Below are positions 1 to 51,461 of a stretch of 51,461 nucleotides of DNA, piece by piece. Both the position numbers and the translations under genes were made by a program. The stretch comes from Gammaproteobacteria bacterium (lineage in GTDB: Bacteria > Pseudomonadota > Gammaproteobacteria > DAOVJZ01). How positions within the stretch are numbered: position 1 is the first letter of the stretch; every line of letters begins with the position of its first letter. The stretch is from contig JAOUJV010000007.1 of NCBI GenBank assembly GCA_029882995.1, positions 1-51,461 on the forward strand. The letters are read 5' to 3'. The notes under the pieces are model-generated. The model was given only the letters and a program-made list of their open reading frames with translations. It had not been told where the DNA came from and did not search any database.

Positions 1-995
1 ATCAGATTTTAAATGGTGGCCAACATCTGTTAGCACTGATTAATGACATTCTTGATCTTGCCAAAATTGAAGCCGGTAAGGTTGATCTTTTTATTGAAGA
101 AGTTGATCCAAATATAATTGTCGAAGAATGTCTGTCTATGGTGACGGGAATAGCGGCAGAGCGTGGTATTAAAATCTCCATTCCTGAAAAATCACATAAA
201 ATTCCGATGGTCAAGGCTGATGAAATACGTTTTAAACAAATATTGCTTAACCTGATGTCCAATGCTATCAAATACAATAACGAAAATGGTCACGTCAGTA
301 TTGCTTATGAATTAATTGCTGACAGTACATTACGTATTAGCATCACTGACACAGGAAAAGGCATACTCTCTAATAAACAGAGTGAGCTGTTCCAGCCCTT
401 CAGTCGACTCGGTGCAGAGAATAGTGAAATAGAAGGGACCGGTATTGGTTTGGTTGTATGTAAAAATCTGGTTGAACTAATGAATGGAGCAATCGGGGTT
501 AATAGTGAAACAGGCAAAGGAAGTACCTTCTGGTTTGAGCTTCCGCTTGCTATACCAAAAACTGTCGATACAGAAATTCAAGAAACCATAGAAACATCAA
601 TAACCTCCAGTCAACAACATGGGATTAATGGCACTGTTCTTTATATAGAGGACAACCCCTCCAATTTACGACTGTTGAGTATGATCATATCTCGTATTGG
701 CGGACTATCCATGATTTCCGCTCATACTGCTGAAATAGGTATTGATATTGCAAGAAATAAACATCCTGATGTCATCATTCTTGATATCAATCTTCCCGGC
801 ATGAGTGGCCTTGATGCAATCAGGTATCTCAAGAAATATGATGAGACCAAAAATATCCCTGTGCTGGCGATAAGTGCAGCGGCCACAAAAAGAGATATAG
901 AGAAAGGCCTTGAGGCGGGTTTCCAACACTACCTGACTAAACCGATTAATATAGTGGAGGTAACAAATACAATAAGGGAGGTATTGGAAAAGTAA
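1..995 (+). CDS. Hybrid sensor histidine kinase, C-terminal part (5' end outside window)
   Basis: The reading frame is open from the first base, so the N-terminal sensor region and the phospho-accepting His lie upstream. The visible 330 residues start in the helix after the HisKA phosphosite (INDILDLAKIEAG). A HATPase_c domain follows, with an N box (LLNLMSNAIKYNN, about 80-93), G1 box DTGKGI (about 116-121) and G2 box GTGIGL (about 146-151). A receiver domain runs from about 213 to the end, with acidic residues in YIEDN, phospho-acceptor Asp in ILDINLPGMSG (about 261) and the conserved Lys in LTKPI. It should autophosphorylate and pass phosphate to its own receiver. No output domain follows, so a separate Hpt or regulator is expected. 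The stimulus cannot be judged from this part. Confidence 0.93.
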   Translation, partial: QILNGGQHLLALINDILDLAKIEAGKVDLFIEEVDPNIIVEECLSMVTGIAAERGIKISIPEKSHKIPMVKADEIRFKQILLNLMSNAIKYNNENGHVSIAYELIADSTLRISITDTGKGILSNKQSELFQPFSRLGAENSEIEGTGIGLVVCKNLVELMNGAIGVNSETGKGSTFWFELPLAIPKTVDTEIQETIETSITSSQQHGINGTVLYIEDNPSNLRLLSMIISRIGGLSMISAHTAEIGIDIARNKHPDVIILDINLPGMSGLDAIRYLKKYDETKNIPVLAISAAATKRDIEKGLEAGFQHYLTKPINIVEVTNTIREVLEK

Positions 996-1170
996 GAGAG
1001 CAGGAAAACTTATGATTTATACTCACATATAACACTATTAATTCTTGATGTTTGATACATAAAAATCCAGATTAGCTTATATCCCATATCAGATAATATA
1101 TTGAGTATCACATCCATGTTTTTTTATTTAACAGGAAATAGGCTCCTTCCCGTTTATATACTTGGTACTG

Positions 1171-1200
1171 GTGAGAAAAAAGGTTGTTTACCCTTTTGTA
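1171..1200 (-). terminator. Possible weak terminator downstream of thiC
   Basis: Read on the minus strand, AAAAGG and CCTTTT can pair over an 8-nt loop and are followed by TTCTC, giving a U-rich 3' end about 40 bases after the thiC stop. The stem is short and AT-rich, so this is only a candidate. Confidence 0.3.
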
Positions 1201-1236
1201 TATACTCCTGAAAATCTTTGGGACATGCATAAGTGG

Positions 1237-3250
<2,014 letters not shown>

Positions 3251-3256
3251 ACCCCC

Positions 3257-3285
3257 ACACTAACGGATAGCCTACTGATTTTCAA
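3257..3285 (-). promoter_or_regulatory. Candidate sigma-70 promoter of thiC
   Basis: On the minus strand TTGAAA (3280-3285) and TAGTGT (3257-3262) are separated by 17 bases. Transcription would start near 3250, exactly where the aptamer begins. The -35 is good and the -10 poor, so the call rests mainly on position. Confidence 0.4.
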
Positions 3286-3409
3286 GATAAATACCATGCC
3301 GGTAGTCACCTCAGCATTCATATACTACTTAATAAAGTAGGGTCTCAGACCGATACATGCATACAAGGATCATAACCCACTCAAATTTCAAACAAAAAAG
3401 GACAGGTAT

Positions 3410-4393
3410 ATGAACCATTCAATACTGGCTCTGATCACTTTTTTATTGATTATGCCTGGTACAACCGTGCTTGCTGAGCACGGTGGTGATATCGAATTTA
3501 CTGACCCAAAACTCATCTTTAGCATGCCAAAGGGCTGGGCTGATAAACCTGTCAAATATGAAGAAGGGACAAAGGCAGATGTTGTCATCTCGCTCGATCA
3601 ACAAAGTTATGTTGCGCTGAAAGATAAAATCCTCACCTATGCTGAAAAGACCAATACAAGAATTGTGGTCAAGGAAGGAACCTGCGGATTCTCACGCAGT
3701 CATCTGGAAAAAAAGACCATTGATATCGGTGGCTTCTGCTGTTCACCCGGTCACTCTGACAGATTGCCTGACCTCAAGTTTCATACTCTGGGAATTGCGT
3801 CAGTTGCACTCATTGTTCACCCTGACAATGAGCTGAAAAATGTCACCTTTCAACAGGCGCGTGACCTGTTTAATGGCAATATTGAAACCTGGTCACAACT
3901 GGGTCTGAAAAACCCCTATCCTGTTGTTCCGGTTGTCAGACTGCATTGCAAAAAACGGGCTGGCCACTGGCGACTACTTCTGCCCAATGAAGATCGATTC
4001 AGTATTTATGTTCATGATGTTGGTGTTATTCCTGACATGATTTCAAAAGTGGCCAAGGAAAAAAATGCCATAGGGTTTGAAACCTTGCTAATGGCAAAGG
4101 AATATAAAACAAAAGGAAATGTAAAACCCATTACTATTGACGGGATTGCACCTGAAGACACTGATGCACTTATCCGCACAGCCTATCCGATTTACAGAAC
4201 TTATGGCATTACTACCTGGACAGGGAAAAACAAGAACCCTCATGCAGAAAAGCTCGTACGCTATTTACTGGATACCGCTGATGACATGAGAGAATATCAT
4301 TTTGTATCACATAAAAAACTACGTGCCGCAGGATGGGAGTTTTTTGGAAATGAACTGGTTGGTGAACCTGAAGTTATCAGGAAAATGCAATAA
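3410..4393 (+). CDS. PstS-like periplasmic substrate-binding protein (ligand unknown)
   Basis: The 327-residue protein begins with a Sec signal peptide (hydrophobic ILALITFLLIMPG, likely cleavage after VLA, residue 22). The rest resembles the type 2 periplasmic binding fold of the PstS/PBP-like family, for example VTFQQARDLFNGNIETWSQL and the Pro-rich strand PVVPVVRLHC. It has four Cys residues after the signal (C92, C110, C111, C180), in contexts GTCGFSR, GGFCCSPG and RLHCKKRAGHW, where phosphate-binding PstS proteins usually have Ser, Thr, Asp or Arg. A metal, redox or disulfide role is an inference. No ABC permease or ATPase gene is nearby. The next gene, 2 bases downstream, is a membrane diguanylate cyclase, which suggests sensing instead of transport. 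The ATG is preceded by AAAGGACAGG. Confidence 0.8.
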   Translation: MNHSILALITFLLIMPGTTVLAEHGGDIEFTDPKLIFSMPKGWADKPVKYEEGTKADVVISLDQQSYVALKDKILTYAEKTNTRIVVKEGTCGFSRSHLEKKTIDIGGFCCSPGHSDRLPDLKFHTLGIASVALIVHPDNELKNVTFQQARDLFNGNIETWSQLGLKNPYPVVPVVRLHCKKRAGHWRLLLPNEDRFSIYVHDVGVIPDMISKVAKEKNAIGFETLLMAKEYKTKGNVKPITIDGIAPEDTDALIRTAYPIYRTYGITTWTGKNKNPHAEKLVRYLLDTADDMREYHFVSHKKLRAAGWEFFGNELVGEPEVIRKMQ

Positions 4394-4395
4394 CA

Positions 4396-6000
4396 ATGTT
4401 TAAGAAAGTTAAACGGTTTTTCTACAATCTGCCCATCAGTATCAAGATGACACTGATCACGATACTGGTCGGCACAATGATCTGGCTTGTCCTGAATCAT
4501 ATTCAAACCGCACAATTTACATCGCTGTTTCAGGAACGGTTACAGGACAGGTTTTCAAAAAATGCGGAAGAAGATCGTTATCGTTTTGATCAAAGTGTCA
4601 AGGCATTGCATCGAGCGGCCAAACTGTTATCTGAATTTTCTCCGCTAGTCCATTATATAGAACAGGACATGTCAAACAAAAAATCTGTTAATACTATTGT
4701 GCACCGCCGACCTCCTGTCTGGCTACCTTCAATGTCTGTTTTAAGGGATATGGTACCTATACGATATTCACTGCTAGTGGATTCAGGATTGAATGTGCGT
4801 GAGATATTCAAAACAACCAGACAGCCATTACCCGATGTATTACTGAAACCCACACCATACATGCTTGAACTCAGCAATGATCAAACCTATTTAACCTTAA
4901 TAGATGGAATTCCTTTTCTTGTAGCATCAAAAACAATTTCAATCGAAAATAAATCTGGTGATAATTTTTATCTAATACTGGTAACACCTATTGATTCTTC
5001 ATTTCTGATTTATACACAGGGTGGTGCTGAACGCGGAAATATAATCGCCTTGCTGGATGGACAGGATCAGCATGTTCTCACCAGCAGTAAGCCAGAGATT
5101 ATTTCTACGGGTATGTCTGCCAATAATATTCGAGAAGCCTATCTTGTGACAGATACGGCATTTTTTGATTATGGTGCAGCTGACCTTTTGATTCGTTTTG
5201 TCTCCATGACACCAACTGATGATCTCAAGGCACTGGAAAATACATTTATCCTGCGTGGTATTGTGGCAGCAATTGCCTTTATTATTCCGTTTCTTCTGAT
5301 CATGTACTGGATTACACATCGAATTCAAGGCTTGAATAAACGTATTAATGTTTTTATAGAAAACATGAATCTCCATCTATTTTTTAATTCTCAAGGTGAT
5401 GAGTTGAATAAACTCGAAAACAGATTTGTTGCACTGTCAGAAGAAATTATTGAAGAAACCAAATTACTAGAACATCAGGCCTTGCATGACAGCCTGACAA
5501 AACTGCCTAATCGCAGCCTGTTTAATGACCGATTTGATATAGCGCTGAAGGACGCAAAACGCGAAGGCCACGAAATGTCGGTCATGATCCTTGATCTGGA
5601 TAAGTTCAAGGAAATTAACGATATACTGGGACATCACATTGGTGATGAGGTATTGAAAGAGGTTTCTATCCGGTTCGCCAAAACCTTAAGAGCAACAGAC
5701 ACGGTTGCCCGTTTCGGTGGTGACGAGTTTGCTATTTTACTGACTAATTCAAACAGGGAACAAACAGAAAGGGTTGCCAAAAAACTGGTTGAGGTAATCC
5801 GCACCCCGATTGAAACAGATGGACACAAACTGGATGTCGGCACCAGTATCGGTATTGCCATGTTCCCTGAACATACCAAAGACAAGCAGTCTCTTCTGCA
5901 ATTTGCGGATCGTGCCATGTATGACGCCAAGCGTGGAAGAACTGGCTATAAATTCTACGATCCTGAAACTACGGGTATTTCCCACATTAGCTCAATCTAG
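4396..6000 (+). CDS. Membrane diguanylate cyclase with periplasmic sensor region
   Basis: This 534-residue protein should make cyclic di-GMP from two GTP. A first membrane segment (about 17-35) and a second (about 285-306) enclose a periplasmic region of about 250 residues, probably a Cache-like ligand sensor. A linker of about 50 residues follows, perhaps HAMP-like, then a GGDEF domain (about 365-530). The active motif is intact as GGDEF (441-445). The product-inhibition I-site RATD (432-435) sits five residues before it. No EAL or HD-GYP domain is present, so it is predicted to be synthesis-only. It starts 2 bases after the binding-protein gene, so the two are surely co-transcribed. The likely model is that the periplasmic protein presents a ligand to this sensor region. 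Confidence 0.93.
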   Translation: MFKKVKRFFYNLPISIKMTLITILVGTMIWLVLNHIQTAQFTSLFQERLQDRFSKNAEEDRYRFDQSVKALHRAAKLLSEFSPLVHYIEQDMSNKKSVNTIVHRRPPVWLPSMSVLRDMVPIRYSLLVDSGLNVREIFKTTRQPLPDVLLKPTPYMLELSNDQTYLTLIDGIPFLVASKTISIENKSGDNFYLILVTPIDSSFLIYTQGGAERGNIIALLDGQDQHVLTSSKPEIISTGMSANNIREAYLVTDTAFFDYGAADLLIRFVSMTPTDDLKALENTFILRGIVAAIAFIIPFLLIMYWITHRIQGLNKRINVFIENMNLHLFFNSQGDELNKLENRFVALSEEIIEETKLLEHQALHDSLTKLPNRSLFNDRFDIALKDAKREGHEMSVMILDLDKFKEINDILGHHIGDEVLKEVSIRFAKTLRATDTVARFGGDEFAILLTNSNREQTERVAKKLVEVIRTPIETDGHKLDVGTSIGIAMFPEHTKDKQSLLQFADRAMYDAKRGRTGYKFYDPETTGISHISSI

Positions 6001-6139
6001 CCAACCTGCTGTTTCAACTGACTATTTTTTGTATAAAAATCTTGCAAGGGGGTATTGGATTTTTCTGTGGTGAAACCGGTTGCCTGCCGCTCACAAAGTG
6101 CTTACGCTACGCACAAATTTGTAAGAACTATCAAAAAAA

Positions 6140-6802
6140 ATGACCCATCTTGATGTAACCAAGGCACGTCTCAACATGATTGAACAGCAAATCCGCCCAT
6201 GGGAGGTGCTGGATCAAAGAGTACTGGATGTGATGGAGCAAATTCCACGTGATGAATTTGTACCTGAAAACTGGCGTAATCTGGCCTTTGCCGACATTAA
6301 TATCCCGCTAAGCCATGATGAAGTCATGATGGAGCCTCGTATTGAAGCGCGTATGTTGCAGGCCTTGAATATCCAGTCATCAGATAACATTCTGGAGGTC
6401 GGCACCGGAAGCGGCTATATCACAGCCCTGTTGGCCAAGCTGGGCAAACATGTTGTGAGCGTCGACATTCATGCTGATAATTCTCAAAATACGGCACAAA
6501 AACTGGAAAATCTCGGCATTAACAATGTGAGTCTGGAAACCGGAGATGCCTCGGCAGGCTGGGATCAGCATGCCCCATATGATGTTATCGCCATTACCGG
6601 ATCCATACCTAGCTTACCCGAGGCCTTCCAGTTTGCACTCAATAAAGGTGGACGGCTATTTTGTGTGATCGGTGAAAGCCCTGTCATGACAGCCACACTG
6701 ATCACCCGTATCGGTGAATACGAATGGACTCACGAAGCCCTGTTCGAAACCGAACTCCAACCCTTACAGAACATTGCCCCGACGCGGCATTTCTCCCTGT
6801 AA
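6140..6802 (+). CDS. Protein-L-isoaspartate O-methyltransferase-like protein (PCMT family)
   Basis: A 220-residue class I SAM-dependent methyltransferase of the PCMT family. The SAM-binding motif is EVGTGSGYITALLAK (86-100), followed by the acidic strand VVSVDI. PCMT enzymes methylate isoaspartyl residues of damaged proteins. The segment before motif I reads PLSHDEVMMEPRI (about 56-68) where bona fide Pcm has a TISQP-type active segment, so substrate activity may be weak or changed. The gene lies 75 bases before a tolC-type gene; I recall PCMT-like genes beside tolC in other gammaproteobacteria. It is probably a stand-alone paralogue and not the surE-linked pcm. The ATG at 6140 follows an A-rich leader with no strong SD. 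Confidence 0.85.
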   Translation: MTHLDVTKARLNMIEQQIRPWEVLDQRVLDVMEQIPRDEFVPENWRNLAFADINIPLSHDEVMMEPRIEARMLQALNIQSSDNILEVGTGSGYITALLAKLGKHVVSVDIHADNSQNTAQKLENLGINNVSLETGDASAGWDQHAPYDVIAITGSIPSLPEAFQFALNKGGRLFCVIGESPVMTATLITRIGEYEWTHEALFETELQPLQNIAPTRHFSL

Positions 6803-6877
6803 TAAAACGACAATTTAGCTCCCAAAGCACCTCCCGTTCTACTAAAATCAGATGGTTGGTCAAACCTGTTGGAAATC

Positions 6878-8203
6878 ATGTTGTTATTAAAAGGAAAATT
6901 ACGGTTACTCATCATTTTTTCCCTGTGCACATTTGCTGTACAGGCTGAAGATTTGTGGGATATCTATAATCTGGCAAAGGAAAATGACACACAGTTTCTG
7001 GCCAATACTGCGCAATGGCAGGCATCAAAAGAGACCTTGAATCAGAACAAGGCCTTAATCATGCCTTCAGTGGATTTAAGTGCCAGTGTTTCCGGGAACC
7101 GCCAGAAAACACGTCGACCCTTAGCTTCTGCCGGTATCCTCGATTATGACTCCGAAGTCTATAGCATCTCGCTGATACAACCACTTTACAACAGTGAGTA
7201 CATGGCGCGTATTCACCAGGCGCAAGCCATCGTGGATCAAGCCGATGCCGATTTTGAATCTGCCCGTCTGGAGTTAATGGTCAGGGTGGCAGAAAAATAT
7301 TTTTCTGTACTGTCAGCAGGTGACAATGTCGCATTTGCCGAGGCAGAGAAAAAAGCTGTGGAACGTCAACTGGAGCAGACCCAGAAACGCTTTGAAGTTG
7401 GCTTGATTGCGATTACCGATGTACACGAGGCAAAGGCACGTTACGATATTACAGTTGCACAGGAAATTGCTGCCAGAAATGATCTGGCTGACAGTTACGA
7501 AGCACTGTATGAAATCACCGGCCAGTACCATAAACAAATTTCCATTTTGAATGATAATGTACCGCTGGTAACACCGGAGCCGAAAGACATTAATGGCTGG
7601 ACCAGTATTGCCATGGAAAGAAATCTGTCACTGATTTCTGCACGCAAGACTCTGGCCGCGGCAGAACAGGAAATAAAAAAACAACAAGCCGGACATTACC
7701 CTTCTCTTAGTATTGTTGGTAACAAGTCCTATTCTGATAAAAGTAACAGCTCTCTCGGTGCTACTAATTCAGAAACAGATTCTATTGGTCTACAACTAGA
7801 CATGTCGCTGTTTGCCGGCGGTAAAACCAGCTCACTGGTTCGCCAGTCAACCTTTCTCAAGGTCAAGGCACAGGAAGAAATGGAAAAACAACGTCGATCC
7901 GCATTACGCCAGACACGAGAAGCCTACCTTGGCTTGAATGCAGCGATCAGTCGTGTCAATGCTCTCAAACAGGCGCTAACGTCCAGTGAAAGTGCGCTGG
8001 AAGCTACCGAAGCCGGTTTTGAAGTTGGTACAAGAACGATCGTGGATGTACTGCTCGCTCTCAGGGAGAAATATCGCGCACAACGCGACTATGCACAATC
8101 ACGTTATGATTATGTGATTGAAACTCTGCATTTAAAACAGGCGGCAGGTGTTTTATCAGACAATGATATAGAAATGGTGAATAGCTGGCTTGTTAAGAAA
8201 TAA
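6878..8203 (+). CDS. tolC: TolC-family outer membrane efflux protein
   Basis: The protein of about 441 residues has a signal peptide (LLIIFSLCTFAVQA, cleaved before EDLWDIY) and the two repeated OEP halves of TolC, rich in long helices. Typical pieces are IYNLAKENDTQFLA, SLIQPLYNSEY, QTQKRFEVGLIAITDVHEAKA and, in the second half, EAGFEVGTRTIVDVLLA. TolC trimers form the outer membrane and periplasmic exit duct for type I secretion and drug efflux pumps. No membrane-fusion or inner-membrane pump gene is adjacent, as is common for a shared TolC. A TTG nine bases upstream is also in frame; ATG 6878 is preferred because TTGGA can serve as its ribosome site. The stop is only 31 bases from the convergent glgP stop, and no clear terminator lies between them. 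Confidence 0.93.
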   Translation: MLLLKGKLRLLIIFSLCTFAVQAEDLWDIYNLAKENDTQFLANTAQWQASKETLNQNKALIMPSVDLSASVSGNRQKTRRPLASAGILDYDSEVYSISLIQPLYNSEYMARIHQAQAIVDQADADFESARLELMVRVAEKYFSVLSAGDNVAFAEAEKKAVERQLEQTQKRFEVGLIAITDVHEAKARYDITVAQEIAARNDLADSYEALYEITGQYHKQISILNDNVPLVTPEPKDINGWTSIAMERNLSLISARKTLAAAEQEIKKQQAGHYPSLSIVGNKSYSDKSNSSLGATNSETDSIGLQLDMSLFAGGKTSSLVRQSTFLKVKAQEEMEKQRRSALRQTREAYLGLNAAISRVNALKQALTSSESALEATEAGFEVGTRTIVDVLLALREKYRAQRDYAQSRYDYVIETLHLKQAAGVLSDNDIEMVNSWLVKK

Positions 8204-8234
8204 CTTTCTGCCTTCAATTACTGCTGTTTTCTAT

Positions 8235-10718
8235 TTATTTAACCGCCGATTTCAGCTTCCAGATTCCTTCGTTATATTCATGCATGGTGCGATCCGTGGA
8301 AAATCTTCCGCTGGATGCTGTATTCATAATACTCATCTGCGTCCACTTACCACGATCCCGGTAAGCCTCGGACACCTTATTCTGACAATCGATATAACTT
8401 CTGAAATCCGCCAGCGTCATCCAGGGATCATGTGGATTAAGTAATGAAGCAATGATATCACCAAAAATACCGGCCTCTCCGGCATTGAAATGATCCTGCT
8501 GAAGTAAATCCATCACTGCCTTTATATCCTTGTCATGACTCACTATCTGTTTGGGATTATAGCTTGCACGTAATGTATCAATTTCTTCAGTACGAAGACC
8601 GAACAGGAAGAAGTTGTCCTGACCAGCGGCATCCAGTATTTCAATATTTGCACCATCATAGGTACCAATTGTAATAGCGCCATTCATCATAAATTTCATA
8701 TTACCGGTACCGGAAGCCTCTTTTCCGGCAGTGGAAATCTGTTCTGACAAATCAGTCGCTGCACAAATAACCTCCATACTGGAAACATTATAATTTGGCA
8801 GGAAAGCAAGCTTGAGTTTATTACCGATATCCGGATCACTATTAATTACTTTTGCCACATTGTTAACCAGTTTGATAATAGACTTTGCCAGATAATAACC
8901 AGGTGCTGCCTTGCCGCCAATCAGGACACAACGATTGGTCCAGTTTTGCACATCTCCTTTTTTGATGCTGTTATATAGGTGGATAACATGCAGGATATTA
9001 AGCAATTGACGTTTGTATTCATGAATACGTTTGACCTGAACATCGAACATGGCATTCACATCAAACTCCACACCACAGCGTTCCTTCACCATTTTGGCCA
9101 GACGTTTTTTATTAAGTTGCTTTACCTGATCCCATTTTTGATGAAAATCCTGATGTTCTGGCATTGCATAACGGGATAATCCGTTAATTTTTGACAAATC
9201 AGCAATCCAGTCATTACTAATATATTCACTAATCAGTTTCGTCAGAGCAGGATTAGCATAGGCAATCCAGCGACGTGGTGTCACACCATTGGTTTTATTA
9301 TTGAATTTTTCCGGCCACAGATCACAAAAATCCTGAAACAGACCTCGACATAACAGTTTTGAGTGTAGTTCGGCAACTCCGTTTACCGAAAAACTGGCAA
9401 CAACAGCAAGATAGGCCATGCGAACATGCTTAACATGACCTTCTTCAATAATGGACATGCGTGCCATTCGATCAACATCTCCCGGCCAACGTTCTGTCAC
9501 CTGTTCAAGGAACCAGACATTGATCTTGTAGATAATTTCCAGTAACCGTGGCAATAATTCACCAAACATCGGTACCGGCCATTTTTCCAGTGCTTCCGGC
9601 AACAAGGTATGGTTTGTATAGGCCATACACTCGGTTGTAATACGCCAGGCATCATTCCATTTCAAACCCTTTTCATCCGTCAGTATGCGCATTAATTCTG
9701 CAACCGCAATTGTTGGATGCGTATCATTCATCTGAAACACATTATCACGAGCAAAATTATTGTAATCACTGTTTCCCGCCGCTTCCCATAACCGCATTGC
9801 GTCCTTTAGTGAAGCAGAAGCAAGAAAGTATTGCTGACGTAAACGCAGCTTCTTGCCGTTCTCACTTGCATCATTAGGGTATAACACCATGGTAATATGT
9901 TCTGCATCATTCTTGGCTTCAACTGCTTCGGTATAATCACCTGCATTAAAATCTTCCAGACAAAATTCACTGGTTGCTGAAGCACTCCATAAGCGCAGTG
10001 TATTAACCGTATTATTACGATAACCTGAAATCGGCATATCATAAGGGATAGCAAGTACATCAGCTGTACCGACCCAGCGATATCGTTTATTGCCATTTGC
10101 ATCACGATATTCTTCTGTATAGCCACCAAATTGGATAGTCTGTGTGTGTTCTGGCCGTTCCAGTTCCCATGGATTACCATCTCGCAACCAGTGGTCCGGT
10201 TCCTCTATCTGGTAACCATTAACTATTTTTTGTTTGAACATGCCATATTCATAACGCAGCCCATAGCCAATAACAGGCAATTCCAGAGTCGCACAACTGT
10301 CCATAAAACAGGCGGCCAGCCGTCCAAGACCACCATTACCAAGACCTGCATCATGTTCTTGCGCCATTACATCTTCTAGATTCAGTGAAAGATCCTGCAT
10401 AGCCTTGCCTGACGCATCCTTAAGATCAAGATTAAGCAAATGGTTACCCATTGCACGACCTATAAGAAATTCCAGTGACATGTAAAAAGCCTTACGCGTT
10501 CCCGGCTGTGAATGCCGCTTCCATGTCTTGCACCAGTTGTTCATTATCCGATCACGCACGGTGAATGATAATGCTTCATAACAATATATCGGATTGCATC
10601 CAAAGAAACGGCCAAGATGATAATGCAGGTAGAACTTGAAATCCTTGACCAGTGACTGGCTGTCAACTGGCAGGTCTTCCATCCCGGATTCGTTGTTATA
10701 TTCGTATTTTGTATTCAT
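8235..10718 (-). CDS. glgP: Glycogen phosphorylase (GT35)
   Basis: This 827-residue protein releases glucose 1-phosphate from the non-reducing ends of glycogen, using pyridoxal phosphate. Its length is normal for bacterial GlgP. Visible signatures include GNGGLGRLAACFMDSCATL near the N-terminus, NDTHPTIAVAELMRIL, TNHTLLPEALE, the nucleotide/sugar loop KRIHEYKRQLLN, and the cofactor site EASGTGNMKFMMNGA with the PLP lysine near residue 674. It is the last gene of the six-gene glycogen operon, 19 bases after glgA, so the same transcript encodes synthesis and breakdown. Flux is therefore probably set by enzyme regulation more than by transcription. Confidence 0.97.
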   Translation of the reverse strand: MNTKYEYNNESGMEDLPVDSQSLVKDFKFYLHYHLGRFFGCNPIYCYEALSFTVRDRIMNNWCKTWKRHSQPGTRKAFYMSLEFLIGRAMGNHLLNLDLKDASGKAMQDLSLNLEDVMAQEHDAGLGNGGLGRLAACFMDSCATLELPVIGYGLRYEYGMFKQKIVNGYQIEEPDHWLRDGNPWELERPEHTQTIQFGGYTEEYRDANGNKRYRWVGTADVLAIPYDMPISGYRNNTVNTLRLWSASATSEFCLEDFNAGDYTEAVEAKNDAEHITMVLYPNDASENGKKLRLRQQYFLASASLKDAMRLWEAAGNSDYNNFARDNVFQMNDTHPTIAVAELMRILTDEKGLKWNDAWRITTECMAYTNHTLLPEALEKWPVPMFGELLPRLLEIIYKINVWFLEQVTERWPGDVDRMARMSIIEEGHVKHVRMAYLAVVASFSVNGVAELHSKLLCRGLFQDFCDLWPEKFNNKTNGVTPRRWIAYANPALTKLISEYISNDWIADLSKINGLSRYAMPEHQDFHQKWDQVKQLNKKRLAKMVKERCGVEFDVNAMFDVQVKRIHEYKRQLLNILHVIHLYNSIKKGDVQNWTNRCVLIGGKAAPGYYLAKSIIKLVNNVAKVINSDPDIGNKLKLAFLPNYNVSSMEVICAATDLSEQISTAGKEASGTGNMKFMMNGAITIGTYDGANIEILDAAGQDNFFLFGLRTEEIDTLRASYNPKQIVSHDKDIKAVMDLLQQDHFNAGEAGIFGDIIASLLNPHDPWMTLADFRSYIDCQNKVSEAYRDRGKWTQMSIMNTASSGRFSTDRTMHEYNEGIWKLKSAVK

Positions 10719-10737
10719 GTTGGTTATCTATACTGAT

Positions 10738-12192
10738 TTATGATTGATACAATTCCAGATATTTTTCAGCACTGGACTGCCAACTGGAATCCTTTTGCAT
10801 GGCAGTCATGGTCATCTGGTTCCATATTTTTTTATTTTCATACAGGTCAATTGCGTGTCGCAGTGTTTGCAGAAAATCATTCCTGTCTGTCTTGTCAAAG
10901 ACAAAGCCGGTTGCGGTTTTGTTATTAATATTAGTCTCACTGGCATCAACAACGGTATCAGCCAGTCCTCCGGTACGATGTACAACCGGCAAGGTACCGT
11001 AACGCTGACTGTACATCTGATTAAGTCCACATGGTTCAAATCTTGATGGCATCAGAAATATATCTGAAGCCGCTTCAATACGATGCGCCATTGCTTCGGA
11101 ATAACCGATTGTCACTATCATGCGATCAGGATAATGCTTTGCCATATCCAGTAATTCACGCTCATATTCAGGCTGGCCACTCCCTAACATAATAAGCTTT
11201 GAATTGGTTGATTCCATAATATCGGGAATAATACTAACAACCAGATCCACACCTTTCTGTTCCACAAGGCGCCCGATAAAGCCAATCAAGGGTTCATTAT
11301 CATGAGTCAGTCCGAAACCATGGAGCAGAGCTGTCTTGTTATCCATCTTGCCCTTGAGTCGCCGATATCGAGCATCATAATTCGTAGCTAGATAAGGATC
11401 TGTGCGCGGATTCCAGATATCAGGATCAATGCCGTTAAGAATCCCTGTCAGTTTATGTTTTAGATGGCTCAAGACACCTTCCAGCCCGTAACCTGCCTCG
11501 GCGGTACATATCTCCTCCGCATAGCTTGGACTGACAGTCGTAATATGATCTGCAAACACAATCCCTGCCTTGAGCATTGAGAAATTACCATAAAATTCTA
11601 TTCCATCCAGCGTCCACCATGCCTGTGGTAAATCAAGGCCGGTAAATATTTCATGGGAAAAATTACCGCCATACGAAAGATTATGAATAGTAAATACTGT
11701 TTTTATATCCAGCCCTGCCTGCTTAATAAAACCGGATACCAGACCTGTCTGCCAGTCATTGCTATGGACTACCTCTGCACGCCAACCACAATCAATTTCA
11801 TCATTCGCTATCATGGCAACACCACGACTGAACACGGTAAAACTTTCCGCATTATCAGGCCAATCCTGTTTTTTATTATCCACGTAGGGATTTTCACGGT
11901 GACCATATAGCCCGGGGATATCCAGTAAAACCAGCGGTACACCAGTCTCGTTTTCTGTAAATAACAACACGCGTGCTTTATGAATATGACCGGCACCCGG
12001 TATCATCAATTGCCCGATTTCCTTACAATTATCCTTATTCAGCTTTTTCAGCATATTGCCATATGCTGGCAGGATCAGACGCAGATCATGGCCCAGCTCA
12101 ACCAGCGCATTTGGCAAACTATAACTGACATCGCCAAGACCACCCGTCTTGATCAATGGAAAGACTTCACTGGTAGCAAACAAGATTTTCAC
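10738..12192 (-). CDS. glgA: Glycogen synthase, ADP-glucose type (GT5)
   Basis: This 484-residue glucosyltransferase extends alpha-1,4-glucan chains from ADP-glucose. The N-terminus has the ADP-glucose-binding KTGGLGD motif with Lys15. The C-terminal GT-B half has the catalytic-Glu region PSRFEPCGLNQMYSQRYG followed by VHRTGGLADTV. The start is GTG, and its G is the last base of the glgB stop codon (TAGTG), which points to translational coupling. It lies between glgB and glgP in the glycogen operon and uses the product of glgC. Confidence 0.97.
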   Translation of the reverse strand: MKILFATSEVFPLIKTGGLGDVSYSLPNALVELGHDLRLILPAYGNMLKKLNKDNCKEIGQLMIPGAGHIHKARVLLFTENETGVPLVLLDIPGLYGHRENPYVDNKKQDWPDNAESFTVFSRGVAMIANDEIDCGWRAEVVHSNDWQTGLVSGFIKQAGLDIKTVFTIHNLSYGGNFSHEIFTGLDLPQAWWTLDGIEFYGNFSMLKAGIVFADHITTVSPSYAEEICTAEAGYGLEGVLSHLKHKLTGILNGIDPDIWNPRTDPYLATNYDARYRRLKGKMDNKTALLHGFGLTHDNEPLIGFIGRLVEQKGVDLVVSIIPDIMESTNSKLIMLGSGQPEYERELLDMAKHYPDRMIVTIGYSEAMAHRIEAASDIFLMPSRFEPCGLNQMYSQRYGTLPVVHRTGGLADTVVDASETNINNKTATGFVFDKTDRNDFLQTLRHAIDLYENKKIWNQMTMTAMQKDSSWQSSAEKYLELYQS

Positions 12193-14360
12193 TACGATTC
12201 CTTCACCAAAAAAACGGCCGCGAGTGGCGGCAATGTTAATACCAGAGACTGTGACATGCTATGGTTTGCTATTTCACTGGTCGATACCTTGCCAACGTTA
12301 CCTGAGTTACTACCGCCATAGCATGCCGCATCGGTATTCAACAGTTCAAGATAATCTCCAGACAAAGGTACACCAATTTGGTAATTTTCTCTGGGCACGG
12401 GGGTAAAATTGAAGACACATATTATTTCAACATCGCTGGCAGAACGAATAAAGGCGAGCACTGAATTGTCCGCATCATCACAGCTTATCCAGCGGAATCC
12501 CTCTGATTCAAAGTCATATCGGTGCATTGCCGGTTGTGATACATACAACTGGTTCAGATCTTTAACAAGCTGTCTTATACCCGTATGTGTATCATGTTCG
12601 CACAATGCCCAGTCAAGGGTTTTCTTTTCACTCCATTCAGTCCATTGCGCTATCTCTCCCCCCATAAATAATAATTTTTTACCGGGATGAGCAAACTGAT
12701 AGGCAAACAGTAAACGCAGGTTGGCAAATTTCTGCCAATTATCGCCGGGCATCTTTGACAACAGACTGAGTTTGCCATGCACAACTTCATCATGTGACAA
12801 CGGTAAAACAAAATTCTCTGTCCATGCATATAGCTGACTGAAAGTCAGCTGATTCTGATGAAAACGACGATGTACTGGTTCAAGCTTAAAGTAATCCAGC
12901 GTGTCGTTCATCCAGCCCATATTCCATTTCATTGAAAATCCGAGCCCACCCATATCGATCGGGCGTGACACCATAGGCCATGAAGTGGATTCCTCGGCAA
13001 TAGTCAATACACCGGGGAACTGAGCGTGCACTTGTGTATTCAGTTCCTTTATAAAACTGATCGCTTCTATATGTTCACGGCCACCATATTGATTAGGCTC
13101 CCACTCACCTTCATTGCGTGAGTAGTCAAGGTATAACATAGATGCCACCGCATCCACCCGCAACCCATCAATATGGAACTCGTTGATCCAGTACAGCGCA
13201 TTTGCAATCAGAAAGTTTTGTACTTCCCTGCGCCCGTAATTAAAGATCAGAGTACCCCATTCCTGGTGTTCGCCCTTGTGAATTTCACCATATTCATAAA
13301 GTGGTTCACCATTAAAACGTGCCAATGCAAATTCATCTTTTGGAAAATGAGCCGGCACCCAGTCGAGAATGACACCGATACCCTGCTCATGACAGGCATC
13401 AATAAAATAACGCAAATCATCGGCACTGCCATAACGCGAAGTGGGGGCATAATAACCGGTTACCTGGTAACCCCAGGATTCATCCAGTGGATACTCGGTG
13501 ATGGGTAATAATTCAATATGGGTATAGCCTAGCTCCTGCACATAGGGAATAAGTCGTGCTGCCAGTTCACGGTAATTCAGATATTCACCACTGTCACTGT
13601 GCTGCCACGAACCGGCATGGATTTCATAAATGGAAACCGGTGCATGCAACCAGTCCCATTGCTGTCGACGTTTCATCCACTTTGTGTCGGTCCATTGATA
13701 ACTCTTGTCTATAACCGGCACGAGACTGGTTGTCTCCGGACGCACCGACATGGCACGCGCATAAGGATCACTCTTGTGCAGGATGGCACCTGACGGTGTC
13801 AGTATTTCAAACTTGTAGGCATCTGCCGGGTGCAGCCCGGGAACAAACAATTCCCAGATACCGGAAAAACCCAGGCAACGCATCGAGTGACGCAGTCCAT
13901 GCCAGCCATTAAAATCACCGACAATACTGACGCGTTGCACATTGGGAACCCAGACAGCAAAAAGGCAACCATCTACACCATCAATATTTGTTAAATGCGC
14001 ACCAAGATGACGGTAAATTTCCCAGTGATGCCCTTCCGCAAACAAATGCTTGTCAAGTTCACCCAATTGCGGTTCAAAACTGTATGGACTGACAACCTCA
14101 TGTTCACTGCCATCATGCTTTTCAATAAAACGCAGGGCATAGTGCCGGGGCATCTTGCCATCCTCGGCAGATGTTAATCGACTTTCGAAAAAATCGGTTT
14201 TTGGTACACGCTGCATAGGGCCAACCCCGATCAGGTCTACGGATTCCGCATTGGGCAGGAAGGCACGTATAACAATATTTTTATTGTCTGAATGTCGCCC
14301 GAGCACCTCGAACGGATCATGATGGCATCCCTTCTGTAATTTTTGTAACAGGCTAGACAT
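12192..14360 (-). CDS. glgB: 1,4-alpha-glucan branching enzyme (GH13)
   Basis: GlgB cuts alpha-1,4 chains and reattaches them as alpha-1,6 branches. With the start at 14360 (MSSLLQKLQKG) it is 722 residues, the usual length. It has an N-terminal GlgB domain (HHDPFEVLGRH), a CBM48 domain (VWVPNVQRVSIVGDFNGW), then the GH13 barrel. The catalytic nucleophile is Asp in GLRVDAVAS (about 402), the acid/base Glu is in TIAEESTSW (about 454), and the third carboxylate is Asp in LPLSHDEVVHGK (about 524). The frame is open for another 40 codons upstream, but those overlap malQ. ATG 14360 overlaps the malQ stop by 8 bases and has GAGG about 11 bases ahead. Confidence 0.97.
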   Translation of the reverse strand: MSSLLQKLQKGCHHDPFEVLGRHSDNKNIVIRAFLPNAESVDLIGVGPMQRVPKTDFFESRLTSAEDGKMPRHYALRFIEKHDGSEHEVVSPYSFEPQLGELDKHLFAEGHHWEIYRHLGAHLTNIDGVDGCLFAVWVPNVQRVSIVGDFNGWHGLRHSMRCLGFSGIWELFVPGLHPADAYKFEILTPSGAILHKSDPYARAMSVRPETTSLVPVIDKSYQWTDTKWMKRRQQWDWLHAPVSIYEIHAGSWQHSDSGEYLNYRELAARLIPYVQELGYTHIELLPITEYPLDESWGYQVTGYYAPTSRYGSADDLRYFIDACHEQGIGVILDWVPAHFPKDEFALARFNGEPLYEYGEIHKGEHQEWGTLIFNYGRREVQNFLIANALYWINEFHIDGLRVDAVASMLYLDYSRNEGEWEPNQYGGREHIEAISFIKELNTQVHAQFPGVLTIAEESTSWPMVSRPIDMGGLGFSMKWNMGWMNDTLDYFKLEPVHRRFHQNQLTFSQLYAWTENFVLPLSHDEVVHGKLSLLSKMPGDNWQKFANLRLLFAYQFAHPGKKLLFMGGEIAQWTEWSEKKTLDWALCEHDTHTGIRQLVKDLNQLYVSQPAMHRYDFESEGFRWISCDDADNSVLAFIRSASDVEIICVFNFTPVPRENYQIGVPLSGDYLELLNTDAACYGGSNSGNVGKVSTSEIANHSMSQSLVLTLPPLAAVFLVKES

Positions 14361-15735
14361 TTGTGTGCATACCTCGATCACATTTTTCAATGCGTTGTCG
14401 CATATTGTGAACAATATCAGTAGAAATATCATCCCAGTCAAAACGCCACTGCCAGTTATTTTCTGTTGTACCGGGCACATTCATACGCGCTGTACTGTCG
14501 AGATGTAATATATCCTGTAACGGGATAATTGCCATGCTGGCTGGACAAGCCAGTGCATTGTCAATCATGGTATCAACAACTACCTCACTGGAAATATTTT
14601 CTCCATGCAGTCCAAGTGAATCAGTTACCTGTTTCTGTACCAGCTCCGGCAAACCTTCATACCAGCCACGCGTTGTGTTGTTATCATGCGTACCGGTATA
14701 AACAACCCTGTCATCAGTAATATTAATAACCTTGTGCGGGTTATCAGCATGTTCATCAAAACCAAACTGCAATACTGACATACCCGGCAGATGATACTTC
14801 TTGCGTAACGCGATAACCTGTTCTGTTATAAAACCCAGGTCCTCGGCAATAATTGGCAAGTTGGTGTATTCCTCGGACAGTTGTGCCAACAAGTTATCGC
14901 CCGGCACCGGTTGCCAGTAGCCATCAATTGCTGTTTGACAGTTCGCATCAATCATCCAGCTTGCCTCAAGACCGCGAAAGTGATCAATACGCACAAAGTC
15001 ATACAGAGTTAAATGATTGTTCAGGCGTTGCATCCAGAAATCAAAACCTTCTGCCTGCATAACATCCCAGTTGAAATGTGGATTTCCCCAGCGCTGGCCA
15101 ATGTCGGAAAAATAATCCGGTGGCACACCGGCAACCAATGTTGGCATACCATTCTCATTAAGCAAGAATTGTTCACGGTGCGCCCAGACATCAGCACTGT
15201 CATGGGCAACAAATACAGGCATGTCGCCAAACAACTGTATCCCGCGTGTGTTTGCATATTCCTTCAGATCCAGCCAGCGCTGATATAATTCATATTGCTG
15301 GCAACGGAACTGCAAAGCCTCCGTGGCATATTCTTCAAGTGCTGATGCAAGTGCATCGGGATCCTTATCGCGATAGCTGACAGGCCATTCATACCAGACC
15401 GCACCGGAAAATTTCAGCTTGAGAATACAGAACAATACATAATCATCCAGCCAGTATTGTTGTGCGACACAGAATTCCTGCAACTCGGGAACATCATTTT
15501 CCATCATACGATATTCTTTTAATAATGCCGGGTTCAATGCAAATGCCGAGTAACACTGGTATGGCGACAAATCTGATCGTGGCTGACCCAGAGGCAACAC
15601 TTGCCATACACTGAAACCGGCATCAGCGAGAAAATCGATCCAGCGCAATGTATCGTCATCCAGCGTACCTGATGGTAGTGACGTTGGATGCAGCAGTACA
15701 CCGGCACGACGCTGATAGAAATCAATACATCTCAA
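14353..15735 (-). CDS. malQ: 4-alpha-glucanotransferase (amylomaltase, GH77)
   Basis: This 460-residue enzyme transfers alpha-1,4-glucan segments between chains, recycling malto-oligosaccharides. The GH77 triad is visible: Asp in FVRIDHFRGLE (about 250), Glu in IIAEDLGFITEQV (about 293) and Asp in YTGTHDNNTTRGWY (about 350). The N-terminus RRAGVLLHPTSLPSG is typical of the shorter MalQ type without the extra N-terminal domains of the E. coli enzyme. The start codon is TTG, directly after the stop of the GH57 gene. An AGGAG seven bases ahead supports it, and no ATG fits. Within the operon it probably rebuilds chains from short glucans left by phosphorylase. Confidence 0.95.
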   Translation of the reverse strand: MRCIDFYQRRAGVLLHPTSLPSGTLDDDTLRWIDFLADAGFSVWQVLPLGQPRSDLSPYQCYSAFALNPALLKEYRMMENDVPELQEFCVAQQYWLDDYVLFCILKLKFSGAVWYEWPVSYRDKDPDALASALEEYATEALQFRCQQYELYQRWLDLKEYANTRGIQLFGDMPVFVAHDSADVWAHREQFLLNENGMPTLVAGVPPDYFSDIGQRWGNPHFNWDVMQAEGFDFWMQRLNNHLTLYDFVRIDHFRGLEASWMIDANCQTAIDGYWQPVPGDNLLAQLSEEYTNLPIIAEDLGFITEQVIALRKKYHLPGMSVLQFGFDEHADNPHKVINITDDRVVYTGTHDNNTTRGWYEGLPELVQKQVTDSLGLHGENISSEVVVDTMIDNALACPASMAIIPLQDILHLDSTARMNVPGTTENNWQWRFDWDDISTDIVHNMRQRIEKCDRGMHTNV

Positions 15736-17457
15736 CTAGTTTCTCCTCATGGTTCCGGCATTTTCGGCCTGACCACCACCATGGGAAATAGGAGCATCCA
15801 GTATATCCGGAACGGGTTCCTGTAATAAATGATACAGGGATTTCAATTGCAGACGAAATAACCTGTCAAAATCATTAACACTATTTGAAGGGTTATGCTC
15901 ACCAAACCACCAGAACCAGTCGGAACCTTCACATACGGCCATTTGACGGTTTGCTTTTTCGTGTTGTGCTTCATCCAGTCGTCCGGAATTGATAACACGA
16001 TCATAAGCCAACTTTGCCTCCACCAGGCGATCCCATGCCAGATTCTTGTCATGCTCACCAATCCAGGTGGAAAAAGTGCCATATACCCAACTACCGGCAC
16101 ACAATTTGGGCAGGCTTTTATCACACGATAATGACTGTAATGCAGAAAATGTTGTGGGGTTAACCTGATCATGTTTACCCAGTTCACGGTATAGCGTATC
16201 GATAAAATGAAAACCGTTATCTGGATAATATTCCCAGGCATTTTCACCATCAAGAATAACACTGATCACATGTTGATCTGCTGTGTCACCATAAGTATTG
16301 GTAATATTTGTTAAGTGCTGTTGGAAATCATTGACTGCCTCGGATGCATCACGATCGCTGTATTCAAAACCGATTAAGTCAGATAAGCCATCATCTCGGA
16401 AAAAGACACGCGCTTTATGACTATTGACAATATGCGGACTGAAAAGATCGTGTTTTGAGTGAATCAGATCAGGCTCAAAACCTGATGCGTGACAACTGTT
16501 GCGCCAGACACCTTCACCGGTTGCAGTCCATGAAAAACCATATTCATCCAGCAAACTGATAGCATCATCACTGATCCCGCCTTCGGATAACCACACACCC
16601 TTAGGCTTGATCCCGAAATGACGTTCAAAACATCTTATCCCTTGTTCAATATGCCAACGTGAACGTGCAACACCATCAGGATAACCGCCACAATCTGGAG
16701 TAGGTGCTTCCGGTTGCGCACATCTCATGTTGGAAAAATCATTCAGTAACGGAATAATGGGATGACAATAAGGTGTCATAGAAAGCTCGACCTGCCCGGA
16801 TTCAGCCAGACGACGATAACGTGGAATGACTTCCGTAATACTGTCCATAATGATTTTTAATAACAGACGTCGATCCTGCTCATCATATAAACGTTCCTTG
16901 TTCATCAACTGTTGTACTTCTGGCATCTGTTTCAATGAATAACCCAGCCATGACAAGTGATACCACACCAACAAATCATGGAAATATTGTTCATTCAAAT
17001 AATGAAGTTGTTCCAGACTTGCCGGTTCAGGAGATTTGTCTTTCTCCGGTAATGTCACCATGTCCAGCATTGCTCGAAAACAGGGATAGGGATCGATCAT
17101 GCGTGGCGCATGTGCGCGCTGGCAGGCAACCAGGATCTCGTAACGCCCGGTAGCACTATCCGGTACAGGTGTTACACCGGCAAGGGCATTCAATAATGGA
17201 TCGCGCATTGCACGCCCTTCATGGAACCATTCCTTTAACTGAACAGCATAGTCATCCAGTTGTTCCAGCAATATCGGCGCAAAGTTTACTACCACATGCA
17301 TGTGCGGATGGTTTTCCAGATGCGCCGCCATGTCGGTGTAGTCCTTGATAGCATGCAGATATACCCAGGGTAATTGATAATCACCCTCAATACCCTGTTG
17401 ATACCATGGCTGGTGCATGTGCCAGCACAGCACAAAATTAATTGGTTTTTCCTGCAT
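15736..17457 (-). CDS. Glycoside hydrolase family 57 protein (alpha-amylase or glucanotransferase type)
   Basis: This 573-residue GH57 protein begins with the family hallmark FVLCWHMHQPWY. The region with the likely catalytic nucleophile is KGVWLSEGG (Glu about 291), and LDGENAWEYY (Asp about 404) matches the fourth conserved region. Together these indicate a retaining alpha-glucan enzyme. GH57 includes alpha-amylases, amylopullulanases, branching enzymes and 4-alpha-glucanotransferases, and the sequence alone does not settle which. No signal peptide is visible, so it should act on cytoplasmic glycogen. It lies second in the operon, 16 bases after glgC and directly abutting malQ. Because no glgX-type debranching gene is present here, a debranching or amylolytic role is possible but unproven. 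Confidence 0.9.
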   Translation of the reverse strand: MQEKPINFVLCWHMHQPWYQQGIEGDYQLPWVYLHAIKDYTDMAAHLENHPHMHVVVNFAPILLEQLDDYAVQLKEWFHEGRAMRDPLLNALAGVTPVPDSATGRYEILVACQRAHAPRMIDPYPCFRAMLDMVTLPEKDKSPEPASLEQLHYLNEQYFHDLLVWYHLSWLGYSLKQMPEVQQLMNKERLYDEQDRRLLLKIIMDSITEVIPRYRRLAESGQVELSMTPYCHPIIPLLNDFSNMRCAQPEAPTPDCGGYPDGVARSRWHIEQGIRCFERHFGIKPKGVWLSEGGISDDAISLLDEYGFSWTATGEGVWRNSCHASGFEPDLIHSKHDLFSPHIVNSHKARVFFRDDGLSDLIGFEYSDRDASEAVNDFQQHLTNITNTYGDTADQHVISVILDGENAWEYYPDNGFHFIDTLYRELGKHDQVNPTTFSALQSLSCDKSLPKLCAGSWVYGTFSTWIGEHDKNLAWDRLVEAKLAYDRVINSGRLDEAQHEKANRQMAVCEGSDWFWWFGEHNPSNSVNDFDRLFRLQLKSLYHLLQEPVPDILDAPISHGGGQAENAGTMRRN

Positions 17458-17473
17458 CAGGGGATCTCGTTAA

Positions 17474-18775
17474 TTAATAATTTGAAAACAGATGTTGGCC
17501 TAGCATGTCTGCAGTCACAAGAATGATACCGTTCTCGGTGACATGAAATCGCTTGCGGTCTTCTTCCAGATCCCTGCCAATAACCGTGTTGTCAGGAATG
17601 ACACATCCCTTATCAATCACTGCACGATTGATATAGCAATTCTGACCAATTGTGACCTTGGGCAGGATCGTACTGTCTTTAATATGACTGCCCTTGTGGA
17701 CAACAACAGCAAAAAAGATAACTGATCGTTTTATGCGAGCACCGGAGATAATACAACCACCCGATACCAGTGAATCAATTGCTTCACCACGTGCATTATC
17801 AGCATCAAATACAAATTTGGCTGGCGGGTGTTGTGTCTGGTAAGTCCAGAATGGCCAGTTACGATCATACAGGTTCAGTTCCGGCTCGATATCACATAAC
17901 TCCATATTGGCTTGCCAGTAGGATTCAATATTACCGACATCTCGCCAGTATGCCGGGGTACCATCCTCGTTCTGAAACAGGAAGGCCATCGAATTACAGC
18001 ACTCGATGCTCTTGGGAATAATGTCTTTGCCAAAATCATGGCTGGAATTTTCATCTGCTGAATCTGCGACCAGGCTGGCATACAAATAGGATTTGGAAAA
18101 CACATAAATACCCATGGATGCCAAAGATGTATCCGGTTTACCCGGCAAGGTTTCCGGTTCATTTGGTTTCTCGGTGAAACGGGTAATATTACGGTCTTCA
18201 TCAATCGACATTACACCAAAATCTTTTGCTTCATTACGAGACACTTCAATACAACCCACTGTCAGATCAGCGCCAGTCTGTATATGTTGGAGCAACATGG
18301 ATGTGTAATCCATTTTATAAATATGATCACCACCCAGCACAACCACATAATCGGGTGAATGGCGATTGATAATATCCATGTTCTGATACAAAGCGTCTGC
18401 AGTTCCCTGATACCAGTCTTTACGAACGCGTTGTTGTGCCGGGATTATTTCAACAAACTCGCCAATCTCCGCACGCATAAAACTCCACGCCCGTTGTAAA
18501 TGACGGATCAGGGAATGAGATTTATATTGCGTCAACACCCCAATCCTCCGCAAACCGGAGTTAACACAATTCGATAAGGCAAAATCAATGATTCGATACT
18601 TTCCGCCAAACGGAACCGCAGGTTTAGCACGCCATTTGGTCAGATCCACAAGCCGTGAACCTTCTCCGCCAGCAAGGATTAAAACCAGCGTCTTGTGAGT
18701 AATTTCTGTTACCAGCTTGGGTTCAATATAGTATTTATAATTAGCTGGTTGTTTTCCCGATTTTGTATTTGTCAT
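17474..18775 (-). CDS. glgC: Glucose-1-phosphate adenylyltransferase (ADP-glucose pyrophosphorylase)
   Basis: This 433-residue enzyme makes ADP-glucose from ATP and glucose 1-phosphate, the committed step of bacterial glycogen synthesis. The nucleotidyltransferase domain starts with LILAGGEGSRLVDLT and KPAVPFGGKYRIIDFALSNC. Other signatures are GTADALYQNMDII, VVLGGDHIYKMDY, CIEVSRNEAKDFGVM and RFTEKPNEP. The C-terminal third is a left-handed beta-helix domain (GGCIISGARIKRSVIF). The first loop has GGEGSRL where the E. coli enzyme has GGRGTRL. It is the first gene of the operon, with a good SD (AGGAAG, 6-base spacing) and a 326-base upstream gap likely to carry the operon promoter. Confidence 0.97.
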   Translation of the reverse strand: MTNTKSGKQPANYKYYIEPKLVTEITHKTLVLILAGGEGSRLVDLTKWRAKPAVPFGGKYRIIDFALSNCVNSGLRRIGVLTQYKSHSLIRHLQRAWSFMRAEIGEFVEIIPAQQRVRKDWYQGTADALYQNMDIINRHSPDYVVVLGGDHIYKMDYTSMLLQHIQTGADLTVGCIEVSRNEAKDFGVMSIDEDRNITRFTEKPNEPETLPGKPDTSLASMGIYVFSKSYLYASLVADSADENSSHDFGKDIIPKSIECCNSMAFLFQNEDGTPAYWRDVGNIESYWQANMELCDIEPELNLYDRNWPFWTYQTQHPPAKFVFDADNARGEAIDSLVSGGCIISGARIKRSVIFFAVVVHKGSHIKDSTILPKVTIGQNCYINRAVIDKGCVIPDNTVIGRDLEEDRKRFHVTENGIILVTADMLGQHLFSNY

Positions 18776-18961
18776 AACATTCTTCCTGATTTCCTCGAGA
18801 CAGAATAACTTTCTACCTGAACTATGCTAAAAGCAATTTTTATACCAGCCCGGGTCTGAAAACATATATCAAAAGTGTATGACCCGTATTAAATAATAGT
18901 CAGCTAATCCATTGGTATTGTTGATTTTTATCAGCATGAGGAAAGAAACTGCTATGTGGCT

Positions 18962-18990
18962 ATTATATCTAACCACGCAGTAATATTGTA
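18962..18990 (-). promoter_or_regulatory. Candidate glycogen operon promoter
   Basis: On the minus strand a perfect TATAAT (18962-18967) lies 17 bases after TACAAT (18985-18990). The -35 matches the consensus at only two positions, so an activator would be expected. The transcript would have a leader of about 180 bases before glgC. Confidence 0.3.
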
Positions 18991-19000
18991 TAAATTACTG
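18978..19000. promoter_or_regulatory. Operator-like inverted repeat upstream of glgC
   Basis: CAGTAAT (18978-18984) and ATTACTG (18994-19000) form a perfect 7-base inverted repeat with a 9-base spacer. It overlaps the -35 position of the candidate glgC promoter, where a dimeric regulator could act. The regulator is unknown. Confidence 0.35.
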
Positions 19001-19077
19001 ACTATTTGCACTAAAAAAGCACATACCCACCGAATTGACAATTTAAGTAAATATGTGTCACAGGAACAACACTCTGA

Positions 19078-19107
19078 TTGTAAATAAAATAATATCAATA
19101 TTTACAA
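19078..19107. repeat. AT-rich inverted repeat at the waaA stop
   Basis: TTGTAAAT (19078-19085) and ATTTACAA (19100-19107) are perfect 8-base arms around a 14-base loop, overlapping the waaA stop codon. It may help end the hldE-hldD-waaA transcript, but the stem is too AT-rich to call a terminator with confidence. Confidence 0.3.
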
Positions 19108-20361
19108 ATAATCGTTAATCACTTTTTTCAATTTTTCCAGCGCACCACGATTTTGCTCTACCACTTCCTTGCCTTTTGACCCCAGCTTTTGACGCAATTC
19201 ATTATCTTTCAGGTAACGCACAACACCATATGCCAGCTCCTGTTCACTGCCAATCTCGCTACCGGCTCCAGCCTCAGTCAACAGTTTTATTATCTCACTA
19301 AAATTAAACGTGTATGGACCAAATAAAACCGGCAAACCCACTGCTGATGCTTCAAGTGGATTTTGACCACCGTGCTCAATCAGGCTTCCACCAATAAAGG
19401 CCACATCACTGACTGAATAAAACAACAGCATCTCGCCCATGGTGTCACCAATAAAGATTTCTGTCGTATTGTCACATGCCTTCCGTTCACTACGCCTGAC
19501 AACATTAAAACCATAGTGTTTGCACAATGAGGTTACCTGTTCAAAGCGTTCCGGGTGACGGGGAACGATGATTAATAAACAGTCTGGTATGGTTTGTCTG
19601 ACAAGGTTAAAGGCATTTAATATTTGTTCATCTTCACCAGAATGGGTGCTGGCGGCAATCCAGACAGGACGGTTTTCACCCAGTTGTCGTTTTAATTCTT
19701 TTACACCAGCATCCAGATTTTCCGGCAAATGGATATCAAACTTGATGCTTCCTGTTACCTGAACACGTTCTGGTGATAGCCCCAGTTTGATCAGTCGCGT
19801 TGCATCAACATCATGCTGGGCGGCAACAAAGGCAAGATCACCCAGCACATTACGAACAAAACCACTCAATCGTGCATAACCGGCAGCCGATTTTTTTGAC
19901 ATGCGCGCATTGGCCAGCACAACCGGTACAGAATCCTGTTTACAATAATGAAACAGGTTGGGCCATATCTCGGTTTCCATAATGACTACAATTCGTGGTC
20001 TGACGTTGGCAAGAAAACGTTTTATAACTCCGGGCAAATCAAAAGGCATATATACATGCTGTGTCTGTTCACCCAGCACCTGCTTTACTTGTGCAGAACC
20101 CGTGGGTGTGGTTGTCGTGACCAGCACAGGAATTGACGGGTATGTTGCCCGCAAGGATTTGATCAACGGAATAGCGGCGCGTACTTCACCAACCGAGACA
20201 GCATGGATCCAGATCGGCTTTTCCGAAAATACCGGTGTTGAAAAACCAAATCTCTCCGACCAACGCTGCCAGTAAGCAGGCGCCTTGATACCACGCCATA
20301 GCAGGCGTAATAAAAATAACGGTGTCAGTAGATAGAGTAAAAAAGAATATAAAATACGCAA
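19102..20361 (-). CDS. waaA: 3-deoxy-D-manno-octulosonic acid (Kdo) transferase
   Basis: WaaA (KdtA, GT30) transfers Kdo from CMP-Kdo to lipid IVA at the inner membrane, the first LPS core step. The 419-residue protein has an N-terminal membrane helix (LYSFLLYLLTPLFLLRLLW), the family signature KAPAYWQRWSERFGF, and the catalytic Glu in HAVSVGEVRAA (about 57). The C-terminal half has GGQNPLEASAVGLPVLFGP. The start is TTG; AAGGAA lies about 10 bases ahead, and the alignment with known WaaA N-termini begins here. It follows hldD by 7 bases and is the last gene of the heptose operon. Confidence 0.96.
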   Translation of the reverse strand: MRILYSFLLYLLTPLFLLRLLWRGIKAPAYWQRWSERFGFSTPVFSEKPIWIHAVSVGEVRAAIPLIKSLRATYPSIPVLVTTTTPTGSAQVKQVLGEQTQHVYMPFDLPGVIKRFLANVRPRIVVIMETEIWPNLFHYCKQDSVPVVLANARMSKKSAAGYARLSGFVRNVLGDLAFVAAQHDVDATRLIKLGLSPERVQVTGSIKFDIHLPENLDAGVKELKRQLGENRPVWIAASTHSGEDEQILNAFNLVRQTIPDCLLIIVPRHPERFEQVTSLCKHYGFNVVRRSERKACDNTTEIFIGDTMGEMLLFYSVSDVAFIGGSLIEHGGQNPLEASAVGLPVLFGPYTFNFSEIIKLLTEAGAGSEIGSEQELAYGVVRYLKDNELRQKLGSKGKEVVEQNRGALEKLKKVINDYL

Positions 20362-20368
20362 TGTTGCG

Positions 20369-21316
20369 TTATTCCTTGTTGAGCCAGTCCATATACAGAC
20401 TAACGCCTTCCTCTACAGTCTTAAAAGGCTTGTCATATCCGATATTACGTAATGCACCAATATCGGCCTCGGTAAAACTCTGGTAACGCCCACGCAGATG
20501 TTCGGGGAAAGGAACATATTCCACTTCACCACGGCCATGCCATTTGATAACCGCATTGGCAACATCATTGAAGGCCTGACAACGGCCTGTACCCAGATTA
20601 AAAATTCCGGACTGCTTCGGGTTGTCGAGAAACCATAGATTAACATCCACTACATCATCGACATAAACAAAATCACGCCGTTGTTCACCATTGTTATAAC
20701 CATCCGTCCCTGCAAACAAACGGGTTATACCGGACTCCTTAATCTGGTTATTAAAATGAAACGCAACACTCGACATAGTACCCTTGTGCTGCTCCCTTGG
20801 CCCATAAACATTGAAATAACGAAATCCAACTATCTGGCTTTTTGCCTTGGGCAGAATGCGACGCACATACTGGTCAAACAAAAACTTGGAATAGCCATAC
20901 ATGTTAAGTGGTGCTTCATTCTCAATGGCTTCAACAAACACACTGCCACCGCCATACACTGAAGCCGACGAGGCATAAAGGTATTGCGCCTTGTTATCCA
21001 TGCAATAATGCAACAGGGATTTGGAATATTCATAATTATTGCGCATGATAAATCGTCCGTCCCACTCGGTGGTGGAAGAACACGCACCTTCATGGAATAT
21101 TGCATCTACTTTTTCAGGCAATTTTTTTCCGGAATTTATATCGTTAATAAAATCTTCCTTATCGACATAATCCAGAATATCGCAGTCAACAATATTCACA
21201 AACTTGGTGCCGTTGGTCAGGTTGTCCACAACCAGAATGTCATTACGACCGCGTTCGTTCAGCGCCTTGACGATATTACTGCCGATAAAACCGGCACCAC
21301 CTGTTACTACTATCAT
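20369..21316 (-). CDS. hldD: ADP-L-glycero-D-manno-heptose 6-epimerase
   Basis: This 315-residue NADP-dependent SDR-type epimerase converts ADP-D-glycero-D-manno-heptose into the L-glycero form used in the LPS inner core. The Rossmann motif is [11 protein letters not shown]. The catalytic tyrosine and lysine lie in [13 protein letters not shown] (about 139-143), preceded by [11 protein letters not shown]. The family signatures [17 protein letters not shown] and [13 protein letters not shown] are intact. It lies between hldE and waaA; the 158-base gap before it carries a folded intergenic repeat, so it might have its own regulation. GGAAGAT precedes the ATG. Confidence 0.97.
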
Positions 21317-21331
21317 AATTTATCTTCCATA

Positions 21332-21345
21332 CTCAAAATTTTGAG
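21332..21345. repeat. Perfect 14-base palindrome upstream of hldD
   Basis: CTCAAAATTTTGAG is a perfect palindrome 16 bases before the hldD start. Its position suits a small operator or an mRNA hairpin near the ribosome site. No regulator is suggested by the sequence. Confidence 0.4.
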
Positions 21346-21380
21346 AGTTTTTGATTAATTTCATCAAGCGGATGATGGCT

Positions 21381-21452
21381 AGGCGAAAAGAAACGAAAAA
21401 GCGGAGTTTACACGTAGTAAATGAGTATTTTGAGTTTCTTTTCAACACCGCC
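21381..21452. repeat. Folded intergenic repeat between hldE and hldD
   Basis: The outer arms GAAAAGAAAC (21385-21394) and GTTTCTTTTC (21434-21443) are perfectly complementary. They enclose a smaller inverted repeat TTTAC/GTAAA (21407-21411 and 21417-21421), and flanking GGC/GCC extends the outer stem after a bulge. The whole looks like a miniature, REP- or MITE-like element of about 70 bases with no coding capacity, inserted in the hldE-hldD spacer. I see no second copy in this window. Confidence 0.55.
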
Positions 21453-21474
21453 AGCGCCGCTTCAGGGAATTAAT

Positions 21475-22908
21475 CTAGCTTTTTTCTGTTGCTCGAATGG
21501 AGTCAATAATATTACTGGTGGAATAGCCCTGCATATATTCCAGAACCTTGACCTCACCGCCATTTTTAGTCACACATTCATAACCGGCAATCTGCTCCGG
21601 CTTGTAGTCACCACCTTTGGCCAATACAGATGGCTTGACTGCACAGATTAAACGCTCGGGAGTATCTTCAATAAACGGCACCACCCAGTCGACACATTTG
21701 AGACCAGCTAGTACTGCCATACGCCGTTCAACGCTATTGACCGGGCGACCATTCCCTTTCAGACGTTTAACCGAGGCATCATCATTAACTGCCACAATCA
21801 ATCGGTCACCCAGCTTGCGTGCCTGTTCCAGATAAGCCACATGTCCTGCATGCAGAATATCAAAACAACCATTAGTCATAATGATCTTTTCACCATGTGC
21901 ATGTGCATCATGCAGTGCCAGCATGAGTTGTTCTTCATTCACGATCCCAAAGCCGGACTCACTATTGTCATGTAATGCGCGTCTTAACTCCGGTGTGCTG
22001 ACAGCGGCTGTTCCCAGCTTGCCAACGACTATTCCGGCAGCCACATTGGCCAGTGCGGTTGCTGATTCCAGTGACTCTCCGGCAGCGAGTGTGCTTGCCA
22101 ATACGGAAATAACCGTATCACCGGCACCGGTCACGTCATAAACTTCGCGGGCCTGAGCAGGTAAATGCAATTCTGCTTTGCCTTTTCGTACCAGTGTCAT
22201 ACCTTGTTCACCGCGTGTAATCAACAATGCATCAAGGTGTAACTGTGTGATCAGGTTTTGTGCCTTCTCTACCAGTCCCTTTTCCGTCTTACTGTGGCCG
22301 ACTACGGCCTCAAACTCGGACAGGTTTGGTGTAATCAGGGTTGCACCTTTGTATTTTTCAAAATCGGTTCCTTTTGGATCGACAAGCACCAGTTTCCCGG
22401 CCTTGTGTACTTCCTTAATAATAGACTGCACATTTTGCAAACTGCCCTTGCCATAATCTGACAACACCACCACTTTTGTCTCAGGCAATAACTTGTTCAG
22501 CCGTTTGCTGACACCGGCTGTATTCATCTCCTCCATGCCTTCTTCAAAATCCAGACGGATCAGTTGTTGATGGCGACTCAGTACCCGTAACTTGGTGATA
22601 GTTGGGCAACAATCCAGACGTTCAAACTGGCAAAATACACCACTGGCCACTAATTGGCGTTCAAGTGCATCAGCCGCTTCATCATTCCCGGTAATCCCGA
22701 CCAGCGTGACGGGCGCACCCAATGTGGCAATATTCAAGGCCACGTTGCCTGCACCGCCGGGTCGATCTTCGATTTGATCTACCTTGACCACAGGCACAGG
22801 TGCCTCGGGAGAAATACGGGATGTGGGCCCATGCCAGTATCTATCCAGCATGACATCACCGATGACGAGAACACGGGCATTATTGAATTCGGGTACCTGA
22901 ATATTCAT
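21475..22908 (-). CDS. hldE: Bifunctional heptose 7-phosphate kinase / heptose 1-phosphate adenylyltransferase
   Basis: This 477-residue fusion covers two steps of ADP-heptose synthesis. Residues about 1-320 are a PfkB/ribokinase-type kinase with [17 protein letters not shown] and the catalytic GAGDTV (Asp about 263). Residues about 340-477 are a cytidylyltransferase-like adenylyltransferase with [19 protein letters not shown], carrying the HxGH nucleotide-binding motif. Both motifs are intact, so both activities are expected. It is the first gene of the heptose operon (hldE, hldD, waaA) and is divergent from the lpxL-like gene, with about 116 bases shared between them. Confidence 0.97.
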
Positions 22909-23024
22909 GGAAATTGGTGAAAGCTCCTTTTTTGTTAATAATACACGCTACCGAAGCCACAGGCCATTTGTGTACATCTTCCGGCTCACGTAAAATCAGC
23001 AAAACCAGCAAGAAAATTGATCAC

Positions 23025-23969
23025 GTGAAATTACACGAACCTTTCCCCATTTCCCGATTTCTATCTCCACGTCATTGGCCTACCTGGCTGGTGTTGGGTT
23101 TGATGTGGCTAGTTGCCAAGCTGCCCTTTCCGTTCCAGATGAGAATTGGCCAGTTTATGGGCTGGGTTTTATGGGTAATTCCGCTAAAAAACCGGAAAAC
23201 AGCACACATCAACCTGCGCCTGTGTTTCCCGGAACTTAATGAAAAGGCACGGAAAAAACTCCTGCGCCAGCATATCGACTCACTGGGGAAAAGCATGGTG
23301 GAGATTGCGATGGCCTGGTGGAGCTCCGATGCCCATCTGGCCCATCTGGCCAAAGTTGATGGACTCGAACATGCGCAAAAAGCGTTGGAAAAAGGCAAGG
23401 GCATTATTTTACTCAGTGCCCACTTCACTCATCTGGAGATTGGGGGTCGCCTGCTCCACCCCTATTTGCCAATTGATGTGGTTTATCGCCATATGACCAA
23501 TCCACTGTTTGATCTGGTTATGCGCCGTGCGCGTGAACGTCTGTTCCACAAGGCCTTACATCGCGATGATATTCGCGGGTTGTTACGCAGTCTGAAAGAC
23601 AGGGCACCAGTCTGGTATGCACCCGATCAAAACTATCGTGGCAAGGGCAGTGTATTTGTAAATTTCTTTAATATCCCGGCTGCCAGTAATTCCGCTACTT
23701 CACGTATTGCCAAAATGAGTGGCGCGCCTGTGGTGCCTTTTTTCCAATATCGCTTGCCGGGCAATGAGGGTTATCAACTGGAAATATTACCGGAACTGGA
23801 AAATTTCCCCAGTGATGATCCGGTGCAAGATACACAACGCATTAGTGATATTATTGAAAAGCAAATCAGAAAAAATCCGGAACAATACCTGTGGGTACAA
23901 CGCCGCTTTCGAGATCGGCCATCCGGAGAAAATTATCTGTACTCTGATCGATATTTTATTTTCCCCTGA
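23025..23969 (+). CDS. lpxL: Lipid A biosynthesis acyltransferase, LpxL/HtrB type
   Basis: This LPLAT-family protein adds a secondary acyl chain to Kdo2-lipid IVA at the inner membrane. It has an N-terminal hydrophobic helix (WLVLGLMWLVAKLPF), the catalytic H-x4-E motif HFTHLEIGG, and later blocks APDQNYRGKGSVFVNFF and APVVPFFQYRLPG. The frame is open back to an ATG at 22914, but that start would leave only 5 bases to the divergent hldE start. The GTG at 23025 gives 314 residues and an N-terminus (PRHWPTWL) like E. coli LpxL, so it is preferred although its SD is weak. The specific acyl donor, and LpxL versus LpxM or LpxP type, cannot be told with certainty. Confidence 0.88.
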   Translation: MKLHEPFPISRFLSPRHWPTWLVLGLMWLVAKLPFPFQMRIGQFMGWVLWVIPLKNRKTAHINLRLCFPELNEKARKKLLRQHIDSLGKSMVEIAMAWWSSDAHLAHLAKVDGLEHAQKALEKGKGIILLSAHFTHLEIGGRLLHPYLPIDVVYRHMTNPLFDLVMRRARERLFHKALHRDDIRGLLRSLKDRAPVWYAPDQNYRGKGSVFVNFFNIPAASNSATSRIAKMSGAPVVPFFQYRLPGNEGYQLEILPELENFPSDDPVQDTQRISDIIEKQIRKNPEQYLWVQRRFRDRPSGENYLYSDRYFIFP

Positions 23970-23993
23970 TTCAAGGATTCCACTAGTCTATAT

Positions 23994-25094
23994 ATGAAAG
24001 CAGGTCTTGTAACAGCAGATTATTTTCCCAATGTTGGTGGTGTAGCTGCTCATGTTGTAGGACTGGGTGAGGCCATTGCACAAGCCGGACATGAAACCCA
24101 TGTGATCACTTTACCACTGGCTGATGAACGTAAGCGCATATCACAACTTGGTAGTGTAACTGTCCATCGACCTCGGATACCGAAAGCCAAACCCTTTTAT
24201 TCCTGGTTATTACATTACTGGTTAAAACAATTTCTTAAAACCACGCAACTGGATATTCTGCATGTGCACGGCCTGCGTCCATTGGAAGCAACAAGGAACC
24301 TGGGTGTGCCAGTCATATTTACAAATCATACTTCCGGTTTTCTGAAACGAATAAGTAAAGGCGAACATGAACATAAAAAGATCTGTAAACGTCTGGCGCA
24401 TATCCAGCATGTTCTTGCACCCAGTCATGAGTTGGCAGACACGATTCAACAAATTGGCTATAAAGGCCCGGTAGATTACATTCCCAATGGTGTTGATATT
24501 AATCGTTTCTGCCCTGATACCAGCGCCTTTCGACAACAGCATGGTATAAAACAGGATGAAATCGTCATCCTGTTAGCGCGCCGACTGGTTGAAAAAAATG
24601 GGGTCATTATTTTTGCCGAAGCTGTTACACGGCTAAAAGAATTATCCATCAGAATTGTTTTCGCCGGCGATGGGCCCGAGCGTGGAAAAATAGAAGATTT
24701 GCTAAAATTTGCCGGGATGCATGAAAAGGCTATTTTCCTTGGTAATATTCCTAATAATACGATGCCTGAAGTCTACCGTATGGCTGATATATCGGTCCTG
24801 CCATCATTTATGGAGGCTACCAGTATTACCGGTCTTGAATCCATGGCCTGTGGACTGCCATTGGTAGGTACGACTGTCGGCGGTATCCCTTCTCTTATTA
24901 CAGAGAACAGCAACGGCTATCTTGTTCCTCCCGGTGATCCGGTTACATTGGCTGATGCCATCAGGAAACTCGTGCAAGACAGCAAATTAAGGCATGATAT
25001 GGGGATAGCGGCACGACAAAAAGTGATTAATGAATTTTCCTGGCAAACTATCGCTCAACGCACTATCGATATTTATAAACAGCACACTATATAA
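23994..25094 (+). CDS. Glycosyltransferase family 4 (GT-B fold)
   Basis: This 366-residue retaining GT4 enzyme probably adds a sugar during LPS or surface polysaccharide assembly on the cytoplasmic face. The N-terminal acceptor domain starts with ADYFPNVGGVAAHVVGLG. The C-terminal donor domain has VFAGDGPERGKIEDLL and the EX7E-type segment MEATSITGLESMACGLP, followed by VGGIPSLI. The sugar specificity is not visible. It follows the lpxL-like gene by 24 bases and precedes wecB by 5 bases, so the three are probably co-transcribed. Confidence 0.92.
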   Translation: MKAGLVTADYFPNVGGVAAHVVGLGEAIAQAGHETHVITLPLADERKRISQLGSVTVHRPRIPKAKPFYSWLLHYWLKQFLKTTQLDILHVHGLRPLEATRNLGVPVIFTNHTSGFLKRISKGEHEHKKICKRLAHIQHVLAPSHELADTIQQIGYKGPVDYIPNGVDINRFCPDTSAFRQQHGIKQDEIVILLARRLVEKNGVIIFAEAVTRLKELSIRIVFAGDGPERGKIEDLLKFAGMHEKAIFLGNIPNNTMPEVYRMADISVLPSFMEATSITGLESMACGLPLVGTTVGGIPSLITENSNGYLVPPGDPVTLADAIRKLVQDSKLRHDMGIAARQKVINEFSWQTIAQRTIDIYKQHTI

Positions 25095-25099
25095 CAATA

Positions 25100-26218
25100 A
25101 TGAAAAAGGTCATGACAGTCTTTGGAACTCGCCCGGAAGCCATCAAGATGGCTCCTGTTATCAGGGCGCTGACTGAACATCCTGATTTTGAACCTGTTGT
25201 GTGTGTCACTGCTCAGCATCGGGAAATGCTGGATCAGATTCTTGGTCTGTTTGATATCAAACCCGATATGGATCTTAATGTTATGACACATGGTCAACAA
25301 TTGGCTGGCCTGAGCTCAGCCATACTGCAGGGCATGTCTGAAATATTTGCCAAAAATAAACCTGACATCGTGCTGGTACAAGGTGATACTACCACTACCT
25401 TCTGTGCCGCCTTGGCTGCATTTTATGAAAAGATCCCTGTCGGTCATATTGAAGCCGGTTTACGCACCGGTGATATCCATGCCCCATTTCCGGAAGAAAT
25501 GAACCGGTTACTCACTTCACGACTCGCAACATGGCATTTTGCCCCGACAAAAACCAATTACGATAACTTGATACAAGAAGGTGTTTCTGAAAAACAGGTA
25601 TTTATTACCGGTAACACAGTGATAGATGCCCTGTTGCAAATCAATGATCGCATTAATAATGGAATATATGGTGATGAAGCCACCTTGGCGCTCACACATA
25701 CTGAACGACCTTTTATACTGGTTACCGGACACCGGCGTGAGAATTTTGGTCAGGGTTTTGAAAATATCTGCACAGCACTGAAAACCATTGCTGGAAATCA
25801 TCCTGACCTTGATATTATTTATCCTGTCCACCTCAATCCAAATGTACAAGAGCCTGTAAAAAAAATACTTTCCGGTTCAAATAACATCAAACTTATAGAG
25901 CCGCTTGGTTATGAGGCATTTGTTGCCTTATTATCAAAGGCACTGTTTATCATCACTGATTCAGGTGGTGTACAAGAAGAAGCACCATCCCTTGGAAAAC
26001 CGGTTCTGGTAATGCGTGACAAGACCGAACGTATTGAAGGAGTAGGTTCCAGTGTTCGCCTTGTCGGCACAAACAAGGAAACCATTATTAACGAAGCAGA
26101 AAAACTGATTAATGACAAAGTACATTACAAAATGATGGCCAATATAGAAAATCCGTATGGCGATGGTAAAGCAGCAAAAAACATTGTTGATATATTATGT
26201 TCTAACATCATTAATTAA
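25100..26218 (+). CDS. wecB: UDP-N-acetylglucosamine 2-epimerase (non-hydrolysing)
   Basis: This 372-residue enzyme interconverts UDP-GlcNAc and UDP-ManNAc, supplying ManNAc-type precursors for surface polysaccharide. Family signatures are FGTRPEAIKMAPVIRAL, VQGDTTTTFCAALAAFY, HIEAGLRTGD, TGHRRENFGQGFENI and DSGGVQEEAPSLGKP, ending with MRDKTERIEGV. No wecC (UDP-ManNAc dehydrogenase) is in the window, so ManNAc itself, or a product made elsewhere, would be used. It lies in the plus-strand polysaccharide cluster, 5 bases after a GT4 gene. Confidence 0.95.
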   Translation: MKKVMTVFGTRPEAIKMAPVIRALTEHPDFEPVVCVTAQHREMLDQILGLFDIKPDMDLNVMTHGQQLAGLSSAILQGMSEIFAKNKPDIVLVQGDTTTTFCAALAAFYEKIPVGHIEAGLRTGDIHAPFPEEMNRLLTSRLATWHFAPTKTNYDNLIQEGVSEKQVFITGNTVIDALLQINDRINNGIYGDEATLALTHTERPFILVTGHRRENFGQGFENICTALKTIAGNHPDLDIIYPVHLNPNVQEPVKKILSGSNNIKLIEPLGYEAFVALLSKALFIITDSGGVQEEAPSLGKPVLVMRDKTERIEGVGSSVRLVGTNKETIINEAEKLINDKVHYKMMANIENPYGDGKAAKNIVDILCSNIIN

Positions 26219-26234
26219 ACACAAGATAAAAAAT

Positions 26235-27068
26235 ATGAATATACTTCAATGGTACCTACACAACTCCCCTATTCAATCTGGCAAGGGAAATATCTATAAA
26301 TTATTCAGACCAATCATTGAACAAAACAACCCGCTTGTTTGCTCCTATGATGAAAATATCAAGATAGAAGTTGATCTGCATGACAAAATACAACGACACA
26401 TTTTCTTTTATGGCTGTTACAGAACAGAACTTAAATACAAAACGCTCATGAAATCCTTGATTCAGCCAGGAGATACTGTACTGGATATTGGGACTCATAT
26501 TGGCTATTACACTTTAATGTTTTCGCGCTGGGTTGGTAATAATGGGCAGGTTATTGCCTTTGAGGCATCAAAAAATAACTATGAAAAACTGACTGCTAAT
26601 ATCCATCGTAATGACTTTACAAATGTGACAGCCATAAATGCGGCTGCCTCAGACAAGGATGATATATGCAATTTCTATATTAGTGATGATGGGAATGTGG
26701 GCAGTAATTCCCTCTATCAACATACTGATGATATGAAAAAGGAAACCATCAAAACTATTGATACCGGCAAGTTTCTTGCCCGCGAATTATCTGTTCCACC
26801 TCGCCTGATAAAGATTGATGTGGAGGGACATGAACCTGCAGTATTACAAAGCCTTGAACCGGTGCTTAATACAGCCAGCGATCATTCTCCTCATGTATTC
26901 ACCGAAATAAATCAGTTCACTCTTGAAGCAGCTGGCTATTCTCCTGAAAGAGTTTTTAATTATATGAAAGGTCTTGGCTACAATGCATTCCAGATTACCA
27001 AACAGGGTAAACCAGAACAGAGAAATGATGTGTTCTGTGATGGGCTTGTTTATTTTTCTAGATCCTGA
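26235..27068 (+). CDS. FkbM-family SAM-dependent methyltransferase
   Basis: A 277-residue class I methyltransferase of the FkbM family. Motif I is VLDIGTHIGYYTLMFSRW (about 82-99), followed by VIAFEASKNNYEKL. The post-core signature is RLIKIDVEGHEPAVLQSL, typical of FkbM enzymes that O-methylate sugars or polyketides. In this cluster a sugar residue of the surface glycan is the likely acceptor, which is an inference. The frame is open upstream into wecB, but ATG 26235 (MNILQWYL) lies after the wecB stop and suits the context. The base composition becomes visibly more AT-rich from about here. Confidence 0.88.
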   Translation: MNILQWYLHNSPIQSGKGNIYKLFRPIIEQNNPLVCSYDENIKIEVDLHDKIQRHIFFYGCYRTELKYKTLMKSLIQPGDTVLDIGTHIGYYTLMFSRWVGNNGQVIAFEASKNNYEKLTANIHRNDFTNVTAINAAASDKDDICNFYISDDGNVGSNSLYQHTDDMKKETIKTIDTGKFLARELSVPPRLIKIDVEGHEPAVLQSLEPVLNTASDHSPHVFTEINQFTLEAAGYSPERVFNYMKGLGYNAFQITKQGKPEQRNDVFCDGLVYFSRS

Positions 27069-27193
27069 TTAAAGACTGGATCATCCGCCCACAAATTACA
27101 AGTTGGCTCTGGTGATTGTATTATAAAATAATATCTGATAATTATGTCTATATAGAACACAATAAAATAATGTAAGAAATCAAATTTATTCCC

Positions 27194-29254
27194 ATGAAAA
27201 TAATACATGTTTCTAATTTTAATATAAGTAAAGCGGGTGCTGCATATTACTCAATTGATAGAAAATTGAGTAATGGCCTTGTTCGCAATGGTCATTTTGT
27301 TTATGACTTCAGCTACCGTGATATTGCCAGAGGAAATAACAAATTCGGCTCCAAAAGTATTGGAACCGGAGCAATGAATCGCCAGCTTCTGGAAACAGTT
27401 TATAACCTAGAACCTGACATGCTCCTTATTGGTCACAGTGAAATAGTCTGGAATGAAACTCTTCAGGAAATAAAAAAAATCCTGCCTAATATCATTATCT
27501 CAATGTGGTATGTCGACCCACTTTTTAATGATAAAAGACTATCACATATATATGATCGGATTGACAATATAGACAATCTCTATTGTACAACTGGAGGTGA
27601 ATTATTATTTAAATTTAAACGCGAGCACAATAATGTATTTTATTTACCTAATCCTGTTGATGAATCAATTGAAACTCTAAAAAATGATGAAAAAATAGAA
27701 TTTCCAATCGACTTTTTATTCTGCGGTATTGATAAAGGAGAATCTGAACGAACACAGATTATCAAATATCTGCGCGATCACCTGAAAAATATTAATTTTA
27801 GGATTTATGGTTCATTAGGTACTCCACCCATATATGGTAATAACTACATTCAGGCACTTGCCGATTCCAAAATGGGTTTGAATCTAAGTCGGCGCAATAA
27901 TGTATATCTGTATTCATCAGATCGCATTGCCCAACTCACTGGTAATGGTATTTTAACCTTTACACCAGATACACCAGGAATGCGTGATCTGTATACAGAA
28001 GACGAAGTCGTCTATTTCTCAGGACAACACGAGCTTCTGGAAAAAGTAAAATATTACATGGAATTCGATGAAGAGCGTATTCGAATAGCCAGAAACGGGC
28101 GGCTAAAATCACACAATAAATTTAATTCAACAGCTGTTGCACGCTATATAACAGAAACATCTATGGGCAATACATCAGAGGCATTCTGTAATTATATTGA
28201 AGCAGAATCAGATGTATCCCTGTCTAAACCCGAAAATGAAGTTTTGATAATTCGGTTCAGTTCTCTGGGTGATTTGGCTGCCATGGAACCTGCTTTTCGT
28301 GCGATTCGTCATTTTCATCCCAAAAGTAAAATCACATTTGTTACTTCCCAGACTGGTTATGAGCTTTATTATGGCAGTCCTCATTTCGATAACTTTGTAA
28401 TTGATAATAACCCTTCCAGCAATATGCTATCACGTGCCTACAACCTTTATCGAAACTTAAGAACCAGAAAATACTCAGTTATCTATAATCTTCAATGCAG
28501 TTCGGTATCACATCTGTTAACACTACCGTTAAAAAAGGAAACTCTCGTAAACCAGTCATCAAGTCTGTTTCAGAAACTACTCACAATCAAGCCTGAGGGG
28601 AAATATCCGGTTCAGTATATTTCAGAAGCGGGTAATTTGAATGAAAAGGTAACTGAATACTTCAATAATGAAAACAACCGGAAAATCAGCTTAAACACGA
28701 ACACTCGGACAAATATTTATTTTAAAGAGTTAATAGAAAAATCAGCTGGCAATCGCACCGTGATCGCTATTGCACCAGGTGCAAGTAAAAAATGGGCCAG
28801 CAAAAAATGGGGCGACCAACGCTATCTAGAGCTTGCACAAAAACTGGAACAAGCCGGATTTTTCATTATTTTTATTGGTTCATATCTTGAGGAAACTGTT
28901 TGCCAGAAAATGTCCGATTCTATTGAACATTCTATCAATATGGCCAATAAAACCAGTGTCCTGCAATTAAAATCCCTGCTAACAAATGTCGCTTTGCTGA
29001 TTGCCAATGACAGTGGCCCTGCCCATATTGCAGCAGGCGTCGGCACGGCCACCCTTACCCTGTTTGCACCGACTGGTATACACCATTGTGTTAAAAATTT
29101 TCCCTATCATGGCGAACATACCTGTATCCAGACAACCTATGACAAATGCACAACCTGTTACAAGCCATCTTGCCCTCAGGCAGATAAATGCATGTCTTAT
29201 ATTAGTATTGGCGAAGTCTTTGAAACAGCATTCAGTATGTGCACCGTAAAGTAG
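27194..29254 (+). CDS. Double glycosyltransferase: N-terminal GT-B (GT4/CgeB-like) fused to GT9 heptosyltransferase-like domain
   Basis: The 686-residue protein has two apparent glycosyltransferase halves. Residues 1-335 look like a GT-B enzyme related to CgeB/GT4 proteins (YLPNPVDESIETL, FCGIDKGESERTQII, ALADSKMGLNLSRR, TPGMRDLYTEDEVVYF). From about residue 347 a second enzyme begins with LIIRFSSLGDLAAMEPAF, the usual N-terminus of GT9 (WaaC/WaaF) proteins. It continues with APGASKKWASKKWGDQRY and IANDSGPAHIAAGVGT. The C-terminus has a Cys cluster (CIQTTYDKCTTCYKPSC). It may add two sugars in sequence to the LPS core. The junction is in one frame with no internal start needed. The gene is AT-rich compared with its housekeeping neighbours. 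Confidence 0.85.
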   Translation: MKIIHVSNFNISKAGAAYYSIDRKLSNGLVRNGHFVYDFSYRDIARGNNKFGSKSIGTGAMNRQLLETVYNLEPDMLLIGHSEIVWNETLQEIKKILPNIIISMWYVDPLFNDKRLSHIYDRIDNIDNLYCTTGGELLFKFKREHNNVFYLPNPVDESIETLKNDEKIEFPIDFLFCGIDKGESERTQIIKYLRDHLKNINFRIYGSLGTPPIYGNNYIQALADSKMGLNLSRRNNVYLYSSDRIAQLTGNGILTFTPDTPGMRDLYTEDEVVYFSGQHELLEKVKYYMEFDEERIRIARNGRLKSHNKFNSTAVARYITETSMGNTSEAFCNYIEAESDVSLSKPENEVLIIRFSSLGDLAAMEPAFRAIRHFHPKSKITFVTSQTGYELYYGSPHFDNFVIDNNPSSNMLSRAYNLYRNLRTRKYSVIYNLQCSSVSHLLTLPLKKETLVNQSSSLFQKLLTIKPEGKYPVQYISEAGNLNEKVTEYFNNENNRKISLNTNTRTNIYFKELIEKSAGNRTVIAIAPGASKKWASKKWGDQRYLELAQKLEQAGFFIIFIGSYLEETVCQKMSDSIEHSINMANKTSVLQLKSLLTNVALLIANDSGPAHIAAGVGTATLTLFAPTGIHHCVKNFPYHGEHTCIQTTYDKCTTCYKPSCPQADKCMSYISIGEVFETAFSMCTVK

Positions 29255-29275
29255 GGCACTTTTCTGGTTAGTGCC
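29255..29275. terminator. Possible hairpin between convergent genes
   Basis: GGCACT (29255-29260) and AGTGCC (29270-29275) pair over a 9-base loop between two convergent genes, overlapping the stop codon of the minus-strand gene. No clear U-tract follows on either strand, so a terminator role is uncertain. Confidence 0.3.
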
Positions 29276-30560
29276 TGTATCGCATTCCTACCGAGGCACA
29301 GAAAAGCGCAATAAAAAACCAGACTATTTGCCCCCAGAATGAAGAATAAATCGAGAGTGTTGTATTAAACGGGAACAGACACGCCAACACACAGATTGCC
29401 GGAGCATAAATATATAAATTTCGATCATGCCAGGCCTCCACCATAATCTGTTTACCTTTCATGAAAAACAGAATAAGTCCTACAAAACCAATTACACCGG
29501 TTTCGACCAGCACTTCAATAACATATTGATGCGGATGGCTTGGATCAACTCCTGTAGATGTAAACGTGTCATCTGGATTTGCATATTCTTTATATGCATA
29601 ACGAAATCCCCTCGAACCAATACCATTAAAATAATTTCCCTTCACCATATTGAACGCTGTATCCCAGATGGGCACACGTTCAGATAATGCTGTATTGATT
29701 TTATCTCTTAAATTTGCGGTATCTTTTTGTTGTGTTTGAAAAACATCTATTACGGGATTTATCCGGCCTTTAATAGTATCTGACATCGTATAACCAATTG
29801 CGACTGTTAATATCAGCAGAATAATGCCTGTAAAGGCTATATGTTTCTGATTTCTTATCCAGAATACTGAAGTATACCCAATAGTTACAACTGAAAACAT
29901 AATCAGCGATGCACGTGATATTGATAATAAGATTATTGCAAGAATTAACTCATAGGTGATGAAGAGCAATATATATTTTGTTATTTTTTTTCTGGTTTTC
30001 AGAATACTTTCTATCAATATAGGAGAGAACACAGACAATATAATACCCAGTTTCAGGTCATCACCAAAAAGACCATTAACTCTTCCTGCGCCTTGCCATT
30101 TATAACCAAATAAATCTGTACCTGTAGAAATCTGAATCAAGGCATCAATGACAAAAAATCCAACTACCGCAGATATAATAGCCAGGTACTTGTCCATAAA
30201 ATCCTGATTGCGCAATACCGAAATAATAAAAATACCTGCAAAATAAAATCGCACATATAGTAAAGTGGTTTTGGCTGAAGCCTTGAAATTGACTGCATCA
30301 GGCAGTGCCAACAACATCGGTATCCAGAACGCAAGAAAAAGAAAAGTGAAATAATAATAACTCTTATGTACAAAAATGCCTCTACCCTCATACATCAATC
30401 GTCTTATTCCAAATATAGCCATCAGTAATACAGACAATTCAACGGCTCGACCAACCGGAAGAAGAAAGAGCCCGCTGGCAATCAGCAGAATTTTTATTGT
30501 ATCGCGCTTGTTTTCGGTAATAGAAGTGTAAAACTGACCAATGGAACCCTGTGCTATCAT
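29268..30560 (-). CDS. O-antigen ligase / polymerase-like membrane protein (WaaL/Wzy family)
   Basis: The 430-residue integral membrane protein has about ten to twelve hydrophobic segments. A long periplasmic loop contains GIGSRGFRYAYKEYANP and the HPH motif (DPSHPHQYVIEVLVETG, about 340), typical of the Wzy_C/O-antigen ligase family. Such proteins join an undecaprenyl-linked glycan to lipid A-core, or polymerise it, on the periplasmic side. Whether it is a ligase (WaaL) or polymerase (Wzy) cannot be decided from sequence. Its ATG overlaps the stop of the upstream GT4 by 4 bases (ATGA), so translation is coupled. No flippase gene (wzx) is in the window. Confidence 0.88.
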   Translation of the reverse strand: MIAQGSIGQFYTSITENKRDTIKILLIASGLFLLPVGRAVELSVLLMAIFGIRRLMYEGRGIFVHKSYYYFTFLFLAFWIPMLLALPDAVNFKASAKTTLLYVRFYFAGIFIISVLRNQDFMDKYLAIISAVVGFFVIDALIQISTGTDLFGYKWQGAGRVNGLFGDDLKLGIILSVFSPILIESILKTRKKITKYILLFITYELILAIILLSISRASLIMFSVVTIGYTSVFWIRNQKHIAFTGIILLILTVAIGYTMSDTIKGRINPVIDVFQTQQKDTANLRDKINTALSERVPIWDTAFNMVKGNYFNGIGSRGFRYAYKEYANPDDTFTSTGVDPSHPHQYVIEVLVETGVIGFVGLILFFMKGKQIMVEAWHDRNLYIYAPAICVLACLFPFNTTLSIYSSFWGQIVWFFIALFCASVGMRYRH

Positions 30561-31660
30561 ACAAACTCCTTGTAAACACTAATCGTATTATCCAGCATGG
30601 ACTGTAAAGAGTATTTTTTTACTTCTTCGACTTTTACATCACCATCAATAATATCAACCACCTTGTTAACCAGCAACATCTGGTCATGCGGTTTTACACA
30701 ACCAGCAGGGTAGAGATCACTTAATATTTCGCCAACTCCGCCATGCGCATAACCAGCAACGGGTGTTCCCAGATTTAATGCCTCCAGCACAGTGCGCCCG
30801 AATGATTCCGGTTTTCTGGTCAGGGAAACAACAATATCAGACACTGAGAATATTTCTCTTACATCTATCCTGTGTCCTGTAAATGTTATTTTATCCTTTA
30901 TATTTTTATCAGCGATAATTGAACGAAGTTCATTTTCATATTGTTTGTGTTTAGCATCTGTACCACCAACAATCAGTCCATGTATATCATAACCTTTATC
31001 TGCCAAACTATTTATTAATTCAATAAAATCTTTATGCCCTTTTAGTCTTGTTATTCTGCCTGCAATTGTAATGATAATTTTATTCTGGAGTTGAGAATAT
31101 TGAGATTGCCATGTCTTTAACCATGCTTCTTCTGGCTTGTATCCATGAGGAAACTCCTGTGGATCTACTCCGCGAGGAATAAGCCTGATTTTTCTCTGAT
31201 CAACAAATGGATAGTTTGACGTAATATAATCCTGAATAGTTCTTGAAACTGCAATCACCCTTTCACCATACATCATAATACTGCTGTACTTACTTACTGA
31301 ATATTGCCCATGTACTGTGGTAATAAAATGTGGCCGTTTATCCTTGTCCATCCCTTTCCATGCAAGGTAACATATCCATGCTGGCAAACGTGATCTGGCA
31401 TGCAGAATATCAACACTGTTTTCCCTGAGAAATTTTCTGAGTTTAAAAATGTATCTGAAAGTCAGCAGTGATTTTCTACCAATATCCCATTTAACATGCT
31501 CACTACCATCTCGTTTCAGCTGTTCTGTCATTCTCCCGCCAGCAGAAATAACAATAGAACGATGACCCTGACGAACCAGTTCTGCTGCCACTTCCAGCGT
31601 ACCTCTTTCTACACCTCCACTTTCAAGTGCTGGCAAAACCTGTACGACAGTCAGTCCCAA
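30557..31660 (-). CDS. Glycosyltransferase family 4
   Basis: The 367-residue GT-B enzyme starts with VVQVLPALESGGVERGTLE, typical of GT4 LPS glycosyltransferases. It contains AGRITRLKGHKDFIELIN and the EX7E-type segment RKPESFGRTVLEALNLGTP, followed by GYAHGGVGEIL. It likely adds a sugar to the LPS core or O-antigen; donor and acceptor are unknown. The start is TTG at 31660, 3 bases after the upstream methyltransferase stop; only a weak GGA lies ahead, but no ATG fits the conserved N-terminus. It overlaps the ligase-like gene by 4 bases. Confidence 0.92.
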   Translation of the reverse strand: MGLTVVQVLPALESGGVERGTLEVAAELVRQGHRSIVISAGGRMTEQLKRDGSEHVKWDIGRKSLLTFRYIFKLRKFLRENSVDILHARSRLPAWICYLAWKGMDKDKRPHFITTVHGQYSVSKYSSIMMYGERVIAVSRTIQDYITSNYPFVDQRKIRLIPRGVDPQEFPHGYKPEEAWLKTWQSQYSQLQNKIIITIAGRITRLKGHKDFIELINSLADKGYDIHGLIVGGTDAKHKQYENELRSIIADKNIKDKITFTGHRIDVREIFSVSDIVVSLTRKPESFGRTVLEALNLGTPVAGYAHGGVGEILSDLYPAGCVKPHDQMLLVNKVVDIIDGDVKVEEVKKYSLQSMLDNTISVYKEFV

Positions 31661-31663
31661 TTT

Positions 31664-32437
31664 CTATTTCCCGGAGAATCCAAAATACATCTTTAGGGTT
31701 GGCTTGAAATTAAACATATGTTTTACCAGCTTCAAATCATGTCTGGCAAATATCAACGGTAGTGTCCTTTTGTCAAAGTAATACAAATGCTCTGAAGGTA
31801 TGATTGCATTCCAGTTTTCCATTTTTCTGGGCACGGCCCAATGCCCTGCGTCGGGAGTGCGAATATCAATTACACCATTTGGGGAAAGTATCCGTTTTAG
31901 TTCAGCAATGAAACTGTTTAAATCAGGCACATGTTCAATCACATCATAGGCTGAAATCACATCAAAATAACCATCCGGATATTTTTGTTCTTCCAACATA
32001 CCATGGACTACATTTTTGAGTCCAAGATTGCTCTTTGCAAACTCAACTCCATATTTTTCAACATCAACCCCGTAAGCTTCAAAACCCAGTTCTTCGACCG
32101 CCTTGACAATAAATCCGGCTGAACATCCTACATCTAGCCAACGACCGCTCTTAACACCGTATTTTTGTACTGATCTAACCCAACGCTTGGCACGCTGGAT
32201 CTTTTTGTCCGCTTTTTTTATATAGAAGGTACTATAGTCTTCATCATACGTCTCAATAACATTATCATAGCTTGGACGCGGATTAATCATTACCAGACCA
32301 CAGTGATCACAACGCGCAAAGGGCTCACCCTGTTTCTCAAATAATTTTGTGAATTGACTACCATCACAAACCGGGCAATCAAGAGTATCCCACTTTGTCT
32401 CTGTTGTGATTTGAGTCTTTACATTACCTAATCCCAT
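31664..32437 (-). CDS. Class I SAM methyltransferase with N-terminal zinc ribbon
   Basis: The 257-residue protein opens with a four-Cys zinc ribbon (C21, C24, C43, C46 in CPVCDG and CDHCGLVMINPRP). A Methyltransf_11/23-type domain follows, with motif I WLDVGCSAGFIVKAVEELG and AYDVIEHVPDLNSFI. This architecture is common for sugar or small-molecule methyltransferases in polysaccharide clusters. It lies between an ELM1-family gene (2-base gap) and a GT4 gene (3-base gap), which supports a role in surface glycan modification. The substrate is not known. Confidence 0.88.
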   Translation of the reverse strand: MGLGNVKTQITTETKWDTLDCPVCDGSQFTKLFEKQGEPFARCDHCGLVMINPRPSYDNVIETYDEDYSTFYIKKADKKIQRAKRWVRSVQKYGVKSGRWLDVGCSAGFIVKAVEELGFEAYGVDVEKYGVEFAKSNLGLKNVVHGMLEEQKYPDGYFDVISAYDVIEHVPDLNSFIAELKRILSPNGVIDIRTPDAGHWAVPRKMENWNAIIPSEHLYYFDKRTLPLIFARHDLKLVKHMFNFKPTLKMYFGFSGK

Positions 32438-32439
32438 TT

Positions 32440-33363
32440 TTAAACCCTGATGATATTTTCATTAATCCACTCAGCACACCGAACTGCTTCATTAAGCTGT
32501 TTATTATTGTGTACAAGCTCGCCCTTTTCCTGCCAAGCCTTGAAAGGTGTAATAAATCCATCTGTAACCAGTTTATCAACGCCCTTTGCCAACCTGCCAT
32601 CTGATTTGCGCAGCATATCAAGCAACCCGCAATTTGCTCCCGAGGTAATGGCCTCATAGATCATGGAAACGCTGTCTTCTGTAATCCACACATAAGCGGC
32701 CTTGCTTAATTGTGCCGGTAACCAGTCTGCATCTGTTTCCTGCCACGGCACAATCTTTATATTGGAGTAACTCAATTTATTAAGTCGTTCTCCCAGTGAA
32801 GCAGGTGTGCGCCGAGATGTTGTTAAAATCCAGTGAATTCCTGTTTCCTTCTCTACAACAGCCTTTATGCGTTCAACCAGACTGGCATCATCCCAGTCAT
32901 AATGAGGCGATGGCCCACCTATCAACATGATACCAAAATCCTGTTGCTTGTCCCGTGAAGGCACAATCCTGTTCAATGCCCCACGCGTAAGTAAAACATT
33001 TCCTTTTTCGTCCACTCCATCATGTTCAGGGATAATGCACAAGTCAAACCAGATCAGTGGCAAGCTGGGCTTCATCAACACAATGGCTTTACCGCCCCTG
33101 GCTCGCCGTGCCGCCAACATGGATAGATGGACAGAATGGCCAGCCCCAATTATCAAATCCGGCGACGGTAACGTGTTAGTAGCGGGAAACATTTTTAACA
33201 ACCAGAACAAGAGTGCCTTGATAAAAGATACCGGTTTAAATTCAAAACTCTGTAGCTCGATTTTTTTTGAAAGGGCCTGTATCAACCCCAGAGTTTGATT
33301 CACATGCCCTGGTTTCCCGTCAGAAAAATACCACACGACCTTGGCATTGTTTGATTGGCTCAC
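32440..33363 (-). CDS. ELM1/GtrOC1 family protein
   Basis: The 307-residue protein matches the ELM1 family (named for the plant mitochondrial fission factor), with WYFSDGKPGHVNQTLGLIQAL at the N-terminus, PDLIIGAGHSVHLSMLAARR, LIGGPSPHYDWDD and AYVWITEDSVSMIYEAITSG. The fold resembles GT-B glycosyltransferases, and bacterial members often sit in LPS gene clusters, as here. A glycosyltransferase-like role is an inference; the biochemical function in bacteria is not established to my knowledge. It follows the small zinc-finger gene by 24 bases. Confidence 0.87.
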   Translation of the reverse strand: MSQSNNAKVVWYFSDGKPGHVNQTLGLIQALSKKIELQSFEFKPVSFIKALLFWLLKMFPATNTLPSPDLIIGAGHSVHLSMLAARRARGGKAIVLMKPSLPLIWFDLCIIPEHDGVDEKGNVLLTRGALNRIVPSRDKQQDFGIMLIGGPSPHYDWDDASLVERIKAVVEKETGIHWILTTSRRTPASLGERLNKLSYSNIKIVPWQETDADWLPAQLSKAAYVWITEDSVSMIYEAITSGANCGLLDMLRKSDGRLAKGVDKLVTDGFITPFKAWQEKGELVHNNKQLNEAVRCAEWINENIIRV

Positions 33364-33387
33364 AAGTTTACCGGTTCAGTTCCCTGT

Positions 33388-33579
33388 CTAGTCACGCAAT
33401 ATATATTCGGCACCACAATAAGGGCATTTTGCCTTGCCGGTGGTTTCAATAGGTAAAAACACCCGTGGATGTGAATTCCACAATGGGGAACTTTCCATTG
33501 GGCAATGCAAAGGTAAATCACTTTTTTCTATTTCATAATGTGATTTTGTATTAGGTATTGCATTTGTATCTGTCGCCAT
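33388..33579 (-). CDS. Small CHCC-type zinc-finger protein
   Basis: This 63-residue protein belongs to the zf-CHCC family, related to the zinc-binding part of mitochondrial complex I subunit NDUFS6. The metal ligands are C (in LHCPMES), H (in NSHPRVFL) and two C in GKAKCPYCGAEYIL. The start at 33579 is chosen because AAGGAG lies six bases ahead; an upstream in-frame ATG at 33645 would overlap ilvE. It begins 10 bases after the ilvE stop. In many proteobacteria small genes of this type sit next to ilvE; the function is unknown, with zinc binding or a structural role most likely. Confidence 0.88.
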   Translation of the reverse strand: MATDTNAIPNTKSHYEIEKSDLPLHCPMESSPLWNSHPRVFLPIETTGKAKCPYCGAEYILRD

Positions 33580-33589
33580 CAGTAACTCC

Positions 33590-34510
33590 TTATACCAGTG
33601 CCTGCCATTCTGGATATTGGCTACGACGCCCATGAACCTGATCAAAATAAAGGGTTTGCAGTTTCTCTGTTACAGGTCCACGTTTACCATTACCAATGGT
33701 TCGATTATCCAGTTCGCGAATTGGTGTCACTTCAGCCGCTGATCCTGTAAAGAAGGCCTCTTCAGCAGAATAAACCTCATCACGTGTTATGCGTTTTTCC
33801 TTGATCTCAAGCCCTGCGTCTTTTGCCAGTTGAAAAATCGTATCACGCGTGATCCCTTCCAGTGCCGATGTCAGCTCCGGTGTATAGATCGTGCCGTTAC
33901 GTACAATGAAAATATTTTCACCACTGCCTTCTGCAACAAAACCATCAACATCAAGCAGTAGTGCCTCATCATAACCATCACGCAACGCTTCGTTTAATGC
34001 CAGCATGGAATTAATGTAATGGCCATTCGCCTTTGCCTTGCACATGGTGATATTCACGTGATGACGTGTAAATGATGAAGTCCTGATACGAATTCCCTTT
34101 TCCAGTCCATCAGCGCCCAGATAAGCACCCCATTCCCAGGCCGCGACAATGACATGTACTTTCAGATTATCTGCACGTAAACCCATGCCTTCCGATCCAT
34201 AAAAAATCATCGGGCGAATGTAGGCTGTTTCCAGATTATTCTCACGCACCACCGCACGCGTGGCTTCATTGATCTCATCCTTGCTGAAGGGGATATCCAT
34301 ACCAAGAATATGGGCAGAACGGAACAAACGATCTGTATGTTCTTTCAGGCGAAAAATAGCTGTACCCTTGTCTGTCTTGTAGGCACGCTCACCTTCAAAC
34401 GCCCCCATACCATAATGCAATGTATGAGTCAGGACGTGGGTTGTTGCCTCGCGCCAGGGAACCATCTTCCCGTCATACCAGATAACTCCGTCGCGATCAG
34501 CCATAGACAT
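33590..34510 (-). CDS. ilvE: Branched-chain amino acid aminotransferase
   Basis: This 306-residue fold-type IV PLP enzyme carries out the last transamination for Val, Leu and Ile. Signatures are HTLHYGMGAFEGERAYKT at the N-terminus, the PLP-lysine region MCKAKANGHYINSMLALNEA (Lys about 155-157), DGFVAEGSGENIFIV and FFTGSAAEVTPIRELDNR. The N-terminal MADRDGVIWYDGKMVPW is typical of class IV ilvE enzymes. It lies 70 bases after glnE on the same strand and 10 bases before the zinc-finger gene. Confidence 0.96.
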   Translation of the reverse strand: MSMADRDGVIWYDGKMVPWREATTHVLTHTLHYGMGAFEGERAYKTDKGTAIFRLKEHTDRLFRSAHILGMDIPFSKDEINEATRAVVRENNLETAYIRPMIFYGSEGMGLRADNLKVHVIVAAWEWGAYLGADGLEKGIRIRTSSFTRHHVNITMCKAKANGHYINSMLALNEALRDGYDEALLLDVDGFVAEGSGENIFIVRNGTIYTPELTSALEGITRDTIFQLAKDAGLEIKEKRITRDEVYSAEEAFFTGSAAEVTPIRELDNRTIGNGKRGPVTEKLQTLYFDQVHGRRSQYPEWQALV

Positions 34511-34580
34511 AGCAATTTACTCCTGAAAATCAAAACGTTATTTATAAGACGTGTATTGTAGCTTTCCTCGCTTTCAACGA

Positions 34581-37496
34581 CTAGCCTGCAAGCCATTTTT
34601 GCCAGATATTTTTAACTCCTTGGCGAAAATCAGCATACTCCCCGACATTAGCCCGGGATGGAGACTCCTCAAGTACACAACGATGTAATCTGGCGCGATA
34701 GGTGCGATAAGCCTCGGCAAGTGAATCACCGGCTTTTTTGTCCAGTAAACCGGTATTAACCAGACCATCCAGAATACGGATATTGTCTGTGTACTCCAGT
34801 AATGCGGGATATTCGTGAGACCAGCGTAATACGGCATATTGCACAATAAACTCAATATCGGCGATCCCACCCTGATCCTGTTTCAAATCGAAAACGGCCT
34901 CATCCCGACTACCCAGCTCGTTGCGCATTTTTTCACGCATCTCGCGCACCTCTTTCTGCAGCTCACTACTGTCACGTTGACGAGACAATATATCAGCCCT
35001 CACCTGTTCAAACTTGCTTGCTATCTCCGGATCACCGGCCACGACCCGTGCTCGCACCAGTGCCTGATGTTCCCATGTCCAGGCATCCTGATTTTGATAT
35101 TCGGTAAAAGCTTCCATGGAAGTGACCAACAGTCCTGATGCACCACTGGGGCGTAACCGGGTATCAACTTCGTACAGAACACCAGAGGGTGTTAACGAAT
35201 TCAGTATATGAATAATGCGCTGACCCAGACGTGCAAAGAACTGTGCGTTATCAATCGAATGCTTGCCTTTGGTAACCTGATCATCACCACTGCTGTCATG
35301 AATAAATACAATATCCAGATCTGATCCATAGCCCAACTCTATGCCACCCAGTTTGCCATAACCAACAATAATAAAACCCGGTATTTTATCCTTGCCTTTA
35401 ATTTTACAGTGCGGTGTTCCATGACGTGATACCAGATGAGCCCATGTCATGGTCAATACCTGTTGCAGGATTTGTTCTGCAATCGCTGTCAGGTGATCAC
35501 TCACAACCATCAACGGCATCGCACCGGTAATATCCGCCGCCGCAACCCGTAGTACATTGGATTGTTTAAAATGACGCAGGACTTCCATTTGTTGTTCGAG
35601 ATCACCTTCATCGATATTGGCAAGACGGGTTACCAGTTCCAGTCTGAGTTTTTCCTTGTCCAGTGGTGCATATAATGTACGTGGATCAATCAGCTCATCA
35701 AAAAGCATGGGGTGTGTTGTTAACAACTCAGCAATCCAGGGGCTGGCAGCGCACAGTTTTACCAATTGTGATAATGCCATTGGATTTTCAACCAGCAAGG
35801 CAAGATAGACTGTACGTCTGGCAATAGATTCAAGTAAGTGCATAATCCTTTTCAAACAGATATCCTGCTGCTTGCAACCGGCAACAGCACCTAATAACAA
35901 GGGCATCAATTTATCCATGCGACTATGCCCTTGTGCACTTAATGACTGATTACTGGATGAGTCACGTAATTGTTCAATTAATTCCAGCGCTTCCTCAGCT
36001 TCCACAAAACCCTGTTTGCCCAAAAACGCGATTGCATCCTCGGCATTCATTTCATCCTGCCATAACGCTTTATACTGGACAGTTACATCATGTTCGCCAT
36101 GTTTGCCTGAATCAGACTGTGGTGCTGAAAATACCTGCTCAAAATGACTTTGCACCTTGCCACGATGGCCATCCAGATCCTTTTTGAAGGTATTCCAGTT
36201 TTTATATCCCATAGACCAGGCAAGACGACAACGTTCCTCCTTGTCATCCGGCAAGCTGTGTTTTTGCTCATCATTAAATTCCTGCAAACGATTCTCGACA
36301 CGCCGTAAAAAAACATAGGCCTTTTCAAGATCATTCACGACATAGGCAGGCAAGGCATTATTTTTTCCAAGCATAGAAAGTATTTTCTGAATTTCCCGTG
36401 CCTGTAATTGTTTGTCACGGCCGCCACGAATTAACTGAAATGCCTGACCGATAAATTCAATCTCACGGATTCCGCCCGGACCCAGCTTGATGTTATTTTC
36501 CATGCCCTTGCGTTCCACTTCACGACCAATCATTTCTTTCATTTCACGCAATGACTCAAAGGTGCCGTAATCCAGATAACGACGAAAAACGAAAGGCCTT
36601 AGAATATTCATTAATTGTTGACCGGCCTTTTTGTCACCGGCAATCACGCGCGCCTTGATAAAGGCATAGCGTTCCCATTCGCGCCCGTGATTCTGATAGT
36701 ACTCTTCTATCGCATCAAAACTCATTGCCAATGGACCACTGTTACCAAACGGGCGCAGTCTCATATCAGTACGATAAACAAATCCGTCTTCTGTCGTTTT
36801 ATCCAGAATATTTACCAGTCGGCGACCAAGACGAACAAAAAATTCTTCATTGGAAATATGCGGTGATTTTCCTTTTGTTTCGCCATCTTCCGGAAACGCA
36901 AAAATCAAATCGATATCAGATGAAAAATTCAGTTCACAGGCACCCAGTTTACCCATGCCTACAACAACCATTGACTGCAACTGGCCGGTTTCTTTACCCA
37001 TCGGCTTGCCGGATTCCTTGATTTCCCAGGCAGTCAATTTAGTCAGCGCACCGTCAACACAGGTCTCGGCCAACCAGCTCAAATCACGCAAGACTTCATC
37101 CAGCTCTGCCCATCCGGCCAGATCTCGCCATGCAATACGCACCATTTCCCGGCGTCTGAACTGACGCAAATTTCGGGCTAATGCTTCTTCATCATTTGTT
37201 TTTGCAATATACGTCTGCAGATTTGCAGCATGATCCCTTGATGTGTAATCACGTAATAAATCACCTGATGACAATAAGTCATGCAACAGCATGGGGTGAC
37301 GAATACAGTTCTCGGCAACAAAATAGCTCGCAGCCCAGACCTGTATCAGCACATTTAAAAATTCTTCGTGTTCAGGAACACGTAGCCCTTCTTCTTCTGC
37401 CGACTCACAGTACTGTTGCCACTGTGCCGAGACCGTTTCTCGCAGTGGAGGGGGGATCCGGTCCAATTCAGGGCCATGTTTATGTTTTTTAGCCAT
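34581..37496 (-). CDS. glnE: Glutamine synthetase adenylyltransferase / deadenylase
   Basis: This 971-residue bifunctional enzyme adds and removes AMP on glutamine synthetase in response to PII and glutamine. Two nucleotidyltransferase domains are clear. The N-terminal adenylyl-removing domain has GMGKLGACELNFSSDIDL (about 185), and the C-terminal adenylylating domain has GYGKLGGIELGYGSDLDI (about 720). Each has the paired Asp for metal binding. The length is close to E. coli GlnE (946). It is the most upstream gene of the minus-strand run that ends at 29268, and divergent from pilU across 224 bases. Confidence 0.96.
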   Translation of the reverse strand: MAKKHKHGPELDRIPPPLRETVSAQWQQYCESAEEEGLRVPEHEEFLNVLIQVWAASYFVAENCIRHPMLLHDLLSSGDLLRDYTSRDHAANLQTYIAKTNDEEALARNLRQFRRREMVRIAWRDLAGWAELDEVLRDLSWLAETCVDGALTKLTAWEIKESGKPMGKETGQLQSMVVVGMGKLGACELNFSSDIDLIFAFPEDGETKGKSPHISNEEFFVRLGRRLVNILDKTTEDGFVYRTDMRLRPFGNSGPLAMSFDAIEEYYQNHGREWERYAFIKARVIAGDKKAGQQLMNILRPFVFRRYLDYGTFESLREMKEMIGREVERKGMENNIKLGPGGIREIEFIGQAFQLIRGGRDKQLQAREIQKILSMLGKNNALPAYVVNDLEKAYVFLRRVENRLQEFNDEQKHSLPDDKEERCRLAWSMGYKNWNTFKKDLDGHRGKVQSHFEQVFSAPQSDSGKHGEHDVTVQYKALWQDEMNAEDAIAFLGKQGFVEAEEALELIEQLRDSSSNQSLSAQGHSRMDKLMPLLLGAVAGCKQQDICLKRIMHLLESIARRTVYLALLVENPMALSQLVKLCAASPWIAELLTTHPMLFDELIDPRTLYAPLDKEKLRLELVTRLANIDEGDLEQQMEVLRHFKQSNVLRVAAADITGAMPLMVVSDHLTAIAEQILQQVLTMTWAHLVSRHGTPHCKIKGKDKIPGFIIVGYGKLGGIELGYGSDLDIVFIHDSSGDDQVTKGKHSIDNAQFFARLGQRIIHILNSLTPSGVLYEVDTRLRPSGASGLLVTSMEAFTEYQNQDAWTWEHQALVRARVVAGDPEIASKFEQVRADILSRQRDSSELQKEVREMREKMRNELGSRDEAVFDLKQDQGGIADIEFIVQYAVLRWSHEYPALLEYTDNIRILDGLVNTGLLDKKAGDSLAEAYRTYRARLHRCVLEESPSRANVGEYADFRQGVKNIWQKWLAG

Positions 37497-37654
37497 TTAA
37501 ACCCGATTATGTGAACTGGTCAGCAAAATCAAAAACACCCAAATTAGGTAATTATCTTTATTATTCATATAGTTATGCTTGTTCTTGATATCAATGTTCT
37601 CAAGTCATCCATTAAAGCTGGGCCCTTAATGACCGATAGCACCCATTATATAGG

Positions 37655-37690
37655 GAATACCTGTCTCACGTTTTAAATACAGGTATTCCA
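37655..37690 (+). promoter_or_regulatory. Long perfect stem-loop in the pilU leader
   Basis: GGAATACCTGT (37655-37665) and ACAGGTATTCC (37680-37690) are perfect 11-base arms around a 14-base loop, 30 bases before the pilU ATG. No U-tract follows, so this is not a standard terminator. It could be an operator or an mRNA hairpin that influences pilU expression. Confidence 0.5.
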
Positions 37691-37720
37691 GCCAACAAGA
37701 AATCTGCCAGGAGAACGTCC

Positions 37721-38995
37721 ATGGAACTCAAAGATTACCTGAAAATCATGGTGGCAAAAGAGGCATCCGACCTCTATTTCACAACAGGTGCCCCGGTCAG
37801 TGCAAAAATTCACGGCAACCTGAAACCTGTTGATCAGGTAACCATGCCTTCCGGCAAGGTAAAGGAAATTGCCTACCAGATTATGAATAACCAACAGGTT
37901 GCTGAATTTGAACATAAACCGGAAATGAATCTCGCTATTTCTGAAACCGGTATCGGCCGTTTCCGTGTGAATATTTTCAAGCAACGCGGTGAAGTCGGTA
38001 TTGTGATTCGTCACATTAAAACGGATATTCCAAAATGGCAGGAACTGGGTTTACCTCCTATCCTGCGTGAACTGGTCATGCAAAAACGCGGACTGATCCT
38101 GTTTGTCGGCGCTACCGGCTCCGGTAAATCAACCTCACTGGCATCATTGATTGATTACAGAAACAGTAATGCCAACGGTCATATTATTACTATTGAAGAT
38201 CCGATTGAGTTTGTACACAACCACAAGAAATCTATTATTAACCAACGCGAAGTCGGCATGGATACCGACTCCTATGAAGATGCACTGAAAAACACATTAC
38301 GTCAGGCGCCAGACGTTATCCTGATTGGTGAGATTCGTGATCGTGAAACCATGGAGCATGCGATTGCCTTCGCTGAAACCGGTCACCTTGCAATCTCGAC
38401 CCTGCATGCGAACAACTCAAACCAGGCGCTGGATCGTATTATCAACTTCTTCCCGGAAGATCGCCGAAATCAGTTGTTACTGGATCTATCACTCAACTTG
38501 CGTGGATTTGTTTCCCAACGTCTGATTCCGACCGTAGATGGTCGTCGTGCGGCCGCTGTTGAAGTATTGTTGGGAACACCGCTGGTACGTGATCTGATCA
38601 TGAAGGGTGAAGTGCATGCTATCAAGGAAGTCATGGAGAAATCCGAAAATATTGGTATGCAAACCTTTGATGGTGCAATTTACAAGATTTACAAGGAAGG
38701 CAAAATTTCACTGGAAGAAGCATTACGCAATGCGGATTCACCCAACAACCTGCGCCTGCGTATCAGTCTGGAAGAAAAAGATGTCATGGCTGAAGAAGAA
38801 GATCCGAACTCAGGTCTGCAACTTGAACAGGATGAAGATGATAACAAGAATACCATGGTGCATCCGGGTGCAGTACGCGCTCCCAAACCAGCGCCTGCGG
38901 TTGATCCGGCCAAGGCATCACTCCAGAAAAAAGCCGCCTCAGGTGGCAGTGGGACAGCGACACCTCCCGGTGGATTAAGTCTGGCTGACGATTAA
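37721..38995 (+). CDS. pilU: Type IV pilus retraction ATPase, PilU type
   Basis: This 424-residue PilT/PilU-family hexameric ATPase acts at the inner membrane to retract type IV pili. Visible motifs are Walker A GATGSGKSTSL (130-140), the Asp box TIEDPIEFVH, Walker B VILIGEIRD and the His box HLAISTLHANN. The sequence near the N-terminus (KEASDLYFTTGAPVSAKIHG) and the long C-terminal tail, rich in Ala, Pro and Gly (about 370-424), favour PilU over PilT. No pilT lies beside it, unlike the common pilT-pilU pair. AGGAG sits seven bases before the ATG. A strong terminator follows. Confidence 0.93.
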   Translation: MELKDYLKIMVAKEASDLYFTTGAPVSAKIHGNLKPVDQVTMPSGKVKEIAYQIMNNQQVAEFEHKPEMNLAISETGIGRFRVNIFKQRGEVGIVIRHIKTDIPKWQELGLPPILRELVMQKRGLILFVGATGSGKSTSLASLIDYRNSNANGHIITIEDPIEFVHNHKKSIINQREVGMDTDSYEDALKNTLRQAPDVILIGEIRDRETMEHAIAFAETGHLAISTLHANNSNQALDRIINFFPEDRRNQLLLDLSLNLRGFVSQRLIPTVDGRRAAAVEVLLGTPLVRDLIMKGEVHAIKEVMEKSENIGMQTFDGAIYKIYKEGKISLEEALRNADSPNNLRLRISLEEKDVMAEEEDPNSGLQLEQDEDDNKNTMVHPGAVRAPKPAPAVDPAKASLQKKAASGGSGTATPPGGLSLADD

Positions 38996-39020
38996 ATACT
39001 GATGCTAAAAATATCTTCAA

Positions 39021-39050
39021 AAAAAAAGCCCCGCTAAGCGGGGCTTTTTA
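39021..39050. terminator. Bidirectional Rho-independent terminator between pilU and groEL
   Basis: GCCCCGC and GCGGGGC (39028-39034 and 39038-39044) form a 7-base GC-rich stem with a TAA loop, flanked by an A-tract and a T-tract. It therefore works on both strands, serving convergent pilU (plus) and groEL (minus). Confidence 0.95.
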
Positions 39051-39074
39051 ATTTCAACAAAGTAATTGGCAAGC

Positions 39075-40730
<1,656 letters not shown>

Positions 40731-40773
40731 TTAATTCGAAACTTGTTAAATCTGAAAAAATGCCTGATGGTGA

Positions 40774-41061
40774 TTATTGAACGACACCCATGATGTCTTC
40801 TTCACGCATTACGAGCACTTCTTGCCCAGAAACCTTTACTTCGGTGCCGGAGTATTTTCCAAACAACACCTTGTCACCCACTTTGACATCGAGGGGACGA
40901 ACTTCACCGCTTTCCAGCAGTTTGCCATTGCCAACGGCCAGAATTTCTCCCTGGCTTGGCTTTTCAGTTGCAGTATCAGGAATCACGATACCGCCAGCTG
41001 AAGTACGTTCTTCTTCAACACGGCGTACGATGACGCGATCATGGAGTGGACGAATATTCAT
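40774..41061 (-). CDS. groES: Co-chaperonin GroES (10 kDa)
   Basis: This 95-residue protein caps the GroEL ring. Signatures are [18 protein letters not shown], the mobile loop [17 protein letters not shown] and [21 protein letters not shown] lies about 10 bases before the ATG. It is the first gene of the groESL operon, downstream of a CIRCE operator, and fxsA lies upstream on the same strand, as in E. coli. Confidence 0.99.
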
Positions 41062-41125
41062 CTTCTTTAAATCTCCTATAACATATTGTTTTAAATGATA
41101 TTTTTAGAATATCTGCGGCGCCTTG

Positions 41126-41152
41126 TTAGCACTCGCCGTTGATGAGTGCTAA
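41126..41152. promoter_or_regulatory. CIRCE operator (HrcA binding site) of groESL
   Basis: TTAGCACTC (41126-41134), a 9-base spacer and GAGTGCTAA (41144-41152) make a perfect copy of the CIRCE inverted repeat. It lies at the transcription start of groES on the minus strand, about 65 bases before the start codon. HrcA is expected to bind and repress in the absence of heat stress. No hrcA gene is in the window. Confidence 0.96.
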
Positions 41153-41179
41153 TGATAAGGTCAAATAGGCAGGATTCAA
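41152..41179 (-). promoter_or_regulatory. Sigma-70-type promoter of groESL
   Basis: On the minus strand TTGAAT (41174-41179) and TATCAT (41152-41157) are spaced by 16 bases. The predicted start falls inside the CIRCE element, the usual layout for HrcA repression. A clear sigma-32 -10 (CCCCAT-type) is not seen. Confidence 0.65.
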
Positions 41180-41194
41180 GGGGGTCAGGTGAAT

Positions 41195-41638
41195 TTATTT
41201 ATCATCATCGAGGCGTTGATACTCTCCCTCAATGGTACGCGGACCATGAGGAGGGGATTGAGATGAGGGTCCACCGCCATCGGGAAATCGAAAAAATCGG
41301 GCAATAACCGAAAAAATGATCTTGCGGCGCAGAGGCGGAATCAGGCACATAAATCCAAGCGCATCCGTGAAAAATCCGGGGGTCAGTAATAACGCGCCTC
41401 CCACCAGCATGACCACACCTTCGAGCAATTCCACCGCCGGCATCTCACCTCGCGCCATGCTCGCCTGCACCCGCTGCAGGGCTGAAAGTCCCTGAAACCG
41501 TAATAACTGCGCACCCAGAACGGCTGTAAAAACCACAAGAAATACCGTGGGTATGGCACCTATCACCTCACCAATTTCGATCAGGAAATAAATCTCGATA
41601 ATCGGGATCAGCAGGAAAATGAGGAATAGAATCTTCAC
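41195..41638 (-). CDS. fxsA: FxsA family membrane protein
   Basis: This 147-residue inner membrane protein of the FxsA family has hydrophobic N-terminal segments (FLIFLLIPIIEIYFLIEIG and TVFLVVFTAVLGAQLL), then the family motif VVMLVGGALLLTPGFFTDALG. E. coli FxsA is known for relieving F-plasmid exclusion of phage T7; its normal role is unclear. The start is GTG at 41638. The gene lies just upstream of groES, an order shared with E. coli. The groES promoter starts right at its 3' end. Confidence 0.9.
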   Translation of the reverse strand: MKILFLIFLLIPIIEIYFLIEIGEVIGAIPTVFLVVFTAVLGAQLLRFQGLSALQRVQASMARGEMPAVELLEGVVMLVGGALLLTPGFFTDALGFMCLIPPLRRKIIFSVIARFFRFPDGGGPSSQSPPHGPRTIEGEYQRLDDDK

Positions 41639-41744
41639 AATAGGTGTCTATATGGTTTTATGAAATCTTTATATTCAGATTGTCCTTCTTATATTAAGGT
41701 TGTATACCTCTATATCAAGCCCAATCATTTATACTATTAAAATC

Positions 41745-42080
41745 ATGGTACAAGACATTAACCCCGAGAACTACCATATTGTCCTCAATACCTGCCCGGA
41801 TATGGGGGTAGCCAAGAATCTTGCTACCTTGCTGGTTAAAAACAGAATGGCGGCCTGTATTAATATTATCCCCGGACTGACTTCCATATACGAATGGAAA
41901 GGTAAACTTGAAACCGGTACCGAATGTCTGCTTGTTATAAAATCAGTAAAAAACAGCTACCCTGAACTGGAAAAAATGATTAGGGAAAATCATCCCTATG
42001 AACTTCCTGAAATTATCTCTGTCTCTGTATCAGGCGGATTAAATGAATATCTTGGCTGGATCAGCCAGCAATGCGAGTAA
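41745..42080 (+). CDS. cutA: Divalent cation tolerance protein CutA
   Basis: This small trimeric protein of 111 residues matches the CutA1 family, with LNTCPDMGVAKNLATLLV, RMAACINIIPGLTSIYEW and HPYELPEIISVSVSGG. It has been linked to copper and other divalent metal tolerance, although its molecular role is debated. The frame is open further upstream via a TTG at 41700, but ATG 41745 (MVQDINPENYHIVL) fits the family N-terminus. Its end overlaps the dsbD start by 10 bases. The cutA-dsbD order is conserved in gammaproteobacteria. Confidence 0.93.
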   Translation: MVQDINPENYHIVLNTCPDMGVAKNLATLLVKNRMAACINIIPGLTSIYEWKGKLETGTECLLVIKSVKNSYPELEKMIRENHPYELPEIISVSVSGGLNEYLGWISQQCE

Positions 42081-43960
42081 AAGCCCTTATGAATTTGCGT
42101 AATGTAATCTTACTACTGTTCCTTTATCTGCCATTTTCATTTTCTATAGCCGATACATCATCTGCCGATCTGTTTGGCGGTTTTGGCATGAGTGACGATG
42201 CCAATAACATTCTCGAACCTGACAAGGCATTTGCATTTAATTACAAAATTGTTGATGGCAGTACTGTCATTGCGCGTTGGAATATTGCTGATGGTTATTA
42301 TCTCTATCGTGACCGCTTTAAATTTAATATCAAGGAGAGCTCTGTCACGATTGGCAATGTGGCATTTCCCAAAGGCAAAAATAAACACGATGAATACTTT
42401 GGTGAAATGGAAGTCTATTTTAAAAATGTTGATGCCACAATTTCATTACAACGTACGAATCTGGCATCAGAAACAATAACACTCACAGTTGAATATCAGG
42501 GATGTAAGGAAAATTCCATCTGTTATGCACCGATGAGCAAGACTGTTGAGTTGTCATTGCCCTCTGCAAACCAGACTGCAACAGCAACAACTACTGAACC
42601 TGTTGTCATTTCAGAACAGGACAGCATTGCACAAACCCTGTCGGAAAATAACCTACCCGTTATTGTGCTGACCTTTTTCGGGTTTGGTTTATTGCTGGCT
42701 TTCACGCCCTGCGTGTTTCCGATGATACCGATCCTTTCCAGTATCATTGTTGGGCAAGGCAAAACGCTTTCTACTGCGCGCGCCTTTGTTTTATCACTGA
42801 CCTACGTACTGGCAATGGCATTCACATACACCATTGCAGGCATAATCGCAGGCTGGTGGGGCTATAACCTGCAAGCTGCATTTCAGGAACCCTGGTTATT
42901 GATCAGTTTCAGTGCAGTATTTGTTTTTCTTGCACTTTCCATGTTTGGTTTTTATGAACTGCAATTACCGTCTGCATTACAGTCAAAACTGAATGAACTC
43001 AGTAACAAGCAACAGGGCGGCAGCATTATTGGTGTTGCTATCATGGGACTTCTTTCTGCCTTGATCGTAGGTCCTTGTGTTGCCCCGCCACTGGCCGGTG
43101 CATTGATTTATATCAGTCAGACTAAAGATGCCATGTTGGGCGGGCTTGCATTGTTCGCGATGAGTATGGGCATGGGCGTACCGTTGATCGCAATCGGTAC
43201 CTCAGCCGGAAAATGGTTACCCAAGGCAGGTGCATGGATGAATGTAGTGAAGACTGCCTTTGGTGTGATGTTACTGGGTCTTGCGATCTGGATTCTGGAA
43301 CGTATTTTGTCACCCGGTATTTCAATGGCCTTGTGGGCTACCCTGTTTATCATGACTTCAGTTTACTTAGGTACATTGCAGACATTGCCCGTCGATGCCA
43401 GCGGCTGGAAAAAGCTGGGCAAGGGACTGGGTATTATTTTCCTTATTTACGGTGTGATGCTGCTAATAGGTGCAGCAACCGGTGCACGTGACATATTTTA
43501 TCCGCTGGAAAAAATTTCGCTTAATGGATCTGTGCAGCAACAAACGATCCATGTTGGATTTAAAAAGATAAAAGGGCTGGATGAATTTAAAACAGAAATG
43601 GAAAATGCAAAGACACAAGGCAAGCCAGTCATGATTGATTTTTATGCAGACTGGTGTGTGGATTGTGTAAAGCTGGAACGAACGACATTTGCTAATCCTG
43701 AAATTGTGAGTTATCTGGAACGAGCCGTTGTTTTGCAAACTGATGTCACTCCCAATGATGATCAGGACAAGGAATTAATGAAACACCTTGGTATTATTGG
43801 CCCACCTGCCATCCTGTTCTTTGATAAAAATGGTGATGAACTCAAACAATACAGACTGGTAGGTTATTCTCCTCCTGATAAATTTATGAATCACATCAGG
43901 AATGCACTAAACCCAGAAAAATCGGTTGATTCACGGAAGCCTGCACAATCTTTTGATTAG
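42071..43960 (+). CDS. dsbD: Thiol:disulfide interchange protein DsbD
   Basis: DsbD moves electrons from cytoplasmic thioredoxin to periplasmic Dsb and cytochrome-maturation proteins. The 629-residue protein has a signal peptide (NVILLLFLYLPFSFSIA) and a periplasmic alpha domain with GCKENSICYAP (Cys about 144 and 150). An eight-helix membrane core follows, with FTPCVFPMIPIL and VGPCVAPPLAG. The C-terminal thioredoxin-like gamma domain has DWCVDC (C529, C532). All three redox pairs are intact. A second in-frame ATG at 42089 gives a shorter signal peptide and is equally possible. It is followed by a strong hairpin and a TlpA-like gene. Confidence 0.96.
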   Translation: MRVKALMNLRNVILLLFLYLPFSFSIADTSSADLFGGFGMSDDANNILEPDKAFAFNYKIVDGSTVIARWNIADGYYLYRDRFKFNIKESSVTIGNVAFPKGKNKHDEYFGEMEVYFKNVDATISLQRTNLASETITLTVEYQGCKENSICYAPMSKTVELSLPSANQTATATTTEPVVISEQDSIAQTLSENNLPVIVLTFFGFGLLLAFTPCVFPMIPILSSIIVGQGKTLSTARAFVLSLTYVLAMAFTYTIAGIIAGWWGYNLQAAFQEPWLLISFSAVFVFLALSMFGFYELQLPSALQSKLNELSNKQQGGSIIGVAIMGLLSALIVGPCVAPPLAGALIYISQTKDAMLGGLALFAMSMGMGVPLIAIGTSAGKWLPKAGAWMNVVKTAFGVMLLGLAIWILERILSPGISMALWATLFIMTSVYLGTLQTLPVDASGWKKLGKGLGIIFLIYGVMLLIGAATGARDIFYPLEKISLNGSVQQQTIHVGFKKIKGLDEFKTEMENAKTQGKPVMIDFYADWCVDCVKLERTTFANPEIVSYLERAVVLQTDVTPNDDQDKELMKHLGIIGPPAILFFDKNGDELKQYRLVGYSPPDKFMNHIRNALNPEKSVDSRKPAQSFD

Positions 43961-43969
43961 TCTAGCTAT

Positions 43970-44015
43970 ATGAAAAAATATTTACCGCCAATAAGGTGGC
44001 TACATATTTTTTCAT
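43970..44015 (+). terminator. Large stem-loop terminator after dsbD
   Basis: ATGAAAAAATAT (43970-43981) and ATATTTTTTCAT (44004-44015) are perfect 12-base arms. Inside, CCGCC (43985-43989) and GGTGG (43995-43999) can extend the pairing. With the T-rich 3' arm it looks like a terminator 10 bases after the dsbD stop, and could work on both strands. Confidence 0.75.
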
Positions 44016-44087
44016 TACACTATCCAAACCAATATCTTGCACATTCTTTCCGTGCCCAACTAATTTTTCTGGGTTAAAATAACCGCT

Positions 44088-44648
44088 ATGAAAAATAAAA
44101 ATGCATTTGCTGCAGGCCTGATCCTGCTTATCGCCGGTTTCGTCGCCACGGTTTTAACCTTTAGCCTGCTCGATCCTCACGTCTACAAGCCGCCTCGTAA
44201 ACGTGATACCCCGCATCCGGTAGAAGCAGTTGGTATGCATCGCCCTGACTTTCAGTTGCCTGATATGGATGGCAAGCTGCAACATGTCTCCAACTGGGAT
44301 GGCAAAGTTGTACTGATCAATTTCTGGGCTACCTGGTGTCCACCCTGTCTCAAGGAGATTCCTGCTTTCATTGATGTAATGAAATCACACGGTGACAAGG
44401 GATTTCAGGTGGTCGGGATCGCAATTGATAATCGAGATGATGTCATGGATTTTATTAACAGTATGGATATCACTTATCCCGTCCTCTGGGGTGAAAAAGA
44501 CGCTATCCAGCTCGCAAAACAACTGGGTAACCGGATTGGTGCCTTACCCTACAGCATCATTATGGACAGAACTGGCAAGATAACACTGACTCACCGTGGT
44601 GAACTCACCAGAGAAATGTTGCTCAAAGCCATTAATCCATTACTTTAA
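44088..44648 (+). CDS. TlpA/ResA-like thiol-disulfide oxidoreductase
   Basis: This 186-residue protein has an N-terminal membrane anchor (GLILLIAGFVATVLTFSLL, about 10-28) and a periplasmic thioredoxin-like domain of the TlpA/ResA/CcmG type. The active site is FWATWCPPC (C84, C87), preceded by PDFQLPDMDGK. The cis-Pro region is GALPYSIIMDRTGKI. These proteins reduce disulfides, often for cytochrome c maturation, and take electrons from DsbD, whose gene is next upstream. The exact partner here is not known. Confidence 0.92.
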   Translation: MKNKNAFAAGLILLIAGFVATVLTFSLLDPHVYKPPRKRDTPHPVEAVGMHRPDFQLPDMDGKLQHVSNWDGKVVLINFWATWCPPCLKEIPAFIDVMKSHGDKGFQVVGIAIDNRDDVMDFINSMDITYPVLWGEKDAIQLAKQLGNRIGALPYSIIMDRTGKITLTHRGELTREMLLKAINPLL

Positions 44649-44838
44649 TACTGGAATTCAGCCTGTTTTACTCAATATCGCACTGAACTTCTGCGAAATT
44701 GCCGCTATGTGGCTTGAACTGGACAAATTGGTCTGATTAAGGCACACTTGCACCATTCCAGACTCCGGATGAGTCAATTTGCATGAAACAGCGGCTATCA
44801 TGTCGCTAAAACAATTAAAAATCTGATAAAAAACAAAC

Positions 44839-45285
44839 ATGGCAACTATTCTTGTAATCAACGGCCCCAATCTGAACCTGTTGGGTACGCGTGAACCCGA
44901 ACACTACGGGAATAGCAATCTCGACACCATCAACCAACAGCTCACCACACTTACCTCTGGTAGTGGACACCTGTTGGAAACCTTTCAGAGTAATGCCGAA
45001 CATGAACTGGTAAACCGTATTCAGCAGGCACAAGCAGATGGTGTCAGTTTTATTCTGATTAACCCGGCAGCCTTTACTCATACCAGTGTCGCAATTCGTG
45101 ATGCACTGGCGGCCACCAAAATTCCGTTTATTGAAATACATCTTTCCAATATTCATGCGCGGGAAGAATTTCGTCAGCAATCCTATTTTTCTGATCTGGC
45201 ACGGGGTGTGATCAGTGGATTAGGTGCAATTGGATATGAACTTGCACTGCAAGCAGCAGTGCATTACCTCAAACATAAAAACTGA
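44839..45285 (+). CDS. aroQ: 3-dehydroquinate dehydratase, type II
   Basis: This 148-residue enzyme carries out the third step of the shikimate pathway. The N-terminal motif [19 protein letters not shown] contains the flexible-loop Arg and catalytic Tyr region. [17 protein letters not shown] and [19 protein letters not shown] are also typical. It starts the conserved aroQ-accB-accC-prmA block and lies 13 bases before accB. Confidence 0.97.
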
Positions 45286-45298
45286 GTGATCAATTTCT

Positions 45299-45754
45299 AT
45301 GGATATTCGTAAAGTAAAAAAACTGATAGAGCTTCTGGAAGAATCCGGAATTGCTGAAATTGAAATTAAGGAAGGCGAAGAGTCCGTACGCATTAGTCGC
45401 CAAAGCCTGACTGTTGCACCACAACAGTTTGCTATGGCTGCCGCACCGGCTCCTGCCAGCGCACCGGCTCCTGCCGCTGCACCAGCAGAAACTGCTGAAC
45501 CAGCCAGCGATATACCGGCAGGTCATCAGGTGACCTCACCAATGGTAGGTACGTTTTACCGTGCACCTTCACCTGGCGCCAAGGAATTCGTCAATGTTGG
45601 CCAGCAAGTGAACATTGGTGACACTCTCTGTATTGTTGAAGCGATGAAAATGCTTAATCAGATAGAGGCTGATAAATCAGGCAAGATTGCTGCCATTCTG
45701 GTCGAAAATGGTCAACCGGTTGAATTCGGTCAGGCCATGTTTGTTATCGAATAA
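45299..45754 (+). CDS. accB: Biotin carboxyl carrier protein of acetyl-CoA carboxylase
   Basis: This 151-residue carrier moves CO2 on biotin between AccC and the carboxyltransferase in fatty acid synthesis. An N-terminal helical region (1-40) is followed by an Ala/Pro-rich flexible linker (about 45-70) and the biotinyl domain. The biotin lysine is K117 in VEAMKMLN, and the family thumb region [14 protein letters not shown] is present. It lies 23 bases before accC. Confidence 0.98.
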
Positions 45755-45777
45755 TTCACTAACGGTCGGATTAAATC

Positions 45778-47118
45778 ATGCTGGAAAAAATTGTCATCGC
45801 CAACCGGGGTGAAATTGCACTGCGTATTTTACGTGCATGCCGCGAACTGGGTATCAAAACTGTTGCCATTCATTCAGAAGCTGATCGTGATCTGAAACAT
45901 GTACGATTAGCAGATGAATCTGTTTGTATCGGACCTGCCCCTTCAATTAAAAGTTATCTGAATACACCAGCCATTATAAGCGCTGCTGAAGTTACTGATG
46001 CAGTCGGTATCCATCCGGGATATGGCTTTCTGTCCGAGAATGCAGACTTTGCCGAACGTGTAGAACAAAGTGGTTTTGTTTTTATTGGTCCGAAGGCAGA
46101 AACAATCCGTATTATGGGTGACAAGGTCGCGGCGATTGAATCCATGAAAGCAGCGGGCGTTCCCTGTGTTCCGGGTTCAGACGGACCGCTCGGTGATGAT
46201 CACGAAACCAATATACGCATGGCAAAACAAATCGGTTATCCCGTTATTATCAAGGCCGCCGGTGGTGGTGGTGGCCGTGGTATGCGTGTCGTGCACAGTG
46301 AGGGTTCCCTGCTGAATTCCATTTCATTGACCAAGACCGAGGCCGGTACTGCATTTAATAACGATATGGTCTACATGGAAAAATATCTGGAAAACCCGCG
46401 TCACGTCGAGTTCCAGGTACTTGCTGATGAACACGGCAATGCAATTCATCTGGGTGAGCGTGACTGTTCTATGCAACGACGTCACCAAAAGGTAGTTGAA
46501 GAAGCACCTGCACCGGGAATCACCGAAGAGGAACGTCATCGAATTGGTGAACGCGTATCCGAGGCATGTCGTCAAATTGGTTATCGTGGTGCCGGTACTT
46601 TTGAGTTCCTGTATGAAAATGGTGAATTCTATTTTATTGAAATGAATACCCGTGTACAGGTTGAACATCCGGTTACCGAAATGATTACCGGTATTGATAT
46701 TGTAAAAGAACAGTTACTGATCGCATCCGGTGAACCCCTGCGTTACAAACAGGAAGACATAAAAATTACCGGGCATGCAATCGAATGCCGTATCAATGCC
46801 GAAGATCCGAAAAACTTTTTACCTTCTCCCGGCTTGATTAAACAATATCATGCACCCGGTGGACCGGGTATCCGGGTAGACAGTCATATATACAATGGTT
46901 ATATGGTGCCTCCGCATTATGATTCCCTGATTGGCAAACTGATTGCGCATGGTGAAAATCGGGATTCTGCCATCGCACGCATCAGAACTGCGTTAACAGA
47001 AATTGTGATTGATGGAATCAAAACCAATATTCCATTACATCAGGATATTATGCGTGATAGTGCTTTTCTGAAGGGTGGTACTAACATTCACTATCTTGAG
47101 AAAAAACTCGGGCTTTAA
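45778..47118 (+). CDS. accC: Biotin carboxylase subunit of acetyl-CoA carboxylase
   Basis: This 446-residue ATP-grasp enzyme carboxylates the biotin on AccB using bicarbonate and ATP. Signatures are [35 protein letters not shown], the Gly-rich ATP loop [14 protein letters not shown], and the active-site region [18 protein letters not shown]. The length equals that of typical AccC. It is cotranscribed with accB and probably with prmA, 14 bases later. Confidence 0.99.
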
Positions 47119-47132
47119 TTCCCAAGGAACCG

Positions 47133-48005
47133 ATGCCCTGGTTACAACTCAGACTAAGCGCCACCTCTGAAAATACAGAAACATTATCAGAACTATTAAC
47201 AGAAGCCGGCGCACTGGCTGTTACCCTGCGTGATGCCGGAGATACACCCCTCCTTGAACCCGGTCCGGGGGAAACCCCTGTCTGGCCCGAAACAATTGTT
47301 ATTGGTTTGTTTGAAGCCGACAGCAATATGGATCGTGTGATTCAATCTTTAAGTCAATCAACAGGAACAAAACTCCAGTATCAACTCGAACCACTGGAAG
47401 ACAAGGACTGGGAACGTGCCTGGATGGATAATTATCATCCCATGTCATTTGGTCAACGCTTGTGGATTTGCCCGAGCTGGTCAACACCTCCGCAACCGGA
47501 AGCCATCAACCTGATGCTTGATCCGGGACTGGCCTTTGGCACCGGTACACATCCGACGACTTCCCTGTGCCTTGAGTGGCTGGATCAGCATGACATAACC
47601 GGACTTGATGTCATTGATTATGGTTGTGGCTCCGGCATCCTGGCAATTGCTGCTGCCTTGCTGGGTGCGAGACATGTCTGGGCCATCGACCATGATCCGC
47701 AAGCCCTGATTGCCACACAAACTAATGCAAAACAAAATCGTGTTCAGGAAAAAATCACGGTTGGCCGCCCCGATGAGTTACCTGATCTCCAGTCAAATCT
47801 GGTACTTGCCAATATTCTGGCAGGGCCATTAATGGCGCTGGCACCCGTAATTGCTGAACACACAAAATCAGGGGGACTGCTGGTTTTATCGGGATTGCTT
47901 GAGAAACAGGCACTGGAAGTGAGCACACATTATCAATCCTGGTTTAAGCTGTCAGCACCTCGAAAAAAAGATGATTGGGTCTTGCTTGAAGGAAAAAAGG
48001 CATAA
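47133..48005 (+). CDS. prmA: Ribosomal protein L11 methyltransferase
   Basis: This 290-residue SAM-dependent methyltransferase trimethylates ribosomal protein L11. The substrate-recognition N-terminal domain (MPWLQLRLSATSENTETLSE...) is followed by a linker with KDWERAWMDNYHPMSFG. The catalytic domain has LDPGLAFGTGTHPTTSLCLE and motif I IDYGCGSGILAIAAALLG, and ANILAGPLMALAP is also typical. A good AAGGA precedes the ATG. Its place after accC is a common gammaproteobacterial order. Confidence 0.97.
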   Translation: MPWLQLRLSATSENTETLSELLTEAGALAVTLRDAGDTPLLEPGPGETPVWPETIVIGLFEADSNMDRVIQSLSQSTGTKLQYQLEPLEDKDWERAWMDNYHPMSFGQRLWICPSWSTPPQPEAINLMLDPGLAFGTGTHPTTSLCLEWLDQHDITGLDVIDYGCGSGILAIAAALLGARHVWAIDHDPQALIATQTNAKQNRVQEKITVGRPDELPDLQSNLVLANILAGPLMALAPVIAEHTKSGGLLVLSGLLEKQALEVSTHYQSWFKLSAPRKKDDWVLLEGKKA

Positions 48006-48059
48006 AAAACGGGGACTCACGTACAAGAATCCGGATACGACGACTACACTATAGAGATT

Positions 48060-49826
48060 ATGTTTACCCAATGTCCCGAATGTAAAACCGTTTTTGGTTT
48101 TAGTGAAGAACACTTGCAGGTTGCGCGTGGTAGAGTGCGTTGCAGCCAGTGCAGTCACGTATTTGAGGCCATGGCACATGTGATGGATGAATTGCCCGGC
48201 AACAAAACAACTCAATCCCCTACTGAAACCACAGCTGAATCAATCCCACCGACAGAAATAGAAAACCCCGTATCTGGAACCGAGCCAGAGACTGAACTTC
48301 ATGCCGAAGCTTCAACAGCCACACAGGAGCCGGATACATCATCATCGGAAGCCGATGATGATGCCTTTTCCCTGTTTGATGAAGCCAATGATTTTATGGA
48401 AGCTATTTCTGATGACTTTCAACGCCCTGAACCTGCCGTTGAAGAAAGCATTGTCTTTAATGAATTAGGCGATACAACAAAACCTGCAACACCAGTATCC
48501 GACGATAAAAATAAAACAGACATGGCTTCTCCCGGGCCGAGTAAATCAACGATTGAAGCAGCAATGGAAGAAGAATCTATTGCAACATCTATAGAAGCTG
48601 AAACAACATCCGAAGTTGAAACTGAACCTGCACCAGAGGAAGTCACACAGGAAAATGTGCCTCCAGAAACTGTAACGGAGACAGCTGAAGTAACAGAACC
48701 TGAAACAACGGAACCAGTTGAGCAAACTACTGAAGATGAAGCTGACAAAATGGCATCCGAATGGGCGACCATGCTGGAAGAAGAAGAGCAAGCCGAACCA
48801 TCTCAGGATGTCGAACCGGAGTCTGTAGCTGAAGAACCCAATCCAGAGGAAATATCGCAGGAAGCTGACACAGATGCAGAGCCCGTTGAGCTGACCGAAG
48901 AAAATGCGGACAAGGTAGCTGAAGAATGGGCCGCCATGCTGGAAGAAGAAGATCAGGCAACTGCTTCCACTGATGCCGAACCTGTTACCGAAGAAACTGT
49001 TCTGGAAGAAGAGCCACTAGATGCCTCTTCAGAGTCTGAAGAAACAACAGACACAGAACCCGTTGGAGAAACTGTAGAGGCTGAGCCAGAAGAAGAAAAT
49101 GATGGTCTGAATGAAAACAGCAGTCTGCAGGATTTCCTGCAAAGTCAGCTGGAAGATTTCGATGATGCACCTGCTTCAACAAAACATGGTGCTGAAGAAG
49201 CCGAAGCACTGGATATCTCGCTAGACAGCCTTACAGAGCAATCTCTTGAGAAACCCGTAGAAGAACCAGTAGAGGAAAAAATTACAGCCGATCAGGTTGC
49301 AGAAGATACGACAGCTATTGATGACTTTATCCCATCAGAAGACAAAACACCCTCCTGGGGGATACAACTTGTCTGGGTTTTTGGCATCCTGACGTCACTG
49401 CTACTTTTAACCAGCCAATATATCTACACCATGCGTGATGATCTGAGTCAGATCGCTTCTGCCAGACCCTGGGTAATAAAGTTTTGTGAAATAACCGAAT
49501 GCAAGGTGCCTTTGTATAGTAATCTCGAACAGCTTGAATTTGTCAGTCAGGACGTTAGATCACATCCAAACTACCAGAATGCACTCATGGTAACGATTGT
49601 CTTTATTAATAAGTCACCTTTTTATCAAGCCTATCCGGTAATCCAGTTTCAGTTGTCTGATATCGATCAAAGTCCGGTGGCAGGGCGTTATTTCCTTCCT
49701 GTTGCCTATCTCGACTCAACGGTTGATATTAAGGAAGGTATAAAACCGGATGTGCCGATACGTGCTGTCATTGAAATAAATGATCCAGGCGCACGCGCCA
49801 TCAATTATGATTTTGACTTCAAATAG
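48060..49826 (+). CDS. Zinc-ribbon, acidic-repeat DUF3426 membrane protein
   Basis: The 588-residue protein has an MJ0042-type zinc ribbon at the N-terminus (C5, C8, C28, C31: QCPECKT and CSQCSHVFEA). A very long Glu/Thr/Pro-rich region of about 380 residues follows. A transmembrane helix (WVFGILTSLLLLTSQYIY, about 437-454) and a C-terminal DUF3426 domain (to NDPGARAINYDFDF) complete it. By topology the zinc ribbon and acidic region are cytoplasmic and the DUF3426 domain periplasmic. The acidic part contains a near-duplicate motif, DKMASEWATMLEEEEQA and DKVAEEWAAMLEEEDQA, 55 residues apart. The gene sits in the usual place for this family, between prmA and dusB; its function is unknown. Confidence 0.88.
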   Translation: MFTQCPECKTVFGFSEEHLQVARGRVRCSQCSHVFEAMAHVMDELPGNKTTQSPTETTAESIPPTEIENPVSGTEPETELHAEASTATQEPDTSSSEADDDAFSLFDEANDFMEAISDDFQRPEPAVEESIVFNELGDTTKPATPVSDDKNKTDMASPGPSKSTIEAAMEEESIATSIEAETTSEVETEPAPEEVTQENVPPETVTETAEVTEPETTEPVEQTTEDEADKMASEWATMLEEEEQAEPSQDVEPESVAEEPNPEEISQEADTDAEPVELTEENADKVAEEWAAMLEEEDQATASTDAEPVTEETVLEEEPLDASSESEETTDTEPVGETVEAEPEEENDGLNENSSLQDFLQSQLEDFDDAPASTKHGAEEAEALDISLDSLTEQSLEKPVEEPVEEKITADQVAEDTTAIDDFIPSEDKTPSWGIQLVWVFGILTSLLLLTSQYIYTMRDDLSQIASARPWVIKFCEITECKVPLYSNLEQLEFVSQDVRSHPNYQNALMVTIVFINKSPFYQAYPVIQFQLSDIDQSPVAGRYFLPVAYLDSTVDIKEGIKPDVPIRAVIEINDPGARAINYDFDFK

Positions 49827-49861
49827 TGAGAACCAGCCTGCATTCCTGCTCATCACTATTT
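49821..49861 (+). terminator. Possible terminator at the end of the DUF3426 gene
   Basis: AAATAGTGA (49821-49829) and TCACTATTT (49853-49861) form perfect 9-base arms with a 23-base loop, including the stop codon. A short T-rich run lies in the 3' arm. Stem stability is modest. Confidence 0.4.
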
Positions 49862-50002
49862 TCACTAACCTCTTGATTTAAATACCTCTGTATTAGTACT
49901 TAACTGATTATTAACAATAATTAAACCCCTTTTTTTGACTTCCAAACCAGTGTTGGTCACGTTATGATAGCCGGCCATTTTATAGACAATTTTATTGATC
50001 CC

Positions 50003-50989
50003 ATGCGTATAGGCCCCTATCAACTGGAAAACAACCTGATACTTGCCCCGATGGCCGGTGTGACTGATCGCCCATTCCGCCAGTTGTGCAAAAGTATGGG
50101 AGCCGGTATGGCCGTATCTGAAATGGTGTCTTCCAACTCATTACTCTGGGGCAGTAAAAAAACAAAACGTCGCGCCAATCATGACGGTGAAACCGAACCA
50201 CGTTCGGTTCAGATTGTCGGCGCTGATCCAAAACTCATGGCCGAGGCGGCCCGTCACAACCGTGATAATGGCGCACAGATTATTGATATTAATATGGGTT
50301 GCCCCGCTAAAAAGATTTGTAATGTCATGGCCGGTTCCGCACTACTGCAAAATGAAAAGCTGGTAGGTGAAATTCTGGAATCTGTTGTCGAGTCTGTTGA
50401 TATTCCGGTTACTTTGAAAATCCGTACTGGTTGGGATAAGGAAAACCGTAATGGCGTCAGAATTGCACAAATTGCTGAACAGTCCGGTATTCAATCACTG
50501 GCCGTACATGGCCGCACCCGTGCCTGCGCCTACAAGGGTGAAGCTGAATACGACACTATTCGTGCCATTAAACTTTCTGTTAATATCCCGGTCATAGCCA
50601 ATGGCGACATTACATCACCCGAAAAAGCAAAACAGGTACTCGACTATAGTGGTGTAGATGGTATTATGATCGGACGTGCAGCACAGGGACGCCCCTGGAT
50701 ATTCAGGGAAATTGATCATTATCTGAAAACCGGCAAGCTGTTACCTGAACCCGGTGTTACAGAAGTTCGTGATATCCTGTTAGACCATCTGGTAAACCTT
50801 TATGATTTTTACGGGGAATACACAGGCGTTCGTATGGCACGCAAACATATTTCCTGGTACAGCAAGGGACTCAAAAGCAGTGCCGAGTTCCGTCGTCAGG
50901 TAAACAGGGCGGATTCAATGGAACAGCAGCACCGCCTGGTTAGTGAATTTTTTGAACAACAACAAGAACAAGAGGGACTGGCTGCATGA
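50003..50989 (+). CDS. dusB: tRNA-dihydrouridine synthase DusB
   Basis: This FMN-dependent enzyme reduces uridine 17 of tRNA to dihydrouridine. The 328-residue protein starts [20 protein letters not shown], like E. coli DusB; an ATG at 49964 would add 13 atypical residues. Signatures are [23 protein letters not shown] with the catalytic Cys, [16 protein letters not shown] and [11 protein letters not shown], followed by [16 protein letters not shown]. Its stop overlaps the fis start (ATGATGA), the conserved dusB-fis coupling of gammaproteobacteria. Confidence 0.97.
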
Positions 50990-51285
50990 TGAACACAGCT
51001 ATTGCCAGAAATGAAATTCTGGAAGAACAAGAAAACATTAATCCAATCGCAGTAAGTGACAAGCCTTTACGCGACTATATCAAGATGGCCATGGAAACCT
51101 ATTTCCATAATCTGGATGGTCAGGAACCTAATGAGCTTTACCGTATGGTACTGGGTGAGATGGAACAACCGCTACTGGAAACAACCATGCAATATGCGCG
51201 TGGCAACCAGACCAAAGCAGCCATTATGCTGGGATTAAATCGCAGTACTTTACGGAAGAAATTGAAACTCTACGGTCTGGATTAA
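50986..51285 (+). CDS. fis: DNA-binding protein Fis
   Basis: This 99-residue nucleoid-associated protein bends DNA and activates growth-linked promoters. The C-terminal half has the Fis helix-turn-helix: [18 protein letters not shown], then [22 protein letters not shown] split over two helices, ending KLKLYGLD. The start (ATG at 50986) overlaps the dusB stop; a second ATG at 50989 is also possible. The dusB-fis arrangement suggests translational coupling and growth-phase control. Confidence 0.97.
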
Positions 51286-51328
51286 CCCATACCATTAACT
51301 TACCTCAATAAGCTGAAGTAAATTCTCC

Positions 51329-51351
51329 GTTCCCTGTAAATTACAGGGAAC
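51329..51351. promoter_or_regulatory. Perfect inverted repeat between fis and purH
   Basis: GTTCCCTGTAA (51329-51339) and TTACAGGGAAC (51341-51351) are perfect 11-base arms around a single A. It could be a tight operator or the fis transcript hairpin. No U-tract follows directly. The E. coli PurR consensus is not matched. Confidence 0.6.
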
Positions 51352-51380
51352 GATTCTGTATTCCTGCCCGCCTGATCGGG

Positions 51381-51386
51381 TACAAT
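51381..51386 (+). promoter_or_regulatory. Candidate purH -10 element
   Basis: TACAAT lies 40 bases before the purH start codon and agrees with the -10 consensus in five of six positions. No good -35 is visible at the right distance, so this is weak. Confidence 0.25.
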
Positions 51387-51426
51387 GCGCGCTCATTTCT
51401 TTAAATACAATGAAGTAAAACTACTC

Positions 51427-51461
51427 ATGAGCACAATCAAACGCGCCCTTATCAGCGTCTC
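51427..51461 (+). CDS. purH: PurH (AICAR formyltransferase / IMP cyclohydrolase), N-terminal fragment
   Basis: Only 11 full codons are present (MSTIKRALISV) before the window ends. RRALLSVSDK is the usual N-terminus of PurH, and purH follows fis in many gammaproteobacteria. The identification thus rests on a very short match and gene order. PurH catalyses the last two steps of IMP synthesis. Confidence 0.75.
   Translation, partial: MSTIKRALISV

Follow-up and report, generated by a model that had tools for sequence, protein, structure and literature searches.

A four-cysteine binding protein encoded beside a membrane diguanylate cyclase: a candidate periplasmic sensor of sulphur-living bacteria

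The textbook case of a receptor that depends on a separate binding protein to read its signal is LuxQ, which in Vibrio perceives AI-2 by way of LuxP. The kinase TtrS, for its part, carries a periplasmic binding-protein-like domain. ThsS and TtrS are sensor kinases for thiosulphate and tetrathionate, respectively (PMC5408782). In NspS-MbaA, a polyamine receptor of Vibrio and Sinorhizobium, an adjacent binding protein controls a membrane cyclic di-GMP enzyme (PMC8967002, PMC9993111). In the arsenic oxyanion sensors AioX-AioS, ArxX and ArrX, a binding protein of a phosphorus-oxyanion family has been turned to signalling, with a pocket residue, Cys106, near the ligand, and a histidine kinase as output (PMC5908839).

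Little is known about how bacteria of chemical gradients, such as Beggiatoa, Thioploca, Magnetococcales and deep Nitrospirota, perceive external sulphide, thiosulphate, metals or redox state. The gene pair described here is a compact and testable candidate for such a sensor, with conserved chemistry and swappable outputs. We think it likely that it forms a binding-protein-gated transmembrane receptor of the LuxPQ or NspS-MbaA kind, whose thiol pocket would read sulphur species, a soft metal or metalloid, or redox state. A literature search on PstS-like proteins with cyclic di-GMP, with most subscription journals outside its scope, found no description of the pair: as a two-gene sensor of bacteria that live on sulphur or in oxygen-sulphide gradients, it is apparently undescribed.

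The locus and the cysteine pocket of its binding protein

The window, that is, the whole stretch of 51,461 nucleotides that was analysed, contains both open reading frames (Table 1) in the order and with the 2-base spacing that the first-pass annotation had given them. The binding protein, called Cys-PBP below, has the four cysteines claimed for it and no others (C92, C110, C111 and C180); the receptor protein has none. An intact GGDEF and I-site had also been reported, and a pattern search recovers both in the segment RATDTVARFGGDEF. By these motifs, GGDEF and RxxD, the receptor would be a diguanylate cyclase of the active type; its Pfam GGDEF match has an E-value of 3.8e-49. Hydropathy and the AlphaFold2 model place hydrophobic segments at about residues 12-36 and 279-310, around some 240 periplasmic residues. 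A promoter scan gave matches no better than chance. A TPP riboswitch (3147-3256, minus strand, 66.8 bits) lies nearby, before the divergent, thiC-like gene at 1237-3135, and is not part of the pair.

Table 1. Features of the gene pair and the evidence for each
Feature	Position	Strand	Evidence
Cys-PBP, secreted PstS-fold binding protein with four-Cys pocket, 327 aa	3410..4393	+	PF12849 2.1e-9; AlphaFold2; Foldseek
Apparent Sec signal peptide, residues 1-22, without lipobox	3410..3475	+	sequence by eye; inference
Cys92 codon, aligned to phosphate-contacting Ser of PstS (GSS/GGGSG motif)	3683..3685	+	kept in 84/85; alignment to 4exl, 4q8r, 4gd5
Vicinal Cys110-Cys111 codons; Cys110 aligned to phosphate-contacting Asp/Ser of PstS	3737..3742	+	85/85 each; alignment
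His179-Cys180 codons, RLHC motif, anion-loop position of PstS	3944..3949	+	both 85/85; preceding Arg177 83/85
Membrane receptor and diguanylate cyclase, 534 aa	4396..6000	+	profile matches; 2 bases after Cys-PBP stop codon
Periplasmic double-PAS/dCache-like sensor domain, LuxQ type, ~residues 36-278	4501..5229	+	AlphaFold2 pLDDT 90.3; TMt 0.71 to 2hje
Second transmembrane helix and HAMP-like linker	5230..5430	+	hydropathy; model; weak HAMP match in PDB search
GGDEF domain	5479..5937	+	PF00990, 170 bits
I-site RATD, then active-site GGDEF	5689..5730	+	pattern search

Cys-PBP matches the Pfam family PBP_like_2 with 38 bits against a cut-off of 27, and fails TIGR02136, the PstS family model, with 45.2 bits against a cut-off of 206.6. 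Its apparent signal peptide, MNHSILALITFLLIMPGTTVLA, was read by eye, and the N-terminus of the AlphaFold2 model is of low confidence; the model as a whole, built on our own alignments, has a pLDDT of 90.6. The closest structure found by Foldseek is the phosphate-binding PstS 4q8r, at a target-normalised TM-score (TMt) of 0.85.

In profile alignments to solved PstS relatives, the serine of the GSS/GGGSG motif corresponds to Cys92 and the Asp/Ser of the DIG-x-x-D/S motif to Cys110; Cys180 falls within the third anion loop, beside a retained Arg177. The aligned positions are those of phosphate contacts, if we take the site of E. coli PstS to be Ser38, Asp56, Arg135 and Ser139. The cysteine contexts do differ from those of phosphate-binding PstS, as first proposed: a contact serine has become Cys92, and a contact Asp/Ser has become Cys110. 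With these positions now cysteines and one arginine kept, thiols appear to have taken the place of the phosphate site. The chemistry of such a pocket is what one would expect for sulphur species, a soft metal or metalloid, or a redox switch. A plain PstS annotation was rejected, as the TIGR02136 cut-off, the pocket residues and the gene context all speak against it. Membership in the AioX/ArxX family was also rejected: the Pfam match is to PF12849 and not to a PhnD family, and AioX is absent from the PDB sequence matches.

A scan of 84,980 species genomes yielded at least 80 loci, and 85 homologues were compared in all; the two search patterns used to find them did not include a cysteine. The lineages among the matches listed are Nitrospirota, Magnetococcales, relatives of Beggiatoa and Thioploca, Chromatiales, Desulfobulbaceae, Mariprofundus and magnetotactic Alphaproteobacteria; Magnetospirillum moscoviense BB-1 and Mariprofundus micogutta ET2 are examples of named strains that carry it. 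The first-pass annotation had proposed the conservation of the four cysteines as a check, and they are near-invariant among the 85 homologues listed: C92 is kept in 84, and C110, C111 and C180 in every one. The mature part has exactly four cysteines in 83/85 of those listed. The other invariant residues in this set are Arg118, His179, Arg183, Trp187 and Arg188, and Arg177 is present in 83.

Conserved cysteines may serve purposes other than binding. They could act as a redox switch that has no ligand, forming and breaking disulphides so that a change of shape reports an oxidising or a reducing (sulphidic) periplasm to the receptor. The numbers fit, with exactly four invariant cysteines, two of them vicinal, and no other in the mature protein; the carriers live at redox interfaces and are rich in dsrA (see below); and OxyR regulatory domains, a weak argument, are among the Foldseek fold neighbours of the model. 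However, Arg177 and further residues of the pocket (H179, R183, W187, R188) equal the cysteines in their invariance, which suggests a bound ligand, and a vicinal disulphide would make an unusual switch. We hold a ligand-free switch to be rather unlikely.

Alternatively, the four cysteines, which could make two disulphides, only stabilise the fold of a protein whose ligand is an ordinary oxyanion, such as phosphate, sulphate or molybdate, and whose signal is the level of that ligand. The PstS fold, the conserved Arg177 and the weak PstS-family score are consistent with this, but Cys92 and Cys110 fall exactly on phosphate-contact positions of PstS, which indicates that ligand contacts were replaced and that cysteines were not merely added. 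Moreover, the two subfamilies of Cys-PBP, introduced in the next section, differ in much else but have all four cysteines in common. We judge purely structural disulphides to be unlikely, and our order of readings is: sulphur species or a soft metal or metalloid, then a redox switch, then structural disulphides.

Pairing with membrane receptors

The AlphaFold2 model of the receptor's sensor domain, also built on our own alignments, has a dCache/double-PAS fold. The top TMt values given by Foldseek belong to the periplasmic domain of LuxQ, with 0.71 for 2hje and 0.57-0.66 for the others; the other sensor domains listed reach at most 0.54, although several dCache domains stand above LuxQ by E-value. 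Pfam has no family for the domain and gave no LuxQ match in any of 63 members, and a PDB sequence search with the domain gave none either; membership in the LuxQ sequence family was rejected on these grounds.

Co-occurrence of the two genes in other genomes had been named as a further check, and the pairing is conserved across phyla. Among the 85 homologues listed, the next gene on the same strand encodes a sensor domain of the window type in 70, mostly overlapping or tens of bases apart; the sensor is nearby though not adjacent in three (L044, L052, L068), three homologues are cut off or disrupted, and in nine the flanking sequence covered contains no sensor gene. In a class sample of 369 genomes, drawn evenly from the class, the window-type Cys-PBP is present in 10 and the sensor in 17, and every one of the 10 carriers of the former also has the matching sensor, where chance would give 0.46 (P 1.7e-15). 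In seven genomes, sensor relatives occur without a strong match to the binding protein; one of these has a partial Cys-PBP immediately upstream. Together with the nine homologues that have no sensor gene, they imply that neither partner is strictly obligate. In the genome of the window, window-type Cys-PBPs and matching sensors number exactly two each, and every one of them belongs to a pair: the second pair, on contig C171, has a binding protein 40% identical to the first and a receptor that ends in PAS-GGDEF-EAL. The conservation of the cysteines and the pairing of the genes are far beyond chance; a chance pairing is ruled out by the 70 adjacencies and the co-occurrence.

Evolutionary distances between binding proteins and between sensors are correlated (rho 0.68, 0/999 permutations), a figure partly confounded by common ancestry. 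Nearest neighbours agree between the two protein trees in only 27/62 cases, a comparison blurred by one truncated sequence.

The outputs vary much more. Pfam assigns the tails of 67 receptors to HATPase_c (45), GGDEF (9), EAL (4), an HD-type domain (1) and SpoIIE (1), and the output class switches at least 10 times on the maximum-likelihood tree of the binding proteins. Histidine kinases lead, followed by GGDEF, GGDEF-EAL, HD-GYP and SpoIIE outputs. The conserved part of the system is the input unit. The initial idea of a cysteine-containing binding protein acting as periplasmic input to a diguanylate cyclase is supported by the pairing, the cysteines and the lack of ABC genes; cyclic di-GMP, however, is one output among several, and in the majority of homologous pairs a histidine kinase takes that place.

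Several loci depart from the simple arrangement. In L151 (4040-10624), a single Cys-PBP gene is flanked on both sides by receptor genes of one type, GGDEF-EAL by motif, and its product may serve both receptors. Loci L143 and L145-L149 have sensor homologues with GGDEF-EAL or kinase output, no binding-protein gene was found upstream of them, and all of these genomes have dsrA. The Beggiatoa/Thioploca-type Cys-PBPs of L025, L032, L035 and L053 have no receptor gene; in all four loci, the genes that come next are one for a Sel1-repeat-like protein and one that is prephenate-dehydrogenase-like. As clues to the ligand, the recurring neighbours of Cys-PBP loci yielded only other signalling genes or lineage-specific synteny.

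A second subfamily consists of shorter Cys-PBPs, of about 300 amino acids, that have all four cysteines and the RLHC motif. The membrane receptor encoded by the following gene is of another kind, in nearly all cases a diguanylate cyclase, and the matching receptor is found in 11/12 carriers of the class sample (P 4e-17); in three further carriers of the second-type receptor, a divergent, split or shortened Cys-PBP adjoins it. Cross-pairs, a window-type Cys-PBP with a second-type receptor or the reverse, co-occur at chance level only, and any relationship between the receptor domains of the two types is remote (hhalign probability 83%). The genome of the window has a pair of this kind on contig C43 (L155, 2091-4595), which, with the two window-type pairs, makes three Cys-PBP/cyclic di-GMP pairs. 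The L155 pair lies downstream of ThiF/MoeB-like and prmC/prfA-like genes, a neighbourhood that partly recurs in relatives. In L174 (2544-3044), a second-subfamily Cys-PBP lacks an internal stretch that includes the RLHC motif, directly before a receptor gene: a natural deletion variant.

Could Cys-PBP instead serve a transporter whose genes lie elsewhere, as an orphan substrate-binding protein, and stand beside signalling genes by accident? Binding proteins are sometimes encoded apart from their transporters, and nine homologues do lie apart from sensor genes. But the 70 pairings span phyla, co-occurrence is strong, and the second subfamily has the same arrangement. The first-pass annotation saw no transporter genes: indeed none adjoins the window pair, and no recognisable ABC-transporter ATPase gene adjoins any of the 85 homologues listed, so that same-cysteine homologues beside pstCAB, which would have told against its proposal, were not seen; two ABC ATPase genes were found near homologues, both more than 1.5 kb away. 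No PstB of the window's genome scores over the curated cut-off, which 13/14 control genomes do pass. A transporter role is strongly disfavoured, and we give it very little credence.

Sulphur niche and proposed mechanism

In the class sample, dsrA is present in 114/369 genomes, in 20/24 Cys-PBP carriers, against an expected 7.4 (P 6e-8), as well as in 16/17 sensor carriers. Counted by family, the link persists, with 15/17 against about 6 expected (P about 3e-6). Of the four carriers that lack dsrA, two are incomplete genomes. Since only 20/114 genomes with dsrA have a Cys-PBP, the pair is not required for sulphur metabolism; and since correction for common ancestry is incomplete and the pair is absent from most genomes with dsrA, the link is a lead on the signal and not a proof.

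The genome of the window carries dsrA and soxB. It is rich in cyclic di-GMP enzymes (its 2.4 Mb encode about 38 GGDEF domains) and apparently lacks a standard Pst transporter. Its eleven PilZ domains show only that cyclic di-GMP has possible targets. Sulphur metabolism, and not the pili first suggested, is the strongest pointer to the ligand.

The pairing and the signalling role are strongly supported; physical binding, the formation of a complex, the ligand class and the sign of the response are what we infer. In the mechanism that we propose, Cys-PBP would have lost its phosphate site, and the pocket formed by the four cysteines would bind, or be modified by, a thiol-reactive signal. By analogy with LuxPQ and NspS-MbaA, the loaded protein would dock on its neighbour's periplasmic domain, which is LuxQ-like; TM2 and the HAMP-like linker would relay the resulting movement to the GGDEF domain, and the level of cyclic di-GMP would be set accordingly. 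The same input of binding protein and sensor would, in relatives, drive histidine kinases, phosphodiesterases or a phosphatase. Our first choice of ligand is a sulphur species (sulphide or polysulphide, thiosulphate, sulphite), followed by a soft metal or metalloid, and then redox state.

A broader conjecture, possible rather than probable, is that of an undescribed, multi-phylum family of extracellular sulphur-chemistry receptors, with a detachable four-thiol input and interchangeable outputs; it would allow sulphur oxidisers, Desulfobulbaceae and magnetotactic bacteria to find the sulphide-oxygen interface. The pair suggests a route from a phosphate-binding protein to a thiol-based sensor that came to be paired with two receptor types, and offers a template for engineered sensors of sulphur or soft-metal compounds.

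Comparison with known systems

Cys-PBP shares with PstS its fold and its sequence superfamily, but has cysteines at the phosphate contacts, no adjoining PstCAB and a score that fails TIGR02136. Like ThsS and TtrS, the system would sense sulphur oxyanions; in those, the binding domain is inside the kinase, whereas the window system has a separate gene product. LuxP-LuxQ has the same architecture, a separate periplasmic binding protein with a membrane receptor whose periplasmic domain is a tandem PAS, but the sensors have no detectable sequence similarity, LuxP is a ribose-binding-type protein without such a cysteine pocket, and the window-type output is often cyclic di-GMP. NspS-MbaA resembles the window pair in its adjacent binding protein and membrane cyclic di-GMP enzyme; NspS, however, is a polyamine binder of the PotD type and MbaA a GGDEF-EAL protein, whereas the window pair combines a PstS fold, a cysteine pocket and a diguanylate-cyclase-only output. 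Finally, AioX, the arsenite sensor, makes a comparable use of a pocket cysteine: it is PhnD-like and has one key cysteine, whereas Cys-PBP has four, on a PstS fold, and is coupled to several types of output.
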